NCBI GenBank assembly: GCA_011391085.1
Contig: JAABRD010000027.1
Coordinates: forward strand, 1-64,000
Source: Thiotrichaceae bacterium
GTDB lineage: Bacteria > Pseudomonadota > Gammaproteobacteria > Beggiatoales > Beggiatoaceae
DNA length: 64,000 nucleotides
Reading direction: 5' to 3'
Shown: positions 1 to 64,000 of the stretch, in pieces
Position numbering within the stretch: position 1 is the stretch's first letter
How the letters are laid out: each line of letters begins with the position of its first letter
Translations under genes and position numbers: made by a program
The notes under the pieces: model-generated
Seen by the model: the letters and a program-made list of their open reading frames with translations, nothing else
What the model was told of the DNA's origin: nothing
The model's database searches: none

Positions 1-46
1 TGAAAGCTGTGTGACGCGAAAGTGTCCCGCACAGTTTGGGGTGGGG
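1..46 (+). other. possible group II intron structural remnant at the window edge
   Basis: The first bases contain a stem with CTGTG near 8-12 and CACAG near 32-36, followed by TTTGGGGTGGGG. This resembles the conserved hairpin that ends domains I-III of bacterial group II introns just before the reverse transcriptase gene. No reverse transcriptase follows, and the upstream part lies outside the window, so this may be a fragment or chance similarity. Confidence 0.25.
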
Positions 47-419
47 GGAATACCTAATCTCACACTAGAGAGGATGTATTACTCTATCACCATTAAAATT
101 CTGGAAATTTAATCAGGTTTAAGATTGAACTCTAAGTAATTTTCTTCAAAATATCAAATTCTGACGGTTCGCCTTTATAAAATAAAGATTGCTTTTATGG
201 TACTTCCAGATGTAATCACCATGGCCGATTATGGCTTTCCGACTCGTTTCGTATATGCCTCCAGAATTGAACACGATTTTCGTTGTCCATTTTATTAACG
301 TCAGCGAAGTTAAGCCATGAACCTATCCCAAAGATGCCATAAAGTCACAATAATTTTTATTGCGCTCCAAAGTCGCGCTATCCACTATCCACTATCCACT
401 AAATCCACTATCCACTAAA
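47..419. other. gene-free stretch with repeat fragments
   Basis: No coding region is supported here. GAACCTATCCCAAA at 319-332 matches the terminal inverted repeat of the element at 39466-39624. At about 353-367 there is half of the GCGCAATAA hairpin family seen whole at 48294-48360. From 379 to 417 there are consecutive TATCCAC heptamers ending 3 bases before the permease start. Confidence 0.6.
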
Positions 420-1343
420 ATGTTAACCTTCCTCCTCTCCAGACTCCTGAGTACGCTTACCGTGATCGTAGGCGTCATCACCCTGGTTTTTCTCCTCATT
501 CACATCGTCCCTGGTGACCCCATTCAAGTCATGTTGGGTGAAACTGCCACGCTGGCGGCGCAAGATGAACTGCGTCACCAACTAGGTCTCGACCAACCTT
601 TGCTGACTCAATGGTGGAACGCTATATGGAACTTGTTACATGGCAATTTAGGCCAGTCCCTGCATTCCAAAGAACCCATTACTGATATTCTCGCCCAACG
701 TTTACCGGCAACGATAGAATTAGCTATTGCCGGTCTTCTCGTCGCCATTGTGATAGCCTTTCCGTTTGGCAGTCTGGCGGCCTTGCGGAAAGACACGGCT
801 TGGGATAGTGGTGCTATGGTGTTTTCGTTATTGGGCATATCGATACCCCACTTTTGGCTAGGTCCGCTACTCATTCTCCTGTTCTCACTACAACTTGGTT
901 GGTTCCCCGTCAGTGGTCATGAAAATGTCTCCTCTATTGTGCTTCCCGCTATCACCTTAGGTACCGCATTAGCAGCCATCCTAGCCCGCATGGTGAGGGC
1001 CACCCTCTTGGAAGTTCTCAACGAAGACTATATTCGCACCGCCCGCGCTAAAGGCTTGCGCGAATCCACCATCATTGTCCACCATGCCTTGCGCAATGCG
1101 GCCCTGCCGATTATCACCATACTGGGACTTCAATTGGGTGCGTTATTAGGCGGGGCAGTGATTACCGAAACTGTCTTTGCCTGGCCTGGCATTGGACAAC
1201 TTACGGTGGAAGCCATTCAAAACCGCGATTACCCTGTCGTGCAAGCCTGTGTCCTCCTCATTAGCATCACCTACGTGATAGTCAATACCTTTACCGACGT
1301 TGTATATGCTTGGTTAGATCCGCGAGTACGTTACCGTGACTAA
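420..1343 (+). CDS. ABC transporter permease, DppB/GsiC type (oligopeptide/dipeptide/nickel family)
   Basis: Inner-membrane permease subunit of a peptide/nickel-type ABC importer, 307 aa from the ATG at 420. An upstream in-frame start at 360 would add about 20 residues encoded by heptamer repeats, so it is rejected. The family hallmark IVPGDPI follows TM1. The EAA loop that contacts the ATPase is visible as YIRTARAKGLRESTII, followed by the ETVFAWPGIGQL motif and about six hydrophobic segments. It overlaps the next permease by 8 bases. No substrate-binding protein or ATPase gene is in the window, so the substrate cannot be assigned and the pair is orphaned here. The ATG follows TATCCAC repeats with no clear Shine-Dalgarno sequence. 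Confidence 0.9.
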   Translation: MLTFLLSRLLSTLTVIVGVITLVFLLIHIVPGDPIQVMLGETATLAAQDELRHQLGLDQPLLTQWWNAIWNLLHGNLGQSLHSKEPITDILAQRLPATIELAIAGLLVAIVIAFPFGSLAALRKDTAWDSGAMVFSLLGISIPHFWLGPLLILLFSLQLGWFPVSGHENVSSIVLPAITLGTALAAILARMVRATLLEVLNEDYIRTARAKGLRESTIIVHHALRNAALPIITILGLQLGALLGGAVITETVFAWPGIGQLTVEAIQNRDYPVVQACVLLISITYVIVNTFTDVVYAWLDPRVRYRD

Positions 1344-2145
1344 AAATTTCTATCAAATCCTATTACCTTCACTGATTTTACTCCTCTGGCTACTGTCGGC
1401 CCTGCTTGGCCCTTGGCTACCCTTACAGCCGGACCATATCATTTTGCCGAACATTTTACAACCTCCATCGGCTACTGAATGGCTAGGGTATGACGACTTA
1501 GGGCGTCCCATTTTAGACCGCCTGATTATGGGTGCCCAAACCTCCTTTTTTGTCGCCTGTGGAGTCATTCTGATCTCCTTGATTATTGGCACTTTCATCG
1601 GTATGATAAGCGGCTGGTTAGGAGGTTACACAGACTTGATGATTGTCCGCCTCATCGACATTTTTTTAGCCTTCCCAGGCATCCTCTTGGCCATCGCCCT
1701 CTCTGGCCTCCTTGGCCCTGGCATAGAAAACGTCGTCTTTGCCCTCAGTGTCGTAGGATGGGTCGGTTACGCCCGCCTCGCCCGCGCCCAAACCCTCTCC
1801 CTCAAACGTCGCGAACATGTCCTGGCGGCTACCGCCCTGGGCGCGAAAACGCCACGGATTCTCAGATACCACATCTTACCCCTTCTAGTCGCCCCTCTCA
1901 TCGTGGAAGCCACGTTTGGCATAGCCGGCGTAGTCATTGCCGAAGCCGGCCTATCCTTTCTCGGCTTAGGCGTCCAACCCCCAAGTGCCTCTTGGGGCAG
2001 TATGATTCGGGATGGTACCCGCTATATGCTAGTCGCCCCCCATATTGTTTTGGCACCGGGCTTGGTTCTGTTGCTAGTGGTTCTCTCGGTCAATTTATTA
2101 GGAGATAGACTGCGGGATAGATTAGATGTGAAAGGCAAAAAATAA
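1336..2145 (+). CDS. ABC transporter permease, DppC/GsiD type
   Basis: Second permease subunit, 269 aa, starting at a GTG that lies inside the end of the upstream permease gene (8-base overlap), so the two are translationally coupled. It has the DppC N-terminal domain (short extracytoplasmic segment with PSATEWLGYDDLGRPILDR), then the EAA-type loop AATALGAKTPRILRYHILP and the conserved EAGLSFLGLGVQPPSASWG region near residues 205-225. It would form a heterodimeric channel with its neighbour. Length is within the family's usual range. No ATPase or binding-protein gene follows; repeats begin right after the stop. Confidence 0.9.
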   Translation: MTKNFYQILLPSLILLLWLLSALLGPWLPLQPDHIILPNILQPPSATEWLGYDDLGRPILDRLIMGAQTSFFVACGVILISLIIGTFIGMISGWLGGYTDLMIVRLIDIFLAFPGILLAIALSGLLGPGIENVVFALSVVGWVGYARLARAQTLSLKRREHVLAATALGAKTPRILRYHILPLLVAPLIVEATFGIAGVVIAEAGLSFLGLGVQPPSASWGSMIRDGTRYMLVAPHIVLAPGLVLLLVVLSVNLLGDRLRDRLDVKGKK

Positions 2146-2166
2146 TTGGTTAATGGAAAATGGAGA

Positions 2167-2375
2167 ATGGACTAGAGGCTTTAGCCGCAATGCCATTAAG
2201 TTAAGGAAAACCGTCCCCCGAATTAAAATACAGGGGGACTAGAGGCTTTAGCCGGCCGGCGGTAGGCATTCCCCGTTCTCAAAGACTGGAGTGTGCCTAC
2301 CGCCGGCCGGCTAAAGCCGTAAGTCCACCGCACCTTAACTTAATGGCATTACGGCTAAAGCCTCCAGTCCAGCAA
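2167..2375. repeat. CTAGAGGCTTTAGCC-type inverted-repeat element
   Basis: Two copies of GACTAGAGGCTTTAGCCG face complementary copies ending in CTAAAGCC, with an inner palindrome GCCGGCCGGCGGTAGGCA and its complement around 2252-2320. An outer pair, AATGCCATTAAGTTAAGG and its inverse (about 2189-2206 and 2334-2351), surrounds it. It can fold into a long hairpin and belongs to the most abundant repeat family of the window. Confidence 0.75.
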
Positions 2376-2430
2376 CCATTTTCATCCACCATCATTGATT
2401 ATTCATTCCATTCATTATTCATTGTCCATC

Positions 2431-3111
2431 ATGTACAAAACGACCCTCATCATCATTCCTGCAAAAAACGAAGTTCAGACGGTAGGCGACGTTGTTGCAG
2501 AAATTAAATCCCGCTACCCTGTCACGGTCCTCGTCATTGATGACGCCAGCACCGATGACACTGCTACAGTAGCCTGTGCGGCAGGCGCCAAAGTTCTCTC
2601 GTTACCCTTTTCATTAGGTGCGTGGGGTGCCATTCAAACCGGTTTACGATATGCTTTAAAACACGGCTATCACATTGCTATCACCATGGATGCAGACGGT
2701 CAACATGAAACGAATTCGATTCCTCAGCTAGTCGCCCCTCTGCGGGCTAAACAATGTGAGGTTGTCATTGGCGCCTATCCACAACGGGGGAGTTTGTTAA
2801 GAAAAATAGCCTGGTCACTGTTTCGGAAACTGTCAGGGATTGCCTTGGAAGATTTAACGTCCGGATTACGGGCCTATCACCGGGTTGCCATCACTTTGTT
2901 AGCTTCCAACTCTGCGACTTTATTAGATTATCAAGACTTAGGGGTCCTCCTCTTATTACATAAAGCAGGATTACGCATTCAAGAAGTTCCAACATTAATG
3001 TATCCTAGAAAAAATGGCCACTCACGCATTTTCAATACCTGGTGGGCGGTGGGAAAATATATGTTACAGACGGGCATTTTATGTTTAGCACATCAGAAAT
3101 CCAGTGGATAG
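2431..3111 (+). CDS. glycosyltransferase family 2 (dolichyl-phosphate-mannose-synthase-like)
   Basis: Cytoplasmic GT-A fold glycosyltransferase, 226 aa. The start chosen is the ATG at 2431; the open frame extends upstream to 2395, but those residues come from TTATTCA-type repeats. The N-terminus TLIIIPAKNEVQTVGDVV is the GT2 nucleotide-binding strand, VIDDASTDDT carries the nucleotide-sugar-binding acidic pair, and TMDADGQHE is the DXD-type metal site. LTSGLRAYHR matches the acceptor region of the DPM1/GtrB subgroup. There are no C-terminal membrane segments, so it is the short soluble form. The likely donor is a nucleotide sugar transferred to a lipid carrier; donor and acceptor are not determinable. 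Flanked on both sides by hairpin and heptamer repeats, so probably monocistronic. Confidence 0.85.
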   Translation: MYKTTLIIIPAKNEVQTVGDVVAEIKSRYPVTVLVIDDASTDDTATVACAAGAKVLSLPFSLGAWGAIQTGLRYALKHGYHIAITMDADGQHETNSIPQLVAPLRAKQCEVVIGAYPQRGSLLRKIAWSLFRKLSGIALEDLTSGLRAYHRVAITLLASNSATLLDYQDLGVLLLLHKAGLRIQEVPTLMYPRKNGHSRIFNTWWAVGKYMLQTGILCLAHQKSSG

Positions 3112-3273
3112 TGGACTTTAGTGGATAGTGGATAGTGGATAGTGGACAATTATAATCGTGCGCGGGACTAGAGGCTTCAGCCGGAAATCGGGGCACGTCA
3201 CCGGCTAAAGCCTCTAGTCCGGCATAATTGATTCTCCGCTATCCGCTATTCACTATCCACTATCCACTATTGA
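3112..3273. repeat. composite repeat A: inverted GTGGATA heptamers around a CTAGAGGCTT hairpin
   Basis: Four GTGGATA-type heptamers (3113-3146) precede a hairpin at 3163-3222 (GACTAGAGGCTTCAGCCGG and its inverse, loop AAATCGGGGCACGTCA). The complementary TATCCAC heptamers follow (3236-3270). The same unit recurs in opposite orientation downstream of the next gene at 5467-5685. Confidence 0.8.
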
Positions 3274-3402
3274 ATTAGGATTTACGCAAAACGTATAATT
3301 TCTGATATTATGGTCTGAAAATTGGCCCAATATGTTCTTTGAATAAAGGGTAATGATTGATGTCAAAACCAACTTGCTTATAATCCAAGGAGAATAACCA
3401 CT

Positions 3403-5457
3403 ATGAAACAAGACGACATGATTCGCCTCATTGTTATTGAAGAATCTGCCAATGACGCTGAAGTCATCTTGAATAGCTTGCGTAAAGCACGCTATCCCAT
3501 TCGCCCGCGCCAGGTCGAAAATTACGAAGACCTACAAGAAGCCCTCTCTGAACAAGAATGGGATTTAATTATCACCATCCCCCAAGTGGGCGACTTTACC
3601 GTCGGACAGATTTGCGAAATGGTCAACAGTGCCAGACAAGATATACTCGTCATCGTCTTAGTCAGTCAATTAGAAGGTAAAATCATGGCGGAATTACTCA
3701 AAGCCGGTGCCAAAACGGTCATTCTTAGTGGCAATGATGGCTGCCTACCAATCGTCGTTGGCCGCGAATTAGAAAGTTTAGCTAACCGTCGTCACCGCAA
3801 GCACCTTGAACAACTCTATAAAGAAAGCCAAAAGCATAACAAAATGCTCATGGAAACTTCACAAGATGCCATTGCCTATGTCCACGACGGAATGCACATC
3901 TATGCCAACCCCAGCTATTTAAAACTGTTCAGCTATAACAATATGGAAGACCTCGAAGGGATGCCCATCATGGACCTTATTATCTCAGAAGGTCAGGCCA
4001 AGTTTAAAGACTTTCTGCGCGACTTTATGGCAGATCAAAAAGATGAAGAACGTCAAATTGACTTGGAAGGACTCAAAGCCACTAATAAACGCTTTGACCT
4101 CACTATGGAAATTAGTCATGCCATTTACGCCAATGAACGCTGCCTCCAAGTCATCATGCGAGACCGCAAAATTCCAAACCCGATAGCCATCCACACAGAC
4201 CCACTTACAGGACTCTTTAACCGTCCTCATTTCATGGACCTGCTTGAAAAATCTTTTTCAGCTAAAGCGATGGAAACGCATATCCATATTGTCCTATTGT
4301 ATATCACTTTAGACCACTTCAATAATATTAAACGGACCGTCGGCGTGGGTGGTACTGATCCCGTTATTCTCAATGTTAGCAAGGTACTTAAAAATCACTG
4401 CGAAGAAGGCACCTTAGCCCGGTTTGGTGAAGAAGCCTTCACTTTGCTGATTACCGACAAAGACAAAAAACATGTCAACGAACATGCCAGTGAATTAGCT
4501 ACGAAACTCTGCAAAGCAGTAGAAGCCAGCGTCACCGAAGTCGGTGCCAAATCAGTCATTGCCACCTGTAGCATTGGCATCAACATTTTCTTTGCGTCCG
4601 CCACTCATTCCCAAGACGTTCTCGACAATGTCTATGCTGCCTGTGAAAAAGCTATCAGCCGCGGCGGTAACACCTTTGAAATCTACAAACCTGTACCACC
4701 ACCAGAACCTATAGACATCGCTGAAATGATTGAAACTGCCATTAAAGAACATCGCTTCTCTTTACGTTTTCAACCCATCGTCAGTTTGCGTGGCGAAACT
4801 CAAGAAATGTATGAAGTATTTCTGCGGATGGTGGATGCTGTGGGGAATCAAGTACCCATTGGGGAATTATTTGATGCTGCCGACAAAGCCAATCTTATTG
4901 TCAAACTGGACAAATGGGTACTGACGGAAGCGGTTAGAATCTTAGCTGAACAACAACAGCAGGGACATAAAACCCACTTCTTCATCAAACTGTCGGATCA
5001 GGCTGTTAAAGATGCAGAGGTCTTATTGACACTGAGAAGACAGCTAAGGACCTCACAGGTCCCTGGCGAACGTGTTATTATCGAACTCAGTGAATTTACC
5101 GCCAATACCCAGATCAAACTGTTCCAAACTTTTATTAGGCAGTTACAAGCGAACGAATGTAAATCGGCCCTGGAACATTTTGGCACCGGCTTAAATTCTG
5201 CCACCACTCTCAAACATCTGCCCGTTCACTATGTCAAGATTGACTCTTCCTTTAGCAAAGAACTCTCTACTAATGCTGAAAATCAACAAGCCGTGAAAAA
5301 CATCATCAAGTTAGCACATGAATTAGGCAAACAGACAATTGCTGAAGCGGTAGAAGATGCTAACAGTTTAAGGCTATTATGGTCATCAGAATTAGATTTT
5401 GCACAAGGACATGGTGTTCAAGCGCCCTTGGAAGCACCTGAATATGACTTTGAGTAA
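3403..5457 (+). CDS. fimX: FimX-like protein: degenerate REC, PAS, degenerate GGDEF and EAL domains
   Basis: 684 aa, very close in length and domain order to Pseudomonas FimX, a c-di-GMP-binding regulator of type IV pilus assembly and twitching. The REC-like domain (about 5-130) lacks the phosphoacceptor Asp: the strand reads DLIITIPQVGDF. A PAS domain spans about 140-260. The GGDEF signature (about 340) is ARFGEEAF instead of GGDEF, and the EAL motif (about 470) is EVF in MYEVFLRM, as in FimX where EVL replaces EAL. It is therefore probably a c-di-GMP receptor rather than a cyclase or phosphodiesterase; binding by the EAL domain is inferred. A strong Shine-Dalgarno AAGGAG sits 10 bases before the ATG. 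The gene stands alone between two inverted composite repeats. Confidence 0.85.
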   Translation: MKQDDMIRLIVIEESANDAEVILNSLRKARYPIRPRQVENYEDLQEALSEQEWDLIITIPQVGDFTVGQICEMVNSARQDILVIVLVSQLEGKIMAELLKAGAKTVILSGNDGCLPIVVGRELESLANRRHRKHLEQLYKESQKHNKMLMETSQDAIAYVHDGMHIYANPSYLKLFSYNNMEDLEGMPIMDLIISEGQAKFKDFLRDFMADQKDEERQIDLEGLKATNKRFDLTMEISHAIYANERCLQVIMRDRKIPNPIAIHTDPLTGLFNRPHFMDLLEKSFSAKAMETHIHIVLLYITLDHFNNIKRTVGVGGTDPVILNVSKVLKNHCEEGTLARFGEEAFTLLITDKDKKHVNEHASELATKLCKAVEASVTEVGAKSVIATCSIGINIFFASATHSQDVLDNVYAACEKAISRGGNTFEIYKPVPPPEPIDIAEMIETAIKEHRFSLRFQPIVSLRGETQEMYEVFLRMVDAVGNQVPIGELFDAADKANLIVKLDKWVLTEAVRILAEQQQQGHKTHFFIKLSDQAVKDAEVLLTLRRQLRTSQVPGERVIIELSEFTANTQIKLFQTFIRQLQANECKSALEHFGTGLNSATTLKHLPVHYVKIDSSFSKELSTNAENQQAVKNIIKLAHELGKQTIAEAVEDANSLRLLWSSELDFAQGHGVQAPLEAPEYDFE

Positions 5458-5466
5458 TGAAAGGAT

Positions 5467-5685
5467 AGCGGTGTTAGTGGATAGTGGATAGTGGATAGTG
5501 GATAGCGGATAGCGAAAAAAATCAACGGGGACTGGAGGCTTTAGCCGGTGACGTGCCCCGACTTCCGGCTGAAGCCTCTAGTCCTGCACCGCTATCTGTT
5601 ATCCACTATCCACTATCCACTAAAGTCCACTATCCACTAAAGTCCACTATCCACTAAAACCACTATCCACTAAAACCACTATCCA
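5467..5685. repeat. composite repeat B: inverted copy of the unit upstream of fimX
   Basis: GTGGATA heptamers (5474-5507), a hairpin at 5528-5584 and then many TATCCAC heptamers up to the next start codon. The hairpin loop CCGGTGACGTGCCCCGACTT is the reverse complement, with one change, of the loop in composite repeat A. The heptamer run ends directly at the TTG start of the ABC-F gene. Confidence 0.8.
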
Positions 5686-7581
5686 TTGATTACACTACGC
5701 AACCTCTCCCTACAACGTGGGACCAAACTTTTATTTGAACAAGTCAACCTTACCATCCATACCGGTCAAAAAGTGGGCGTGATTGGCGCCAATGGCAGCG
5801 GTAAATCCAGTTTCTTTGGCTTATTGCTAGGTCAATTGCACCAAGACCAAGGTGAAGTAGAATTACCTGCGCAATGGACGAAAGCTTATCTCGCCCAAGA
5901 ACTTTCGGTCGTCTCTACGCCTGCGATTGAGTACGTGTTAGAAGGTGACCAGGAGTTATGCGAAATAGAAACTCAATTGGTTCACGCCCAACAAGCGCAT
6001 GACGGGATGTTAGAAGCCCAGTTACATGCCCAATTTGACGCCATTGATGGCTATTCAGCACGGGCGCGGGCCGCCCAATTGATGTATGGATTAGGCTTTG
6101 GGGCAACGGACTTGGAGAAACCAGTCAATCAGTTTTCCGGCGGTTGGCGAATGCGGTTGAACTTGGCGCAAACGTTAATGTGTCGTTCTGATTTATTGTT
6201 GCTAGATGAACCGACTAACCATTTAGATTTAGATGCCGTGTTGTGGTTTGAACAATGGTTAAAACGTTATCCCGGCACATTGTTATTGATTTCTCATGAC
6301 CGTCAATTTTTAGATAATGTGGCAACCACCATTGTCTATTTGGGACAGCAAAAAATGACGTTGTATTCGGGAAATTATACCTCCTTTGAACAACAACGGG
6401 CAGCCCAGTTAGCTTTGCAACAAGCTACTTATAAGAAGCAACAATTGGAGGTGGCCCACATTCAATCGTTTGTGAGTCGCTTTCAGTATAAAGCCACGAA
6501 AGCGAAACAAGCCCAAAGCCGCTTGAAAGCGTTGGCTAAAATGGAATTGATTGCCCCCGCCCATATCCATTCACCGTTTCGCTTTCGTTTTAAAGCCCCC
6601 GAAAGTATTCCAAACATATTGATTCAATTGGAAAAAATCAACGTCGGTTATGGCTCTAAACCAGTGTTGGAAAACGTTAATTTACGTCTCCTCCCTGGAT
6701 CACGATGGGGTTTGTTAGGACCGAATGGCGCCGGTAAATCGACCTTGATCAAGTTATTAGCGGGTCTCCTCTCCCCCTTACAAGGCCAATGTATTTTAGG
6801 CGAACGCTTACAAGTTGGGTATTTTGCCCAACATCAATTAGAACAATTGCGTGGTGATGACAGTCCTTTGCAACATTTACAGTCATTATCTCCCCAAGTG
6901 ACCGAACAAGTCTTACGAAATTTTTTAGGCGGTTTTGGTTTCATCGGAGACTTTGCTACTTCGCCCGTTGCCCCCTTTTCTGGCGGTGAAAAATCGCGTC
7001 TCGCCCTCGCGTTACTGGTCTGGCAACGTCCCAATGTGTTATTATTAGATGAACCGACCAATCATTTAGATTTAGATATGCGTCATGCGTTAACCGTCGC
7101 TTTGCTAGAATTTGAAGGCGCATTAGTGGTCGTCTCCCATGACCGCCATTTGTTACAGACCACCACTGACCAGTTATTTTTGGTGGCCCAAGGACGAGTG
7201 AAACTGTTTGAAGGGGATTTAGAAGATTATCGGCAATGGCTATTTGAACAACGGAAATCGGCCTTCTCCTTGGCCACGGTCAAGAAAAAAGGCGGGCCCA
7301 CAGAAGCAAATGTACGGGCCGATAAAAAACGTGTAGAAACGCAACAACGCGAACAACGTCGGGCTTTGCAAAATCGCCTTAAACAGGTGGAAAAAGAATT
7401 AGACAAATGGTCTTTAGAAAAAACCGCTATTGAAACTTTATTATCGGACCCAAATATTTATAGCGATACTGAGAAAGTCAAAGAACTGGTCCGGCAACAA
7501 GCCCAAGTGGCGGAAAAATTACGACAGACAGAGGAGATGTGGTTGGAAATGACAGACACTTTGGAAAATGTTGAGGGTTAA
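5686..7581 (+). CDS. yheS: ABC-F family ATPase, YheS-like
   Basis: 631 aa soluble ABC-F protein with two nucleotide-binding domains and no membrane segments; these ribosome-associated ATPases act on stalled or specialised translation. Domain 1 has Walker A GANGSGKSS (about residue 34), signature FSGGWRMRL and Walker B LLLLDEPTNHLDLD. A linker of about 80 residues follows, then domain 2 with GPNGAGKST, FSGGEKSRLAL and VLLLDEPTNHLDLD. The C-terminus (about 530-631) is a Lys/Glu/Gln-rich coiled coil. Sequence and length best fit YheS among ABC-F proteins. The start is TTG at 5686, giving MITLRNLSLQRG, which aligns with the family N-terminus; no Shine-Dalgarno is visible because heptamer repeats abut it. 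Confidence 0.9.
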   Translation: MITLRNLSLQRGTKLLFEQVNLTIHTGQKVGVIGANGSGKSSFFGLLLGQLHQDQGEVELPAQWTKAYLAQELSVVSTPAIEYVLEGDQELCEIETQLVHAQQAHDGMLEAQLHAQFDAIDGYSARARAAQLMYGLGFGATDLEKPVNQFSGGWRMRLNLAQTLMCRSDLLLLDEPTNHLDLDAVLWFEQWLKRYPGTLLLISHDRQFLDNVATTIVYLGQQKMTLYSGNYTSFEQQRAAQLALQQATYKKQQLEVAHIQSFVSRFQYKATKAKQAQSRLKALAKMELIAPAHIHSPFRFRFKAPESIPNILIQLEKINVGYGSKPVLENVNLRLLPGSRWGLLGPNGAGKSTLIKLLAGLLSPLQGQCILGERLQVGYFAQHQLEQLRGDDSPLQHLQSLSPQVTEQVLRNFLGGFGFIGDFATSPVAPFSGGEKSRLALALLVWQRPNVLLLDEPTNHLDLDMRHALTVALLEFEGALVVVSHDRHLLQTTTDQLFLVAQGRVKLFEGDLEDYRQWLFEQRKSAFSLATVKKKGGPTEANVRADKKRVETQQREQRRALQNRLKQVEKELDKWSLEKTAIETLLSDPNIYSDTEKVKELVRQQAQVAEKLRQTEEMWLEMTDTLENVEG

Positions 7582-7588
7582 GATTGCC

Positions 7589-7758
7589 TGACGAGAAGTT
7601 GGAGTACGGAATTTATTCCGTTTCTGACGAGAAGTTGGAGTACGGAATTTATTCCGTTTCTGACGAGAAGTTGGAGTACGGAATTTATTCCGTTTCTGAC
7701 GAAAAGTTGGAGTACGGAATTTATTCCGTTTCAATAGGCGGAATAAATTCCGTACTCC
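7589..7758. repeat. four tandem 36-bp repeats plus an inverted half copy
   Basis: Four units of 36 bp at 7589-7624, 7625-7660, 7661-7696 and 7697-7732, nearly identical (one G-to-A change in the fourth). Each contains the palindrome CGGAATTTATTCCG. The inverted segment CGGAATAAATTCCGTACTCC at 7739-7758 pairs with any of the units. 36 is a multiple of 3, so one frame stays open across it, but no gene is supported. It lies between yheS and ffh. Confidence 0.9.
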
Positions 7759-7810
7759 TATGCTACTATCCACTATCCACTATCCACTCTTAACAAGAGG
7801 TTCCTTATTC

Positions 7811-9169
7811 ATGTTTGAAAGTTTAACAGAACGTCTCAGCAAAACGCTGAGAAATTTACGTGGTCTCGGACGTCTTACCGAGAACAATATTAAAGACGCC
7901 CTTCGCGACGTTCGCTTGGCGTTATTAGAAGCCGATGTCGCTTTACCCGTCGTCAAAGACTTGATTGAACAAGTTCGCCTACGGGCGGTGGGTCAAGATG
8001 TCGTCGGCAGTCTGACGCCAGGTCAAGCCTTGATTAAGGTGGTACGCGACGAATTAACGCAGTTGATGGGGGAACAATGTGATGAACTGAATCTGTTAGC
8101 CCCTGCCCCTGTCATTGTCTTAATGGCCGGTTTACAAGGTTCGGGGAAGACTACGACGGTCGCAAAATTGGCCAGGTGGCTAATGGAACGCAAACAGAAG
8201 ACCGTGATGGTGGTCAGTTGTGACGTGTATCGTCCCGCTGCCATCAAACAATTGGAGACTTTAGCCACGGAAGTGGGTGCGCTGTTCTGTCCCAGTGACG
8301 CTTCGCAAACACCAGTAGAAATTGCTAAGGCCGCAGTTTCGCAAGCGCGGAAACAATTTGCGGAGGTGTTACTGATTGATACGGCAGGTCGCTTACATAT
8401 CGACGCCGAAATGATGGAGGAGATTAAGCAACTTCATGCTGCCCTGCAACCGACCGAGACGTTGTTCGTGGTTGACAGTATGACCGGTCAAGACGCTGCC
8501 AATACCGCCAAAGCCTTCAACGATGCGTTACCTTTAACGGGAGTGATTTTGACCAAAGCCGATGGCGATGCCCGTGGTGGTGCGGCTTTATCCGTTCGCT
8601 ATCTCACCGGCAAACCCATTAAGTTTATTGGGGTGGGGGAGAAAACGACGGCGTTAGAACCGTTTTATCCAGACCGCGTGGCTTCGCGAATTATCGGGCA
8701 TGGGGACGTGTTAACTCTAATTGAGGAAGCCGAACGCAACATTGATAAAGAACAAGCTGATAAACTGGTCAGCAAGTTGAAGAAAGGGAAAGGCTTTGAT
8801 TTGGAAGACTTCCGAATGCAATTGGTCCAAATGCGCAACATGGGCGGGGTGGCAAACTTGATTGACAAGATGCCAGGGATGGAACAAGTCCCAGAAAAAG
8901 CTAAAGCGCAGATTAATGACAAAGATTTATATCGCCTGGAGGCGATTATCAATTCCATGACTCCCTCGGAACGCCGGGCACCACAGATTATTAAAGGTTC
9001 TCGCAAACGTCGGATTGCTGATGGTTCTGGCACCCAAATTCAAGATGTGAACCGGTTATTAAAACATTTCAATCACATGCAGAAGATTGTGAAGCAAATG
9101 TCCAGGGGTAGTAAGGTAGCGAACATGGTGCGGGGATTGAAGAACCGGTTGCCGCGAGGGAGGCGGTAA
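7811..9169 (+). CDS. ffh: signal recognition particle protein Ffh
   Basis: 452 aa, the normal length of Ffh, the SRP54-type GTPase that binds 4.5S RNA and hydrophobic signal sequences and targets ribosomes to FtsY at the membrane. Start at the ATG giving MFESLTERLSK, preceded by AAGAGG; an upstream in-frame ATG at 7760 lies in repeats and is rejected. N domain about 1-85, G domain with P-loop GLQGSGKTT (about 100), DTAGRLH and TKADGDARGG, then the methionine-rich M domain with GSGTQIQDVNRLLKHF (RNA/signal binding). A second, 5'-truncated copy lies at 12130-12848. Confidence 0.97.
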   Translation: MFESLTERLSKTLRNLRGLGRLTENNIKDALRDVRLALLEADVALPVVKDLIEQVRLRAVGQDVVGSLTPGQALIKVVRDELTQLMGEQCDELNLLAPAPVIVLMAGLQGSGKTTTVAKLARWLMERKQKTVMVVSCDVYRPAAIKQLETLATEVGALFCPSDASQTPVEIAKAAVSQARKQFAEVLLIDTAGRLHIDAEMMEEIKQLHAALQPTETLFVVDSMTGQDAANTAKAFNDALPLTGVILTKADGDARGGAALSVRYLTGKPIKFIGVGEKTTALEPFYPDRVASRIIGHGDVLTLIEEAERNIDKEQADKLVSKLKKGKGFDLEDFRMQLVQMRNMGGVANLIDKMPGMEQVPEKAKAQINDKDLYRLEAIINSMTPSERRAPQIIKGSRKRRIADGSGTQIQDVNRLLKHFNHMQKIVKQMSRGSKVANMVRGLKNRLPRGRR

Positions 9170-9385
9170 TTTGGTGGAGTCCAAAACATGTTTTGGACTA
9201 GAGGGCTTCAGGCACACTGTCATTAAGTTAAGCCTGATGAGTAGTTTGGTAGTTGGTTGAAGGGTAGGCATTTTGGAGTTCCTGTGAACTATATTAGGTA
9301 AAAAATTTTCTGTCATGTAGGGGGCGTCCCACGCACCACTAACCCGTTGCAAAAAGAACGGTGCGTAGGACGCACCCTACCCGGG
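9170..9385. repeat. repeat-rich spacer after ffh
   Basis: It holds a short hairpin (GAGTCCAAAACATGTTTTGGACT, about 9178-9200), a CATTAAGTTAAG motif shared with other elements, and an inverted pair of the GTGCGT-type family: GGGGCGTCCCACGCACC near 9321 and GGTGCGTAGGACGCACCCTACC near 9360-9382. No gene is seen. Confidence 0.6.
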
Positions 9386-9787
9386 CTACCCCTTCCCCTG
9401 TTCCATCAAACTAATAATTTTCTTCAAATACGCATTTTCCTGTCTTTGTTGTTCTAAGAGGAGACGACATTTTTCTAGTTCATGTTTGAGTTCAATGAGT
9501 TCCGTTGAATCAGAATTAATATACCACTGGCCAAAATGAGTATTAGTATTGCCAGTTCCTGCCACATTAAATACATTCTTGTCATCGCCCCCCAAGAGTT
9601 CTGATGATTCCATTTCAAACACTTCCGCTATTTGTTTGAGTCGGGGTGGTGGGATATAGGCTGTTTTACCGCGTTCAATATTCCCGTAACCATTCACCGA
9701 CATTCCTAACTTTTCGGCCATTTTTTCTTGAGTCCAACCTTTGAGTTGGCGAACTTTTTTAATCTTTTCAAGGACTTCCATAGACAA
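9386..9787 (-). CDS. XRE-family transcriptional regulator with C-terminal coiled coil
   Basis: 133 aa. The N-terminal HTH (about 10-65) reads VRQLKGWTQEKMAEKLGMSV then YGNIERGK, a standard lambda-repressor-type fold. A linker of about 25 residues follows, then a coiled coil (about 98-130: LKHELEKCRLLLEQQRQENA) likely for oligomerisation. The protein at 26296-26721 has the same plan (HTH, linker, LLLEE/YLK coiled coil), so the two are paralogues. A perfect 21-bp palindrome begins 8 bases upstream of the start, suggesting autoregulation. The next gene is divergent and has a second palindrome, so it may be co-controlled. The start could instead be the second Met, two residues on. Confidence 0.85.
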   Translation of the reverse strand: MSMEVLEKIKKVRQLKGWTQEKMAEKLGMSVNGYGNIERGKTAYIPPPRLKQIAEVFEMESSELLGGDDKNVFNVAGTGNTNTHFGQWYINSDSTELIELKHELEKCRLLLEQQRQENAYLKKIISLMEQGKG

Positions 9788-9794
9788 ACACTGT

Positions 9795-9815
9795 CACTGG
9801 GTAAAATACCCAGTG
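9795..9815. promoter_or_regulatory. 21-bp perfect palindrome, probable operator of the adjacent XRE regulator
   Basis: CACTGGGTA AAA TACCCAGTG, perfectly symmetrical, 8 bases from the XRE start. A related palindrome occurs at 9938-9958. It is inferred to be the regulator's own binding site; occupancy would block its ribosome-binding region or promoter. Confidence 0.65.
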
Positions 9816-9937
9816 TGGCTTGGTGGACAGGCAATTGGGTGGTTTTTAAGATTGAGTTTTTCAAATTGGATATGGTTTATGGCCATTTCAGTTTGAAAAA
9901 AAGGTTAGCAAAAGGCAGAACACGAGGGACACAGTTT

Positions 9938-9958
9938 GACTGGGTAAAATCACCAGTC
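9938..9958. promoter_or_regulatory. second, imperfect copy of the operator palindrome
   Basis: GACTGGGTA AAA TCACCAGTC, symmetrical except for two positions. Both copies are followed by TTGGTGGACA-like sequence (9820 and 9963) and then by similar TTTTTCAA and TTTAT stretches, so the whole region of about 143 bp appears tandemly duplicated. The second copy lies about 110 bases before the secreted-protein gene at 10068. Confidence 0.6.
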
Positions 9959-10067
9959 TGACTTGGTGGACAAGTGAAATTCTCCTTTTGTAGTATTCAA
10001 TTTTTCAAGTTTGTAGTTTATCACTATGGATTTGAAATTGTCAATTCAATCTCAAGAGGGTTTTTGT

Positions 10068-10796
10068 ATGAAGAAACTAAGGTGTTGTTTTATCAGCGGA
10101 TTATTTTTTACATGGCTGTTTTTCTACCCATCGGCATACGCACAAGATGTCGATTTCTCAAAATCCTACGTAGTGCCAGATGCGTCTGGACTCAATTCCA
10201 TTACCATCGGTGGCATCACTACGCTATGGGACAATGCGACGTATGTCGTGAATTTCGGTTTAAGCCCTGACTACAATCTTATCATTCAGGGAGGGCTTGC
10301 GCAAACGTCTCCTTCCGAAGTGTTAGAACAACAATTGCGGAATAGTACCTGGCAAGGTATCTATGATGTCAATGACGACAGTTTTTCCTCAACTTTGACG
10401 CTGGTGGTCGTACAAGATGGTTACGTGGGCGGCGAAATTATCCACTCAGAACCCGCAGAACAAGGAGGCGGTTATTTACATAGCAGAGTCACAGGAGATA
10501 TTGTGACACAATACCAGGTTAATGGCACATTCATGGATGAAGACCGCCTTTCTCCAGAAGAACTTGCCAACTTATCACTGGATACGCCAAACCGCCAGTT
10601 GATTCGTATCAAGCGAGTCAGGGCATTGAAATTTATAAATGATGGTGATGGTAGCGCATGGAGTACGAATCGTGAATACCGACTTATTCTGCAAGACAAC
10701 ATGCTTGTAGGGAGCGTAGGGATTCCAAATGACAGCTATGGCCAGGGGGATGCCACTTCGGAAAATGGCAACATTTCTTTGATGCGAGTAAAGTAG
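10068..10796 (+). CDS. secreted protein of unknown function
   Basis: 242 aa. A clear signal peptide (MKKLRC, a hydrophobic stretch, cleavage likely after SAYA at about 25) predicts export. The mature part is rich in beta-type sequence with many Asn, Ser and Gly and no Cys. It holds a stretch TWQGIYDVNDDSFSSTLTLV typical of small beta-barrel or lipocalin-like folds, but no family is recognised. Start chosen at 10068 because the signal peptide begins there and AAGAGGG precedes it; an ORF start at 10026 would add a non-signal extension. It is divergent from the XRE regulator and shares its duplicated operator region. A long hairpin follows the stop. Confidence 0.75.
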   Translation: MKKLRCCFISGLFFTWLFFYPSAYAQDVDFSKSYVVPDASGLNSITIGGITTLWDNATYVVNFGLSPDYNLIIQGGLAQTSPSEVLEQQLRNSTWQGIYDVNDDSFSSTLTLVVVQDGYVGGEIIHSEPAEQGGGYLHSRVTGDIVTQYQVNGTFMDEDRLSPEELANLSLDTPNRQLIRIKRVRALKFINDGDGSAWSTNREYRLILQDNMLVGSVGIPNDSYGQGDATSENGNISLMRVK

Positions 10797-10797
10797 C

Positions 10798-10844
10798 GCA
10801 CCCCAGAAACTCAGTTTCTTAAAGAAACTGAGTTTCTGGGGTGC
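10798..10844 (+). terminator. long perfect hairpin after the secreted-protein gene
   Basis: Arms of 23 bases (GCACCCCAGAAACTCAGTTT... and its exact inverse) with a single-base loop begin one base past the stop codon. No T-run follows, so it may be a repeat element or IS end rather than a classic rho-independent terminator. The transposase remnant starts immediately after it. Confidence 0.55.
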
Positions 10845-11345
10845 CGAACACCTTTCTATTTGGTGTCTTCCAAATTGACCAGTGATTGCATGGTCGACAT
10901 TCTTCAAGAATGGTGGCAAACGGTTCGCCACCGGATGCCTCAGGTTCGAACCTTAGTGATTAATCAAGACAATGGTCCTGAGAACAACTCCTCCCGGACT
11001 CAATTCATGAAACGTCTCGTGGAATTTGCCCTGACCAATCACATAGAGGTACAATTAGCTTATTATCCACCTTATCACAGTAAGTACAATTCGATTGAAA
11101 GAGTTTGGGCAACTTTGGAACATCATTGGAACGGCAGCCTGCTTGAGGACGTCGAGACGGCCGTTCAGTTTGCGAAAACCATGACTTGGAAAGGACAGCA
11201 TCCTCTCGTCAAGGTGGACACCAATATCTATCAAACGGGAGTGAAATTGACTAAAGTAGCCATGCTAGTAGTCGAAAGTCAAATGGAACGTTTCGCAGGT
11301 TTAGGTAAATGGTTTATCAAAATTGCTAGTCCGACAAACGCCTAA
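10845..11345 (+). pseudogene. ISAzo13-family transposase, C-terminal fragment
   Basis: About 165 codons homologous to the C-terminal part of ISAzo13-type DDE transposases. QDNGPENNSS holds the second catalytic Asp, YYPPYHSKYNSIER the catalytic Glu, followed by HHWNGSLL and MTWKGQHPLV, which are typical of the family. Homology begins at once after the hairpin at 10844 (PFYLVSSKLTSD), so the first half including the first Asp is missing. The frame is otherwise intact to a normal stop. It is not expected to be active. Confidence 0.8.
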
Positions 11346-11401
11346 AATGGACGATTTATTTATTTGAAACCCCTTACGAGCACTGAAAGAGGAATTGACA
11401 G

Positions 11402-11689
11402 ATGAGTAAACGTAATCTAGGACAAGAACTGTTAGAGAGTCTCCGGGCCATCAAACGTGGTGAAGGTCGCACTTACACCGTCGCCGAAACTCCTGACGCG
11501 AAAACCATTCGTGAACGACTGAACTTAGGTCAGCCCGCATTTGCCCAATTGTTACGAGTGAGTACCAAAACTTTGCAGGCCTGGGAAACTGGTCAACGTC
11601 AGCCCTCGATGATAGCCCAAGCCTTACTCTCCGTGGTTGCCCACCGACCTGACGTGGTGTTAGAGATTCTCCAACCGCTGGACCAGTAG
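11402..11689 (+). CDS. NadS/HigA-like HTH antitoxin, orphan
   Basis: 95 aa. The N-terminal segment GQELLESLRAIKRGEGRTY followed by an HTH (about 35-75: REELNLGQPAFA-like region and VSTKTLQAWETGQRQPS) matches antitoxins of the NadS/HigA group that pair with a RelE-type toxin encoded just upstream. Here the upstream neighbour is a transposase remnant and no toxin is visible on either side. AGAGGA precedes the ATG. Either an orphan antitoxin left by IS-mediated loss of the toxin or a stand-alone regulator. Confidence 0.7.
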   Translation: MSKRNLGQELLESLRAIKRGEGRTYTVAETPDAKTIRERLNLGQPAFAQLLRVSTKTLQAWETGQRQPSMIAQALLSVVAHRPDVVLEILQPLDQ

Positions 11690-11862
11690 GGTGCGTCCTA
11701 CGCACCTTTCTTTCATCGGTGGCAGATTAGATGCGTGGGACGCGCCTTACATGGGTTCAGTATGAACAGGCATTTTACCCTAAATTCTGATTCAGACAAT
11801 TGGACGGGGAAGAAACCCGCTGGCCAGCCTTATAGGAAAACTAACCGATATTCACGATTAGA

Positions 11863-12129
11863 CTATTTACCATCCAACCCAAAGAAATTCTCAATCTTAT
11901 TCAAAACGCGCTTATAAACGTCTTCCTTAATTGTTTCTGCGTCATGGTGAACATTCATACGCGATTGTGTTGCCAATTGGCGTTGTGCTAACATGCGACT
12001 AATCAATTCGGACACTTCTGATTGGTTGGCCATGAGTGGTGCAATGTCCTCCTTGGTGATTTCATATAGCACTGTTTCGGCAATTGCTACCACCGTAGCA
12101 GTTCGTTGTTCACCGGTGAAAAGGGCCAT
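11863..12129 (-). pseudogene. C-terminal fragment of a mechanosensitive channel with a cyclic-nucleotide-binding domain
   Basis: 88 codons: MALFTGEQRTATVVAIAETV then YEITKEDIAPLM and LAQRQLATQS. This matches the end of the cNMP-binding-like domain and the C-terminal helix of MscS-family channels. In intact proteins Gly-Glu and the rest of the beta-roll precede MALFTGE; here the sequence stops abruptly at 12129 where the ffh copy begins, so about 80 percent or more of the gene is lost. The ATG at the junction is an internal Met, not a real start. Confidence 0.7.
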
Positions 12130-12848
12130 CGACCGAGACGTTGTTTGTCGTGGACAGCATGACCGGTCAAGACGCTGCCAACACCGCCAAAGCTTTCAAT
12201 GATACGTTACCTTTAACGGGAGTGATTTTGACCAAAGCCGATGGTGATGCCCGTGGTGGCGCCGCTTTATCGGTTCGCTATCTCACTGGGAAACCCATTA
12301 AGTTTATTGGTGTCGGGGAGAAAACGACGGCTTTAGAACCGTTTTATCCAGACCGCGTGGCTTCGCGAATTATCGGGCATGGGGACGTGTTAACTCTAAT
12401 TGAGGAAGCCGAACGCAACATTGATAAAGAACAAGCTGATAAACTGGTCAGCAAGTTGAAGACAGGGAAAGGCTTTGACTTGGAAGACTTCCGAATGCAA
12501 TTGGTCCAAATGCGCAACATGGGCGGGGTGGCGAACCTGATTGACAAGATGCCAGGGATGGAACAAGTCCCAGAAAAAGCCAAGGCGCAGATTAATGACA
12601 AAGATTTATATCGCTTAGAAGCGATTATCAATTCCATGACTCCCTCGGAACGCCGGGCCCCCCAGATTATTAAAGGTTCTCGCAAACGTCGGATTGCTGA
12701 TGGTTCTGGCACCCAAATTCAAGATGTGAACCGGTTATTAAAACATTTCAATCACATGCAGAAGATTGTGAAGCAAATGTCCAGGGGTAGTAAGGTAGCG
12801 AACATGGTGCGGGGATTGAAGAATCGGTTGCCGCGGGGGAGGCGGTAA
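12130..12848 (+). pseudogene. 5'-truncated duplicate of ffh (G-domain end plus M domain)
   Basis: It corresponds base for base to 8451-9169 of the intact ffh (constant offset 3679, no indels noticed) and continues about 9 bases past the stop before diverging. It starts at CGACCGAGACG, mid G domain, so the N domain and P-loop are missing. The frame is open to the end (235 codons from an ORF start at 12141). Most differences from the full gene are synonymous, with a few amino acid changes (for example Ala to Thr and Lys to Thr). It could make an isolated M-domain fragment, but no start signal is evident. Confidence 0.9.
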
Positions 12849-12875
12849 TTTGGTGTCCAAAATTCCATGAATCCT

Positions 12876-12965
12876 AAAAAAGTTCTGGTGGACTAGAGGC
12901 TTTTAAAAAAGTTCTGGTGGACTAGAGGCTTTTAAAAAAGTTCTGGTGGACTAGAGGCTTTAGCC
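12876..12965. repeat. three tandem 29-bp repeats containing the CTAGAGGCTT motif
   Basis: The unit AAAAAAGTTCTGGTGGACTAGAGGCTTTT starts at 12876, 12905 and 12934; the third continues into the usual AGCCGGTGG end of the hairpin family. The array sits in the spacer after the ffh duplicate. The rest of the spacer to 13079 shows an AT-poor segment with no gene. Confidence 0.85.
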
Positions 12966-13079
12966 GGTGGGGATTGGCACACGACTAAAAGAAGGGACAG
13001 ACCACCATTAGGTTTAAGGAATCTCCATTTCAAGATAGGGTGGATTTCGCTGCGCGTATCCACCTCTATCAAAACCACT

Positions 13080-13787
13080 TCATTGGCCAGGTGGGGTAAC
13101 TTTCGGAACTACCGTCCCAAAGACGACATCCTTAATGGCCGTACTATACTTCATGGCCAAAATGGCCTTTAGAAATATTTCTGCGTCAAAATCCTTTATC
13201 AGTAAATCTGTTCCTTCAACTTCTATTCGATCTACAGGAATCCCATACAGCAAGGCAAAATATTTTCTAAAGTCCTGCATATCGGCCACTTTTTGAGTAG
13301 AGACAATTCTCAGTTTTTCGTAACTGAATGTCTTGTTGCCCTCATAGTATCCCGGCACTTGCCACGAGAAAGAATGGTTGTCCTTGTTAGTGATCGTAAC
13401 TCGAAGTTTACGTTGCGCCCTGATGTTTAAAGACGTCTCTTCTGGGCCACTTAGCAAGTCCAAAAAACTTTCTTCTTTCGGACTACCTGATGAATACGAC
13501 GTAGCCTCTTTATCTTTCTTCCCTTTATCTTCTCCAGTGGCTACCGCGGGAAGTTTATCCGCGTCTTTTTCCGCTTTTTTGTCTCCCCCAGCGGCTTTGG
13601 TAGCGGCGGGGGGGGGTTCTGGACCTGAATCCTGTTTCGGTGGTTCAGAACCATTTTTGGTATCATTAGGCGAATCGCCAGAAGCTGTTGTGGCCTCCTC
13701 TGGTCGTGTGCGACCACTGTCAGCACAGGAAGTGCTGAACACGACCATCATACTCAAGCACAACATCATCAAACATTTTTTCCTCAT
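13080..13787 (-). CDS. lipoprotein with acidic/proline-rich linker, unknown function
   Basis: 235 aa, last gene of a four-gene lipoprotein operon; its ATG overlaps the stop of the preceding gene by 4 bases. The N-terminus MRKKCLMMLCLSMMVVFSTSC is a lipoprotein signal peptide with the modified Cys at about 21. Residues about 25-100 are low-complexity (Pro, Glu, Lys, Ser, Asp), suggesting a flexible tether through the periplasm. A folded C-terminal domain (about 105-235) contains RKLRVTITNKDNHSFSWQVP and ends PKVTPPGQ. No family is recognised. Co-transcription with the other three lipoproteins implies a shared envelope complex. Confidence 0.75.
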   Translation of the reverse strand: MRKKCLMMLCLSMMVVFSTSCADSGRTRPEEATTASGDSPNDTKNGSEPPKQDSGPEPPPAATKAAGGDKKAEKDADKLPAVATGEDKGKKDKEATSYSSGSPKEESFLDLLSGPEETSLNIRAQRKLRVTITNKDNHSFSWQVPGYYEGNKTFSYEKLRIVSTQKVADMQDFRKYFALLYGIPVDRIEVEGTDLLIKDFDAEIFLKAILAMKYSTAIKDVVFGTVVPKVTPPGQ

Positions 13788-15685
13788 GGATTTGCCTCTT
13801 TTTGTGTATTTGTCACGTACTCTAGCCTAAGTTGTGGCTTTCCACCCTTGTCCTTTGGTTGGAAACCAATAACCATCTCCTTTGATGTCACATCCTGATA
13901 CTCCGGCGAAAAAAACTCCTTCACAAATCTTGCCCGGAGGTCCTCCTTGCCATACTCCACTTCCAAATTTCGAATGACTATTTTGGTCGCCTGGCGTCCC
14001 CTATTGGCATCCGTCTGGGCCTCGGTAATCCGCTTTAGTGCAACCATGGCTTTATCTTCCATCTGAACACTGGAAGTATACACAAGCGCATCTTGATAAA
14101 AATCTGCCAAAGATTGCCCATCCTTGTAAACCCAAGAAATGCCTTCCGTCTGAGGAAAAGAAGAACCACATTCGATGGTCCATGACCAGGTTCGATAGTT
14201 ATCCCCATTCAACTGAATCCGTGGGTTATCACATCGATGATAAAAGCTACTGGTATTGGCAACCAATAACCCCAAAGTGAACAGATAGGCTTTGCTAGGG
14301 TCAACCAGATGGCCAACGTTTTTGACGTCTTCCTGACCATGGTTCATAGCCGTCTTTCTCAAAATCTCTTTGACTTGACTGCTGTTTAGCCAGGGATTTA
14401 GAGAAAGAATATTAAAGACCACTTGGGCCAGCACCGGCGTTGCAAAAGACGTCGACTTTTCGGAAGCTTCTAGCATCAGTTCACCCGTGTTCTCCCGCGG
14501 TTCACCCGTGTTCTCCTGCGGTTTACCTGTGTTCTCCCGTGGTTCACCCATGTTCCCCAGTAGTGGGTCGGTAGGAGAAACATTGTTGTCCCCTAACACC
14601 GTGAAAAACTCAACCCCTGCACTGCCTAAATTGTCTCGCTTCACCGTATAACCGCCACTTTCTTGATACCCAGAAGTGGAAACCAATATCGCATTGGGAA
14701 AAGTTCCTTGAAACTGTTTTAGTTTTTCAAGATGTGTGGAGTCATTGTAAGCCTCTGACTTATTGGCCAACGCAACCAATAACAGATAGGCTTCTTGTCG
14801 AGACTGCCATTGGGCATCTTCGTTAAATATGGTACTAAGGGAATACTCACCACCAGCGGGCTTTGGAAGAGAACGGTTGATATCTTCCAATTCCTCCCCT
14901 TTAAAACTATAAGACACTGAGATAATCCGTGTCCCTTTATCCACTTGTTTGACCAGCGTGTCGGGAAATAAGTGAGTGATTACGGAACCCTCTTCACCTA
15001 TTTCACCTATCGTGTCTTTTGAACGTTTGGCATGAAAGTAGTTTATATCTGTGTTTCCGGTTTTGTTATAGCCAATAAACTTCCCCTTCATGCCTCTGGT
15101 AACAGGCATTGTCACTAACACGTCATGATAGACTCGCTGGCTAGTTCCCTGACTGACAGCCTGTTGAGTCTCCCCCTGTTGTGCCAACGCTATCATGTTG
15201 TTATTGATGTTCTCCTGAATGGTTTCCACGAAACCCTCAGAATCGATTCTTATGTTGGGTTTAGCCCCCTCTGCCAAGAATTCGAGAACCGTTATCTCAA
15301 TTTCAGAATGAGGTTGTTGCGGGAACAGATTCTCCTTCACAGTAGCAAAATCGTTGATGAACCGAAAAGAATCAAGATAGAAACTCTTGATCTCATCTTC
15401 CGAGGGAGTATCGGCCCGGGCGGGAGTCTTGTCAGTCAAGACCAGTTTAAGCAGACTGTTTAATCCTGCAAAAAACCTCCCCGTGACACTCTGAGGATTC
15501 AGAAAACCTTCACGTTCATTGTTCCCCTTAACCTCCCCCTGCTGTCGATACAGTTCACTTACGGCTCCCATTTGAGAGGGGGCATCAAAATAGTTTCCAT
15601 CTGTTGCCGGTCTTGAAATTTGCGTACATCCACCGAACAACATCCATATTATTGGATAAGCCCATGCAAATCGAATTTTTCTCAT
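13784..15685 (-). CDS. lipoprotein with a degenerate subtilisin-like (S8) domain
   Basis: 633 aa from the ATG at 15685, chosen because it begins a lipoprotein signal peptide (MRKIRFAWA, lipobox LFGGC, Cys20); the open frame extends 16 codons upstream into the preceding gene. A subtilisin-like arrangement is visible: ITVLEF (about 131-136, where the catalytic Asp would be, here Glu), DTLVKQVDKGTRIISVSYSF (about 242-261, like the helix-strand before the oxyanion region), AILVSTSGY (about 332-340) and STSFATPVLAQ (about 411-421), which matches the catalytic Ser motif. No HGTH-like His motif is present. ENTGEPR-type repeats (about 380-403) are inserted just before the Ser motif. It is probably a pseudoprotease or substrate-recognition protein; catalysis is doubtful. 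Confidence 0.65.
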   Translation of the reverse strand: MRKIRFAWAYPIIWMLFGGCTQISRPATDGNYFDAPSQMGAVSELYRQQGEVKGNNEREGFLNPQSVTGRFFAGLNSLLKLVLTDKTPARADTPSEDEIKSFYLDSFRFINDFATVKENLFPQQPHSEIEITVLEFLAEGAKPNIRIDSEGFVETIQENINNNMIALAQQGETQQAVSQGTSQRVYHDVLVTMPVTRGMKGKFIGYNKTGNTDINYFHAKRSKDTIGEIGEEGSVITHLFPDTLVKQVDKGTRIISVSYSFKGEELEDINRSLPKPAGGEYSLSTIFNEDAQWQSRQEAYLLLVALANKSEAYNDSTHLEKLKQFQGTFPNAILVSTSGYQESGGYTVKRDNLGSAGVEFFTVLGDNNVSPTDPLLGNMGEPRENTGKPQENTGEPRENTGELMLEASEKSTSFATPVLAQVVFNILSLNPWLNSSQVKEILRKTAMNHGQEDVKNVGHLVDPSKAYLFTLGLLVANTSSFYHRCDNPRIQLNGDNYRTWSWTIECGSSFPQTEGISWVYKDGQSLADFYQDALVYTSSVQMEDKAMVALKRITEAQTDANRGRQATKIVIRNLEVEYGKEDLRARFVKEFFSPEYQDVTSKEMVIGFQPKDKGGKPQLRLEYVTNTQKEANP

Positions 15686-15687
15686 GT

Positions 15688-16131
15688 TCACCACCACCCA
15701 GTTGATTTTGATTTTAAATCTTCTATCACCCAAACCATGCCCTTGTCACGCAGAGACAAACCATTTTTGGAGAGCATGTTGGAAAATTCTTGCTGACTGC
15801 CCAGTAAACTGTCAAGATATTCGGCCCTGGCTAAATCCAGTGAACGGCCTGGCTTTAACTCCATCGTTTTCAACTGGATTGATCTTGAGGAGTTGTTTTG
15901 TAAATACAAGGCGGTTTGTTTAACCTGCGCCCTGCCTGGCCCCCCAGATGCCATGTCCCCTCCCCTACCTCCATTCGGAGAGTTCGCAGGCCCTTTGAGA
16001 ACAGGAACTTGCACACTGGGCACATAACAGTAGTCTTTGTCACAATAAGCCTCTCGAACTTGAGTGGGAGGACAACAACCTGCCATGAGTCCCAACCAAA
16101 ACAGTCCGCCTAACCAAAAAATTACTCGCAT
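15688..16131 (-). CDS. small lipoprotein, unknown function
   Basis: 147 aa, second gene of the lipoprotein operon; it overlaps the first gene by 10 bases and is followed after 2 bases by the S8-like lipoprotein. MRVIFWLGGLFWLGLMAGC is a lipoprotein signal with Cys at 19, followed by CPPTQVREAYCDKDYC, a Cys-rich segment that could form disulfides. A Gly/Ser/Pro-rich linker (about 45-70) precedes a C-terminal part including RSIQLKTMELKPGRSLDLAR and a final helix. No homologue is recognised. RBS and overlap support this start. Confidence 0.75.
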   Translation of the reverse strand: MRVIFWLGGLFWLGLMAGCCPPTQVREAYCDKDYCYVPSVQVPVLKGPANSPNGGRGGDMASGGPGRAQVKQTALYLQNNSSRSIQLKTMELKPGRSLDLARAEYLDSLLGSQQEFSNMLSKNGLSLRDKGMVWVIEDLKSKSTGWW

Positions 16132-16517
16132 GAGAACACCTCTATTTTTATTGGTGGTGTCAGTGTGGGATAACCTCTACACTGATTTGTAACCAACAGG
16201 TTGTAAAAAGCCCAAAATTCTCTTCCAGATAAAGACACTTCCAGAGAACGGTTTGCTTCCACCACCTCGTTACCTCCTTCTTTGGGGATAGGAAGGGGGC
16301 GATTGGAACGGTTAGTGATTCCCCAAATCAACGAATTTTCGGAAATGTTCCGAGGATACTGGTCACCAAATAGTGGTGGTGGTGTGCGTGTGGATGGTCG
16401 TATCGTTATTGTGCTACCGGGTTGGCTAGAAATCGTCTCATTCTTAACTCTAGCACATCCCCCAACCACTATGCTAAACACGACCATCATGATTACCGCC
16501 ATGACTTTATTTTTCAT
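16122..16517 (-). CDS. small lipoprotein, first gene of the lipoprotein operon
   Basis: 131 aa. The signal peptide MKNKVMAVIMMVVFSIVVGGC gives a lipidated Cys at about 21. A short Ser/Thr/Pro-rich linker leads to a small domain containing ENSLIWGITNRSNRPLPIP and a C-terminal pair of Cys (TNQCRG and FSCE). The layout (lipobox, linker, small domain with NRS/NNSS then L-LSGREF or LLGSQQEF) resembles the next gene, so they may be distant paralogues. A strong Shine-Dalgarno GAGGAGG lies 6 bases before the ATG. It is divergent from the TPR-CHAT gene across a 513-base AT-rich region. Confidence 0.75.
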   Translation of the reverse strand: MKNKVMAVIMMVVFSIVVGGCARVKNETISSQPGSTITIRPSTRTPPPLFGDQYPRNISENSLIWGITNRSNRPLPIPKEGGNEVVEANRSLEVSLSGREFWAFYNLLVTNQCRGYPTLTPPIKIEVFSCE

Positions 16518-17030
16518 TTTAACCTCCTCTGCAAAATTGCAATCAGCTTTCTTAAACCTTGGAGGTTTAGGAAAGCGGTGTTAACCTTCACTGTAACTCA
16601 TACATGTAGCAAAATTTGTTCCTATGCTATCTGATAGTTGACAATATCATCGGTAACGCTTTGTAAGTAAAATATAATTCAGTTATTCACAGGGTTTATT
16701 CTCATTTTGAGAAATTTTCTCGCAATTTGCGCAATTTTAGGTATTTCATTGATTTTTAAGTAGAAAAATGAGTGTCCTGACATGACAAAATGTCATACTT
16801 TTTTTTTATAAAAATCAAATACTTACATATAAACTATCCTATTTATACTGACAAAATGACATGAAATTACTTTTTTTACAATTGGAGAATTATTACAAAC
16901 ATTTTAGGGTCCTGGTGTTTTTTTAATAAATTGGCATGATTTTTCCATATTAATTGCCAGAAGGAAAAAGACGCAAAGCCAACGCTTTGGACTTCTGACA
17001 AAACACTCATTAAACACCATTTACCAAATC
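16518..17030. promoter_or_regulatory. AT-rich divergent promoter region between the lipoprotein operon and the CHAT gene
   Basis: No gene. A hairpin GCTTTCTTAAACCT/AGGTTTAGGAAAGC lies at about 16548-16578 in the operon leader. The 15-bp palindrome ATGACAAAATGTCAT (16782-16796) and a near copy CTGACAAAATGACAT (about 16848-16862) lie 66 bases apart and are candidate sites for a shared regulator. The segment is far richer in A+T than its surroundings. A short AAAGCC/GCTTTGGACTTCTG fragment of a hairpin family lies at about 16974-16998. Confidence 0.5.
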
Positions 17031-19991
17031 ATGACCCAGTTAAGAATCTTACTTCTATTCATTTGCCTCCTCAGCCTTTCGCCCCTTCTCCTTGCTACCG
17101 AATCACAACAGTTCTATATTGAATTAGAACAACTCCATTCGGAGGGAAGGCTGGCATTTGAAGAAGCAAGTGACTATCCTCTAGCACGTCAAAAATTTCA
17201 AAAGGGACTGGAATTGGCCCTGAACAATGACGAGTGGAGTGGCATTTTTCATACCGCACTTGGCATAGTTTATCAGGAGTGGGGAAAGTTTCAACAGGCC
17301 CAGGAACATTTTCAAACAGCTTTGGATATAGATTTTGAAACGGCCAATCAAATTGGTACGCTAGACACCATAAAAAAAGTGATAGCCGACTTTAATAATC
17401 TGGGCGTCGTCTATGATAACCTTGGCGAGAGGCAACGCGCCCTGATCGCGTATCAAAGCGTCCTAGAGATTCGTCGCCAATTGGGTGATCAGGAAGGGGA
17501 AAGTCAAGTTCTGACCAATCTGGGTGTGTTCTATCTCAACCAAGGAAATTATCAATCTGCGTTAGAATATTTCTCGACAGCGATGACCATTCAAACACGC
17601 CTTGCAACTCAATCGTTTGAACCAGATAAGCGTAAAGAATATCAACGGCAAATAGCTGAGAACTTTTCCAACCTGGGCATCTCTTACCAAAGTTTAGGAG
17701 ATGACTTATTGGCTTTGAAATATTTGGAACAGGCCCTCTCTCTGCAACGCGAACTCCAAAATAAGTCGGGTGAAGGGACCGTACTGAACAATCTTGGAAA
17801 TGTTTATAACCTCCGCCAAGATTATCAAAGTGCCTCTTGTCACTATCAAGCCGCTTTGGAAATTCAACGTGACTTAGAAAAACAACAGGACCAGGCAATC
17901 ACTTTGGCTAACTTGGGGGACATCTCTAGGAAACAGCAAGATTACGATAAGGCTTTGGAATATTTTCAACAGGCGCAATCCATCTATCAACAGAAGCCAA
18001 ATAAACGTGGAGAAAGTGCGGTCATCGTCAATTTGGGAGAGATTTATTATCTGAAAAGTCAAGAACAAGATCAACAACTGCTAAAGACGGCTTATCAGAC
18101 CTTTCAACGTGGGTACCAGTCCCTCCAAGAAATTCGTGGAGAAGACAGATGGCGGGCCCAAAGCGGATTGGCCAATATCGAAGTTCTATGGAAACAGTTT
18201 CCAGACGCCATTCAACATTACCAGGAGGCACTTGACAATCTTGAGGAGTTGCGCACGGGTATCAAGTCTGATAATTTCAGACAATCTTTTATGGCAGATG
18301 ATGAGAAACTGCAAGTCTATGACAACTACATGGCACTCTTGTCCCAACGAGTCCAACATCATCAAAAACAGCGAGACAGTCAAGCAACCACTCAAATGCA
18401 GAGAGAAGCCTTTGAATTGTTTGAACGTAAGCAGGGGCGAATGTTTTTGGAAGAAATGGGGAAAAGTGTGGCCGGCAGTCTGGGTCGATACCTACTCCCT
18501 TCCGAATTATGGACCAAAGAAGCACAACTGGCTAAGAGTCTTTCACAAGTCACTCAACAGTTGACCAACGAACTGGCCAAAGGTGAACCCGATATTGAAC
18601 ATCTACATGTTTTACAAACACAGCACATTGAACTGGTTAAGCAGGAGACCGAATTGCAACAACAAATCGCTATTGACCACCCAAACTATTCCGCGCTTAA
18701 ATATCCTAAACCGGTAGCTTTGGACACGTTACAACAACAAGTGTTACAAAAGAACGAGGCTATCCTGATCTATCATGTTAGGAAGAAAGCCACTGATGTC
18801 TGGCTAATTGGGCCAGGGCATTTTGAGATGTTTTCATTACCGTTGACCGCTAACACTCTGAAAGAACAAGTTGATAAGTTCCGCGAAACAGGAGTGGACT
18901 CCGCAAAGACTACCGACTCGTCAAAGTTATCAGAGTCTTTGAAAAACGCACAAAAGAAGTTTATCAACGCCAGTGCGACTCTTTATCAGACCCTATTTCC
19001 ACCGGAGATTCGTCAGCGGTTGGCAAGCGTTTCTCCCCAGATTTTATATATCGTTCCCACTGAAGCGTTATATCAGTTGCCCTTTGAGGCCCTGGTCACT
19101 GATCATTCTGAAGACAAACCGCATTATCTTATCCAAGATCATGCCGTCAGTTACTTATCTTCCGCCTCCCTGCTAAAGACGCTACGAGAGGCAAGAAACA
19201 TACGCTTGAAGACAACTTCTCAAACGTCGCGCCAGCCAGTGTTGGTCTTTACCAATCCAGACTATCCTCTTTGTCCAGAACCGAAAGGGGAGACCACAGG
19301 GGAAATAATCATGCCTACTCAACTGCGTCGACAAATTTATTTGAAGGGGATGAATATGCCAGATGGCCAAGAATGTTTTGGAAAATTGGCCGGCACGGAG
19401 GGAGAAGACATACTCAAGGTATTCGGCGTGTTTGAACCTCAACCCTCACCCTTTTTACAAAAGGATACAGAGGCTTCCAAGACCAATTTGTTGAAGTTCA
19501 ATGACAATGATGCCAAACCGGGACTAGACGATTTTCAGTACATTCTATTTTCCACTCATGCAGTGGTTCCAGACCCCGTCACTCCTCTGAATCAACCGGC
19601 GTTGATCTTATCACATAAACGGACTACTGACGACGGTTTTTTAACCATGACTGATGTATTTGGGTTAACAATGAATGCTGATTTGGTGGTATTGTCGGCT
19701 TGTAATACGGGACGCGGTGAAGCTGTCAAAGGCGAAGGAGTACGGGGGTTGACTCGTGCCTTCATGTATGCAGGCACTTCTGCGGTGGTAGTCACTTTAT
19801 GGTCAGTCGAAACTCAATCAACAGAACAATTAAGCATTCAATTGTTCCAAGAACTCAAATCCACCAAAGGAGAATTATTGGCAAAGAGTTTACAAAATGC
19901 AAAGATAGCCATGTTGAATGACCCAATCCATTTCTACCCTTATTTTTGGGCAGGGGTGGTGATATTTGGAGAGGGTCAACTTGGGAACTAA
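17031..19991 (+). CDS. secreted TPR-CHAT protein (caspase-fold protease)
   Basis: 986 aa. N-terminal signal peptide (about 1-22, ending LLLATES) predicts export to the periplasm. Residues about 40-410 hold eight or more tetratricopeptide repeats of the kinesin-light-chain type, recognisable by repeated LGVVYDNLGERQRALIAYQ-like motifs. A helical linker (about 410-560) follows. The CHAT domain (about 580-986) has the caspase-like dyad: His843 in ILFSTHAVVP and Cys891 in VVLSACNTGRGE, then GVRGLTRAFMYAGT and VVTLWSVE. Both residues are present, so it is probably an active cysteine protease or one activated by TPR-bound partners. Divergent from the lipoprotein operon and followed by a CHASE2 gene, as is common for TPR-CHAT genes of multicellular bacteria. 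Confidence 0.9.
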   Translation: MTQLRILLLFICLLSLSPLLLATESQQFYIELEQLHSEGRLAFEEASDYPLARQKFQKGLELALNNDEWSGIFHTALGIVYQEWGKFQQAQEHFQTALDIDFETANQIGTLDTIKKVIADFNNLGVVYDNLGERQRALIAYQSVLEIRRQLGDQEGESQVLTNLGVFYLNQGNYQSALEYFSTAMTIQTRLATQSFEPDKRKEYQRQIAENFSNLGISYQSLGDDLLALKYLEQALSLQRELQNKSGEGTVLNNLGNVYNLRQDYQSASCHYQAALEIQRDLEKQQDQAITLANLGDISRKQQDYDKALEYFQQAQSIYQQKPNKRGESAVIVNLGEIYYLKSQEQDQQLLKTAYQTFQRGYQSLQEIRGEDRWRAQSGLANIEVLWKQFPDAIQHYQEALDNLEELRTGIKSDNFRQSFMADDEKLQVYDNYMALLSQRVQHHQKQRDSQATTQMQREAFELFERKQGRMFLEEMGKSVAGSLGRYLLPSELWTKEAQLAKSLSQVTQQLTNELAKGEPDIEHLHVLQTQHIELVKQETELQQQIAIDHPNYSALKYPKPVALDTLQQQVLQKNEAILIYHVRKKATDVWLIGPGHFEMFSLPLTANTLKEQVDKFRETGVDSAKTTDSSKLSESLKNAQKKFINASATLYQTLFPPEIRQRLASVSPQILYIVPTEALYQLPFEALVTDHSEDKPHYLIQDHAVSYLSSASLLKTLREARNIRLKTTSQTSRQPVLVFTNPDYPLCPEPKGETTGEIIMPTQLRRQIYLKGMNMPDGQECFGKLAGTEGEDILKVFGVFEPQPSPFLQKDTEASKTNLLKFNDNDAKPGLDDFQYILFSTHAVVPDPVTPLNQPALILSHKRTTDDGFLTMTDVFGLTMNADLVVLSACNTGRGEAVKGEGVRGLTRAFMYAGTSAVVVTLWSVETQSTEQLSIQLFQELKSTKGELLAKSLQNAKIAMLNDPIHFYPYFWAGVVIFGEGQLGN

Positions 19992-20571
19992 AATAGTTGG
20001 AGGTGATGCAATGTGGGTTCTCTGTCTGAACTCTGATTAGAATGATTTTCAGATTGACTATGATTGGTCAAGCCTCCTTTCATAGCCCTCATTTAATCAT
20101 CTCAATCAGAGTTCCAGACCGACGAGAAACCGCACGATATTTCACACACATCATATATAGTAATATTCATCATCATTTGTACCCCCCTGCCCCCGTACAC
20201 GGGGGGAGTGACTCCCCCCCGCGTGCGGGGGGGCAGGGGGGGGTACAAATGAGAAGGAATATTACTAATATGTGAAAGACAAAATGAAAGGAAGTGCGTG
20301 TGTTCAGCCCCTCTGTGTCTCTTATTCTCATCACACACATCATATACATCATACACATCACAGTTTCAGATTATCACCCACTCTGCATCACTACCAATTC
20401 CATAATCTCAGGGCTTACGCAATCGTGTTTGTCACCCGTTGAGTTGACCCCCCTAGCCCCCCCGCACGCGGGGGGGAATCACTCCCACCCCGCGTGCGGG
20501 GAGGGGTGAGTGCGTAAGTCCATAATCCGTTTAATTCGTCAATCCATTGTAGTCACTTAGAGAGAACCATT
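19992..20571. repeat. nested small repeat elements between the CHAT and CHASE2 genes
   Basis: 20004-20150 is a copy of the ~150-bp element also found inverted at 36931-37090 (GATGCAATGTGGGT end, internal TCTGATTAGAATGATTTTCA). Its far end is interrupted by a second element (20150-20274) with ends TATAGTAATATT (20156-20167) and AATATTACTAATA (20258-20270), also present at 59625-59740. The second element contains a C-run/G-run palindrome at 20186-20245. CACCCACTCTGCATCACTACC near 20375 looks like the displaced end of the first element. Another CCCCC/GGGGG palindrome lies at about 20449-20505. No gene is seen. Confidence 0.75.
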
Positions 20572-21996
20572 ATGCAAATCTCATCTTTTTTCCATCGCCT
20601 CTCACATAACCTTCTGATAGGTTTTGGTGTTAGCCTATTATTTTTGCCATTCCATGATACCCACTTTTTCCACCAAGTGGAAGACTGGGCTATTGATGTC
20701 GTGATCAAACTACACAGTGGAACTCCACCGGCAAAGCTTGACACACCTTCGTTTGTCTGGCTAGACATTGATGAACCCACTTATCGCAACTGGGGAGAAC
20801 CATTGATGACGCCGCGTGACAAACTGTTGCAACTACTTAAAGTTGCGGTGCGAGAACAAGCTAAAATCGTGGTAGTGGACATTGATTTAAGTTGTCCCAC
20901 TGAGTTAACGTGTCCCCTCGACCGTCGTCTCGCGTCGTTAGACAAACTTGGCAACCAAAACGACAAAGAGTTATACAATTTTTTGGCCAGTTATGAAGCC
21001 ACTTACTGTCAAAAAAGAAAGTGTCCATATCTGTTTCTGGCGAGAAACACTCGTAATCCACTAGATTCTAATTTTCCTTATCGAGAACCAGTCGCATCAT
21101 TTTTGGAACCGGTCATCAAAGACTCCCCACAACTTCATTGGGCCTCCACTTTGTTTGACCTAGCCGATGACCAAAGACTCCGCCGATGGCATTTGTGGCA
21201 ACCAACATGTGATGGCGAAGTCGCTGGTGTACTTCCCTCCATGCAGTGGCTAACGCAACAAATTATGGAGAATGGAAATACGGGGCAAGATATTTTGAAA
21301 AAGTATGTGCCGCACTGCCCATCCGTTCAAGCACAAAGTGGCCACGTTCTTCCTGAAGAGGAGGGGGGCTGGTTTGACCTTGTCAAACAGACTATGACTT
21401 CTATCAAACAAGCCGTCACCAAGTGTTTGGGGGGGCACATAGACCCTTTAGAAGACTCCGAATTGAAACGTCGAATTCTCTATCGAATACCCTGGTCAGA
21501 AATACGACTCCCAACCATGGCAGACGGCCATCTGTTACTGGATATTATACCGGCCCAACACATCACTGATAACGGTAAAAATAAACCATTGGCGCCTGAC
21601 TTCCTCAAGGGAAGAATAGTGGTCATTGGAGGCAGTTACGAAAGTAGTCGAGATATTTATGCAACGCCCATTGGTAGAATGCCTGGTGCCTTGGTACTCA
21701 TCAATGCCATTCATTCTCGCTTGCAACATGGCGAACTTCATCCGCCGGAATGTTGGAAAATGGTGCTGACTGAGATAAGTCTAATTGTTCTGATGAGTCT
21801 CGTTTTTAGTTATTTTTCAGCCTTTTCTGGCCTCTTGGTATCTGGTTTTATTATTATTTTCATATTCGTGCCACTCTTGACATTCTCGCTGTTTGATAAG
21901 TATGGAGTTTGGTTAGACTTTGCCATTCCTTTGCTGGCGGTACAACTTCACTATTTACACCTCAGATGTAAAGAAAAATCGGCGACACCTTCTTGA
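20572..21996 (+). CDS. CHASE2-domain membrane protein
   Basis: 474 aa. One N-terminal transmembrane segment (about 12-28), a large extracytoplasmic CHASE2 sensor domain (about 45-385) and three hydrophobic C-terminal segments (about 395-465), ending in a short tail with no kinase, cyclase or other output domain. CHASE2 hallmarks are FVWLDIDEPTYRNWGEP, TPRDKLLQLL, VVVDIDLS and the downstream LKGRIVVIGGSYESSRDIYATPIG with GALVLINAIHSRL. CHASE2 domains sense unknown extracellular signals. Without an output domain it probably works with a partner, most plausibly the neighbouring TPR-CHAT protein. Its stop codon lies inside the first copy of a 54-bp direct repeat. Confidence 0.88.
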   Translation: MQISSFFHRLSHNLLIGFGVSLLFLPFHDTHFFHQVEDWAIDVVIKLHSGTPPAKLDTPSFVWLDIDEPTYRNWGEPLMTPRDKLLQLLKVAVREQAKIVVVDIDLSCPTELTCPLDRRLASLDKLGNQNDKELYNFLASYEATYCQKRKCPYLFLARNTRNPLDSNFPYREPVASFLEPVIKDSPQLHWASTLFDLADDQRLRRWHLWQPTCDGEVAGVLPSMQWLTQQIMENGNTGQDILKKYVPHCPSVQAQSGHVLPEEEGGWFDLVKQTMTSIKQAVTKCLGGHIDPLEDSELKRRILYRIPWSEIRLPTMADGHLLLDIIPAQHITDNGKNKPLAPDFLKGRIVVIGGSYESSRDIYATPIGRMPGALVLINAIHSRLQHGELHPPECWKMVLTEISLIVLMSLVFSYFSAFSGLLVSGFIIIFIFVPLLTFSLFDKYGVWLDFAIPLLAVQLHYLHLRCKEKSATPS

Positions 21997-22284
21997 AGAG
22001 TGGGGAGGTGCCTACGGCCGGCCGGCTAAAGCCTCCACTCCACCGGCTAGTGAAGGAACACGCCGGTGGACTTACGGCTTTAGCCGGTGGAGTGGAGGCT
22101 TTAGCCGGTGGAGTGGAGGCTTTAGCCGGTGGAGTGGAGGTTTTAGCCGGTGGAGTGGAGGCTTTAGCCGGTGGAGTGGAGGCTTTAGCCGGTGGAGTGG
22201 AGGCTTTAGCCGGCCGGCAGTCGGCCCCTTCTTGAAGAGTGGGGAGGTGCCTACGGCCGGCCGGCTAAAGCCTCCACTCCACCG
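21992..22284. repeat. six 21-bp tandem repeats bracketed by 54-bp direct repeats
   Basis: The unit GGTGGAGTGGAGGCTTTAGCC is repeated six times from 22086 to 22211 (one copy has GGTTTT). It is bracketed by a 54-bp direct repeat at 21992-22045 and 22231-22284 that includes GGCCGGCCGGCTAAAGCC. Unit length is a multiple of 3, but it codes for no recognisable protein. It is an expanded form of the window's main hairpin family. Confidence 0.9.
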
Positions 22285-22406
22285 TACAAGGCTTTGGTGG
22301 GGGCGAACTCACACACTAAAATAGGTGTTGCACACAAGGTTACTAGATGTCTTAGTTTTGTAATTATTTCTCTCCCAGTTTTTCTCGTTAATTAGGAGGT
22401 CTTTCT

Positions 22407-23399
22407 ATGAACTTTACTCTGAAACACTCTGTCAGTCTTATCCTTGTTGGTCTAACTTCTGTGGTCCACGCCAACCCGCCAGAGATAGTGGGGCGGATTG
22501 AAAACTTTGATGGTTATTTGGAACCGTTTACTGTCAAAGTTGGTGGCAAAGAAATGGTAGTTCCCAGGTCCTATACTCTCCTCCGTAACGACCAAGTGTT
22601 AGAAATCAATCTCTTGACTGAATTACAGACCGGTGACCGTCTCATTGTAAATGACGGAAAACATCATCTGGAGTTGAAATTGGCCGGTGAAAAATTGCTG
22701 GTCAATGTGTCTCTGGAAAATTCACCTTATACGGTGACAACCAAGAATAAGATTCCTACTTGGGGTGGGAATGTTATAGATTCGTTAGTAGATTGGTTGA
22801 CGAATACACATCAGCAAGAGGTGACGGCAGTCCCCGTAATGACCAAGGGTGCCCAGGATTCGAACAAAAAACCTAAAATAGGGTTGTTAGATGTAGAAGA
22901 AGAGGCATCCCCTAAGCAGTTGATGAAGATCGCGGAAACACGACCTCTATTTCTTGCGTGGACAGATGGCAAACCTCCTTATCAAGTGAGTATCAAATCA
23001 GGACGAGATGGGCAAGAAACACTGTTTTCAACGGACCAACTCCAAACTCAAACCTTGTCTATTCCTGAGTTGCCATTGAAAGTTGGCGAATATCGAGTCT
23101 TACTTCAAGATGCCAATTCTCATCTTGTGGAATACCACTTTAGCGTCGTGGAAGCGGCCAAACCTGATTATCCTGCCTCATTGACTGATGAGAGTTTGGA
23201 AGACGCCACCCGCATAGCTTTACAAGCGACCTGGTTAGCCAAACAAGATAATGGCAAATGGTCATTTGAAAGTTATCAACAAGCGGCCGCTTTTCTTGGA
23301 CAACCAGACTGTCAAAGGGAGGCCGAACAAGGGCTAGAAAAATGCCATTTTGTCCGTTTGTTAAGCGATTTCTTAGTTCAAGGTTGGATGGTAGAATAG
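22407..23399 (+). CDS. secreted FecR-like/beta-domain protein of the CHAT-CHASE2 locus
   Basis: 330 aa with a signal peptide (cleavage likely after VHA at about 22) and an excellent RBS (AGGAGG, 7 bases before the ATG). The N-terminal half has ELQTGDRLIVNDGKHHLELK, reminiscent of the FecR fold often found next to CHASE2 and CHAT genes; this is a weak resemblance. A middle segment with RPLFLAWTDGKPPYQVSI and LKVGEYRVLLQDANSHLVEY looks like an Ig-like beta domain (about 175-250). The C-terminal part (about 260-330) is helical with paired Cys residues. Function unknown; it could bind ligand or scaffold the periplasmic parts of its neighbours. Confidence 0.72.
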   Translation: MNFTLKHSVSLILVGLTSVVHANPPEIVGRIENFDGYLEPFTVKVGGKEMVVPRSYTLLRNDQVLEINLLTELQTGDRLIVNDGKHHLELKLAGEKLLVNVSLENSPYTVTTKNKIPTWGGNVIDSLVDWLTNTHQQEVTAVPVMTKGAQDSNKKPKIGLLDVEEEASPKQLMKIAETRPLFLAWTDGKPPYQVSIKSGRDGQETLFSTDQLQTQTLSIPELPLKVGEYRVLLQDANSHLVEYHFSVVEAAKPDYPASLTDESLEDATRIALQATWLAKQDNGKWSFESYQQAAAFLGQPDCQREAEQGLEKCHFVRLLSDFLVQGWMVE

Positions 23400-23436
23400 T
23401 CGTAGAGTAGCAGTAATCATTCAGAAATCGGTAGCC

Positions 23437-23525
23437 AGGTAGGGTGCGTTAGGCGCGTCTGTTTGCGCCGCAACGCACCTTTTGGTATCCCGAAAGGGTG
23501 CGTTACGCTATCGCTAACGCACCCT
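23437..23525. repeat. GGGTGCGTTA-type inverted repeat
   Basis: GTAGGGTGCGTTAGGCGCG and the inverse CGCTAACGCACCCTAC flank an inner pair AACGCACCTTTTGG/CCCGAAAGGGTGCGTT. Related pieces occur at 9321-9382 and 11688-11710. It is a small mobile or REP-like element. Confidence 0.65.
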
Positions 23526-23549
23526 ACGCCACTACGCCACCCTCTTCCC

Positions 23550-23700
23550 TTACTTCTTCCGCACCGTCACCCCAATGCCATTATCCACTGTTGCGGTATG
23601 ATGATTATACACCACCGTCCCGTTGTCTTGGAGGCGATAGCCAAAGCTAATGCTTAGGCATCCTCTGGCGTAAAGCTGGAACAATGGACCACGGTGGGCA
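23550..23700 (-). pseudogene. frameshifted C-terminal remnant of an unknown protein
   Basis: On the minus strand the frame ending at the TAA at 23550-23552 reads SISFGYRLQDNGTVVYNH then a Thr/Val-rich stretch ending GVTVRKK. Immediately upstream a different frame reads LPTVVHCSSFTPEDA and then meets a stop, and the two would join smoothly as FTPEDA-SISFGYRL with one frameshift. Both halves look protein-like, so a decayed gene end is likely. The family is not recognised. Confidence 0.35.
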
Positions 23701-23741
23701 GTTTCCAGTTTAAACTAGGATGATTCAAACAACTTAATCTT

Positions 23742-25016
23742 TCATTTTTGTTTAAACAATCTATCGTACTTGACATTATCTCCAGGGACCAACTCATAGC
23801 ATGTATCTACCGCTTTGACTTCTTGCGCTTCCTGTAGCAACTCGCTAACCGTGACAAACTCATATCCCTGTCGTTTTAGCCAGGGAATGAGTTCTTCTAA
23901 GGCACCCGCTGTACCATGACCGCGACCATTGGCATGGGCGATGATAATTGACCCAGGTTTGACTTGTTTCTTGACAATGTTGATAATGCCCTTAGCCGTT
24001 TGTTTTGGGGAAGGATCAGCCGTTACCACATCCCATTGGATGGCCAGTAATTGCTGTTGTCTGAGGAAATCTAGGGACTCGCTGTTACATCTACCATACG
24101 GGAAACGAACAGTACGCATTTCAGGAATCTGATGGTAACCAGATGCTACAAGTTCGTCACGAAATTCTTCATAGACTCTTTGAGTTTTCAATATTTGCCG
24201 TTGCATTTCCTCGCCATGTAAAACGGCTAGATTGCCATGGGACCAAGTGTGATTGCCAAGTTCAAAAAGCAGGTTAGTCATCAACTCTTTAGTTTCTTGA
24301 GAGTGTGATTGCATCCATTTTCCACCGGCATAAAAAGTTGCTTTGACCCCGTTTTTGATTAGTTGTTCAACCACCGCACGGTCGTAACCTGCAACTTCAT
24401 TCTCTCGTTCACATAAGTCGAATGTTAAAGCTACCAATTTTTGATTTTCGCCCAGTATCACACTACGAATAGATTTACCAAGGAGATTATGAGAGAGTGG
24501 GGGTGGAAAGCCATAAGGGTATTTGCCTTCAACTAATTGTGCTTGAACGGATTCTGGTTGTTGTTGAGGCGATGGTTGTGAATCGTGAGAAATGGATGAA
24601 TTTAAACGTTGTTCTAAGGAATCTTTTGTGATCATCCAACTACCGTCTTTTTGAGTGAGCTCTATATCGAAATCGAAACCAGTCATCTTGGTTTCTCGAC
24701 TGGCATCATGGCGAATCGAACTATAAGTTGCTGTCATGAAAGCGGTATTTTCAGTTTGACTGGTGATGGTGAAATTTTTAAATTCTGACCCATCACCGCG
24801 CATTAAGTCCCACAATCTTCTACAATCAGCCTGAGAGTAATTAAATCTAAGTTGAATAGCCATTTGGCAATCTTCCCTCGAAAGGGCTGTATAGAAAATT
24901 TTGGCAACTTGTTCTGGCGTGTTTACATAAGGTTTTGGTGCCGCCAAAAGATTCCCTGAAATTCCTAGAATCAGAAAGAGGGTGACCCAAAGGCGAGTGT
25001 GTAGTGATATTGACAT
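23742..25016 (-). CDS. secreted polysaccharide deacetylase with N-terminal NTF2-like domain
   Basis: 424 aa with a signal peptide (cleavage near LLAAP, about 26). An NTF2-like region (about 30-145) starts VNTPEQVAKIFYTALSRED. The NodB domain (about 190-400) has motif 1 as LTFDLCE (the usual second Asp of TFDDG is replaced), the metal-binding HTWSHGNL (H-x3-H), RFPYGRCN and a late IIIAHANGRGHG. It is likely a CE4 deacetylase acting on peptidoglycan or exopolysaccharide N-acetyl groups; activity is probable because the TFDLCE form is found in a natural subfamily. It shares an EQV-x2-xY start in the NTF2-like part with the next minus-strand gene. Confidence 0.85.
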   Translation of the reverse strand: MSISLHTRLWVTLFLILGISGNLLAAPKPYVNTPEQVAKIFYTALSREDCQMAIQLRFNYSQADCRRLWDLMRGDGSEFKNFTITSQTENTAFMTATYSSIRHDASRETKMTGFDFDIELTQKDGSWMITKDSLEQRLNSSISHDSQPSPQQQPESVQAQLVEGKYPYGFPPPLSHNLLGKSIRSVILGENQKLVALTFDLCERENEVAGYDRAVVEQLIKNGVKATFYAGGKWMQSHSQETKELMTNLLFELGNHTWSHGNLAVLHGEEMQRQILKTQRVYEEFRDELVASGYHQIPEMRTVRFPYGRCNSESLDFLRQQQLLAIQWDVVTADPSPKQTAKGIINIVKKQVKPGSIIIAHANGRGHGTAGALEELIPWLKRQGYEFVTVSELLQEAQEVKAVDTCYELVPGDNVKYDRLFKQK

Positions 25017-25097
25017 ATTTTAGTTTCCCTTTACCAAGCATCATAGAATTTAAATTGAATGAGAAAAATTGGCTGATGGTTGGTAATTTTGGTTTAT

Positions 25098-25889
25098 TTA
25101 ACGGGCACTACGGATGTTGGTGATTTTCCATTCACCAGAGATTTTTTCCAAATCTATGGTGACGCTCCAACGTCCAGACGCTTGCCCCTTCTTTTTTCCA
25201 GACACTTCAGCCGAGACTGTTGCAGACTTGGAATTGGCACTAATCAACTCCATCTGGTTCAACTTAAACCATTCAACTCCATCAGCAAGACCACGTATCT
25301 TACGTTCCTGACTGTCTGACGAAAAATTCCATTTGTCCATGGCCGAGTCCACCTGACCTTTATCCAGGTTGCTGTAATAGTTGCGCACCACTTGTTCTGG
25401 TGAACTCTCGCTCTTCTCGATTTGGGAAATCTCCTCGGATTTCTGTCCAAATATTCCTATCCCGTAGTAACAACTGAGTGTAGAACAATTTTCCATAATA
25501 ACTTCCAACTTGAACTTGGCTTTCTGTTGGGAAGAAACCCGTAGCATGGGGTTATCGTCGGTATCCATGTCAGATGAAACCACATCATCTTCGTTGTCGT
25601 ATAGACGTAAGTCAATGTCACCACAATCGTTGTCGCAAACGCCCACAATCACATACGGAATACCTGCGTCGAGAGTCAAAGTGTGTGTTTTTGAGCTTTT
25701 ACTTCTGATTGTATTCACTACGGGGTCGTGAGTTAGTTGGTAATTATCTCCAACTCCCAAGACGACCGCGGCCCTCACCAACTGATCTCGCACTTGATCC
25801 ACAAAACTCTTTGCCAATACAATTTGTGGGCAAAGCGACAAGGCAAGTGTTAGTGTTAGTTGTTTCCAATTCCAAAGGCTAATATACAT
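25098..25889 (-). CDS. secreted protein with C-terminal NTF2-like domain
   Basis: 263 aa from the ATG at 25889, chosen because AGGA precedes it and the signal peptide (LTLTLALSLC, cleavage after VLA) starts there; the open frame runs 13 codons further up. The N-terminal part (about 30-150) is a beta-rich domain with acidic clusters (CDNDCGDIDLRLYDNEDDVV) and four Cys. The C-terminal domain (about 160-263), SSPEQVVRNYYSNLDKGQVD to KISGEWKITNI, resembles NTF2/SnoaL-like folds and the N-terminal part of the deacetylase downstream of it. Secreted proteins of this plan often neighbour CHAT or CHASE2 genes. Function unknown. Confidence 0.7.
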   Translation of the reverse strand: MYISLWNWKQLTLTLALSLCPQIVLAKSFVDQVRDQLVRAAVVLGVGDNYQLTHDPVVNTIRSKSSKTHTLTLDAGIPYVIVGVCDNDCGDIDLRLYDNEDDVVSSDMDTDDNPMLRVSSQQKAKFKLEVIMENCSTLSCYYGIGIFGQKSEEISQIEKSESSPEQVVRNYYSNLDKGQVDSAMDKWNFSSDSQERKIRGLADGVEWFKLNQMELISANSKSATVSAEVSGKKKGQASGRWSVTIDLEKISGEWKITNIRSAR

Positions 25890-26098
25890 GACCAAAATCC
25901 TCTTTAAACAGATATTTGATAGTACCACATTTATTATGAACCTAATTTATTATGAACCTATTCTCATAATAGTTGAAAAACAAACAACGATTTGATACAC
26001 TGAATACCACTCAGTACACGACTGGAATTTGAAATAAACTTTTTGAAAAAATTCCACGCCGCGTCCCTAATAATAAGGCCATTGACTCCATTTTTCCA

Positions 26099-26137
26099 CC
26101 CCAGTGAAACTGACAATCACTAGCAGTTTCACTGGGG
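26099..26137. promoter_or_regulatory. perfect inverted repeat, probable XRE operator 1
   Basis: CCCCAGTGAAACTG, an 11-base spacer, then the exact inverse CAGTTTCACTGGGG. A second copy lies 79 bases downstream. Both precede the XRE gene at 26296, as the palindromes at 9795 and 9938 accompany its paralogue. Confidence 0.65.
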
Positions 26138-26177
26138 GTCAATTCAAGCCCATGATTCCTAACTGAGTCGGCGCTGG

Positions 26178-26216
26178 CCCCAGTCAAACTGACAGTGACT
26201 AGCAGTTTCACTGGGG
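26178..26216. promoter_or_regulatory. near-perfect inverted repeat, probable XRE operator 2
   Basis: CCCCAGTCAAACTG, an 11-base spacer, CAGTTTCACTGGGG: one mismatch between arms. The copies share flanking GGGGTCA and TTCAA/TTCCAAA sequence, so this is a tandem duplication of an operator unit. It ends 80 bases before the XRE start. Confidence 0.62.
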
Positions 26217-26295
26217 GTCATTTCCAAAACCTTGACAATTGACCTGAAAATTATCCATAAACTTTTTCAAACTCTCTCTGCATTCCAAACTCATT

Positions 26296-26721
26296 ATGAA
26301 AACTCTTCTGATGAAACAAGTTTCTCAAAATATTCGCACACTACGGAAATTGAAGAACCTGAAACAAGAGATGATGGCGGTGGATTTGAAGCTGTCACCC
26401 CATGCTTATGCCAATATTGAACAAGGGAAAACTGATATTCAATTGTCGCGATTGGAACAGATTGCCCAAGTGTTGGGAGTAGAGATAACGGATTTGTTTA
26501 GCTGTGAGAAAGACTTGGGGGTTAAATTATCTATTGAGAGTTCTCATGTCATTCATAATTATCAACAAACCTCTCTGGAGGTTCATCAAACGGCAATAAC
26601 TGCGCCACCGCCAAATGCTCCAAGGGTTGAACAGGAGAAGACTCAGTTGTTATTGGAGGAAAAGGAAAGGGAAATTGTTTATTTGAAGGAGATGATTGAG
26701 TGGTTGAAGCAGAAGGTTTAG
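26296..26721 (+). CDS. XRE-family regulator with C-terminal coiled coil (paralogue of the 9386 gene)
   Basis: 141 aa. HTH at about 10-65 (RTLRKLKNLKQEMMAVDLK then YANIEQGKTDIQLSR, LGVEITDLF). A linker with PPPNAPRV follows, then a coiled coil (about 112-140: QLLLEEKEREIVYLKEMIEW). Architecture and the LLLE/YLK coiled-coil pattern match the regulator at 9386-9787. Two paired inverted repeats lie upstream and are probably its own operators. Start is the first ATG; the next, five codons on (MKQVSQNI), is also possible. A decayed copy of its last 17 codons lies at 30361-30411, on the far side of the vapBC array. Confidence 0.85.
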   Translation: MKTLLMKQVSQNIRTLRKLKNLKQEMMAVDLKLSPHAYANIEQGKTDIQLSRLEQIAQVLGVEITDLFSCEKDLGVKLSIESSHVIHNYQQTSLEVHQTAITAPPPNAPRVEQEKTQLLLEEKEREIVYLKEMIEWLKQKV

Positions 26722-26737
26722 GGGGATGACCTGGACC

Positions 26738-26785
26738 TGACGTTCAAAGCCTAGCTTTGTCACAAAGCTAAGCTTTGGACTCCTG
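26738..26785. repeat. TTCAAAGC/GCTTTGGACTCCTG hairpin element
   Basis: GTTCAAAGCCTAGCTTTGTCACAAAGCTAAGCTTTGGACTCCTGG folds through AAAGC/GCTTT pairs. Related copies are at 30430-30455, 38377-38410, 44159-44184 (inside a gene), 55502-55532 and 57337-57369. It may also serve as a bidirectional terminator between the XRE gene and the first vapC. Confidence 0.6.
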
Positions 26786-26796
26786 GGGTGGGTGGT

Positions 26797-27228
26797 TTAT
26801 TCAGGAATATCTTCAACCCAAAGTAACCGATTGTCATACGGGCCCGTTTTGAGTGCTTCATAAAATTTTAAATCCGCGGTGACCATTTGGCCGTCTATCG
26901 CAATGGCTAAACTGAGATAGAGACAGTCGTAGAGACTGCGGTAGGTTTCGTTAGCGATTTGAAAGGCTTTGGGAAACAATGGTGCATCTTTATGCCATTT
27001 TAGCGCAGAACCATTTTGCACCTTTTCTATCATCAATTTCATCACTGTTTCAGTGACTTCCACACGTCGCCATTTCTTACAAACGACGTTGCCAAATTCC
27101 AACAAGAAAAATTCTGGAACATGCAACTCATAATCAGATTGACGCAGTCGCAACGCTGCCGTCTGATAGATTTCCGGGACGAACCATTTGACTGCCACAT
27201 TGGCATCAACGACATAAACAGTTTTCAC
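26797..27228 (-). CDS. vapC: VapC-type PIN-domain toxin, module 1
   Basis: 143 aa PIN-domain RNase toxin. Acidic active-site residues are visible: Asp in YVVDANVAVKWF (about 8), Glu in LLEFGNVV (about 44), Asp in SLYDCLYLSLA and Asp in VTADLKFYEAL. It starts at a GTG overlapping the antitoxin stop by 4 bases (GTGA), so it is translationally coupled. The last roughly 57 residues, from KAFQIANETYRSLYD, are nearly identical in all four modules of this array while the first 85 differ. Such toxins cleave tRNA, rRNA or mRNA; the target here is unknown. Confidence 0.88.
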   Translation of the reverse strand: MKTVYVVDANVAVKWFVPEIYQTAALRLRQSDYELHVPEFFLLEFGNVVCKKWRRVEVTETVMKLMIEKVQNGSALKWHKDAPLFPKAFQIANETYRSLYDCLYLSLAIAIDGQMVTADLKFYEALKTGPYDNRLLWVEDIPE

Positions 27229-27458
27229 CAGCCACGGTCCTCTCGAATCAGTTCAGCACTGTCACTGAAAGTCCGGCCAGAACGTGCTAATTCTTCACGA
27301 ATTTGGTCAACACTGTTCCAAAAGTCGTCATGGTTGGTGACAGGCTTATCTGCTACAGGTAACACAATTACTTCGACCTGTTTAGCAAACTGGTTTGGCA
27401 AGTGAATAGTAATACTGTTTGCGTGTACTTCATGTATTTCACGTAAGGCTTCCATCAA
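27225..27458 (-). CDS. vapB: VapB-like antitoxin, module 1
   Basis: 77 aa. The N-terminal half TIHLPNQFAKQVEVIVLPV resembles DUF2281/AbrB-like antitoxin starts, and the C-terminal GRTFSDSAELIREDRGW is the toxin-binding tail typical of VapB partners. RBS AAGGAGAA precedes the ATG. It lies immediately upstream of vapC with a 4-base overlap. This antitoxin differs most from those of modules 3 and 4 in the N-terminal strand, so cross-neutralisation may be incomplete. Confidence 0.82.
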   Translation of the reverse strand: MMEALREIHEVHANSITIHLPNQFAKQVEVIVLPVADKPVTNHDDFWNSVDQIREELARSGRTFSDSAELIREDRGW

Positions 27459-27582
27459 GAAAGTTCTCCTTTAGTTATCAAAAAAATTAAACGGTTGAAC
27501 GGAATGACATTACTTAAAAGACGGGATAATAGGAGTTAATCCTCTCAAACTTTACCTCTGTCAAGTCATCTCGTTTAAAGCC

Positions 27583-27611
27583 TTTATACCTCTTGAGTTT
27601 GGTAAGGTCAA
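27583..27611 (-). promoter_or_regulatory. sigma-70-like promoter of vapBC module 1
   Basis: On the minus strand TTGACC (27611-27606), a 17-base spacer, TATAAA (27588-27583). The element is repeated upstream of each of the four modules, always with a 17-base spacer. The predicted leader to the antitoxin is about 115 nt, longer than usual. Confidence 0.65.
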
Positions 27612-27641
27612 GAGGGTTTCAAAAACAATCTTAACTATTCC

Positions 27642-28070
27642 TTATGATTTGGGAATATCCTCGACCCAAAGTAACCGATTACCATACGGACCCGTTTTGA
27701 GTGCTTCATAAAATTTTAAATCCGCGGTGACCATTTGGCCGTCTATCGCGATGGCTAAACTGAGATACAAGCAATCGTAGAGACTGCGGTAGGTTTCGTT
27801 AGCGATTTGAAAGGCTTTAGGGAACAGTGGTTCGTCTGGGTGCCACGTTAACGAGAGTTGCCGAATTTTATTCATCACGAACTCACTCTCGGCTAAACCC
27901 AACTCTCCGCGTCGCCGTCTTTTGCACACAAAATTGCCAACTTCCAGTAGAAACAGGTTTGGCACCTGTAGGCAACACTCAGGGGTCCACAAGCGTAGGG
28001 CGGCCTCTCGGTAAAGTTCTGGCACAAACCACTTTACTGCCACACTGGCATCCACCACGTAATTTTTCAT
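27642..28070 (-). CDS. vapC: VapC-type PIN-domain toxin, module 2
   Basis: 142 aa. PIN-domain acids: Asp in YVVDASVAVKWF, Glu in LLEVGNFVCKRRRR, Asp in SLYDCLYL, Asp in TADLKF. ATG overlaps the antitoxin stop by 4 bases. The N-terminal 85 residues (CCLQVPNLFLLEVGNF, GELGLAESEFVMNKIRQLSL) differ clearly from the other modules, while the C-terminal part from KAFQIANETYRS onward matches module 1 almost residue for residue, and also at DNA level. Confidence 0.88.
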   Translation of the reverse strand: MKNYVVDASVAVKWFVPELYREAALRLWTPECCLQVPNLFLLEVGNFVCKRRRRGELGLAESEFVMNKIRQLSLTWHPDEPLFPKAFQIANETYRSLYDCLYLSLAIAIDGQMVTADLKFYEALKTGPYGNRLLWVEDIPKS

Positions 28071-28300
28071 TCGCCACGCCCCTCCCGAATTAACTCTACA
28101 CTGTCACTGAAGGTGCGCCCGGAACGTCTGAGTTCTTCAGAAAATTCGTTAATACTTTTCCAGACGTCTTCTCTGTTGACCATGGGTTTCTCTTCGACAG
28201 GAAGAACAATCACCTCGACCTGTTGATACGGAAACGGTTTGGGTAACTGGATAGTAATATTTCCAGAATTAACTTCAAGTATTTGACGTAAGGCTTCCAT
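28067..28300 (-). CDS. vapB: VapB-like antitoxin, module 2
   Basis: 77 aa: MEALRQILEVNSGNITIQLP, then FPYQQVEVIVLPVEEKP and a tail GRTFSDSVELIREGRGE. The N-terminal domain is close to those of modules 3 and 4 but the middle (MVNREDVWKSINEFSEEL) resembles module 1, giving a mosaic. RBS AGGAGAA upstream; ATGA overlap with its toxin. Confidence 0.82.
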   Translation of the reverse strand: MEALRQILEVNSGNITIQLPKPFPYQQVEVIVLPVEEKPMVNREDVWKSINEFSEELRRSGRTFSDSVELIREGRGE

Positions 28301-28414
28301 GATGAAAAGTTCTCCTAAATTTATGGTTAAGGGATTGAATCAAGATGACACCGTGTTAAAAAAGGAATTTCTGAATTTAAGCCATTTAATCGACCAGTCA
28401 TCTTCGTCAAGACC

Positions 28415-28443
28415 TTTATACCTCTTGAGTTTGGTAATGTCAA
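28415..28443 (-). promoter_or_regulatory. sigma-70-like promoter of vapBC module 2
   Basis: Minus strand TTGACA (28443-28438), a 17-base spacer, TATAAA (28420-28415): a near-consensus promoter. It sits in the conserved block AAACCCTCTTGACATTACCA found upstream of the modules. Confidence 0.68.
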
Positions 28444-28465
28444 GAGGGTTTCAAAAAAAAAGTAA

Positions 28466-28909
28466 TTACTCTTTTGATTGTGGAATATATTCGACCCAAA
28501 GTAACCTGCTGGCATAAGGACCCGTTTTGAGTGCTTCATAAAACTTCAAATCAGCCGTAACCATTTGGCCGTCTATAGCGATGGCTAAACTGAGATAAAG
28601 ACAGTCGTAGAGACTGCGGTAGGTGTCATCAGCTAGATCAAAAGCTTTTGAAAATAAAATTTTATCGGGATGCCAAACCCAGGGCACATTCTGCACTTCC
28701 TTCATCATCAAGTCCCTCACTTCTGGCGTAATCTCTCCTCGCCGTCGTTTTTTTCCAACGACATTCCCAAATTCCAAGAGAAAAAATTCGGGCACCTGCA
28801 AACTATAATCAGGATGATGAAGTAAACGTGAGGCTGCCTGACTATAAGTTTCTTGGACAAACCACTTGACGGCCACGCTAGTGTCTATCACATATTTCAG
28901 TTCGACCAT
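28466..28909 (-). CDS. vapC: VapC-type PIN-domain toxin, module 3
   Basis: 147 aa from the ATG at 28909 (MVELKYVIDTSVAVKWF); an open-frame extension to 28951 overlaps the antitoxin and is rejected. PIN acids are in YVIDTSVAV, LLEFGNVVGKKRRRG, LYDCLYLSL and TADLKF. The ATG follows the antitoxin TAA by one base. Nearly identical to module 4 through the N-terminal region, with the array-wide conserved C-terminal block; the last residues (ASRLLWVEYIPQSKE) differ. Confidence 0.88.
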   Translation of the reverse strand: MVELKYVIDTSVAVKWFVQETYSQAASRLLHHPDYSLQVPEFFLLEFGNVVGKKRRRGEITPEVRDLMMKEVQNVPWVWHPDKILFSKAFDLADDTYRSLYDCLYLSLAIAIDGQMVTADLKFYEALKTGPYASRLLWVEYIPQSKE

Positions 28910-28910
28910 G

Positions 28911-29156
28911 TTACCAGCCTCGATCTTCACGAACCAATTCGGTACTATCACTAAAGGTCCGGCCAGAACTGGCTAACTGTTCACGAATCGCCTCAATTCG
29001 TTGCCAAACCGCTTCCTGTTCTTGAGGGGTGGGCAGTCGTGTTTTGTTAGTCACTGGTAACACAATCACTTCTACTTGTTGATATGGAAAAATCTTCGGG
29101 AGTTGGATGGTGATCTGACCCGAATTAACTTCATGTATTTCACGTAAGGCTTCCAT
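28911..29156 (-). CDS. vapB: VapB-like antitoxin, module 3
   Basis: 81 aa: MEALREIHEVNSGQITIQLP, FPYQQVEVIVLPVTNK, and a tail GRTFSDSTELVREDRGW. Its amino acid sequence is identical to the module 4 antitoxin. AGGAGGAC-type RBS precedes the start. Identity of the antitoxins implies full cross-protection between modules 3 and 4. Confidence 0.83.
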   Translation of the reverse strand: MEALREIHEVNSGQITIQLPKIFPYQQVEVIVLPVTNKTRLPTPQEQEAVWQRIEAIREQLASSGRTFSDSTELVREDRGW

Positions 29157-29244
29157 TGGGAAAGTCCTCCTTCAAGTTGTCATAAAAAATGAGAGGGTGC
29201 AACGACCATGACATGATCTCTAGTCTAGGTCATTTCATCTTAGC

Positions 29245-29273
29245 AGTTTATCTCTGGAGTTTGGGAAAGTCAA
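29245..29273 (-). promoter_or_regulatory. sigma-70-like promoter of vapBC module 3
   Basis: Minus strand TTGACT (29273-29268), a 17-base spacer, TAAACT (29250-29245). Same block as in the other modules, with weaker hexamers than modules 1 and 2. Confidence 0.55.
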
Positions 29274-29287
29274 GAGGCTTTGAAAAT

Positions 29288-29405
29288 TTTGGTGGTGAGA
29301 CAATGTGGGTGATTTTCTGGTCGGGGCAACCCTGGTGGTTGTCCTTGATTGATGCGATTTCCACACACTTTGGGCACCCACCAGGGTTGCCACGACCTCA
29401 TCCAC
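29288..29405. repeat. small inverted-repeat element between modules 3 and 4
   Basis: GGTCGGGGCAACCCTGGTGG and its near inverse CCACCAGGGTTGCCACGACC (about 29321-29340 and 29380-29399), with outer CAATGTGGGTGAT and ATCCACATTGGG. It lies exactly where the module 3/4 duplication unit is broken, at the end of vapC of module 4. Confidence 0.6.
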
Positions 29406-29853
29406 ATTGGGTCTCCACCGATTCAGGAATATCTTCAACCCAAAGTAACCGATTACCATACGGGCCCGTTTTGAGTGCTTCATAAAACTTCAAATCAGCC
29501 GTAACCATTTGGCCGTCTATAGCGATGGCTAAACTGAGGTAAAGGCAATCGTGGAGGCTACGGTAGGTTTCATCAGCTAGATCAAAAGCTTTTGAAAATA
29601 AAATTTTATCGGGATGCCAAACCCAGGGCACATTCTGCACTTCCTTCATCATCAAGTCCCTCACCTCTGGCGTAATCTCTCCACGCCGTCGTTTTTTTCC
29701 AACGACATTCCCAAATTCCAAGAGAAAAAATTCGGGCACCTGCAAACTATAATCAGGATGATGAAGTAAACGTGAGGCTACCTGACTATAAGTTTCTTGG
29801 ACAAACCACTTGACGGCCACGCTAGTGTCTATCACATATTTCAGTTCGACCAT
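29398..29853 (-). CDS. vapC: VapC-type PIN-domain toxin, module 4
   Basis: 151 aa from the ATG at 29853. PIN acids as in module 3, to which it is almost identical except for a few substitutions (SQVASRL, SLHDCLYL) and a C-terminus GNRLLWVEDIPESVETQCG that is longer because the adjacent inverted-repeat element supplies the last codons and stop. The ATG follows the antitoxin stop by one base. SLHDCLYL retains the catalytic Asp, so activity is plausible. Confidence 0.87.
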   Translation of the reverse strand: MVELKYVIDTSVAVKWFVQETYSQVASRLLHHPDYSLQVPEFFLLEFGNVVGKKRRRGEITPEVRDLMMKEVQNVPWVWHPDKILFSKAFDLADETYRSLHDCLYLSLAIAIDGQMVTADLKFYEALKTGPYGNRLLWVEDIPESVETQCG

Positions 29854-29854
29854 G

Positions 29855-30100
29855 TTACCAGCCTCGATCTTCACGAACCAATTCGGTACTATCACTAAAG
29901 GTCCGGCCAGAACTGGCTAACTGTTCACGAATCGCCTCAATTCGTTGCCAAACCGCTTCCTGTTCTTGAGGGGTGGGCAGTCGTGTTTTGTTAGTCACTG
30001 GTAACACAATCACTTCTACTTGTTGATATGGAAAAATCTTCGGGAGTTGGATGGTGATCTGACCAGAATTAACTTCATGTATTTCACGTAAGGCTTCCAT
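29855..30100 (-). CDS. vapB: VapB-like antitoxin, module 4
   Basis: 81 aa, identical in amino acid sequence to the module 3 antitoxin; DNA differences are very few. It represents the most recent duplication in the array. RBS AGGAGGAT precedes the ATG. It is the first module of the array in the direction of transcription. Confidence 0.83.
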   Translation of the reverse strand: MEALREIHEVNSGQITIQLPKIFPYQQVEVIVLPVTNKTRLPTPQEQEAVWQRIEAIREQLASSGRTFSDSTELVREDRGW

Positions 30101-30188
30101 TGGGAAAATCCTCCTTCAAGTTGTCATAAAAAATGAGAGGGTGCAACGACCATGACATGATCTCTAGTCTAGGTCATTTCATCTTAGC

Positions 30189-30217
30189 AGTTTATCTCTG
30201 GAGTTTGGGAAAGTCAA
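30189..30217 (-). promoter_or_regulatory. sigma-70-like promoter of vapBC module 4
   Basis: Minus strand TTGACT (30217-30212), 17-base spacer, TAAACT (30194-30189); same as the module 3 promoter, confirming that the duplicated unit carries its own promoter. Confidence 0.55.
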
Positions 30218-30282
30218 GAGGCTTTGAATTTTTTTTCAAGTGGCAGAACTTCGATTATTTACAATGATCTGTACAATTACAT

Positions 30283-30343
30283 CTGGAACGCAATAAGAAT
30301 TATTGCGCCGTGCGTCTGTGCAATAATTCTTATTGCGTTCCAG
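30283..30343. repeat. CGCAATAAGAATTATTGCG hairpin element
   Basis: CTGGAACGCAATAAGAATTATTGCGC, a short loop and the inverse. Other members: 48294-48360, 59667-59697 (reduced to one perfect palindrome) and a half copy at 353-367. Confidence 0.75.
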
Positions 30344-30360
30344 AGAGTAAGAGGCATAAG

Positions 30361-30411
30361 GAGAGGGTTTCTTTGAAGGAAATGATTGAGTAGTTGAAGC
30401 AGACGGTTTAG
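30361..30411 (+). pseudogene. remnant of the XRE regulator 3' end
   Basis: TTGAAGGAAATGATTGAGTA then GTTGAAGCAGACGGTTTAG aligns with the last 17 codons of the regulator at 26296-26721, including the stop. TGG has become TAG, so it is dead. The bases after the stop (GGGGGA, then TTCAAAGC...GCTTTGGACTCCTG) also match those after the intact gene. The vapBC array is thus flanked by two copies of the same sequence. Confidence 0.7.
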
Positions 30412-30484
30412 GGGGAGGGGAACGGAAGTTCAAAGCTATGCTTTGGACTCCTGAATAACGAGAGAGAGTTCACGAAATTCTTAT

Positions 30485-30602
30485 TTATAAACTCTCAAAC
30501 TGTTGAGGAGTCAACCCTGCTTGATTTAAAATACCATGCAATGTTCCTACCCCAATTTCATGATGAGTGGGTACAATAGCAGTATGTGTGCCATGGACAG
30601 TC
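30485..30602 (-). pseudogene. HicA toxin C-terminal remnant
   Basis: Minus-strand codons from about 30602 to the TAA at 30485 read VTVHGTHTAIVPTHHEIGVG then TLHGILNQAGLTPQQFESL, matching the end of HicA mRNA interferases (double-stranded-RNA-binding-like fold). A stop codon (TAG) directly precedes the block and the catalytic His region is missing. No HicB is seen. Confidence 0.6.
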
Positions 30603-31031
30603 ACCTAAAAACCTTGTTTTCAACACCTATTTTTGTATGTGAAAATGAGAAGCTCATGGCATGATTTCCTAGTAAAATAAACGTGAAAGTTACGTTCTTA
30701 AACATTCACTTCTTTTCAGGAAAAAGCCATGAATAGAGACAATTTTATCATAAAATGGGTACCTTGTATGCAACACCATCTAATCTGTGGTCATGTCACG
30801 GTGGAGTCCCAACACACATTTTGGGACGCTGGCTTCGAAAGTGGAGTCCAAAAACGTGTGTTGGGACGCCACCGTCACGACATGACCACAAATTAGATGG
30901 TGTTGCACACAAGGTATTATTTATTATTCATTAGTTCATTATTCATTCTATTCTTGATATAATCGTAACAATAAACAATTTGCTATTTCATTCTCTTTTT
31001 TAAAAAATCACCATTTAGGAGAAATCATCTT
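30603..31031. repeat. spacer before gltB with a 155-bp inverted-repeat element
   Basis: Element at 30761-30915 with arms of about 37 bases: ACCTTGTATGCAACACCATC... and its inverse ending GTTGCACACAAGGT, around an inner hairpin (GGTGGAGTCC... / ...GGGACGCCACC). A lone end GTGTTGCACACAAGGT also lies at about 22324. TTATTCA-type heptamers at about 30917-30950 lead into an AT-rich gltB promoter area. No gene is seen. Confidence 0.75.
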
Positions 31032-34000
31032 ATGACCCATCATGCCTTGCCACCCAGCCAAGGTTTATACGACCCATCGAAAGAACACGATTCCTGTGGC
31101 GTCGGTTTTGTCGTCCATATCAAAGGTCAAAAAAGTCATTCCATTATCACTCAGGGTTTGGAAATTCTAAAAAACTTAACCCATCGCGGTGCCACGGGTG
31201 CAGACCCGCTGGCTGGTGATGGGGCAGGCATTCTCATTCAAACGCCCGATGCCTTCCTTCGCCAAGAATGTGCGAAACTGGGTATCACGTTGCCACCCCT
31301 TGGGGAATACGGCGTAGGTATGATTTTCCTGCCGCAACCACCGCAAAGTCGTGCCGTCTGTGAACAACTTCTCGCCCAATATGTCGCCGCAGAAGGACAA
31401 ACGCTATTGGGTTGGCGTGACGTTCCCACTTATAATCAGGGACTCAGTCAAGGCGTCATCGCTATTCAGCCAATCATTCGGCAGGTGTTTGTGCAACGTG
31501 GCAAGAATTGTCCTGACCAAGACAGTTTTGAACGCAAACTCTTCGTCATTCGCAAACAAGTCGGACATGCCGTGCGCAAACTCCAACTGGAAGGTGGTAA
31601 GTCTTATTATGTGCCATCCTTCTCCAGTCGTACTCTCGTTTATAAAGGTATGTTTCTGGCAGATCAAGTGGAAAAGTTCTACCCAGACTTGAATGATGAA
31701 CGAACGGTGACGGCCCTGGCGTTGGTTCATCAACGCTTCTCTACCAACACCTTCCCCACCTGGGATTTAGCACATCCCTTCCGCATGATTGCCCATAATG
31801 GTGAAATCAACACCTTGCGGGGTAACATCAATTGGATGGCGGCCCGGCGTCATTCGATGGCTTCCGAAAAATTGCAGGAGGATTTGAATAAACTCTGGCC
31901 CTTAATTGTGGAAGGCCAATCGGATTCTGCAACGTTTGATAATGCGTTGGAACTTCTCGTGGCCGGCGGGTATCCCCTCGCCCATGCCATGATGCTTCTT
32001 ATCCCCGAAGCCTGGGCAGATAATCCACTGATGGATGAAAAACGGCGGGCCTTCTATGAATACCACGCGGCTTTGATGGAACCGTGGGATGGTCCTGCCG
32101 CGATTGCGTTCACGGATGGTCGTCAAATCGGTGCCACCTTAGACCGCAACGGCTTGCGGCCGGCCCGTTACGTTATCACCAATGATGACCACGTTATCAT
32201 GGCTTCCGAAGTCGGGGTATTAGAAATTCCGCAAGAGAAAATCGTCAAGAAGTGGCGGTTGCAACCAGGCAAAATGTTTCTGGTGGACACCGAACAAGGG
32301 CGTATTATTGACGATGCGGAACTGAAGGATCAATTGGCTAACAGCGCCCCTTATCAACAATGGCTAGAGGATTCCCAAATTCATCTGGAAAAACTTCCTC
32401 CAGAAGTGGCGGCCATGCCACCGAGTAAGGACATCTTGTTAGACCGTCAACAAGCCTTCGGTTACACTCAAGAAGACCTGAAATTTTTCCTCATTCCGAT
32501 GGTCGTCGGTGGTGAAGACCCGGTCGGTTCCATGGGTGCCGATGCCTCATTAGCGGTGCTGTCCAACCGGCCACGGCTCCTCTACGATTACTTTAAACAA
32601 AGTTTTGCCCAAGTCACCAACCCGGCCATTGACCCGATTCGTGAAGAACTCGTGATGTCGTTGGTCTCCCTGATTGGACCTAGACCTAACCTGTTTGGTG
32701 GCACCGGCAAAAAGGCCGACGGGAAACTTCACAAACGTTTAGAAGTGCATCAACCCATTCTCACCAATGTGGACTTGGAAAAAGTGCGGCGCATTGAAAC
32801 TCGTACTGAAGGTGCGTTTCACACGAAAACGTTAAGCACTTGCTATACCTCTGACCAAGGCGCGGCGGGTATGGTCAAAGCCTTGGAGAGACTTTGCGAA
32901 CAGGCCGACCGGGCCGTTTCAGATAAGTACAATATCCTCATCCTCTCCGACCGGGGTATGAATGCTGATTTCATTGCCATCCCTGCGCTACTAGCTACTT
33001 CCGCGGTGCATCAACATCTGATTCGCAAAGGTCTGCGTACTGAAACCGGCATCGTGGTAGAAACGGGGGAAGCGCGAGAAGTTCAACATGTCTGTCTATT
33101 GGCAGGCTATGGGGCGGAAGCGATTAATCCGTACTTGGCCTTTGATACCTTGTCTGCGATTCGTACCACCTTACCCCAAATCTTCACGGTGGAAGAACTT
33201 CATAAACGTTATATCAAAGCCCTGAACAAAGGTCTCCTCAAAGTGATGTCGAAAATGGGTATCTCAACCTATCAATCCTACTGCGGCGCCCAAATTTTTG
33301 ACGGGTTAGGATTGGCAGATGAGTTTTTAGACCAATACTTCACTGGCACGAAATGCAAAACCGGCGGGGTCGGATTGTCTGAAATTGCCGAAGAAACGAC
33401 CCGCCGGCATCGGCAAGCCTTTAGCAACCTGCATATTTACCGTGACGCCCTCGATGTGGGAGGTGAGTTTGCCTATCGGCAACGCGGTGAAAGTCATATC
33501 TGGACGCCAGAGACCATTAGCAAACTGCAACATGCCACTCGTAGCAATAGTCGGGCGTTGTATAACGACTTTGCCCGCATCATCAATGAACAAAATGAAC
33601 AACTCTTGACGTTGCGCGGCCTCTTTGAATTTCAATGGGCTTGGCAACCGGTGCCCCTGGAGGAAGTGGAACCCGCTTCCGAAATTATCAAACGGTTTGC
33701 CACGGGGGCCATGTCCTTTGGTTCCACTTCTTATGAGACGCACACCACTTTGGCATTGGCCATGAATCGGTTAGGAGGCAAGTCGAATACCGGTGAAGGC
33801 GGTGAAGAATCCGAACGCTTTAAACCGCTACCCAACGGCGATTCGACTCGTTCTGCCATCAAACAAGTCGCTTCCGGTCGCTTTGGCGTCACCGTGGAAT
33901 ATCTCGTCAATGCGGACGATATTCAAATCAAAATTTCCCAAGGGGCAAAACCTGGGGAAGGGGGACAATTACCAGGTCACAAGGTGGATAAAACGATTGC

Positions 34001-35687
34001 CCGGGTGCGCCACTCGACCCCTGGTGTCGGACTCATTTCGCCTCCTCCACACCATGATATTTACTCGATTGAGGACTTAGCACAACTCATTCACGATTTA
34101 AAAAATGTCAATCCGCGGGCCCGCATCAGTGTGAAACTGGTTTCTGAAATTGGAATTGGCACGATTGCCGCCGGTGTCTCCAAGGCACACGCGGACCACG
34201 TTACCATTTCTGGTTATGACGGTGGTACCGGGGCCAGTCCTATCACTTCCATTAAACACGCCGGTCTGCCTTGGGAAATTGGTTTGGCAGACACTCATCA
34301 AACGCTGGTTCTGAACCGACTGCGGGGTCGCATAGCGGTACAAACCGATGGTGGTTTGAGAACCGGGCGAGACGTGGTGATAGCGGCATTGCTGGGGGCG
34401 GACGAATTTGGTTTTGCCACGGCGCCTCTCATTGTGTTAGGGTGCTTGATGATGCGTAAATGTCATCTCAACACTTGCCCAGTCGGCGTGGCCACCCAAG
34501 ACCCGGAGTTACGCAAACGCTTCACTGGCAAACCTGAGTACCTGATGAACTACTTCTATTTCATTGCCGAAGAAGTGCGGGAACTGATGGCCAAACTCGG
34601 GTTCCGTACCGTCAATGAAATGATTGGTCGCACCGATAAACTCAATGTGCGCAAAGCTGTCAATCATTGGAAAGCCAAAGGACTCGATTTCTCGCGGATT
34701 CTCTATCGTCCCCAAGTCAGTGGTGACACCGCTATTTATAATTGTGAAAAACAAAATCACGGTTTGGAAAATGCGCTGGATCATCAACTGATTCAACTGG
34801 CTACTCCAGCTTTGGAGGAGGGGAAAGCAGTTCAGATTACAGTGCCAATTCGTAACAGCAACCGCACCGTGGGGGCCATGTTGTCTGGCGAAGTAGCCAA
34901 ACGTTATGGGTTTGCGGGCTTACCAGAGGATACCATCAATATTAAACTGACCGGTAGTGCCGGCCAAAGTTTTGGTGCCTTCTTAGCCAAAGGAGTGAGT
35001 CTGGAACTGATTGGCGATGCCAATGACTATGTGGGCAAAGGGTTAAGTGGTGGACGCATCATTATCACTCCCCCCAGTCAATGTCCCATCGTGCCAGAAG
35101 ACAACATTGTCATTGGTAACACGGTCCTCTATGGTGCCATCAGTGGTGAATGTTACTTTCGAGGGGTGGCGGGAGAACGTTTTGCGGTCCGTAATTCTGG
35201 TGCAGTAGCGGTGATTGAGGGTGTAGGTGACCACGGTTGCGAATACATGACTGGCGGTGTCGTAGTCGTCATTGGCCAAACGGGTCGTAACTTTGCCGCA
35301 GGAATGAGTGGTGGCATTGCCTACGTTCTCGACGAGAAAGGGGATTTTGAGAAGCATCGTTGTAACCGCACCATGGTAGAAATGGAACGGATTCCAACCA
35401 GTGGTCGGGCAATTGGTAGCGACTTGGAATCTTTGAGTTTAGAACAGGTCATGCAAGACTCGTTAAGTCAAGATGAAGTGCGTCTAAACTGGTTGATTCG
35501 GCAGCATTTGCACCACACCAAAAGTAGCGTGGCACAGAAGATTTTGGAGAAGTGGTCTGAGTATCTGCCGCGTTTTGTGAAAATTGTCCCAATTGATTAC
35601 CGGCGGGCGTTGCTACAGTTGCAAAAGGAGAAGGAAGCCGAAAAGGAAGTTGTCAGTATGAGTCGTGAACAACGGCTGGCGGCTTAG
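31032..35687 (+). CDS. gltB: glutamate synthase (NADPH) large subunit
   Basis: 1551 aa, the normal GltB size. It converts glutamine and 2-oxoglutarate to two glutamates with electrons from GltD. The N-terminal class II glutaminase domain needs Cys in HDSCGVGF (cleaved propeptide or close to it, here about residue 22), with [11 protein letters not shown] and [12 protein letters not shown]. The FMN/synthase domain includes [19 protein letters not shown], and the 3Fe-4S cysteines are in [13 protein letters not shown] (with an earlier Cys). The C-terminal GXGXG beta-helix (about 1240-1490) follows. RBS TAGGAG is 10 bases before the ATG. gltD is not adjacent; the next gene is unrelated and preceded by a hairpin. 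Confidence 0.97.
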
Positions 35688-35697
35688 TGAAGAAGAA

Positions 35698-35736
35698 ATT
35701 CAGGGGACTTTCACAGTTTGTAGCGAAGTCCCCTGA
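35698..35736 (+). terminator. hairpin after gltB
   Basis: TTCAGGGGACTT, a 15-base loop, AAGTCCCCTGAA, starting 10 bases after the gltB stop. No clear T-run, so termination strength is uncertain. Confidence 0.55.
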
Positions 35737-35859
35737 AGTTGTTCTGGACGTTATTCACTATTGTAGCGCGAACTTTGGCAATGAGAACTGCGGTTGACTT
35801 TCTCAATTGGTGCTAAACTTCACTCAAGTTAGATTTACATTTCCGACAGGAGACTTTCA

Positions 35860-36822
35860 ATGGCAATGTTATTACCGACTCCTCAATATCAAGCGCGTCC
35901 AACGATTTTGACTCACCTACTTCATACGAAAGAAGTGGCGCCGTCGGTCGTGTGTGAAGCCGAATATTGGGAGAAATATTATGAAGACTCAGACCATCAT
36001 TATGAATGGAACAACGGCTATTTGGAGGAGAAAGGCGTGTCTGATAAACTGACCTTGTTTAGTTATGAATGGTTTTTTGAACTGTTACGAAATTATTTAC
36101 GAGTGACCCAGGTCGGCCAACTGGTGGCCCTGGAAACTGGTTTTCGGTTAGCCTTACCTCATAAAGTAACCATTCGCAAACCTGACTTGGGTGTGATACT
36201 GAAAAGCAATCCGGTACCGTGGAACGATACCGATAATTCCTTCCGTGGCATTTGTGATCTCTGCGTGGAAGCGTTGTCCGATTCCACCAAACAGGAAATG
36301 GAACGCGACACCAAAATCAAGTTCAAAGAGTATGCGCAAATTGGGGTACCAGAATATTACATTTTGTATGCCCACGGGGAACCGCAACAGTTTTATCGTC
36401 TCACGTCTGCCGGAACGTATGTGCCTATTCAACCTGTTTCTGGAGACCTGATTTGTTCGACGGTCCTTCCTGGTTTTCAATTTCGAGTGTCGGACTTGCA
36501 ACGGCAACCATCACCGGAAGAGATGAGTGAGGATCGGGTTTATCAAGGCTTTATGTTGCCCGCGTTGCAAGCCGAAAAACAGGCGCGACAATGGGTGGAA
36601 CAACTTCTGACACAGGAGAAAGAGGCCCGACAAGTGGCTGAAGTTCAGGCACGACAGGCTGAATTTCAGTCGCACCAGGCTGAGGTTCGTGCGCAACAAG
36701 AATGGCAGGCACGCCAATTTGCGGAACTGCAAGTGCAACAAGAACGAGAGGCTCGACAAGCGGTTGAGGCGAGACTTCAACAATTAGAGGCGGAGTTAGT
36801 AAAACTCCGCCAACAACAGTGA
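35860..36822 (+). CDS. Uma2-family restriction-endonuclease-like protein with coiled-coil tail
   Basis: 320 aa. The Uma2 (DUF820) PD-(D/E)xK nuclease fold is recognised from WEKYYEDSDHHYEWNNGYLEE, the metal-binding IRKPDLGVIL (about 108-116), LCVEALSDSTKQEMERD and KFKEYAQIGVPEYYIL. After about residue 225 there is a Gln/Glu/Ala/Arg-rich coiled coil built from ARQxxE heptads to the C-terminus, a frequent appendage of these proteins. Uma2 proteins are abundant in cyanobacteria and large sulfur bacteria; the function is unproven, with nuclease and mobile-element roles proposed. RBS CAGGAGA precedes the ATG. It stands alone downstream of gltB. Confidence 0.85.
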   Translation: MAMLLPTPQYQARPTILTHLLHTKEVAPSVVCEAEYWEKYYEDSDHHYEWNNGYLEEKGVSDKLTLFSYEWFFELLRNYLRVTQVGQLVALETGFRLALPHKVTIRKPDLGVILKSNPVPWNDTDNSFRGICDLCVEALSDSTKQEMERDTKIKFKEYAQIGVPEYYILYAHGEPQQFYRLTSAGTYVPIQPVSGDLICSTVLPGFQFRVSDLQRQPSPEEMSEDRVYQGFMLPALQAEKQARQWVEQLLTQEKEARQVAEVQARQAEFQSHQAEVRAQQEWQARQFAELQVQQEREARQAVEARLQQLEAELVKLRQQQ

Positions 36823-36930
36823 TGGTCAATAGATTCAGGAGTTCTTCGCTGTGCTTTGTCCCCCCATTGTAAGGCCACGTTTTGAACTCTTGAATTAAGA
36901 GACAATTGAGATGTCTAAAAATTTGGATAG

Positions 36931-37090
36931 GGATGCAATATGGGTGAAATATCGTGCGGTTTCTCTTAGGTCTGGAACTCTGATTGAGATGATTAAATGA
37001 GGACTCTGAACGGAGGCTTGACTAATCAAAGTCCATCTGAAAATCATTCTAATCAGAGTTCAGACAGAGAACCCACATTGCATCACTACC
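36931..37090. repeat. ~150-bp MITE-like element, complete copy
   Basis: Ends GGATGCAATATGGGT and ACCCACATTGCATCACTACC are inverted repeats of each other. The interior (TGAAAATCATTCTAATCAGA, TCATTTAATCATC...) matches 20004-20150 in reverse orientation with few differences. It lies directly after a short spacer behind the Uma2 gene. The spacer 36823-36930 shows nothing else. Confidence 0.8.
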
Positions 37091-37100
37091 AAAATTTGTG

Positions 37101-38294
37101 CTAAGGATGGTTCTCTTTATAAAATTTCGGCAATGATTGCACCGTATCCTCTATCCAAACCTTGATTGCCTCCTGTAAAGCCAATCCTATTGCGGTTTCC
37201 CACTCTTTTTGAGTAGTCGTCAAAGCCTCTTTGACATCCGCCAGAAACGCTTCTCGTTGAGTCAGTTCCATCCCTTCATTGAGAATATAATCAATTCCCA
37301 ATCCTGTGGCAGCACCTATCACAGTGCCGAGAGGACCGCCTAGCGTACCCACGGCGCCCCCTGAACCTGCTAATACGGCTTTAGAGACGAAGGGGGCCGA
37401 AAATTTGGCTAACAATCCTTTGCTAGTGGCACTGGCCACCGTTTTGCCGGCCATACTCTTTCCAGCGGCACTGGCTACAGTTTTACCTGCGACGGCCCCT
37501 CCGGCGATTAGTGTTGCACCGACGGTTGCGCCCTTGACACCTTTTTCATACTCTGCTAAATTAATTTTTTGCCATTGACTTTCCCAGTCTAACGTCAACT
37601 CCACCGTCCCCGGCGCGGGGGTTGTCAAGAGAGTCGTGGAACGGGCCAAAAACGCCTGAAATTCAGTTTGTAAAGAGGAGACGATGGTCAAATAATCGCG
37701 ATGGGCAGTGTGTAGCACTTCGCGAAACGTTGCTTGCAGTTGTGGGTCTGTCACCTCTGGACGCAAGACGATTTGTTCATAATGCTGATGTAGATAGGCT
37801 TCGACATCGTATGCGACGGCCTCTGTTAAACTCATCGCTTCAACACTCAAAGCATGTTGGGTTGCGGAAGCTGTCGCCTCCCATAAAATTTGATAGGTAG
37901 TCGGATAGGCAAAATACCAGTCAGCAAAACGATCAATGTAAGGATTGAGATTATTAAATATCTCAGTCAGTTGGGCATGTAAATGTTTCTCAGTTTGAGT
38001 CAGCAATTGTGCTTTTGCTTTCTCCAAAGTTGCCACTTGCTGATTCACAAAAGTGGAATAGTCTTGACTATTGGCAATGACACGAACCATTTGACCGGCT
38101 TGGTTTTTATACACTAAAGTGACTTGAGGTGGGACTTGGGAGTGAATCCCAGTCTTTATCACAGAGTTGTCGGAATGGACGGTTTGGTGATAGCGGACCC
38201 GCACTAAGAGGCTATCATACCATTGCCTGCCAAATGTTAAAGCTAACAACACTGTCATCACAGTGAGGACGGCTAGAAAAATACTTTTGGTCAT
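37101..38294 (-). CDS. membrane-anchored protein with glycine/alanine-rich hydrophobic segment
   Basis: 397 aa. An N-terminal transmembrane anchor (about 5-22: FLAVLTVMTVLLALTFG) is followed by a mostly helical domain (about 60-210) and then a Gly/Ala/Ser-rich segment (about 222-325) with repeats AGKTVASA, AGKSMAGKTVASA and a TLGGPLGTVIGAATGLGIDY stretch that could insert in membranes. It ends with an amphipathic helix region. No family is recognised; the glycine-rich hydrophobic region recalls colicin/pore-type or phage tape-like proteins, but this is speculation. Standalone minus-strand gene. Confidence 0.7.
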   Translation of the reverse strand: MTKSIFLAVLTVMTVLLALTFGRQWYDSLLVRVRYHQTVHSDNSVIKTGIHSQVPPQVTLVYKNQAGQMVRVIANSQDYSTFVNQQVATLEKAKAQLLTQTEKHLHAQLTEIFNNLNPYIDRFADWYFAYPTTYQILWEATASATQHALSVEAMSLTEAVAYDVEAYLHQHYEQIVLRPEVTDPQLQATFREVLHTAHRDYLTIVSSLQTEFQAFLARSTTLLTTPAPGTVELTLDWESQWQKINLAEYEKGVKGATVGATLIAGGAVAGKTVASAAGKSMAGKTVASATSKGLLAKFSAPFVSKAVLAGSGGAVGTLGGPLGTVIGAATGLGIDYILNEGMELTQREAFLADVKEALTTTQKEWETAIGLALQEAIKVWIEDTVQSLPKFYKENHP

Positions 38295-38346
38295 AACTTC
38301 AATGATGGATAATAGGTTGAGTACCGAAATACTATAACATGAAAAA

Positions 38347-38410
38347 CCAGGAGTCCGTCGAATTCCAGATCGAATTCCAGGAGTCCAAAGCCACGCTTTG
38401 GACTTCTGGG
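38347..38410. repeat. CCAGGAGTCCAAAGC hairpin element
   Basis: CCAGGAGTCCAAAGCCACGC and TTTGGACTTCTGG form a hairpin at 38377-38410, preceded by a partial second left half (CCAGGAGTCCGTCGAATTCC). Same family as 57337-57369. Confidence 0.7.
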
Positions 38411-38451
38411 GATGGTGTGAGACTCATGGAGAGTGAGGGTGAATTGTAAAA

Positions 38452-39444
38452 ATGCTTGCGCACTATCTTAATAAAATCATTCAAGGGGATTGTCTGGAAT
38501 TGTTAAAACAAATACCAGCAAACAGTATCGACATGACCTTTGCGGATCCACCGTTTAATTTGAAGAAAGGTTATAAAAGTTATCGCGACCAGTTGGCTTT
38601 ACAAGAATATCTGCATTGGTGTGAACAGTGGATTTTCGAAATGGTGCGCATTACGAAACCGACAGGTTCAATTTTTCTACATAACATTCCGAAATGGTTG
38701 TCCTATTATGCCAGCTTTTTGAATCAAATCGCAGATTTCAAACATTGGATTAGTTGGGACGCTCCAACTTCGCCGATGGGGAAGACCTTGCAACCGAATC
38801 ATTACGGCATTTTGTTTTATGCCAAAGAGGCTAACCAATTGAAATTTTATGAAGTTCGTTATCCTCATAAACGAGATCGCAAGAGTAGTTATTTGTTAAA
38901 AGATTATGGCGGCAAAAAAACCATTTTGCATCCTTATGGTTCATTGGTGTCGGATGTGTGGACCGATATTCATCGCGTCAGGCACAATAAACATCGGGAT
39001 GAACACCCTTGTCAGTTGCCAATTCATTTGTTGGAAAGGATTATCTTGATGACCACGGATGAAAATGATATTGTGTTAGACCCCTTTTCTGGAACTGGAA
39101 CAACCGCTATTGCGGCAAAACGGTTAGGTCGGAATTACATTGGTTTAGAACTGGATGCCGATTATGTGCAAATTGCGGAGAAGAAACTGGCACAAGAGTC
39201 CTCTTGTTCAAAATTAGGTGATTGGTGGGTCAGTTTTTTCCTAAATCAGGTGGTTACCTTACGAGATGAAGATTGGCAATATTTGCAAGCATTTTTCGAC
39301 ATACCTGCCAAACCTCAAGAGGTGGATGCGAAACCCATTGTGTTGAAACCGACGGCCCCAGTTTCAGTCCCTTTGAGAAGTCATGGTAAAGCGGTGATTC
39401 AAAAAAAAGGACAAAGTGACAGTTGGCAGGATGGGTTATTTTAA
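38452..39444 (+). CDS. site-specific DNA methyltransferase (N4-cytosine/N6-adenine, beta type), solitary
   Basis: 330 aa. Catalytic motif IV FADPPFN (about 30-36) is N-terminal and the AdoMet-binding motif I DPFSGTGTTAIAAKRLGR is C-terminal (about 205-225), the beta-class order. GDCLELLKQIPANSIDMT is the usual N-terminal motif, and WTDIHRVRHNKHRDEHPCQLP a conserved substrate-loop region. After about residue 260 a short extra domain ends in QKKGQSDSW. No restriction enzyme gene is adjacent, so it is an orphan or regulatory methyltransferase. Recognition site not predictable. Confidence 0.88.
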   Translation: MLAHYLNKIIQGDCLELLKQIPANSIDMTFADPPFNLKKGYKSYRDQLALQEYLHWCEQWIFEMVRITKPTGSIFLHNIPKWLSYYASFLNQIADFKHWISWDAPTSPMGKTLQPNHYGILFYAKEANQLKFYEVRYPHKRDRKSSYLLKDYGGKKTILHPYGSLVSDVWTDIHRVRHNKHRDEHPCQLPIHLLERIILMTTDENDIVLDPFSGTGTTAIAAKRLGRNYIGLELDADYVQIAEKKLAQESSCSKLGDWWVSFFLNQVVTLRDEDWQYLQAFFDIPAKPQEVDAKPIVLKPTAPVSVPLRSHGKAVIQKKGQSDSWQDGLF

Positions 39445-39465
39445 GAGGAGGCAAAGCTAATACTT

Positions 39466-39660
39466 GAACCTATCCCAAAAATGATTTTCTCGAAAATGCA
39501 CCGGTGGTGTGGAGGCTTTAGCCGGCTGACAGTAGGCGCCCCCCGTCTTTCCCAACGTGCAGGGTCTGCCTACTGTCAGCCGGCTAAAGCCTCCACTCCA
39601 CCATGGCCCGGTTGGGATAGGTTCTTTGGATTCGAGACCATTATTCATTATTCATTATTC
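39466..39660. repeat. element with GAACCTATCCCAA ends around a CTTTAGCC hairpin, then TTATTCA heptamers
   Basis: GAACCTATCCCAA (39466-39478) and TTGGGATAGGTTC (39612-39624) are exact inverse ends. Inside are GGAGGCTTTAGCCGGCTGACAGTAGGC and the inverse, so this is one nested or composite element. TTATTCA-type heptamers (39641-39667) precede the pyrF start. A lone end occurs at 319-332 and a partial one at 40762-40772. Confidence 0.8.
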
Positions 39661-39678
39661 ATTATCCCATTATCCCCA

Positions 39679-40377
39679 ATGACTCCTATTATTATCGCCT
39701 TAGACTATCCTGATCCTAAATTAGCTTTATCCTTGACGAAACAACTTGACCCACAACACTGTCGTCTGAAAATTGGTAAAGAATTGTTCACCCGTAGCGG
39801 TCCGCCATTGGTGGAAGAACTTGTCAAACAGGGGTTTGACATTTTTTTAGATTTAAAGTTTCACGACATTCCGAACACGGTAGCCCGCGCTTGTGAAGCC
39901 GCGGCCCAGTTAGGTGTGTGGATGATCAATGTCCATGCTTTAGGGGGACGCCAGATGTTATTGGCGGCCCGCGAAGCAGTGGCAAAGTATTCTCCACAGC
40001 CCTTACTGGTCGCGGTCACTCTTCTCACCAGTTTAGAACGGAATGACATTTATGCAATTGGTTTACATGGAGAACTGGATGAAAACGTCCTTCGGTTAGC
40101 CCGTCTTGCCGATGCTTGTGGGCTAGATGGAGTAGTCTGTTCGCCTTGGGAGATTGCACTGATTAGGAAAACGTTGGGCAATTCTTTCACATTGGTAACG
40201 CCCGGCATTCGTCCAGCAAGCAGTGCGACAAATGACCAAAAACGTATTATGACGCCTGCCCAGGCGGTACAGTTGGGTGCCAATTATCTGGTGATTGGAC
40301 GTCCTATCACGGCGGCACCGGCACCGTTGCAGGCGTTGTTGGAAATAGAGGAAACGATAAGAGAAACGCGAGACTAG
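39679..40377 (+). CDS. pyrF: orotidine 5'-phosphate decarboxylase
   Basis: 232 aa, standard length. It decarboxylates OMP to UMP in pyrimidine synthesis. Start at the ATG giving [13 protein letters not shown], which places the first catalytic region correctly; upstream in-frame ATG at 39481 lies in a repeat element. Catalytic Lys/Asp motif [12 protein letters not shown] (about 55-67), [22 protein letters not shown] and IGRPI phosphate-binding motifs are all intact. Repeats flank it on both sides, so it is likely monocistronic. Confidence 0.96.
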
Positions 40378-40770
40378 AGGCGTTGGCTACAATGCCAATG
40401 AGTGGCGAAACAATTAAAATAGCGGTGGACTAGAGGCTTTAGCCGGTGGGGGGGCATTGCGATTTCAATTATCTTCCCCCCTCCAGCTAAAGCCTCAATG
40501 CCATTAAGTTAAGGAATGAAATAAGTTAAGGAATGCAAGTGGCCAAAGAATTAAAATGGCGGTGGACTGGAGGCTTCAGCCGGTGGGGAGTCCCGTGTTC
40601 TCAATATCTGTTCTGCACCCTCCGGCTAAAGCCTCTAGTCCACCTGTCGATTCATTTCAGGTGCTTTTTCCCTTAACTGAATGGCATTGCGGGCCAAAGC
40701 CTCTAGTCCGCCGCCATTTTAAATGCCTCTAGTCCACCGCCATTAAACCACCGCCATTTTTAGGATAGGT
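40378..40770. repeat. cluster of CTAGAGGCTTTAGCC-type elements
   Basis: At least three hairpin copies: 40428-40495 (GGACTAGAGGCTTTAGCCGGTGG with a C/T-rich loop), 40561-40642 and partial ones to 40740, interspersed with CAATGCCATTAAGTTAAGG and ATTAAAATGGCGGTGGACT segments repeated two to three times. GGATAGGTTC at 40763-40772 overlaps the end of rdgC. No gene. Confidence 0.75.
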
Positions 40771-41700
40771 TCAACGCATCTTCTCGTAAGCCTTCTCATC
40801 CTCCCCTCCAAATATTTCCAAACACCGGTTTATCAAAGTGGCTAACTCTCCCGTCATGATTGCAAAGTCGGTATCAAATCGTTGAGAGTGGGTCTCGACA
40901 TTAATATCACTGACTTGTTCTTGAATCGCATCTAAAAATTGTAAATGTCTCATCACTAACTCGTCGTCAATCACTAACCCAATGCGACTGTTCCACTTTA
41001 ATGCCAGACGAGTGACTAATTTACCAGCTTCCAAATGCGCCTGAATTTCTTCGGCTAACAGGTCTTGCCGCTTGCAATTGACGACGGCGCCTTCTACGGA
41101 AGAGTCCACCAGTTCACAAGCGTCTGCCAGTTCAAAATCCGTCGGGCAACTGTCGGAGTCGGTTAACCATTGGGTCATCACCCGTGCGGGCGAATCTTGC
41201 AACTTGGGTGGAGTCACTGGCAAATGTCCCAAGGTGTTGCGCAACAGGGTGATAAAGTCTTCGGATTTTTTCCGGCTGGCCGTGTCAATGAGTAACCAAC
41301 CGTGCCGAGTGTCAAGGTAAGCATATTGATAGGTGGAACGGGTGAACGCCCGTGGTATCAATTCTTGAAGAACCTCTTCACGAATTTCGTCTTTTTCTTT
41401 CTTCCGCACTTTTCGCAATTGTTGCGTTTCAATTTCTTCTACCTTTTCATTGACAAATTCACGAATGACAGAGGCAGGCAAAATTTTTTCTTCGCGCCGG
41501 GCGGTTATCATAAAACATTTTTGGGCCACGTGACACAAGGATTCACTGTCTTTTCCTAACGGTGAGACCCAACCTTGACTGTCCATTGCCATGCGACCAC
41601 AAGGTTGAAAGGCATCCTCTTGGAGTTTTTGTTCGAACTCTTTCGCAGTTAATGTGAAAGGTTTCAGAAAACGATAAATATGTAGATTTTTGAACCACAT
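40771..41700 (-). CDS. rdgC: recombination-associated protein RdgC
   Basis: 309 aa, family length about 300. RdgC forms ring-shaped dimers that coat double-stranded DNA and modulates RecA. The N-terminal motif MWFKNLHIYRFLKPF and the FQPCGRMAMDSQGWVSPLG block are diagnostic. TYQYAYLDTRHGWLLIDTAS and the C-terminal FAIMTGELATLI also fit. The start ATG directly follows TAACTGA heptamers (as read on the minus strand), with no classical Shine-Dalgarno. The last codons overlap a repeat end (GATAGGTTC). Confidence 0.93.
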   Translation of the reverse strand: MWFKNLHIYRFLKPFTLTAKEFEQKLQEDAFQPCGRMAMDSQGWVSPLGKDSESLCHVAQKCFMITARREEKILPASVIREFVNEKVEEIETQQLRKVRKKEKDEIREEVLQELIPRAFTRSTYQYAYLDTRHGWLLIDTASRKKSEDFITLLRNTLGHLPVTPPKLQDSPARVMTQWLTDSDSCPTDFELADACELVDSSVEGAVVNCKRQDLLAEEIQAHLEAGKLVTRLALKWNSRIGLVIDDELVMRHLQFLDAIQEQVSDINVETHSQRFDTDFAIMTGELATLINRCLEIFGGEDEKAYEKMR

Positions 41701-41900
41701 GGTTGTTAGTTATTTCAGTTATCAGTTATCAGTTATCAGTTGGGTGGACGAGAGGCTTTAGCCGGTGGACTAGAGGCTTTAGCCGGTGGTAGGCGTACCC
41801 CATACTTTAATCGTGTGCCCCTTCACCGGCTAAAGCCTCTAGTCCCGCGACATATTGCAATAGGTGGACGAGAGGCAGTTTTAGCCTCTAGTCCCGTGAA
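41701..41900. repeat. TAACTGA heptamers and CTAGAGGCTTTAGCC hairpin upstream of rdgC
   Basis: TCAGTTA is repeated at 41715, 41722 and 41729 with a partial fourth at 41736; on the minus strand these are TAACTGA units 15-36 bases upstream of rdgC. Then GGACGAGAGGCTTTAGCCGG / GACTAGAGGCTTTAGCCGG pair with CCGGCTAAAGCCTCTAGTCC at about 41827-41846, with a second partial copy to 41900. Confidence 0.8.
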
Positions 41901-41919
41901 AAAGGGCTTCATATTTGTC

Positions 41920-42330
41920 CTAGTTTCCCACATGAACCACCACCGTCCGCCACCCTCCTTGTCTGCGATGTTCCCATAGATAAATTCCTTGCCATGTCCC
42001 CAATGCCAATTGTCCATTGAGAATGGGAATCGAGAGACTCGTTGCTGTCAATGCCGCTTTGATATGGGCGGGCATATCATCGGCCCCTTCTAACGTGTGC
42101 GAATACAATGAATCACCTTCTGGCACCAAGCGATTTAACCACCGTTCCAAATCCCTTTTGGCAGAGGGGTCAGCATTTTCTTGGATGACTAAGCTGGCTG
42201 ACGTATGTTGTATAAACAGTGTGCAAAGTCCTTCGGATATACCACTCTCATGGATGTAACCTGCCACTTGAGGAGTGAAATCAAATAAGCCCTGCCGTGG
42301 CGTATGCACATTAAGGGTTTTCACTGGCAT
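41920..42330 (-). CDS. YjbQ/UPF0047 family protein
   Basis: 136 aa from the ATG at 42330; a longer open frame upstream lies inside the carbonic anhydrase gene and is rejected. Hallmarks are LCTLFIQHTSASLVIQENAD, the HTLEGADDMPAHIKAAL motif and QGIYLWEHRRQGG, which hold the conserved His and Glu/Asp residues. Family members have weak thiamine-phosphate-synthase-like activity in complementation tests; the physiological role is unclear. It overlaps the 3' end of the carbonic anhydrase gene by 10 bases, so the two form an operon. Confidence 0.92.
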   Translation of the reverse strand: MPVKTLNVHTPRQGLFDFTPQVAGYIHESGISEGLCTLFIQHTSASLVIQENADPSAKRDLERWLNRLVPEGDSLYSHTLEGADDMPAHIKAALTATSLSIPILNGQLALGTWQGIYLWEHRRQGGWRTVVVHVGN

Positions 42331-42860
42331 AACGATTCTCTCTGATGTCGTTGGCCCAATTCTACATAATAGTTGGCCAAATAAGCAAAATATTCCATTT
42401 CCGAAGGGGTGACAGGTCGAATTTTTTCGACTGGGCGGCCTCGCCACAAGTAGCCACTGTCTAAAACTTTTTTAGGGGGCACCAGACTCCCAGCGGCAAG
42501 TAAAGTGTAAGGCTGTAACATCACCCCGTCAAGTATAATCGACCCAATCCCAATCAGGCAATGATGTTCTATCGTGCAAGCATGTAAAGTCGCTTGATGG
42601 CCCACTGTCACTTCTTCACCAATCACCAATGGATAGCCCGGCGAATACCGTCCTTCATGGGTTACATGTAGCACCGTGCCATCTTGAATGTTGGTGCGGG
42701 CGCCAATTGTAATACGGTTAATATCCCCGCGTGCCACTACCATGGGCCACACAGAAGCATAATCACCTATAGTTACCTCACCAATGATGACAGCCAGTGG
42801 ATCCACATAAGCTGTCAGCGCGACAGAGGGTAATAAATTTTCAAATTTGCGGATAGGCAT
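42321..42860 (-). CDS. gamma-carbonic-anhydrase-family protein (YrdA-like hexapeptide-repeat)
   Basis: 179 aa, left-handed beta-helix from I-G-x4 hexapeptide repeats (EVTIGDYASVWPMVVARGDI then RITIGARTNIQDGTVLHVTH). The metal-ligand type His residues appear as VLHVTHEG, TVGHQATLHACTI. Family members include gamma-carbonic anhydrases and metal-binding homologues without activity; catalysis here is uncertain. It heads a two-gene operon with the YjbQ-type gene. No Shine-Dalgarno is obvious; start MPIRKFENLLPS fits the family. Confidence 0.9.
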   Translation of the reverse strand: MPIRKFENLLPSVALTAYVDPLAVIIGEVTIGDYASVWPMVVARGDINRITIGARTNIQDGTVLHVTHEGRYSPGYPLVIGEEVTVGHQATLHACTIEHHCLIGIGSIILDGVMLQPYTLLAAGSLVPPKKVLDSGYLWRGRPVEKIRPVTPSEMEYFAYLANYYVELGQRHQRESLCQ

Positions 42861-42917
42861 AGTAATTGCATTAAGCTAAACTAAATAGAAATGACGTTCA
42901 CAGTGAAGTCCTAAAAA

Positions 42918-42950
42918 GATTTGACAACTTTTGAAAAATTGTCAAATCTC
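42918..42950. repeat. GATTTGACAACTTTT hairpin, copy 1
   Basis: GATTTGACAACTTTT-GAAAAATTGTCAAATC, nearly the same as 53379-53411. Both are in spacers next to gene starts rather than after stops, so it is more likely a repeat than a terminator. Confidence 0.6.
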
Positions 42951-43016
42951 ACGACTCTCAAATGAAGTTGCTGTGAATTGATTTTCTCAAACATTTTAAA
43001 AGCTCTTCTACTCATT

Positions 43017-43826
43017 ATGATGACGCAAACCTATACAGTAAGACAAGATAATACCTTGCATAATGTTACCCAACAGTTCTATAACGATGCTAACAAACAT
43101 CCCCTCTTGTTAGACCGTAACGCTCTTCTCAAATACCCTGAGAAGGCGGAAGAGAGATGGGGGTTACCAGAATGGGACAATTTGCAAGAAGCGGGTTTTT
43201 ACCTGGATTTACGGTCTTATCACAACGCCTTTATAGACGGCGTGCGGTGGCGCTTAACTCAAGCGGGCGTTGAGATTGAAGGGAGTGGTACGGAGAGAAG
43301 CAACAATCCTGCTATCGTGACCAAAATTTGGGAAAACTATGCCCCCGTTATCAATCGCTGGGCCGAATATTATGACATCCCTTGCGTGTTGATTGTCGCT
43401 ACGATTGCCACCGAATCACATGGCAGTCCTAAAGCCTTGAAGATTGAACAAGGCTATATGTCGGACGTAGCGACGCCCCACCGTATCAGTGCGGGATTGA
43501 TGCAAACTTCCTTATTTACGGCGCGTTCCACACTTCAGAAAAGCGCCATTGACCACACTTGGTTATTTAAAGCGAACAACTCGATTCAGGCGGGGACCAG
43601 TTATCTTGCCGAACAACGTGCATTGACAAATTTGGATCCGCCTAAAGTGACTTGTGCTTATCGGATGGGAGACATCTATTATGCCTCCACTCCAGAGAAC
43701 CGTTGGAAGATATTACAAATGTTAAACCACTGTGATCGATTTGTCAAGTGGTTCAACGACGCCGTAGTCGTTCTAGCAGAACATCCTCTTACGCCAAGCG
43801 TTCCGTATGAACATTATTTTATATAG
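43017..43826 (+). CDS. lytic transglycosylase-like protein with LysM-like N-terminus
   Basis: 269 aa from the ATG at 43017; the ATG at 43020 is equally possible, and a TTG at 42978 would add a short hydrophobic leader (FSNILKALLLIM) that could act as a signal peptide, which such an enzyme would need. TYTVRQDNTLHNVTQQFYND (about 3-22) resembles a LysM repeat. The SLT-type domain (about 105-250) has ATIATESHG with the catalytic Glu, SAGLMQTSL and an AGTSYLAEQ region, then AYRMGDIYY. It probably cleaves peptidoglycan strands. No clear RBS; the start choice is uncertain. Confidence 0.72.
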   Translation: MMTQTYTVRQDNTLHNVTQQFYNDANKHPLLLDRNALLKYPEKAEERWGLPEWDNLQEAGFYLDLRSYHNAFIDGVRWRLTQAGVEIEGSGTERSNNPAIVTKIWENYAPVINRWAEYYDIPCVLIVATIATESHGSPKALKIEQGYMSDVATPHRISAGLMQTSLFTARSTLQKSAIDHTWLFKANNSIQAGTSYLAEQRALTNLDPPKVTCAYRMGDIYYASTPENRWKILQMLNHCDRFVKWFNDAVVVLAEHPLTPSVPYEHYFI

Positions 43827-43844
43827 AGGAGAGAGGAGAGTGGA

Positions 43845-43919
43845 CAGTGGACAGTGGATAGCGGCTTTAGTGGATAGTGGATAGCGGCTTTAGTGGATAG
43901 TGGATAGTGGATAGTGTCA
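43845..43919. repeat. GTGGATA heptamer run
   Basis: Consecutive GTGGACA/GTGGATA units with two GCGGCTTTA interruptions, between the convergent ends of the transglycosylase and kinase genes; here the run follows stop codons rather than leading a start. Confidence 0.75.
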
Positions 43920-44792
43920 CTATTCACTGTTCAACAAACCCATCCTCCCACACTTCTCCCCCGCCAGTTGACAAGCGTGATGTAACGCCACTTCCAAATC
44001 TTGCTGACGACATAAACTATCAATGATGCCAGCATTGAACGTATCGCCTGCCCCCAACGTGTCTATCACCTGGGGAGGCGGATAAGCCGGACTATGTAGC
44101 AACCTACCCTCACTTCCTAACGCATACCCTCCCTCATCACCCCACGCACACACGCAACTCCAGGAGTTCAAAGCGTAGCTTTGTCGCATCGCCCGCAAAA
44201 ACGTCGGCGCGTCAAAATACCCCTGCGACATCGCAAATCCTTTGGAGAACAATAATATATCTGCATACCCAAACAACGCTTCAATCCCCACTCGCGGCTT
44301 TTCTATCTCTACCGAAACCGGCAAGTTTGGATAACACGAACGTACCCGTTGCAACATCTTCACCGTCTCCTCTACATTCCGCCCTTCAAAATGAATCCAC
44401 TCAAAAGACGATAAGTCAATTTTCTCAAAATCTGCCCAACTAAATTCTGGCAGGTCTCGATAATGCACAATCGTTCGTGACCCATTGCGTTGATTTAACA
44501 AAATATAAGACGTTGGCACCGTCCCTTCTGACAGAATGCGACAAGGACCAATATCAATTGCAAACAGGGCCAGGTCCGCTAAAATTCTCTTCCCTTCCGG
44601 CGACTCCACACAGACGCCTCCCCAACTACAACGATGTCCGAGTTGGCTTAACATCACCAACGTATTGGTAGCGTTTCCACCCCGACAAATTCGTTGCTGA
44701 ATCGCCCGCACCTCAGTATCCTCTTGGGGATAATTTTCTACCGTGTTAATAATATCTAAAGTGGCAATGCCAATAGCTAAAATAGAAGACAT
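43920..44792 (-). CDS. PfkB-family sugar kinase, ketohexokinase-like
   Basis: 290 aa from the ATG at 44792 (MSSILAIGIATLDIINTVEN). PfkB motifs: GGNATNTLVMLSQLGHRCSW near the N-terminus and the C-terminal DTLGAGDTFNAGIIDSL with catalytic Asp. VCAWGDEGGYALGSEGRLLHS and PAYPPPQVIDT are closest to ketohexokinases (fructokinases). A stretch of about 10 residues just before VCAWG (around 199-209, SYALNSW) is encoded by half of the CAGGAGT/CAAAGC hairpin family (44159-44184), so a mobile element has become part of the protein in frame. The sugar substrate is inferred. Confidence 0.85.
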   Translation of the reverse strand: MSSILAIGIATLDIINTVENYPQEDTEVRAIQQRICRGGNATNTLVMLSQLGHRCSWGGVCVESPEGKRILADLALFAIDIGPCRILSEGTVPTSYILLNQRNGSRTIVHYRDLPEFSWADFEKIDLSSFEWIHFEGRNVEETVKMLQRVRSCYPNLPVSVEIEKPRVGIEALFGYADILLFSKGFAMSQGYFDAPTFLRAMRQSYALNSWSCVCAWGDEGGYALGSEGRLLHSPAYPPPQVIDTLGAGDTFNAGIIDSLCRQQDLEVALHHACQLAGEKCGRMGLLNSE

Positions 44793-45254
44793 CAGATAAC
44801 TCTCCAAATAAGTAAGTGTACATAACCAATCTGCTATAATGAAAAGTATTTTATACAATACTTCGGACAGTTTTTTACTCTCTTAAATAAAATCAAAGGG
44901 TTACGAAACGGGTACCCGTTTCTTAACCGATTGAAATATAAATAAATTTTAAAAATCTGTTCGAACTATTGATTTATACAGAATTTCTGGTAATCATGTT
45001 ATAGTGATATTCATTAGTGGTAAAATGTGAGATCAAATAGGATATTTAGATTTCATGATAGCCTATAGATAAGTAGTGAAGCAGAAATTTTCTGGTATAA
45101 TGACGCCCTTACCCTCACCCCCGGCCCCTCTCCCTCTGGGAGAGGGGCCGGGGGTGAGGGCGACGATTGAAAATACCGTAAAATTTCTGCTTCAGTACTT
45201 ACCATGTTTTCTGCTTCACGTCACACATTAATTTAACACAACTCAACTATTATT
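44793..45254. repeat. AT-rich spacer with two palindromic elements
   Basis: GGTTACGAAACGGGTACCCGTTTCTTAACC at 44899-44928 is an almost perfect palindrome. An element at 45071-45200 has 20-base inverted ends (AAGTAGTGAAGCAGAAATTT and AAATTTCTGCTTCAGTACTT) around an inner hairpin CCCTCACCCCCGGCCCCTCT and its inverse. The remaining part is AT-rich and may hold the promoters of the kinase (minus) and protease (plus). No gene. Confidence 0.7.
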
Positions 45255-46526
45255 ATGACCCCTCTAAATTTCAAACGCTGTTTAAACATTGTTAGCCTCC
45301 TCCTGTTAACCACTCCTGCCACCCTTACTGCGACTCCTCCAGATCCGACCGCAGGGCAACGTTCCGTGCGAATCATTGGTGGGCAACCCGCCGAACCTGG
45401 GGATTGGCCTTGGATAGTGTCCATTAATCTCTCCAGCGACAATTCTGTGCGTTGTGCAGGGAGTCTCATTCATCCCAATTGGGTGTTGACCGCGGCCCAT
45501 TGTTTGGATGATAAGGACAACGGCATCGTCAAAAAGGAAGACCTCTTTGTGGTGGTTGGATTGTACAAGCAAAGCAATATCGGAACGGAAGGCGAGAAAA
45601 TCGAAATCAAGCAAGTGCTTCAACATCCTGATTGGCACAATGCAGATTCTTATAATTGGCCCGATATTGGCTTGTTGGAATTGGCCACCCCTTCCAAACA
45701 ACCTCCTCTAACCTTGATAACTCAAGACAGCCCGGCCACTGCACCAGGTCAACTTGCCACCGTCATGGGATGGGGAAAAACGTCATTGGAGTTTGCCAAC
45801 AAAGGTTCTGATGTCTTGCAAGAAGTGGAATTGCCCATTGTGTCTGATGAAGTATGTAAACAGGCTTACATCGATGAGGAACCGATTCTCAAGACGATGG
45901 TTTGTGCCGGCCTGAAAGAGGGTGGCAAAGACACTTGCTTGGGTGATAGCGGTGCGCCACTGGTGGTTTGGGAAGATTCGCAGTGGAAACAATTGGGGAT
46001 TGCCAGTTACGGAGGTAAACAAGATGGCCCCGACTGCGCGGGTCCCGATGCGTATGGAGTCTATAATCGTGTCTCTGCATTCATGGATGTGATTAACCAA
46101 TACGTGACGATTTCTACTACACCCACCACACCTCCCACCACACCTCCTACCACCACACCTCCTCCCACCACACCTCCCACTTCCCACCCTTCTTTTACGG
46201 GCGCCGTGGACTATGATGGAATCTGGCAATCAGAAGCCACCCCTAATACGTTCTTCATGCTAAGAAGATTTGGTTATGCGTTGACGGTGGTATTGTTGCA
46301 TGACAATGGCCAAAGTTGGCACCCCCTTGTCGGTGCTGTGGGACCTGCCAAGACCATCATATCCAGTGCCTCTATCTCCCCCATAGAAATGACTGCAGAA
46401 TTTCAGCCACAGTCTTCCAAGGAAGCGATCTTGACTATCACGGCTTGTACACCTAAATCGGACCAACCTCAAGCGAAATGTCCCTGGACGGTGGGGACGC
46501 AGATGGAATTGAAGAAGACGTTTTAG
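45255..46526 (+). CDS. secreted trypsin-like serine protease with C-terminal beta domain
   Basis: 423 aa. A signal peptide (cleavage near LTATP, about 27) is followed by an activation site RIIGGQPAEPGDWPW. The S1 triad is intact: His in VLTAAHC (about 76), Asp in DIGLLEL (about 138) and Ser in CLGDSGAPLVVW (about 238). A Pro/Thr linker of PTTPPTT units (about 287-312) connects to a C-terminal domain of about 110 residues (VDYDGIWQSEATPNTFF...) with a Cys pair, probably a binding module. It is of the chymotrypsin family, uncommon in ordinary gammaproteobacteria but frequent in multicellular ones. Exported, perhaps zymogen-activated by cleavage before IIGG. Confidence 0.9.
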   Translation: MTPLNFKRCLNIVSLLLLTTPATLTATPPDPTAGQRSVRIIGGQPAEPGDWPWIVSINLSSDNSVRCAGSLIHPNWVLTAAHCLDDKDNGIVKKEDLFVVVGLYKQSNIGTEGEKIEIKQVLQHPDWHNADSYNWPDIGLLELATPSKQPPLTLITQDSPATAPGQLATVMGWGKTSLEFANKGSDVLQEVELPIVSDEVCKQAYIDEEPILKTMVCAGLKEGGKDTCLGDSGAPLVVWEDSQWKQLGIASYGGKQDGPDCAGPDAYGVYNRVSAFMDVINQYVTISTTPTTPPTTPPTTTPPPTTPPTSHPSFTGAVDYDGIWQSEATPNTFFMLRRFGYALTVVLLHDNGQSWHPLVGAVGPAKTIISSASISPIEMTAEFQPQSSKEAILTITACTPKSDQPQAKCPWTVGTQMELKKTF

Positions 46527-46529
46527 TGG

Positions 46530-46645
46530 CACGTTTCCCGGCTGAAGCCTCTAGTCCCGGCCCGGCCAATAAATCATGCGGGACTAGAGGCTTCAGCCGG
46601 TGGCAGGGGCACGTTTCCCGGCTGAAGCCTCTAGTCCCGGTTGCG
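46530..46645. repeat. CGGCTGAAGCCTCTAGTCC hairpins, duplicated
   Basis: GGCACGTTTCCCGGCTGAAGCCTCTAGTCCCGG occurs twice (about 46529-46561 and 46608-46640), with one inverted GACTAGAGGCTTCAGCCGG between (46583-46602). It fills the gap between the convergent ends of the trypsin-like and methyltransferase genes. Confidence 0.75.
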
Positions 46646-46651
46646 TGACGG

Positions 46652-48262
46652 CTAGTCCTGATTTTTCATCAAAAAACCCTTCCGCGCCAGCGTCTGTAAA
46701 CCTTCTTCGATATAGTTTACTAAAAATTTTTGTAACTCTGCCCGGTCTATGTCACTCGTCATCTTTTTATCGCCCCCTTGGTAGAGAAGCAATTTGCCTT
46801 CCTCTATGCGTTTCCATAAGAGGTCTAACAAATCCTGACGATTGCGAGTCCCGTCCAAATAGCCCAACAGGTCACCTGTGGCAAAGTCCAGTTGAATGGT
46901 TTCATGGCGCAAGTTAGGCACTTCGTGACTGTCGCGACTGATTAATCTAGCCAATGGACTGGCTAATGGAGAGTCACTGATGTGGGTGGTAAATTGCGGT
47001 GGATAAACATGCAGTTCGATAATCTTTTTCAGGTGAAATTCCAGTAGCAGGGTTTTCACTTCTTGAATATTGTCAGGGGACATGATAGTGAGGTAAGTCG
47101 CTTTATCCACCTTGCGCAGGGATTTCTTGATGGTTTGGAGAATCTCCACAAAGGTGAGACACTGTGGCCAAACTTCTCCCAACGCGAGACAAACGGCTTT
47201 CAACAAGGGGGAGGCGATGGAAACAACGGCTTCGCCGGCGGCATTCATAAATTTTTCTAACCCTTCATTGACCACCGCTTCGTCAGGTATCGAGGTAGCT
47301 TGAATAAATTGTGGCGAGGCAGGTTTGAGGGAGGAGGCGAGATAGAATTTGTCAAGGTCCTGGGGGTCTAGTGTGCGGCGCACTGGTAGTCCAAGGTGAC
47401 ATAAAAGGGTTTCACGAAACGAGTTATTGCGTAGGAAATCCAAGTATTGTTCTTTTTCTATCACGTCGAGACCAAACGTATTGGTCTCGTGAGACAAAAA
47501 TTTTTCTAGGGAGACAAAGGGTTCTTTGGCATCCGTGACATATTGTAAGCCATGATGTTGTGCTTGCGCAATCAACTCGTGGAAAAACACCGGATCGTTG
47601 TCTTCCTCCAAATATTCATGGAAGAAGTAATTTTCTTGCAATTGACTAACGCGATCCAGTTCTTTGCGTAATGAGAGACTGTAGGAATCAAATTTGTCCT
47701 TGATGGAGTGAATCAGAAATTGGAGGAATCTCTTAGCCTCCTCTAACTTATCCTTGGGTGCGTTTATTTCAAGAGTGCGATATAAAATCATCTCACGTAA
47801 CGCACGATTGGCAGACCAGCCGGGGTAAATGTTATAACTGACATACGCAATGCCATTGGGTTGCAAATGTTGGGAACAAATTTGCAACAGTTTTTCGCGC
47901 ACCAGTGGAGGGACCCAGGAATAGACGCCGTGGGCAACAATGTAGTCAAATTGACCCAGTTGAGGGGTGATGTCTAAGATATTTAGGTGTTGGAGGACAA
48001 TATTTGTCAATCCCAAGTCACGAATATTTTGTTGCCCAGTTAGAATTTGTTGGGCGGACCCGTCGATGCCTAAAAATTGTCCATGGGGAATGGTTTGGGC
48101 CATTGCCATCGTGTTCACGCCACTGGCGCAACCCAGTTCGAGGACTCGACAGGTGGGGACAGGAGGAGGTTGCAGACCAAAGAGAGTGGCTAAAGTGGCC
48201 AAGTGATTGGGTTGTGTGTGTTGGTAAATGTGTTTGGTGTAAGGGATGTGATCGTAGGTCAT
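46652..48262 (-). CDS. class I SAM methyltransferase with methyltransferase-regulatory domain
   Basis: 536 aa from the ATG at 48262 (MTYDHIPYTKHIYQHTQPNH); upstream in-frame codons read into a spacer. Motif I VLELGCASGVNTMAMAQ (about 42-58) and FLGIDGS bind AdoMet, with IVAHGVYSWVPP as the post-motif region. The middle (about 215-300) fits the regulatory domain found in this family (PF10119-type), and the C-terminal part (about 390-530) is the usual accessory region ending IEEGLQTLARKGFL. Substrate unknown; family members methylate proteins or small molecules. It is the last gene of a minus-strand block of defence-like genes. Confidence 0.82.
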   Translation of the reverse strand: MTYDHIPYTKHIYQHTQPNHLATLATLFGLQPPPVPTCRVLELGCASGVNTMAMAQTIPHGQFLGIDGSAQQILTGQQNIRDLGLTNIVLQHLNILDITPQLGQFDYIVAHGVYSWVPPLVREKLLQICSQHLQPNGIAYVSYNIYPGWSANRALREMILYRTLEINAPKDKLEEAKRFLQFLIHSIKDKFDSYSLSLRKELDRVSQLQENYFFHEYLEEDNDPVFFHELIAQAQHHGLQYVTDAKEPFVSLEKFLSHETNTFGLDVIEKEQYLDFLRNNSFRETLLCHLGLPVRRTLDPQDLDKFYLASSLKPASPQFIQATSIPDEAVVNEGLEKFMNAAGEAVVSIASPLLKAVCLALGEVWPQCLTFVEILQTIKKSLRKVDKATYLTIMSPDNIQEVKTLLLEFHLKKIIELHVYPPQFTTHISDSPLASPLARLISRDSHEVPNLRHETIQLDFATGDLLGYLDGTRNRQDLLDLLWKRIEEGKLLLYQGGDKKMTSDIDRAELQKFLVNYIEEGLQTLARKGFLMKNQD

Positions 48263-48293
48263 GGAGAATGAGTGAAAAATGAATAGTAAATCA

Positions 48294-48360
48294 CACTGGA
48301 GCGTAATAAGAATTATTGCGCTGTGCGCCATTGCGCAATAATTCTTATTGCGCTCCAGTG
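48294..48360. repeat. GCGCAATAAGAATTATT hairpin element, complete copy
   Basis: CACTGGAGCGTAATAAGAAT... and the inverse ...ATTCTTATTGCGCTCCAGTG enclose a CTGTGCGCCATTG loop; ends match over 26 bases with one mismatch. Same family as 30283-30343 and 59667-59697. Confidence 0.78.
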
Positions 48361-48414
48361 AAGGTGTACAAATTTATGGGAATGTTACTGTGTATGCGAT
48401 TAGGAACTTTAAAA

Positions 48415-50139
48415 TCAAGAAGAATGAACTTCCCCATTGATTTTCAACTGAATCACTTCCAAACTGTCCAGACCTTCATTGTCCACCACTTTGACCGCAA
48501 TGATGTGACTCCCCGGTTTGAATGTCTCCGTTTGGGTGCCCTCTTTATCAATCATCACGTCGGCTTTAAAACCGTCTGGTTGCTGGTAGCTGAAATCCCA
48601 TGCATAAAATTCTATGCCTACGTCCGATTCGCCTTGGGCAACCAATTCAATTTCGTGTGATCCTTTGCTATCCAATCCTAAATCATTCAGTTTGACGGTT
48701 AACTTAGGTTTCTTGGCAATGGGGACGATGTCATCCACCCTGACTAACTCGATGAGGAGGTTTTCTTCATTCTTGAGGCGGGCCACTTCTTGAATGGCGC
48801 CTTTGCCAAAGCTAAAGGCAATCAAAATGCCCACGGGTAGCCGTTGTTGCACCTGTTGATCAAAGCGTTTGCTATCAAAGCGTTTACAGGCGGATTGAAA
48901 GTTGTCAATCACATTGCGTCCGACGTTATCAGAACGTTTGACTTGAATCGGCAAACCGTCTTTCGTGCGTCCATCTAGCCCCAAATCACTGCGTTGTTTG
49001 GTATTTGCCACGCCTCCATATTGTTGAATAATCCAGGTTTCAAATTCGAAAGCGTTGGAATAGCGCAAGGTGTCATAATCGTATTTATGCAGTTGCACCA
49101 CAAAAGGTTTGGAGAACAAATCTTGTTGCTTCTGCAACCGCATTTCCGACACTTTGATCGCCTGCACCGATTGGTCAATGCCAATCCATTGACGTTTCAA
49201 TCGATCTGCCACCGCCACAGTGGTGCCTCCTCCCACAAATGGGTCTAACACGGTATCCCCTTCGTTGCTGGCGCATAAGAGAATACGTTCCAGAAGGGCT
49301 TCGGGTTTTTGAGTGGGGTAGCCGATGCGTTCTCTAGCTTGTGATTGAACAGGTTTTATATCTGTCCAGTTATCACCTATAACGACACCTTTCGACTTGT
49401 TTAAATAGCGTTTAACTCTTGGAGTGCCTTTACTCGACCAAACTATATAGTTATGGTTCTCCAATAACTCCAATTTTTCTAAAGTTGTTAGCTTCTTACA
49501 CTTTTCAGCACCAACAAGTTCGGTAATAATTTTGTTTGGTACTGCCCAACTCCTACCGATATTAGCTGGATGATACCCTTTAAATTCCGGATCCTTAGGA
49601 TTCCTTTTTGGACCAGTCAAATCACCAGACATCCAAATGCCTCTGTCATCTTCATTTTTATAAAACCCGTTTTTGTATTCTTCAGATAATTCGGCAAAGA
49701 TTGCATTATAACTATGCTTTTCGGATTTTCCATAATAAAAAATATGGTCTGTCAAACTTGGCATTTTCTTTCGGGTATCATTGTGGGCGTTGGTTCGTTG
49801 CCAAGTGATTTCATTTTTAAAATTCTCATAACCAAACACCTTATCCAAGATGTACACCCGAATATAAGCATTCGCGTGCCAATCACAATGCAGGAAAATC
49901 GCCCCCGTCGGTTTCAACAACCGGTGCATTTCCAGCACCCGGTCTTTTAACCAGGCAACATAATGGTCAATGCCACCAGACCAACGGTCTTGAAAACTTC
50001 GAATTTCACCGGCGTCTCCCCAAATAACTTCATAGTTGCGATTGGAGAAGAAGGGGGGATCGAGGTAAATGAGGTCGATACTATTGGATTCCAAATTCCT
50101 CAAAATCTCTAAATTGTCACCCAGGATGAGTTGATTCAT
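48415..50139 (-). CDS. DNA methyltransferase fused to an Mrr/PD-(D/E)xK-like nuclease and a C-terminal Ig-like domain
   Basis: 574 aa. Methyltransferase part: GDNLEILRNLESNSIDLIYL, catalytic DPPF (27-30), and AdoMet motif DPFVGGGTTVAVADRLKRQW near 295-315 (beta order). It is followed (about 360-440) by a nuclease-like region: FETWIIQQYGGVANTK then SDLGLDGRTKDGLPIQVKRS, whose D...QxK pattern fits a PD-(D/E)xK active site. The last about 100 residues (KLTVKLNDLGLD to IIAVKVVDNEGLDSLEVIQL) look like an Ig/cadherin-like beta sandwich, unusual in a cytosolic restriction enzyme. It may be a one-protein restriction-modification enzyme. It lies in a defence-like block. Confidence 0.83.
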   Translation of the reverse strand: MNQLILGDNLEILRNLESNSIDLIYLDPPFFSNRNYEVIWGDAGEIRSFQDRWSGGIDHYVAWLKDRVLEMHRLLKPTGAIFLHCDWHANAYIRVYILDKVFGYENFKNEITWQRTNAHNDTRKKMPSLTDHIFYYGKSEKHSYNAIFAELSEEYKNGFYKNEDDRGIWMSGDLTGPKRNPKDPEFKGYHPANIGRSWAVPNKIITELVGAEKCKKLTTLEKLELLENHNYIVWSSKGTPRVKRYLNKSKGVVIGDNWTDIKPVQSQARERIGYPTQKPEALLERILLCASNEGDTVLDPFVGGGTTVAVADRLKRQWIGIDQSVQAIKVSEMRLQKQQDLFSKPFVVQLHKYDYDTLRYSNAFEFETWIIQQYGGVANTKQRSDLGLDGRTKDGLPIQVKRSDNVGRNVIDNFQSACKRFDSKRFDQQVQQRLPVGILIAFSFGKGAIQEVARLKNEENLLIELVRVDDIVPIAKKPKLTVKLNDLGLDSKGSHEIELVAQGESDVGIEFYAWDFSYQQPDGFKADVMIDKEGTQTETFKPGSHIIAVKVVDNEGLDSLEVIQLKINGEVHSS

Positions 50140-50234
50140 AGTTAGATATTTCTAAATGGGAAGATAATAAAGTTTGGGACCAGGCAGGGGCGGAGAAATT
50201 GTGTGACTCACCTTACCTGACTGGTTATACAAAA

Positions 50235-50603
50235 CTAGGATTTGAATTTCAAATAATACGTCTCCACTGTTGCCAAAATCCGTTGAACTTGGGTGAGTGA
50301 CTTGCGTGCTTCATATTGGGTAAATTTAACCGATAACTGATAATCTGCCCGGTGCCGTAAAATTTTGGCCTGTTCCAATTGCCTTCCCAATTTTTGCAGA
50401 CCGTTATCTGAATGAGAGAGTAATTCAGCAATGATTTTCTCGTGAGAATCTCCTACTATTCCCTGTTTGGGTAATTTTTCTAAGAGAGTCTTGCAAACAT
50501 GAAAAGCACAGTAATACCCACGACTGGCCGCATTTCTGTAGTCAACCTCTTGACGACCTTGAACACTTTGTTGTGCTGAACTGAGAAAATCTTTGGCATC
50601 CAT
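50235..50603 (-). CDS. HEPN-domain protein
   Basis: 122 aa, all-helical. HEPN family features: FLSSAQQSVQGRQEVDYRNA, then ASRGYYCAFHVCKTLLEK and a C-terminal ILRHRADYQLS. The Rx4-6H RNase motif of toxic HEPN proteins is not clearly complete (RHRADYQ lacks the final His), so catalytic activity is doubtful. Its ATG directly follows the TAA of the upstream gene with no gap, so the two form a coupled pair. It may be a toxin-antitoxin component, with the upstream gene as partner rather than the usual MNT nucleotidyltransferase. Confidence 0.78.
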   Translation of the reverse strand: MDAKDFLSSAQQSVQGRQEVDYRNAASRGYYCAFHVCKTLLEKLPKQGIVGDSHEKIIAELLSHSDNGLQKLGRQLEQAKILRHRADYQLSVKFTQYEARKSLTQVQRILATVETYYLKFKS

Positions 50604-51221
50604 TTATTCCACTCCTAACACTTCAAACGTGACCACAAATCCACCCTGGAATACTTGGGGAGAACATTCATCTACACTTCTATTGGCCAGTTCAAAATCC
50701 ATCTCAACATTTTTTTCCACGGAAATTTCATACACCGGTACCCCATAGTGAAACCACTGACCTTCCCCATCTTCCAGCATGGCCAAATGAAATTGATTAG
50801 GTAAAACCGGCAATCTATTTTGCAGGAGTATCGACATGGCGAGGTTGATAAGACCTTCTAATTGAACATCGTCCACCTGTTTTTCCGCCATAAAACGCCG
50901 CACCTGTGGGGCTAGTTTCGCAAAGGGATGGGGTTGCTTAGGACGATAACTCTCCCGTCGCTTCAGTAACTCAGCGGCACGCTGAAAGTGCCCGGCTAAT
51001 CCATAAAAGTAAATGGCTTCATCCAAATATTTCAACTTGGTCGGTGAAGAGTGTTCAAATAATTTTAACCATTGCCCTGCGGCGCGTGAAAATTGACCAC
51101 GCTTCACTAAGGAAGCGGCGTCTTCGGCTAACTGCGCGGCAGATTTATTTGGTGACGACCGATAGAGAACGGGGCTGGGAAACTTCAAAACAGTTTTTTT
51201 GATAGCGGTGCTAATCGTCAT
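50604..51221 (-). CDS. helical-repeat protein coupled to the HEPN gene, unknown
   Basis: 205 aa. After a basic N-terminus, residues about 30-95 have TPR-like helices (AEDAASLVKRGQFSRAAGQW, YLDEAIYFYGLAGHFQRAAE). The C-terminal half is beta-rich and includes an LAMLEDGEGQWFHYGVPVYE and VFQGGFVVTFEVLG. RBS AAGGTAA is 6 bases before the ATG. It ends exactly where the HEPN gene begins (TAA ATG). No family recognised. Confidence 0.7.
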   Translation of the reverse strand: MTISTAIKKTVLKFPSPVLYRSSPNKSAAQLAEDAASLVKRGQFSRAAGQWLKLFEHSSPTKLKYLDEAIYFYGLAGHFQRAAELLKRRESYRPKQPHPFAKLAPQVRRFMAEKQVDDVQLEGLINLAMSILLQNRLPVLPNQFHLAMLEDGEGQWFHYGVPVYEISVEKNVEMDFELANRSVDECSPQVFQGGFVVTFEVLGVE

Positions 51222-51382
51222 GGATAGTTACCTTTGACTAATGGTATTCTGGATAGTGATGCAATGAGGGTGATACAAGTATTTAGGATTGGCTGTGTCC
51301 TATCAAGACTACCAGTCCTTGCCTATCATCTAAAATTAACGGTGACCTGAAATTCAATTTCTTTGACGTTTTCGTGTAAGTC
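51222..51382. other. short spacer with a lone TAGTGATGCAATG repeat end
   Basis: TAGTGATGCAATGAGGGTGA at about 51254 matches one end of the ~150-bp element (36931-37090 and 20004-20150). No matching far end is visible. No gene. Confidence 0.45.
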
Positions 51383-51958
51383 CTATTTAGATATTTTACC
51401 AACTAAATCTTTAAATCCAAGGTGATGTGGAGAACTAATTTTCAACATCCGTTCTGGACGGTCATGAATGCCTGTGTGGGGGTGATGCAGGGTCATTTTT
51501 TTGGCCACTAGGATATTCCTGATATTAATGAAACGATAGTCATAAGAGTTCAGAAAATTTTCTTGATCCCAAAATACTTTGCCAATCGCCTGACAATAGG
51601 CAACAAGACATTGTGCGCCCTTGAGTTGCTGAATGATTCCTGATTCCAAACTGGTCGTTGCCTTGGCTTTCATTTCAATACAGAGAATAACTTGATTTTC
51701 ACCAGAATCAGCCACGATGACAAAATCTGCGCGTTTGCACTCGCCTTTTGAACAGTTAAATACTTTCTCCGGTGCTGGAAAAGCATCCATTTTAATCACA
51801 ATAGCATTGTTAGGCATTCCGAAAATCGTCACGGAATAAGGGGGAGGACCTGGTTCTGTGAGTGTGACCTGCTTTCTCTGGTCGTTATAAGGACTATCTT
51901 CCAATGGTACAGTGGCCGTACCCATAATCATCTCTTTAAGGATGACAATATCAGACAT
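51383..51958 (-). CDS. PD-(D/E)xK-nuclease-like partner of an AAA ATPase
   Basis: 191 aa. The central ADFVIVADSGENQVILCIEM then KAKATTSLESG gives the Asp...Glu-x-Lys arrangement of PD-(D/E)xK nucleases (IEMKAK). The rest has QLKGAQCLVAYCQAIGK as the following helix. Its ATG overlaps the ATPase stop by one base (TAATG), so the two proteins are made in step. Two-gene ATPase plus nuclease pairs are typical anti-phage systems; this is not a known named pair that can be recognised from sequence alone. Confidence 0.72.
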   Translation of the reverse strand: MSDIVILKEMIMGTATVPLEDSPYNDQRKQVTLTEPGPPPYSVTIFGMPNNAIVIKMDAFPAPEKVFNCSKGECKRADFVIVADSGENQVILCIEMKAKATTSLESGIIQQLKGAQCLVAYCQAIGKVFWDQENFLNSYDYRFINIRNILVAKKMTLHHPHTGIHDRPERMLKISSPHHLGFKDLVGKISK

Positions 51959-53349
51959 TATTCTCCTCCCCAGACGATGCTTTCCTGAATCCGGTTCATC
52001 GTCCCAATCGTGGTATCGAAACTACGGACCTCAATGCCAAGTTCTGGATAAATGTTGGCAGGGGTCAGGGTTTGGCATTTCGTTTGTTCCTGCTTACCCT
52101 CCAACCTCACCAGTGCTTCTTCGGCAATATAGACTTTAACCTTCTCAGAAGAAATCAATTCTTCGGGCTGGTATCCCTCTATTTCAGCAATTCGTTTCAG
52201 ATGAGGTTTATCGTGATTAAGCATAATTAGGGTGTTTAACTCCTTGACAATATAATCGCTATGGGTGGTGATGAAAACCTTAATACCCAAATTGACCAGA
52301 CGCGCCAACAATCGCGCTACACGCCGCTGATTTTCAGGGTGTAGATTGAGTTCGGGTTCATCTATCATCAGTAAATCACCAGGCTGGGCTACATGGCGAA
52401 GATAAAACCCAAGATCCAACAGAGAACGTACTGCACTGGAACTTTCATCCATAGTCAGTTTGATTTCTTTGCCAGTTGGCACATAGTAGAGTTCATCGTT
52501 GGAGGTGACGATGTACTTACCGCCAATCATATCGGTAAAATGGTCCAATACCTCAGGATGTTTCTCAGCCAGGAAACTGCTTTGTCTGATAATGCCTTCC
52601 AGTTGCTGGGTAAAATCCACATTTGTTTTTACAGGCAAGGCATAATCTTGATAATTCTTAAAGAGTAACTCCATCGGATTCACTTCGTTGTCGGTTCGAA
52701 TCAGTGTATCTAGTAGGCGACTCCGGGCAAAATTTAGTTCTTTACGAAAAACAACGGCCCCTGTTCTTTCGGCACTGGCAATGAACGGTCTGGGGAGAAG
52801 GGTAGCCCAAATAATATCCTTGAGTGAATTAGCAATGTAATATGTAATCACATCTGTGGAAATTTTTCTCTCCTCTTTTTCAATCAACAAGGTGATAACT
52901 AAGTCTGTGCTGTCTTCAGTTTTCGAAATAGAAAAAAACTCAGTATCAGTATCAAATGTTCTCAATTTGCGGTCATATCCGACCTTAATTTGAATATCTT
53001 TGGTATCCATGATCACTTGAAATTCCGTTTCAGTAAACCGTTCTTTGGAAGTTGCGAAAATTTTTGGCAATTGCTTAGTATATGCCTGACAGCCTGCGGC
53101 GAAAATTTGCCCTGTCTGTGCCGCATATTCAGACACATCAATATGGGTCACGCCGTCTGCAAGCAGTTGCTGGATTTTGTCATCATGAATTTTGATAGAA
53201 AGCATCTCCTTCCCAATCTGCAAAAATCCAAACAGCGCATAAGTGGCGTAGGTTTTGCCGGTATTGTTGCCACCACATAAGATAGTGAGGTCGCCAAGTG
53301 TGAACTCAGCTTGTTTTAAGACACCAAGATTTTTGATTTGTATTTTCAT
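51958..53349 (-). CDS. AAA/ABC-type ATPase (AAA15/AAA21, OLD-like), probable defence protein
   Basis: 463 aa. Walker A ILCGGNNTGKTYATYALFG (about 23-41), an ABC-like signature region around SSAVRSLLDLGFYLRH, Walker B DLLMIDEPELNLHPENQRRV (about 325-345) and the following IKVFITTHSDYIVKEL switch His. The helical insert between them is long, as in OLD-like ATPases that drive nuclease or other effector subunits. No TOPRIM domain is fused, but a nuclease-like gene overlaps its stop. It is likely a sensor-ATPase of an ATPase/nuclease anti-phage pair; GGNN replaces the usual GxN, common in this group. Confidence 0.82.
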   Translation of the reverse strand: MKIQIKNLGVLKQAEFTLGDLTILCGGNNTGKTYATYALFGFLQIGKEMLSIKIHDDKIQQLLADGVTHIDVSEYAAQTGQIFAAGCQAYTKQLPKIFATSKERFTETEFQVIMDTKDIQIKVGYDRKLRTFDTDTEFFSISKTEDSTDLVITLLIEKEERKISTDVITYYIANSLKDIIWATLLPRPFIASAERTGAVVFRKELNFARSRLLDTLIRTDNEVNPMELLFKNYQDYALPVKTNVDFTQQLEGIIRQSSFLAEKHPEVLDHFTDMIGGKYIVTSNDELYYVPTGKEIKLTMDESSSAVRSLLDLGFYLRHVAQPGDLLMIDEPELNLHPENQRRVARLLARLVNLGIKVFITTHSDYIVKELNTLIMLNHDKPHLKRIAEIEGYQPEELISSEKVKVYIAEEALVRLEGKQEQTKCQTLTPANIYPELGIEVRSFDTTIGTMNRIQESIVWGGE

Positions 53350-53378
53350 GGCAATATTTCATGTTCAATGGTTAAAAA

Positions 53379-53411
53379 GATTTGACAACTTTTTGAAAGT
53401 TGTCAAATCTC
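53379..53411. repeat. GATTTGACAACTTTT hairpin, copy 2
   Basis: AAAGATTTGACAACTTTTT and AAAGTTGTCAAATCTCAC form a hairpin between ssb and the ATPase gene. It matches the element at 42918-42950 and could serve as a terminator of the ssb transcript. Confidence 0.6.
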
Positions 53412-53424
53412 ACCCAACTTCCAA

Positions 53425-54072
53425 TTAAAACGGAATATCGTCATCAAATCCTTTCGACGGTGGATTATTCGTACCCACTGGAGGAGGCGTCCCCGTATTT
53501 ATGGAAGGCGGCGGTGCATTATATTGCCCCTCATACGCCGAAGAGGGTGGTGAAGGTGGGGCCGCCCCGTACTGAGGTTGTGGTGCCGCATACTGTGGTT
53601 GCGGTGGAGTAGCCGCATACTGCTGGGATTGTGGGGGTGGATAGCGATTGCCGCCGCCGCCACCGGGGCCGCCAGGAGATGGGGCATAATTGCCGCCACC
53701 ACCAGGCGGTGCATAAGAAGCAGTTCCTCCGTCGGAACGACCACCTAACATTTGCATGTCATTGGCAACCACTTCCGTCGTCCACCGGTCTTGACCTTGT
53801 TGGTCTTGCCATTTACGAGTTTGCAGACGACCTTCTATATAGGCTTGGGAACCTTTCCGTAGATATTCTCCGGTTATTTCTGCCAATCGGTCAAATAAAA
53901 CCACCCGGTGCCATTCGGTGGTTTCTTGCCATTCACCGGTTTGTTTGTTTTTAATGGAGTGATTAGTCGCAAGACTAATGGTTGCGAATGCCATACCACT
54001 GGTGCCATAACGTACTTCAGGGTCATTTCCTAAATACCCTACCAAAATCACTTTGTTGACTCCTCTAGCCAT
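53425..54072 (-). CDS. ssb: single-stranded DNA-binding protein
   Basis: 215 aa. OB fold at about 1-110: [59 protein letters not shown] long Gly/Pro/Gln/Tyr-rich linker (about 118-205) precedes the acidic tail GFDDDIPF that recruits SSB-interacting proteins. Longer than E. coli Ssb because of the linker. RBS GGGAGAC upstream. It is the last gene of an ispF-MFS-ssb minus-strand block. Confidence 0.95.
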
Positions 54073-54093
54073 ATCGTGTCTCCCTTAGTTAAG

Positions 54094-55461
54094 TTAAGAT
54101 TTCAACAACGCACCCATCAATGGACATTTCTCCTTGAGTGCAGTCATGTTTAATACTTTCCGGTCCACTTTCAGATAAGCGACACCCTCTTCAATAATCA
54201 CGACCACTTCGGCCACGCCAGGCACTTTGATAAGACAGTGAGTGAGTTGATTGGCGCGGATTTTGTCAATCTGACCCAAGTTGAGTAGTTCGCTACTGAG
54301 GTAACGTGGACTTTGCATCGTAGCGGCTAGTATAAACCAAACGATGGTTAATGTAAAGCCCACTGCAAAGACCGTTTCTACCGAATAATGCTGATGTAAC
54401 CAGCCACCACCCAAGCCGCCTAAAAAGGCACCGAAGAATTGGGCAGTGGAATAGATGCCCATAGCAGTGCCTTTGCTTTCGGAACGCACGATTTTACTAA
54501 CCAACGAGGGTAGAGAGGCTTCTAGCAAACTGAAGGCAGTAAAAAATATCAGTAGCATCGTCACGATGCCAGTGAGGTTGTCATGTAAGTAAATCAGCCC
54601 CAATTCAGCCAGTCCCAACAGTCCAATGGCGATTACAAACATCAGTTTCAAGTGCCGACGTTTCTCAGCGGCCATGATGACCGGGAAAGTGACCAGTCCT
54701 GCCACCGCAAGAACAGGTAAATAGACTTGCCAGTGATGACTGGGGTCCAGTTGATTCGCTAAAGAAATGGGTAACACCACGAAGATGGCGGTCAGCAGGA
54801 TATGGAGGAGTAATACGCCAAGGTTTAAGCGTAACAATTGCGGGTCGGTTAAAACTTGTTTGAATTGGGAAGGAACAGGTTCGGCATCTCGGTGGAGATG
54901 ACTATGCCAGGCTTGTGGTACCACCGAGTGGAGTAAAATCATGCCAAACAAGGCGAGAATAGCGGTGAACCAGAAGATACCGGGGACGCCGATCCAGCGG
55001 TTGAGAAGGGGGCCTAAGACGATGGCTAACATGAAGGAGGCGCCGATAGACATACCCAGTAGGGCCATCGCTTTGGTGCGTTGTTCTTCACGAGTGAGGT
55101 CCGCTGCCATGGCTAAGACGGCCCCGGCGATGGCCCCACTACCTTGCATGGCGCGACCAATGATGATGCCCATGAGAGTGGTGGAAGTGGCTGCGACAAT
55201 ACTACCCAAGACGAAGAGAATGAGTCCGATGGTAATAATCGATTTTCGTCCAAAGCGGTCCGAAAGGATGCCGAACGGAATTTGTAGAAGGGCTTGACTG
55301 AAGCCGTAAATGCCGATGGCCAGTCCTACCAAGGTTGGGGAGGTGTCGGGCAACGTTTGCGCATAAATGGCAAAGACGGGAAGTATCATAAACAGTCCCA
55401 TCAAGCGCGTTGCCATGATACCTGCAAGTGCGAAAATAGCACGGAGTTCGTTAGAGTTCAT
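54094..55461 (-). CDS. MFS transporter, YajR-like with C-terminal YAM domain
   Basis: 455 aa from the ATG at 55461 (MNSNELRAIFALAGIMATRL); the open frame extends upstream into the repeat before it. Twelve hydrophobic segments of the major facilitator fold, with motif A-type GILSDRFGRKSIITIG between TM2 and TM3. After about residue 385 a soluble C-terminal domain (QLTHCLIKVPGVAEVVVIIE then VAYLKVDRKVLN) matches the ferredoxin-like YAM domain of E. coli YajR. It is probably a drug/proton antiporter; substrate unknown. It sits between ispF and ssb; the ssb neighbour is common in gammaproteobacteria. Confidence 0.88.
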   Translation of the reverse strand: MNSNELRAIFALAGIMATRLMGLFMILPVFAIYAQTLPDTSPTLVGLAIGIYGFSQALLQIPFGILSDRFGRKSIITIGLILFVLGSIVAATSTTLMGIIIGRAMQGSGAIAGAVLAMAADLTREEQRTKAMALLGMSIGASFMLAIVLGPLLNRWIGVPGIFWFTAILALFGMILLHSVVPQAWHSHLHRDAEPVPSQFKQVLTDPQLLRLNLGVLLLHILLTAIFVVLPISLANQLDPSHHWQVYLPVLAVAGLVTFPVIMAAEKRRHLKLMFVIAIGLLGLAELGLIYLHDNLTGIVTMLLIFFTAFSLLEASLPSLVSKIVRSESKGTAMGIYSTAQFFGAFLGGLGGGWLHQHYSVETVFAVGFTLTIVWFILAATMQSPRYLSSELLNLGQIDKIRANQLTHCLIKVPGVAEVVVIIEEGVAYLKVDRKVLNMTALKEKCPLMGALLKS

Positions 55462-55498
55462 GTAAAATTTTCCTACGATTTGGTTCGATTTCTTTTGG

Positions 55499-56020
55499 TT
55501 AAAAGGAGTCCAAAATCTGTTTTGGACTCCGAAACATGTCGCAGGTTGCTGTGACAATGCAAAACACCTGAATCCCTTCGCCGCGGCCAAAGGCAGTTAG
55601 ACCTTCACCACTGGTTGCAGTGATGCCAATGTCTTCCACTGATAAATTCAGTAGTTGACTGAGACTCGCTTTCATTTCCGCAATCCGCGGTGAAATTTTG
55701 GGCGTCTTGGCTTCGATACTACATGAGATGTGACAAATTTGAAAGCCTTTGAGATATTTCATGGCTTCTTGCACATAGACGCGGCTATCGGTGATGCCTT
55801 GTTTAAAACACAATTCATCACTCACGGCGCCTAAAATGTTGACGCCTGTGATTCCTGAAATGGCATTGGTCAAGGCGTGCAATACGACATCTGCATCGCT
55901 GTTACCTTGTAATGGTGGATGATCGGTAAATAGGGTGCCACCTAAGATGAGGGGTTTGGTGTGATTTTCAAAGTCGAAACGGTGACTGTCTTGGCCGAGG
56001 CCGGTTTTAATGCGGGTCAT
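55499..56020 (-). CDS. ispF: 2-C-methyl-D-erythritol 2,4-cyclodiphosphate synthase
   Basis: 173 aa from the ATG at 56020 (MTRIKTGLGQDSHRFD). IspF of the MEP isoprenoid pathway converts CDP-ME-2-phosphate to MEcPP. Metal-binding DSH (D-x-H) at about 10-12, LGGTLF, GNSDADVVLHAL with the second metal His, and TSGEGLTAFGRGEGI near the C-terminus are intact. The end is longer and odd: after the typical QVFCIVTA strand it continues CDMFRSPKQILDSF, of which the last residues are encoded by a GTCCAAAACAGATTTTGGAC hairpin repeat (55505-55535). ispD is not adjacent. The MFS gene follows after 37 bases. Confidence 0.9.
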   Translation of the reverse strand: MTRIKTGLGQDSHRFDFENHTKPLILGGTLFTDHPPLQGNSDADVVLHALTNAISGITGVNILGAVSDELCFKQGITDSRVYVQEAMKYLKGFQICHISCSIEAKTPKISPRIAEMKASLSQLLNLSVEDIGITATSGEGLTAFGRGEGIQVFCIVTATCDMFRSPKQILDSF

Positions 56021-56099
56021 GGAAAAAGAGGTTAGGGGGAATGTGGCAAGGGGGAATTTTAGTGGTTGGGGGGAATTTGGTTTCTTTATTGAAGCCAGG

Positions 56100-56180
56100 A
56101 ACGGTGGATTAGAGGCTTTAGCCGGTGGCCGCAATTTCAATTCTGTTCTGCACCCACGGCTAAAGCCTCTAGTCCACCTG
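56100..56180. repeat. GATTAGAGGCTTTAGCC hairpin element
   Basis: GGTGGATTAGAGGCTTTAGCC (about 56103-56123) and GGCTAAAGCCTCTAGTCCACC (56157-56177) with an intervening loop that includes CAATTTCAATT. Between ispF and the small gene at 56282. Confidence 0.75.
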
Positions 56181-56281
56181 TATTTTTTTGGGAAAAGCCG
56201 TTGTTCCCTAATTGAGTCGTATTGCGACTAATGTCTCAATATCTTTAAAGCATAAGGAATCAAAGCTTCGCAGCAGTTAAA

Positions 56282-56497
56282 CTACCGGTGGGATAGGAAA
56301 TTTGCCGACTCCCCTGTTGTAGTCGGTGTAAGCGACAAGGGATGACAATACTGTGGTGGCCTAGATACCAGTGGGCAATTTTGTAATTTCTGTTGTTGTT
56401 GATAATATTCCCACAGGGCCTGCGAATCGTAATTAAACTTAGCTACCATGTCTTTGCGAAGGGAGTAAAGTTCTTCTATAATCGGGTCAGTCCACAT
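56282..56497 (-). CDS. small conserved protein with DPIIEEL...FNYD...LWEYYQQQQ motif
   Basis: 71 aa from the ATG at 56497; a GGAGG Shine-Dalgarno lies 5 bases upstream. MWTDPIIEELYSLRKDMVAK then FNYDSQALWEYYQQQQ matches a family of very small proteins widespread in cyanobacteria and sulfur bacteria, often encoded next to toxin-like genes. The C-terminus (about 45-71) is Ser/Thr/Pro-rich and less conserved. Possibly an antitoxin; no partner was recognised next to it. Confidence 0.65.
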   Translation of the reverse strand: MWTDPIIEELYSLRKDMVAKFNYDSQALWEYYQQQQKLQNCPLVSRPPQYCHPLSLTPTTTGESANFLSHR

Positions 56498-56667
56498 AAT
56501 TAACCTCCAAGTAGTTCTTCTGGGGTACAAATGATTGGGCAAATATAGTTGTGACGATGATTTTCCCACCATTCTGTCGTGCTGGCCTGATGTCCTGCCA
56601 CAGTTATCTAGTGCAATTGAGGAACTTTACCATCCCGACGCAATTAAATTCATGGGGGAATTTTAAC

Positions 56668-56928
56668 ATGAAAACTAAAAATAAGAAAGAGTTAGTTTTA
56701 TCTCTTATCCAAAAAAACGACGGCAAATGGACTTGGTATCAACTGGATCGTGCCATTGGCGTTTATGGTCATGGTGGAAAAGGAAATTTAGCGGCTTTTT
56801 TGAATGAATTAACGAAAGATGGGCTGGTACTTACTCAAGTGACCCCAAGTTATCCACATCCATTGTACTGCCTCACAGCCTTGGGAAAGGCGTGGTTAGA
56901 AACCAATGACGTCAGAAAAATGGCATAA
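56668..56928 (+). CDS. small winged-helix-like protein
   Basis: 86 aa from the ATG at 56668; the frame is open upstream to 56551, but that part crosses the promoter area of the divergent gene. KELVLSLIQKNDGKWTWYQL (about 7-26) and LAAFLNELTKDGLVLTQV then LYCLTALGKAWLE look like a small winged HTH (helices followed by a beta wing). It may be a DNA-binding regulator. Basic N-terminus MKTKNKKE. Divergent from the 71-aa gene, with which it might form a regulatory or toxin-antitoxin pair. Confidence 0.6.
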   Translation: MKTKNKKELVLSLIQKNDGKWTWYQLDRAIGVYGHGGKGNLAAFLNELTKDGLVLTQVTPSYPHPLYCLTALGKAWLETNDVRKMA

Positions 56929-56997
56929 ACAGTGAGAAAAGCCAGGATAGTGTGGACGCTTCTTCGCCCACCCTACTGGCTTATTCACTGCTTTTCC

Positions 56998-57306
56998 TTA
57001 CTCACTTTTAGGCGGTAACTTGATGTAACTTTTACTCAATTCATTACCTGTTGGCCAGGCTTGAAAGGGGAAGGGTTTCTCATCGCTGTTATAAGTGAGA
57101 TAACGCAAAATTTGGTAAATATAAGCACTGAGACTTTGACCCACTTCCAGGAGATTTTCATTGTGTTTGCCAGTGAACAGGAGAAAACCAAATTGAAACA
57201 GCACGATTACACCGGTCACCATGACGGCAAAGTAATAGGCGAAGGCAAACAATAGCATGAATAATCCGCGTAGCCAGGTGCTACCCGATAATAGATGTTC
57301 TTTCAT
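56998..57306 (-). CDS. DUF4389 membrane protein
   Basis: 102 aa. A hydrophobic core of one long or two short transmembrane helices (about 12-50: GLFMLLFAFAYYFAVMVTGV then QFGFLLFTGKHNENLL) and the conserved VGQSLSAYIYQILRYLTYNSDEKPFPF typical of DUF4389. These proteins associate with lipid metabolism or envelope genes; role unknown. RBS AAGGAC. The next gene on the same strand is separated by a hairpin repeat at 57337-57369. Confidence 0.82.
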   Translation of the reverse strand: MKEHLLSGSTWLRGLFMLLFAFAYYFAVMVTGVIVLFQFGFLLFTGKHNENLLEVGQSLSAYIYQILRYLTYNSDEKPFPFQAWPTGNELSKSYIKLPPKSE

Positions 57307-57336
57307 AAATTTGTCCTTGGGATGGCTAAATTAATT

Positions 57337-57369
57337 CCAGGAGTCCAAAGCTACGCTTTGGACTTCTGG
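57337..57369. repeat. CCAGGAGTCCAAAGCTACGCTTTGGACTTCTGG hairpin
   Basis: A compact, nearly perfect palindrome and the best-preserved copy of this family. It lies between two genes of the same strand and could act as a terminator. Confidence 0.75.
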
Positions 57370-57402
57370 TTTTTCGCGATTGGTTTTCTGCGTTACACGA
57401 AA

Positions 57403-58062
57403 TTATTTCGCTTCTTGTTGTTTCGGTAGCGATTTCACAATCTCTTCCAACAAGGCTTCAATCTTCTCTAGATGTTTTTCCATGGCTTCTTGATGGGCTT
57501 GATGTTGCCCAGAGAAACCACCCCGTGGGCCTGACATTGGACCTGGACCTGACATTGGGCCTCTGCCAAAGCGTGAACCAGGGCCGTAGCCTCCACCATA
57601 GTAGCCTGGTGGGGGACCATAACCATACGGTGGCATGGACGGTGGCGGCATATCATCCTCGTCTTGATAACCTCCCCTTGGAGGGGCCATCATACTCCAC
57701 ATTTCTTGCCGATGCTTTTGCATGGTTTGTTCAAACTCGTCCATCAAACGTTGCCGTTCTTCTGGACCCTTGGCATTGTGGATTTTATCCATTTGTTCCT
57801 GCATTTTTTGCCGATGTTCCATGCGTTTTTGCATCATTTCCGTATAGCCAGGCGGGGCCGACGGTGGGACTTCCTTCTTTGCTTCTTCCTTTGCAGCTTC
57901 TACGGGTTGACTCGCTACAGGGGCCGCTACCTCCGCAGGCTTGGCGGCTTCCGCGGCGACCGGTGGTGTTGCAGAGTCAGGTGCGGCAGAAGTGTCTTGG
58001 GCCAACACCCAAGAACTACTGAGTGCCAATGAAATTAGGGTGGGTAAAACGTAGTTTTTCAC
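57403..58062 (-). CDS. secreted Pro/Gly/Gln-rich protein, possible periplasmic chaperone-like
   Basis: 219 aa from the GTG at 58062, chosen because AAAGGAG lies 7 bases upstream and the signal peptide begins there (VKNYVLPTLISLALSS, cleavage after VLA). Mature parts: Ala/Pro/Val/Glu-rich segment (about 25-70), a charged helical segment with MQKRMEHRQKMQEQMDKIHN and HRQEM (about 75-125), Gly/Pro/Tyr-rich part (PPPSMPPYGYGPPPGYYGGG), and a C-terminal helix with QHQAHQEAMEKHLEKIEALL. Helix composition resembles metal- or Spy-like proteins in part, but no assignment is possible. Confidence 0.75.
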   Translation of the reverse strand: MKNYVLPTLISLALSSSWVLAQDTSAAPDSATPPVAAEAAKPAEVAAPVASQPVEAAKEEAKKEVPPSAPPGYTEMMQKRMEHRQKMQEQMDKIHNAKGPEERQRLMDEFEQTMQKHRQEMWSMMAPPRGGYQDEDDMPPPSMPPYGYGPPPGYYGGGYGPGSRFGRGPMSGPGPMSGPRGGFSGQHQAHQEAMEKHLEKIEALLEEIVKSLPKQQEAK

Positions 58063-58234
58063 GAGGTTCTCCTTTATTTTAGGTGAGAGTAACATGTTCG
58101 ACATCGAACACAGGTATAATATTTATCCAAAACGGCCATGTTGAACAACTTCCATTATATCAGAAAACCTGACATGATCAATTCCAGTCTATCAGGTCAG
58201 GTCTTCAAAAGCGTCCGAAGTGATGACTTTCGGT

Positions 58235-58822
58235 TTATTCATTATTGGTATTCAACCACACTTCATCAAGTCTCGTGTCAGTCAAATTTGCCTCAGTTAA
58301 GTTTGCCTTAAAAAAATTCGCCCCGTTTAAATAAGATTTGCTTAAATTCGCCTCTGTCAAATTCGCTTTAAACAAATTCGCCCCGGTCAAATTCGCATGA
58401 CTCAAATCGGATTTGAACAAATTACTTCTAAATAAATTTGCCTCGGATAAATTCACACTTGCTAAACAAGAATGAACTAGATATGCTTTAGTCAAATTTG
58501 CTTCCGACAAATTAGCCTTAGTAAGGTCTGCTTGGTAAAAATATGACTCATACAAATTGGCTTCACTTAAATCGGCAGCCTGTAAATTGGCCCGCGTCAA
58601 GTTGGCCTCACTCAAATTGGCACCTGACAAGTTTGCACCTGCCAGGTTGGCCTCCGTCAAATCTGCTTTACAGAGATTGACACGAAAAAAGTTGGCATGC
58701 CGGAGGTCTAATCCCACTAAATTTTTTCCAGACAAGTCCGCCCAAAGGTTAGTTTTAGCACGCCATTCATTCCATGCTTGTACGCCCTGGCACAAAATTG
58801 CCATAAATTCCTCATTTTCCAT
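58235..58822 (-). CDS. pentapeptide-repeat protein
   Basis: 195 aa. From about residue 30 to 185 it is built of A(D/N)Lxx pentapeptides (for example LTEANLAGANLSGANLSEAN), about 30 repeats, forming a right-handed quadrilateral beta helix. A short N-terminal helix (FMAILCQGVQAWNEWRAKTN) precedes it and the repeats run to near the end. No other domain. Such proteins can bind gyrase or act as scaffolds; function unknown. It is divergent from the DUF420 gene. Confidence 0.92.
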   Translation of the reverse strand: MENEEFMAILCQGVQAWNEWRAKTNLWADLSGKNLVGLDLRHANFFRVNLCKADLTEANLAGANLSGANLSEANLTRANLQAADLSEANLYESYFYQADLTKANLSEANLTKAYLVHSCLASVNLSEANLFRSNLFKSDLSHANLTGANLFKANLTEANLSKSYLNGANFFKANLTEANLTDTRLDEVWLNTNNE

Positions 58823-58909
58823 GTCTTTTCATATCACCTGCTATAATATTATCTTTTGGGTCAAGTTTACCAGGTATTTTATTATTTCACCTACACTGTA
58901 TATTCATAC

Positions 58910-59344
58910 ATGAATCCTAACATCGTTTCCATTTTACCACATCTACAAGCGGCACTTAACCTGACCAGTATAGGTTTGATCACTCTCGCCTATTATTACA
59001 TTCGTGTTCGGCATCATAAAACCATGCACATGACCTGCATGATTGCGGCCCTCGTCGTTTCTGCCATATTCCTATGGTCCTATCTCACCTACCATTTTCA
59101 AGTGGGAAATATCAAATTTGCTGGTGAAGGGATGATTCGTCCCATTTATTTCTCTATACTCCTCAGCCATGTTTTGCTGGCAACCGTGATTGTACCACTG
59201 ATAGTGATAACAGTACGCCATGCCGTACTAGGGAATTTCGTCAAGCATCGACAACTGGGACGCTGGACACTGCCACTGTGGCTATATGTGTCCATCACTG
59301 GCATCATGGTTTATCTGTTAGCTTTTCATATTTACTCTCCGTGA
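58910..59344 (+). CDS. DUF420 membrane protein
   Basis: 144 aa from the ATG at 58910 (MNPNIVSILPHLQAALNLTS); the open frame from 58856 is mostly AT-rich leader. Four transmembrane helices with conserved His: TLAYYYIRVRHHKTMHMTCM, FLWSYLTYHF, SHVLLATVIVPL and RHRQLGRWTLPLWLYVS with a final YLLAFHIY. DUF420 proteins are linked to cytochrome c oxidase and SCO-type assembly; a haem or copper role is inferred. A 62-aa membrane protein follows. Confidence 0.88.
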   Translation: MNPNIVSILPHLQAALNLTSIGLITLAYYYIRVRHHKTMHMTCMIAALVVSAIFLWSYLTYHFQVGNIKFAGEGMIRPIYFSILLSHVLLATVIVPLIVITVRHAVLGNFVKHRQLGRWTLPLWLYVSITGIMVYLLAFHIYSP

Positions 59345-59363
59345 TTTTAACAAGGACACTCGC

Positions 59364-59552
59364 ATGGAAACAATTATCTTCCTCTTGATCAGTATTGTAT
59401 TGTATTTTATTTCGGATTGGATACTCAATCAGATTGAAAAATGGCGTGGTGAAAGATTCACGGATAGAACTCTCATCTTTTTTGTCATCATTTTTGTGTT
59501 AGCCACAGGCGCGTTTGCCTTGTTTAGGTGGTTGGCGGATTCTAGCGGATAG
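59364..59552 (+). CDS. small two-helix membrane protein
   Basis: 62 aa: hydrophobic helix about 4-22 (IIFLLISIVLYFISDWI), a charged linker LNQIEKWRGERFTDR and a second helix about 36-56 (IFFVIIFVLATGAFALFRWL). AAGGACA-type RBS 6-10 bases before the ATG. It follows the DUF420 gene by 19 bases, so it is likely co-transcribed. No family recognised. Confidence 0.7.
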   Translation: METIIFLLISIVLYFISDWILNQIEKWRGERFTDRTLIFFVIIFVLATGAFALFRWLADSSG

Positions 59553-59740
59553 TGGATAACGGATAGCGGATAGATTCATAAGTGGTAATACCTCTTCTTT
59601 AATCATTCTTTCAATCACATACTTCACACATATAGTAATATTCATTCAAACTTGTACGATGTTCCGCTGGAGCGCAATAAGAATTATTGCGCTCCAGAAA
59701 GAATGGTACAAGTTTTGGATAATATTACTATATCACATAC
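59553..59740. repeat. heptamers and TATAGTAATATT MITE-like element
   Basis: Short GTGGATAACGGATAGCGGATAG heptamers (59548-59575). Then an element with ends TATAGTAATATT (59631-59642) and AATATTACTATA (59721-59732), sub-terminal ACTTGTAC and GTACAAGT, and the palindrome CTGGAGCGCAATAAGAATTA... (59667-59697) of another family nested inside. Confidence 0.78.
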
Positions 59741-59750
59741 CTCATAGTTC

Positions 59751-61787
59751 ATGACAACTAAATTCCCTCACCTCCCCCGTCTCTGGATTGGCTTTTGCAC
59801 ACTCATTCCAAGTTTCTTTGCCCATGCTGATGAAGAGAAAATGGTAGAATTATTAAACATGGATCTAGAAGCACTCATGGATCTAGAAGTCAAAGTCGCT
59901 TCCAACAAAGAGAAACCATTACGTGAACAGCCCGGCGTGGTGAGTGTGATTACGGCTGAAGACATTCAGAAAACAGGGGCACGTAGCCTACAGGATATTT
60001 TAAAACAAGTGCCCGGTTTTTGGATCAACACAGACACCTTCAGTTTATTTTCCGCCAGTTTTCGAGGTATCTCAGGGATGGATGCCAAAATCTTACTTAT
60101 CATCGATGGCATTGAACAAAATGAACATGCCTTTGGATCCATCTTTTTTGGAAATCATTACCCCGCTGACACGATTAAACAAATTGAAATCATCCGCGGC
60201 CCCGGTTCCGTAACCTATGGAGGCGCCGCTGAGTTGGCCGTCATCAAGGTAACAACTAAAGGCGCCGAATTGGAAGGTAGCCACCTCATCACCACCGCAG
60301 ATTTTACCGAACACAATATTCATAACAGCAATCTTATCTTCATGACAGGCAACACCTTAGAAAATGGGTTAGCATATTCCTTCTCAGCGTCTGCCGGTTA
60401 TGGAGACTACTCCAATCAAGATTACACAGGAATCACCGATCACACGGTGCCACTCCAGGACAATTCCGATATGAGACCGTACAACATCAATCTTGGTCTC
60501 ACCTATCAAACTTCGGAATTGAGAATATTTTACGACCAATATCGTCAAGAAGACCGAGTCGTCTATGGTGATCTAGGAATTTGGTTAGATGACCGAGATG
60601 CCCCAGAACGGGCCTTTACAGAGTTGACACAACCGGCCACTGTCAACTTTGACATGTTCGATATTCATTTCACACATCGCTGGCAGTTCAATGACCAATT
60701 CACCCTCACCGGTCTATTTTCCTATAATAACCAAATTCCTTGGGAAAGAACAGTGCCTGAACGCACCTATGATGGATACGTCCAGACCCACCGTTGGACT
60801 GTTGGCCTCCGTGGATTTTACGAGATGGATCAACAATCTAACCTCTTACTTGGCATCAATTACTATGATGAAAAAATGGAAGTGTTTGACCCCCAAGTAA
60901 ACAAGCTAGATTATTTCTACTTCGAAGACAGTCAAACCAAGTCCGTCGACGATTTGGCCGTCTATTTCCAGTATGAGAACGATTTCGAATGGGGCAACCT
61001 GACCGCGGGAGGACGTTATGAAGATCACCAAGCCATTGGACGTAAATTTGTCCCACGTCTAGCCCTCACCAAAGTTTGGGAACAACTTCATGCCAAAGTG
61101 ATGTATAGCAAAGCTTTTAAAACACCTCAATTTAGCACCATCGCTTCTGCGATTTTGGCCAACAATCCAATTATGGATGCCGAAGACACCACTGACGTAG
61201 AAATCGAGATGGGTTATCAATTTTCCAAAACTTGGCAACTGACAGGCAATCTATACCAATTAAACATCCAGGACTATATTGCTTTCGACTCTGCTACACT
61301 GGCGAATGTCACCGCCGGCGACGTGACTACCTATGGAGGAGAATTGCTGTTGACTATGCGAACTGGAAACCTTGACCTCGACCTGGGCTACTCAAATGCA
61401 CAACTATCGAGTACCACGGTCGACACGATTCGAATTGAAGGCGAACCACGCCGGGTGTTGGGCATCCCCACTCATAAATTGTTAGTCAATACCACCTATC
61501 ATTTTGACCAGCACAGTTCCATTAATCTCAATGGAGTGATAGTTGGGTCACGATACGCTTGTTTCAGCGACCCGGCGAACCTCATTTGCGGTGGTCCCCA
61601 TAAATTAGACCTCGAATATGACTTCAATCTGTTTTACCAACGAGAGTATCAGAACTGGCGTTTGGGTATTGGAATTGCCAACCTGTTAAACAGCGAAGTG
61701 TGGTATGTTCAACCTTACAGAGGGTCACAACCTCCCACCCCTGGTTTGGAAAGACGACTAATGTTAAATCTTGAATATCATTTTTAA
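59751..61787 (+). CDS. TonB-dependent receptor
   Basis: 678 aa outer-membrane active transporter. Signal peptide about 1-25 (ending FAHA). Plug domain about 40-160: REQPGVVSVITAEDIQKTGA, SLQDILKQVPG, FRGISGMDAKILLIIDGIEQ and EIIRGPGSVTYGGAAELAVI. The beta barrel follows with LELRLMLNLEYHF-like last strand ending in aromatic Phe. No TonB box is firmly seen. Fits receptors for iron chelates, cobalamin or other substrates; the substrate is not evident. No tonB/exbB nearby. An inverted-repeat hairpin follows the stop. Confidence 0.93.
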   Translation: MTTKFPHLPRLWIGFCTLIPSFFAHADEEKMVELLNMDLEALMDLEVKVASNKEKPLREQPGVVSVITAEDIQKTGARSLQDILKQVPGFWINTDTFSLFSASFRGISGMDAKILLIIDGIEQNEHAFGSIFFGNHYPADTIKQIEIIRGPGSVTYGGAAELAVIKVTTKGAELEGSHLITTADFTEHNIHNSNLIFMTGNTLENGLAYSFSASAGYGDYSNQDYTGITDHTVPLQDNSDMRPYNINLGLTYQTSELRIFYDQYRQEDRVVYGDLGIWLDDRDAPERAFTELTQPATVNFDMFDIHFTHRWQFNDQFTLTGLFSYNNQIPWERTVPERTYDGYVQTHRWTVGLRGFYEMDQQSNLLLGINYYDEKMEVFDPQVNKLDYFYFEDSQTKSVDDLAVYFQYENDFEWGNLTAGGRYEDHQAIGRKFVPRLALTKVWEQLHAKVMYSKAFKTPQFSTIASAILANNPIMDAEDTTDVEIEMGYQFSKTWQLTGNLYQLNIQDYIAFDSATLANVTAGDVTTYGGELLLTMRTGNLDLDLGYSNAQLSSTTVDTIRIEGEPRRVLGIPTHKLLVNTTYHFDQHSSINLNGVIVGSRYACFSDPANLICGGPHKLDLEYDFNLFYQREYQNWRLGIGIANLLNSEVWYVQPYRGSQPPTPGLERRLMLNLEYHF

Positions 61788-61848
61788 GTTTCAAGATAAG
61801 CTATTCAAAATTTGAATGTCGGCGATTTTCTTAGTGGGGTCAACTCCC

Positions 61849-61910
61849 CCTTGTGGTTGCCCGCGAGAATGACAATTCTCACCCACGGAAAGCGACCACA
61901 AGGAGGCAAC
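61849..61910 (+). terminator. inverted repeat after the TonB-dependent receptor gene
   Basis: CCTTGTGGTTGC and GCGACCACAAGG (61849-61860 and 61892-61903) around GAGAATGACAATTCTC. About 60 bases behind the stop and between convergent genes, so it may stop transcription from both sides. Confidence 0.5.
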
Positions 61911-61945
61911 CCATAAGGCTGCCTTCATCCACATGGCATCACCAC

Positions 61946-62788
61946 TTAATTTATTTCATCATCATAATACAGAACTGCCCCCTCAATTTCCTTAACGGGC
62001 GGTACCCGTCGTTCCGAACTGTGGGTACGTTGCAGATGGGCGTTCAACATATCGTTGGTCATCACCACCAACGATTTATCAACCTCCAACACCACCTGGG
62101 AACGTCCCTCCATGACGAAATTGGGGAACTGGTTATGTAATCGTTCCAGCAGATAAATATCGTCACTTTCCACCCGAAATTGCACCTTCTTCTCCTCCTG
62201 CAACGGCTTATATTCCCCCGTCCCCCTCCCTGTGAAACGAACTCCTTGGGTAACTCGTGTCAAATTAATATTCATACGTCCTCCCCACGACATCCAGAAC
62301 TGCACATAACCAGAATCAGTTCCAGGAATCACTCGGAGGGGAACACCACATTTTATCTCCGGCACCCAAGGTTCTCCAGGCTTGCGTAACGCATTGTAAG
62401 GGAAGTCAACCTCTGTCCGCAATTCCATCGCCAATAAGAAGCAACGTAAACAAGAAGAGGACAATCTAGGTCGAAGCGGAGAATCTAGCCATGCCTTCCC
62501 CATCAAATAAGTCACGGCATCTGTGGTGGCCCTGGGGTTAAGTGACAACATTTTACTGTTTGTCTCTTCCCCATAACGCACGTCATCGCAGTAATCCGCA
62601 TAACGTTTTAAATCTTCATTTAAAGTACGTCTTGAGGGGATAACCAGCCCCGCGTCTTCTAACCATTCATAATAAATTTTTAAAGTAATTTGCTTTTCAG
62701 ATTGCCTTCGCAATTGATTTTCTAAGCAAAATAGACGTTCGGTACGGGGTTGATCAAAGGGTAAATGGGGGGTGAGTTGGAGTAGCAT
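61946..62788 (-). CDS. WYL-like transcriptional regulator
   Basis: 280 aa. N-terminal wHTH (about 20-75: LRRQSEKQITLKIYYEWLED, PSRRTLNEDLKRY), a middle region with AVTYLMGKAWLDSPLRP and a C-terminal domain with VPLRVIPGTDSGYVQFWMSW and NINLTRVTQGVRFTGRG, then LLERLHNQFPNFVMEG. The layout fits WYL regulators that often sit by CRISPR-Cas or other defence genes, though the W-Y-L triad is not clearly conserved, so the call is tentative. Ends in EIEGAVLYYDD. It is divergent from a small gene and a possible Cas6-like gene. Confidence 0.55.
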   Translation of the reverse strand: MLLQLTPHLPFDQPRTERLFCLENQLRRQSEKQITLKIYYEWLEDAGLVIPSRRTLNEDLKRYADYCDDVRYGEETNSKMLSLNPRATTDAVTYLMGKAWLDSPLRPRLSSSCLRCFLLAMELRTEVDFPYNALRKPGEPWVPEIKCGVPLRVIPGTDSGYVQFWMSWGGRMNINLTRVTQGVRFTGRGTGEYKPLQEEKKVQFRVESDDIYLLERLHNQFPNFVMEGRSQVVLEVDKSLVVMTNDMLNAHLQRTHSSERRVPPVKEIEGAVLYYDDEIN

Positions 62789-63266
62789 GATATTGTTTGC
62801 TATATATAAATATGAAGATTAAATTTTTCTTTTTACTAAGACTGTTGAAATTTATTTGGGCAAGCACTATCTTATAAATAAGGGTATCAATACAAATATG
62901 ATGCTTTGAATAAGGAATTTATATGGAAAGTGTAAGAATAAACTCTTAACTAGCTTACAGAGGATATACAGCGATAGGGGCAAATCACATTATTATATTG
63001 GTTATTCGTGAGGCTAAAAATTGCCTCACGAGTGACTAGCCCTAATGGGAAATTGAAACTTATATGATTGAATATACTAAAAAATTTATATCAATACTTT
63101 CTACTCCAATACGGATTTTAGTACAGAATCATTTTAATAAAAAACATAATAGAAAGCAAGCATCGAGTGCTCTCTTAAAAAATTATAGCAATAGACTATT
63201 GAAATAATAATTTATAATCCTTATAATATGACACATGTTTTACTCACTATAATTAAAGAGGTTTTT
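62789..63266. promoter_or_regulatory. AT-rich spacer with a CGTGAGGC hairpin
   Basis: No gene. CGTGAGGC-TAAAAATT-GCCTCACG (63008-63031) is a compact hairpin that could be a terminator or regulator. The rest is very A+T rich and might hold promoters for the divergent WYL-like gene and the plus-strand 77-aa gene. No repeats of CRISPR type are seen. Confidence 0.45.
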
Positions 63267-63500
63267 ATGCTTGCTAAATCTAGTATGCCTACTGTATCCA
63301 ACATGTTGGAAAATCTTATTGTGCAAGAAGTTCACAAGCAACTTGACCAACTATTTAGATGGAAAATAGAACCAGAACTCCAAAGAATACGAAATAATTT
63401 TGAAAGAGATTTGGAATTGCTTAGTAACAGTGCCACTTGGGACGGTGAAGAAATTCGCCCATGGGCCGACTGGGTGCCATCAAAAAATGCCCAAAAATAA
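63267..63500 (+). CDS. small protein of unknown function
   Basis: 77 aa from the ATG at 63267 with AAAGAGG upstream; an in-frame start at 63228 would add 13 residues. MLENLIVQEVHKQLDQLFRW and ELQRIRNNFERDLELLSNSA are amphipathic helices, followed by a Trp-rich end WDGEEIRPWADWVPS. No family recognised. A hairpin directly follows. Confidence 0.6.
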   Translation: MLAKSSMPTVSNMLENLIVQEVHKQLDQLFRWKIEPELQRIRNNFERDLELLSNSATWDGEEIRPWADWVPSKNAQK

Positions 63501-63506
63501 TGGCTT

Positions 63507-63541
63507 GAATCGTAGATTACTACAAAAAATCTACGATTCAG
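63507..63541 (+). terminator. hairpin after the 77-aa gene
   Basis: TGAATCGTAGATT-ACTACAAAA-AATCTACGATTCA, starting a few bases after the stop. No strong T-run follows. Confidence 0.6.
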
Positions 63542-63581
63542 ACAACTAATTTGATTAATCAACTATAACAGGAGAACCCAA

Positions 63582-64000
63582 ATGAACTCTATTAAACTCT
63601 ACATCGACCTCCCCTTCTCCAACCGTTCCGCCATCATTCAAAGCCGCGACAACGTTGCCAACCTCCTCACAGCCGCAATGCGCAAATATGGTTATCAACC
63701 CCCAGACAATCAACCGGCCCGATGGGGATTCGGCGTCATTGCTAAACCTGCCAATCCTAACAGTCACAATTCGAAACAAGCCCGTCTTCACCTCGTGCAA
63801 CGAGTCATCGTGGGTACCAGTGACCCTGACATCGCTACGATACTTTCGCATTTGCAACCTAACGATTTGTTAGAACCTAATCAAGTGGCGGGGGCTGGCT
63901 TAGACCTGCGGATGGCCACTATTTCGCAGGCGCCATCTTGGATAGAAACCGAAGCCGCCGCCTTCTATTGTGTCTCCCCAGTGCGAGTGACACAACCCAG
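63582..64000 (+). CDS. 5' part of an unknown protein, possibly Cas6/Csf5-like
   Basis: 139 codons run to the window end with no stop. RBS AGGAGA is 7 bases before the ATG. Visible: MNSIKLYIDLPFSNRSAIIQ, a short helix NVANLLTAAMRKYG, ARWGFGVIAKPAN, LHLVQRVIVGTSDPDIATIL, and a last strand-turn GAGLDLRMATISQAPSW then AFYCVSPVRVTQP. The beta-alpha-beta with a final SPVRV strand faintly resembles a Cas6-type RRM (repeat-RNA endonuclease), and a WYL-like gene lies upstream. This is a guess; no catalytic His is yet visible. Confidence 0.35.
   Translation, partial: MNSIKLYIDLPFSNRSAIIQSRDNVANLLTAAMRKYGYQPPDNQPARWGFGVIAKPANPNSHNSKQARLHLVQRVIVGTSDPDIATILSHLQPNDLLEPNQVAGAGLDLRMATISQAPSWIETEAAAFYCVSPVRVTQP

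Follow-up and report, generated by a model that had tools for sequence, protein, structure and literature searches.

Kinases and cyclases that carry a CHASE2 domain ordinarily signal inward to the cytoplasm, and bacterial relatives of caspases are mostly treated as enzymes of cell death or defence that act in the cytoplasm. Csx29, the TPR-CHAT protease of Craspase, is a cytoplasmic, RNA-guided, CRISPR-bound enzyme that is controlled by a bound partner protein. In Magnetospirillum, the mtxA gene adjoins a gene with similarity to adenylate cyclase and CHASE2, and a periplasmic signalling role has been proposed for MtxA; deletion of mtxA is reported to give no clear phenotype (PMC4439547). The BiofilmReg operon of Burkholderia encodes a LysM-FecR protein and a CHASE2 histidine kinase, and the report describing it calls CHASE2 ligands unknown (PMC5192318). 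CHASE2 and a caspase are joined in a single Trichodesmium protein, with the caspase placed in the cytoplasm (PMC2853523, PMC3501461), and an EACC2-caspase protein has a variable C-terminus, with CHASE2 among its versions (PMC8195603).

We analysed a 64,000-nucleotide stretch of a Thiotrichaceae genome (contig JAABRD010000027.1, positions 1 to 64,000; hereafter the window), in which all nine ORFs called by a sequence-only reading between positions 13080 and 25889 are present, with the coordinates and strands given below. Three of them, on the plus strand, encode a TPR-CHAT clan-CD cysteine protease predicted to be exported (986 aa, 17031..19991), a CHASE2 membrane protein lacking an output domain (474 aa, 20572..21996) and a secreted partner (330 aa, 22407..23399). 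We consider that these three probably constitute an envelope signalling module of Beggiatoa- and Thiomargarita-type bacteria, found sporadically in other proteobacteria, that passes a signal sideways to an exported protease. Like Csx29, the window protease has a TPR-CHAT architecture, and control by a partner is what we propose for it; unlike Csx29, it begins with a signal-like stretch, and the scan of nine window proteins revealed nothing related to CRISPR. The partner shares with MtxA a secreted form of ~310–330 aa with a beta region, an Ig-like domain and a helical C-terminus, encoded beside a CHASE2 gene, whereas the window CHASE2 protein lacks an output and is encoded near a protease predicted to be exported, and the MtxA neighbour, as described, has cyclase similarity (PMC4439547). 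As in BiofilmReg, the gene for an exported partner stands beside a CHASE2 receptor gene, but the published operon has a LysM-FecR partner, a cytoplasmic kinase and response regulator as output and no protease (PMC5192318). The caspase-CHASE2 fusions likewise couple a CHASE2 receptor to a clan-CD protease, but do so within one protein, whereas in the window CHASE2 and the protease are separate genes, the protease is predicted to be exported and a third partner is present (PMC2853523, PMC3501461, PMC8195603). Searching one open library, we found no publication joining 'CHAT domain' and CHASE2 and no title describing the three-part CHAT-CHASE2-partner module.

The CHASE2 domain spans residues 27–409 of the membrane protein (Pfam, E 1e-19; 71.6 bits against a curated cut-off of 26.3). 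An AlphaFold2 model of the protein (pLDDT 86.8, pTM 0.88) comprises an N-terminal helix, an alpha/beta domain and three C-terminal helices, the last of which covers residues 448–471 of 474, and no further Pfam domain was found, in agreement with the earlier claim that this protein has no output domain; a fold search of the PDB gave no match at E < 1. In the CHAT protein, which also has TPR repeats, the protease domain lies at 648–980 (Pfam, E 1.5e-54; 185.9 bits against a curated cut-off of 24). His843 and Cys891, called intact from the sequence alone, occupy the CHAT dyad columns, and both residues occur in 38 of 39 aligned rows, the window included; the window protein is a predicted clan-CD cysteine protease with catalytic dyad residues. 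The sole row without the dyad is half of a split ORF missing that region. The predicted signal-like stretch at the N-terminus of the protease is MTQLRILLLFICLLSLSPLLLATES. Hydrophobic N-termini were found in 10 of 12 further CHAT rows from the same genome; with exported CHAT proteins so common there, export does not set the module apart.

The secreted partner had been labelled FecR-like, a label that we did not find borne out: none of 26 homologues matched Pfam FecR at E 0.5. PF04773 was searched in 25 family genomes, with matches in 17, and alignment of the partner with 16 true FecR domains from the same family of genomes (hhalign) gave 2.9% probability and E 0.015 over 35 columns in the expected register; because these best columns are in the right register, the partner may have a very divergent FecR-like N-terminus. 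Strands are predicted at 27–101 and 172–248 and helices at 257–326, and the layout of signal peptide, beta region, Ig-like domain and helical C-terminus agrees with that described for MtxA (PMC4439547). A fold search with the partner was dominated by generic Ig-like matches; PDB 4z29 (4z29_B; Z 5.3, 134 aligned residues, rmsd 6.8) was tied in Z with unrelated Ig-like rows and was the only one of the 50 matches listed to align over more than 100 residues. The predicted likeness to MtxA lies in domain architecture; a search of PDB sequences with profile A7, taken to E 10, gave eight matches, none of them an MtxA chain.

The claim that the CHAT protease and the output-less CHASE2 protein belong together is supported: followed by the gene for the secreted protein, their genes are found again in different genera and beyond the family. 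In the family stretches, we counted 42 short CHASE2 ORFs (400–639 aa, with 19 CHASE2 fragments excluded), and for 29 of them the partner is encoded on the same strand no more than 1.5 kb away, which is not a blind rate because short loci were picked partly via partner matches. Within 6 kb of the short ORFs, CHAT occurs in 21/42 and CHAT or a caspase in 25/42. For the 14 short ORFs that are flanked on each side by 5 kb or more of sequence, the partner is present in 12 cases and a protease in 11. By contrast, none of 28 long CHASE2 ORFs from family genomes (23 from the profile count and five added by hand) has a partner, and only two have CHAT within 6 kb; against the first 23, the partner and CHAT contrasts give p values of 1e-8 and 1e-5 (Fisher). 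All three long CHASE2 proteins scanned carry GGDEF-EAL or cyclase outputs. The count table leaves out L179, a near copy of L157, and lacks a CHASE2 row for L168 owing to an overlapping ORF, and its partner limit of 1e-5 drops weaker Alcanivorax partners seen at 1e-4. A candidate natural CHASE2-partner fusion, the 682-aa ORF of L168, was rejected, as CHASE2 sits in another frame.

Outside the family, a deltaproteobacterial MAG has CHASE2-partner-CHAT with no gaps (L142), a Competibacteraceae locus has the order CHAT-CHASE2-partner (L141), and the module also occurs in soil MAGs (L157/L179). The kind of protease is exchanged between loci: a caspase predicted to be exported, often with DUF4384, replaces or accompanies CHAT in several of them, caspases adjoining the CHASE2-partner pair in L035, L160, L176, L172, L168, L057 and L144, with a WD40-caspase at L181 and caspase-CHAT fusions at L041 and L034. 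By a crude pattern, 14 of 16 caspases have the histidine motif, 13 the cysteine motif and 12 both, and a hydropathy scan found signal-like N-termini on most module proteases having an intact start. CHASE2 and partner distances correlate across 24 loci (Mantel r 0.65, p 0.0005, species relatedness not removed), as they do under within-genome shuffling of 12 loci (p 0.015); as judged from these sequences, the CHASE2 receptor and its partner co-diversify. CHAT and CHASE2 distances also correlate (r 0.34, p 0.002, 15 loci, species relatedness again not removed; CHAT stretches of 267–914 aa). In the window itself, CHAT, CHASE2 and partner are loosely spaced, with palindromes rich in GC and a tandem repeat of 21 bp in the gaps (~580 and ~410 bp), and they may not share one transcript.

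In the mechanism that we propose, CHASE2 would be an inner-membrane protein whose sensing domain faces the periplasm and which, according to the model, presents nothing but helices to the cytoplasm. It could then not send a signal inward in the manner of the usual CHASE2 kinases and cyclases, and the signal would have to go sideways. The signal would run from CHASE2 through the secreted partner to an exported clan-CD cysteine protease (TPR-CHAT in most loci, a caspase in others) or from CHASE2 to the protease directly. Most likely, binding of a ligand or envelope damage would alter the CHASE2-partner complex, and the altered complex would release or activate the protease, leading to cleavage of periplasmic or surface proteins. 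This supposes that the proteins interact physically, that the protease is exported and active and that control runs from receptor to protease; conceivably the module serves in cell death, in defence or in the turnover of matrix. The guess of the sequence-only reading, that a CHASE2 signal is passed to CHAT in the periplasm, fits the module data, and we infer that a CHASE2-partner receptor complex controls proteolysis there. The fuller statement, that output-less CHASE2 and a secreted MtxA-like partner control CHAT or caspase outside the inner membrane, and hence that caspase-type proteolytic signalling has moved into the periplasm, we put forward tentatively, as having slightly less than an even chance of being right. 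If true, bacterial caspase relatives would also have a role in envelope signalling, which culturable Alcanivorax relatives, among them Alcanivorax limicola, the carrier of L160, would allow to be tested. The loci suggest that in one lineage an exported protease took the place of the cytoplasmic output of CHASE2, and the exported DUF928 or LolA-like genes that adjoin some output-bearing CHASE2 genes in the same genomes suggest that CHASE2 receptors may generally work with an exported partner.

The CHASE2-partner pair could instead function on its own, as a sensor in the envelope or as a structural complex, with CHAT and caspase genes as merely frequent neighbours because such exported multigene families cluster in these genomes. 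We regard this as rather unlikely, yet as a serious alternative: CHASE2 is linked more tightly and more regularly to the partner than to the protease, CHAT genes are numerous (15 in the window's own genome and up to 43 in others), and the pair occurs without a nearby protease in a paralogous locus of the same genome (L033), among housekeeping genes (L147 and L163) and in L165 and L166. It also counts against the module that two short CHASE2 genes (L063, L064) have neither partner nor protease and that partner homologues occur without CHASE2 (e.g. L073, L074, L075, L077, L079, L081 and L083). Against this alternative, CHAT lies near half of the short CHASE2 genes but few of the long ones in the same genomes; contiguity of a protease with the pair also recurs outside the family (L141, L142, L157, L172), and two protease types occupy the same place beside it. 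It is improbable that CHAT acts as an effector that cleaves substrates in connection with two-partner secretion and surface adhesins, CHASE2 being a bystander. TPS-domain proteins are encoded close to the pair in L055, L102 and L033, and active-type S8 subtilases in L054, L055 and L065, but Pfam found no TPS protein among the nine window proteins scanned; the scans of neighbours covered only a few. Least probable of all is that the nine genes work jointly and are driven from a common promoter region, as first suggested, for although all nine products look exported or membrane-bound (each has an N-terminal hydrophobic stretch, a lipobox or a TM segment in a simple hydropathy scan of N-termini, from which export is predicted) and a lipoprotein operon diverges from CHAT over ~0.5 kb, only CHAT, CHASE2 and partner are in the recurring module, and the other six match the window alone among 161 fetched stretches.

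That operon, on the minus strand, comprises LP4 (131 aa, 16122..16517, lipobox VGGC), LP3 (147 aa, 15688..16131, lipobox MAGC), LP2 (635 aa, 13784..15691) and LP1 (235 aa, 13080..13787), whose ORFs overlap end to start at 16131/16122, 15691/15688 (a GTG start) and 13787/13784. The description as four lipoproteins in one overlapping operon thus stands for the overlaps and for LP2–LP4, but LP1, with the atypical lipobox FSTSC, may be either a lipoprotein or otherwise secreted. LP2, said to be subtilisin-like, does match Pfam S8 at residues 250–454 (E 1.8e-6), but over profile positions 107–279 only; in alignment with active subtilases, just the TSFATP serine motif aligns, the HGT motif is absent and the Asp and His of the triad could not be placed, leaving a degenerate S8-like region. 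Among 42 family genomes, LP1, LP3 and LP4 match their own genome only. For LP2, no full relative turned up in the 25 of these 42 that were searched or in a 369-genome class sample, where just two weak serine-motif matches lie beyond its own genome; it had no match in plasmids or viral contigs, searched as a check for mobile-element origin, or in eight genomes of named loci, an empty result of little weight that did not include the L136 genome. The nearest module, in Thiomargarita sp. (L136), has no LP gene upstream of CHAT. With the arrangement found in this genome only, the outcome that the earlier reading had itself named as refuting it, the operon does not appear to be part of a CHAT/CHASE2 system and, on genome comparison, is a lineage-specific, orphan neighbour. 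The intergenic region between it and CHAT (16518..17030) holds promoter-like matches, which are by themselves no sign of function. PADLOC, run for anti-phage defence, gave nothing beyond similarity of the TPR or HTH kind and stray weak matches, and this candidate function was rejected. Downstream of the module, on the minus strand, the secreted protein at 25098..25889 had been called NTF2-like, a label left without a Pfam match and with a best NCBIfam match (E 0.01) far below its cut-off; neither its gene nor the adjacent deacetylase gene has a relative in the 160 other fetched stretches. The deacetylase, which is predicted to be exported (424 aa, 23742..25016, minus strand), was correctly named, matching the Pfam polysaccharide deacetylase family at E 1e-18.

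The nine ORFs of the locus at 13080-25889 lie where the sequence-only reading had placed them in this genome of 5.77 Mb and 140 contigs, and a simple hydropathy scan found exported or membrane-type N-termini on all nine. Two mutually related Cro/C1-type HTH proteins (phmmer 7.8e-13) are encoded on its flanks, at 9389-9787 (-) and 26296-26718 (+). Three forward-strand genes, encoding a TPR-CHAT protease (17031-19991), an output-less CHASE2 protein (20572-21996) and a secreted protein of 330 aa, labelled FecR-like in the sequence-only reading and here called the partner (22407-23399), make up a module that we followed through a family sample of 42 genomes in 25 genera. Partner relatives are present in 22 of these genomes, and gene mapping on fetched stretches showed that the partner repeatedly adjoins short CHASE2 genes (400-639 aa, no output), often overlapping them, with CHAT close by. 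In counts that leave out 19 CHASE2 fragments, and in a sample that was not blind because partner hits had led to the fetching of some stretches, the partner lies within 1.5 kb of 29 of 42 short CHASE2 ORFs, always on the same strand (29/29); CHAT lies within 6 kb of 21, and CHAT or a caspase within 6 kb of 25. Many family stretches stop at contig ends; among the 14 short CHASE2 ORFs flanked by 5 kb of sequence on either side, a partner accompanies 12 and a protease 11. The corresponding figures for long CHASE2 ORFs from the same genomes are 0/28 for the partner and 2/28 for CHAT.

In Marithrix (L086) CHAT, CHASE2 and partner follow in that order, separated by 36 and 21 bp; Thioploca (L039) has CHAT-partner-CHASE2, and both stretch L066 and a Deltaproteobacteria MAG (L142, three genes gapless) have CHASE2-partner-CHAT. 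Because gene order varies while the company is kept, these arrangements speak for selection acting on the grouping. Against the periplasmic route from short CHASE2 to the protease that is proposed below count five CHASE2-partner pairs free of a protease (L033, L147, L163, L165 and L166), two short CHASE2 genes with neither partner nor protease nearby (L063 and L064), the existence of partner genes without CHASE2, and the frequency of exported CHATs outside the module in the window's own genome. The window's copy also counts against this route, its genes being spread out by repeats: direct sequence reading finds GC-rich palindromes in the gap from CHAT to CHASE2 (20180-20250 and 20448-20510), which could be terminators or repeat elements, and a 21-bp tandem repeat occupies 22062-22213 between CHASE2 and the partner. 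Tandem CHASE2 arrays occur in L061, L067, L068 and L098 (genus including Parabeggiatoa), among them an ORF of 1942 aa with CHASE2 matches. Elsewhere in the window's genome (contig C137, 13500-13835) lies a stop-containing partner-gene fragment covering the C-terminus, 92% identical to the window's.

A CHASE2 scan of GTDB species genomes gave 45 loci, most with the pair, in taxa including Competibacteraceae, three "Deltaproteobacteria" MAGs, soil Proteobacteria, Alcanivorax, Gallionella, an alphaproteobacterium and Nitrosomonadales. For 15 short CHASE2 ORFs from outside the family or from Thiomargarita sp. SulCav, a partner lies within 1.5 kb in 9 (E 1e-5) and CHAT or a caspase within 6 kb in 9; L168, with CHASE2, partner and an upstream caspase, is absent from this set owing to an overlapping ORF. 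A partner profile search hit 3 of 369 class genomes, the window's included, and the partner is therefore rare outside the family.

CHASE2 and partner distances correlate across 24 two-gene loci (r 0.65, p 0.0005), the two proteins agreeing on the nearest locus in 15, and within-genome shuffling of 12 paralogous loci gave p 0.015. For CHAT and CHASE2 the correlation over 15 loci was r 0.34 (p 0.002), with agreement in 8. A SulCav stretch, L136, is closest to the window in all three module proteins (CHASE2 54%, partner 38%, CHAT stretch 52%).

The divergent lipoprotein operon, a leftward run of four overlapping ORFs (LP1-LP4, 13080-16517), did not recur with the module in these searches: LP proteins have no match in 47 named or nearby stretches or, the window aside, in 161 stretches, and L136, the nearest module relative, lacks the operon. 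LP1, LP3 and LP4 gave self-matches only across the 42 family genomes. The S8-like LP2 found only itself and one weak S8 fragment among 39 relatives, and only itself and two serine-motif fragments (E 1.3e-4 and 5.3e-4) in the 369-genome class sample; TSFATP is the sole site at which its S8 region aligns with active subtilases. Judged by these searches, LP1-LP4 is an orphan operon. A 21-bp tandem repeat (14479-14555) lies in frame inside LP2.

The predicted CHASE2 model (pLDDT 86.8, pTM 0.88) starts with an N-terminal helix, followed by an alpha/beta domain and a set of three C-terminal helices, the last stopping at residue 471 of 474, which bears out the absence of an output domain; it has no significant match among PDB folds. 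In the partner model (pLDDT 75.3, pTM 0.55) a beta domain and an Ig-like domain are followed by a helical tail. The model matches 4z29, the C-terminal part of the Magnetospirillum protein MtxA, with a Z of 5.3 tied with others (134 aligned, rmsd 6.8); among the 50 matches listed, this alignment spans both C-terminal domains and the rest cover fewer than 100 residues each. MtxA is described in passages of PMC4439547 as a secreted protein of 313 aa with a beta region and Ig-like and TPR-like domains, followed by a gene with similarity to CHASE2 and adenylate cyclase. Layout and gene neighbour are alike, and sequence homology was undetected when the partner profile was run against PDB sequences. 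Passages in earlier papers already report CHASE2-caspase fusions (PMC2853523, PMC3501461, PMC8195603) and CHASE2-partner operons (PMC5192318, PMC4439547). In one open literature library we found no paper describing a CHASE2 protein without output in company with a secreted partner and an exported protease.

Three long CHASE2 proteins scanned all carry GGDEF-EAL or cyclase domains, in keeping with the usual inward direction of CHASE2 receptor signalling; the short proteins have no inward part. Exported DUF928 genes (L109, L184, L197) or LolA-like genes (L107, L183) directly adjoin long CHASE2 genes, so an exported partner seems, from gene neighbourhoods, to be a recurring need of CHASE2; two further neighbours scanned are PP2C-type. 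Given the loss of the output and the nearness of an exported protease, a sideways route would be the simplest: the signal of short CHASE2 would pass within the periplasm rather than inward, through binding, protease activation and substrate cutting.

CHAT and caspase both belong to clan CD, and their distribution suggests that the module protease can be swapped. Caspases (PF00656, Pfam) adjoin the pair in Parabeggiatoa (L035), Alcanivorax (L160, L176), Gallionella (L172) and L168, and one lies beside it in L057; three lipoprotein-type caspases surround a single pair in SulCav (L144:1223-8568), and L181 encodes a WD40-caspase bearing a lipobox. Caspase and CHAT, two clan-CD protease domains, also occur within single proteins (L041:3968-6559, L034:11679-15074). 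By a crude pattern, 14 of 16 module caspases have the histidine motif, 13 the cysteine motif and 12 both. A Pfam search for PDZ gave no match in the window's CHAT; the module CHATs of L136, L086 and L089 carry an N-terminal PDZ ahead of the TPRs. In one genus, active-type S8 subtilases lie close to the pair (L054, L055, L065), L055 also encoding a TPS-domain protein.
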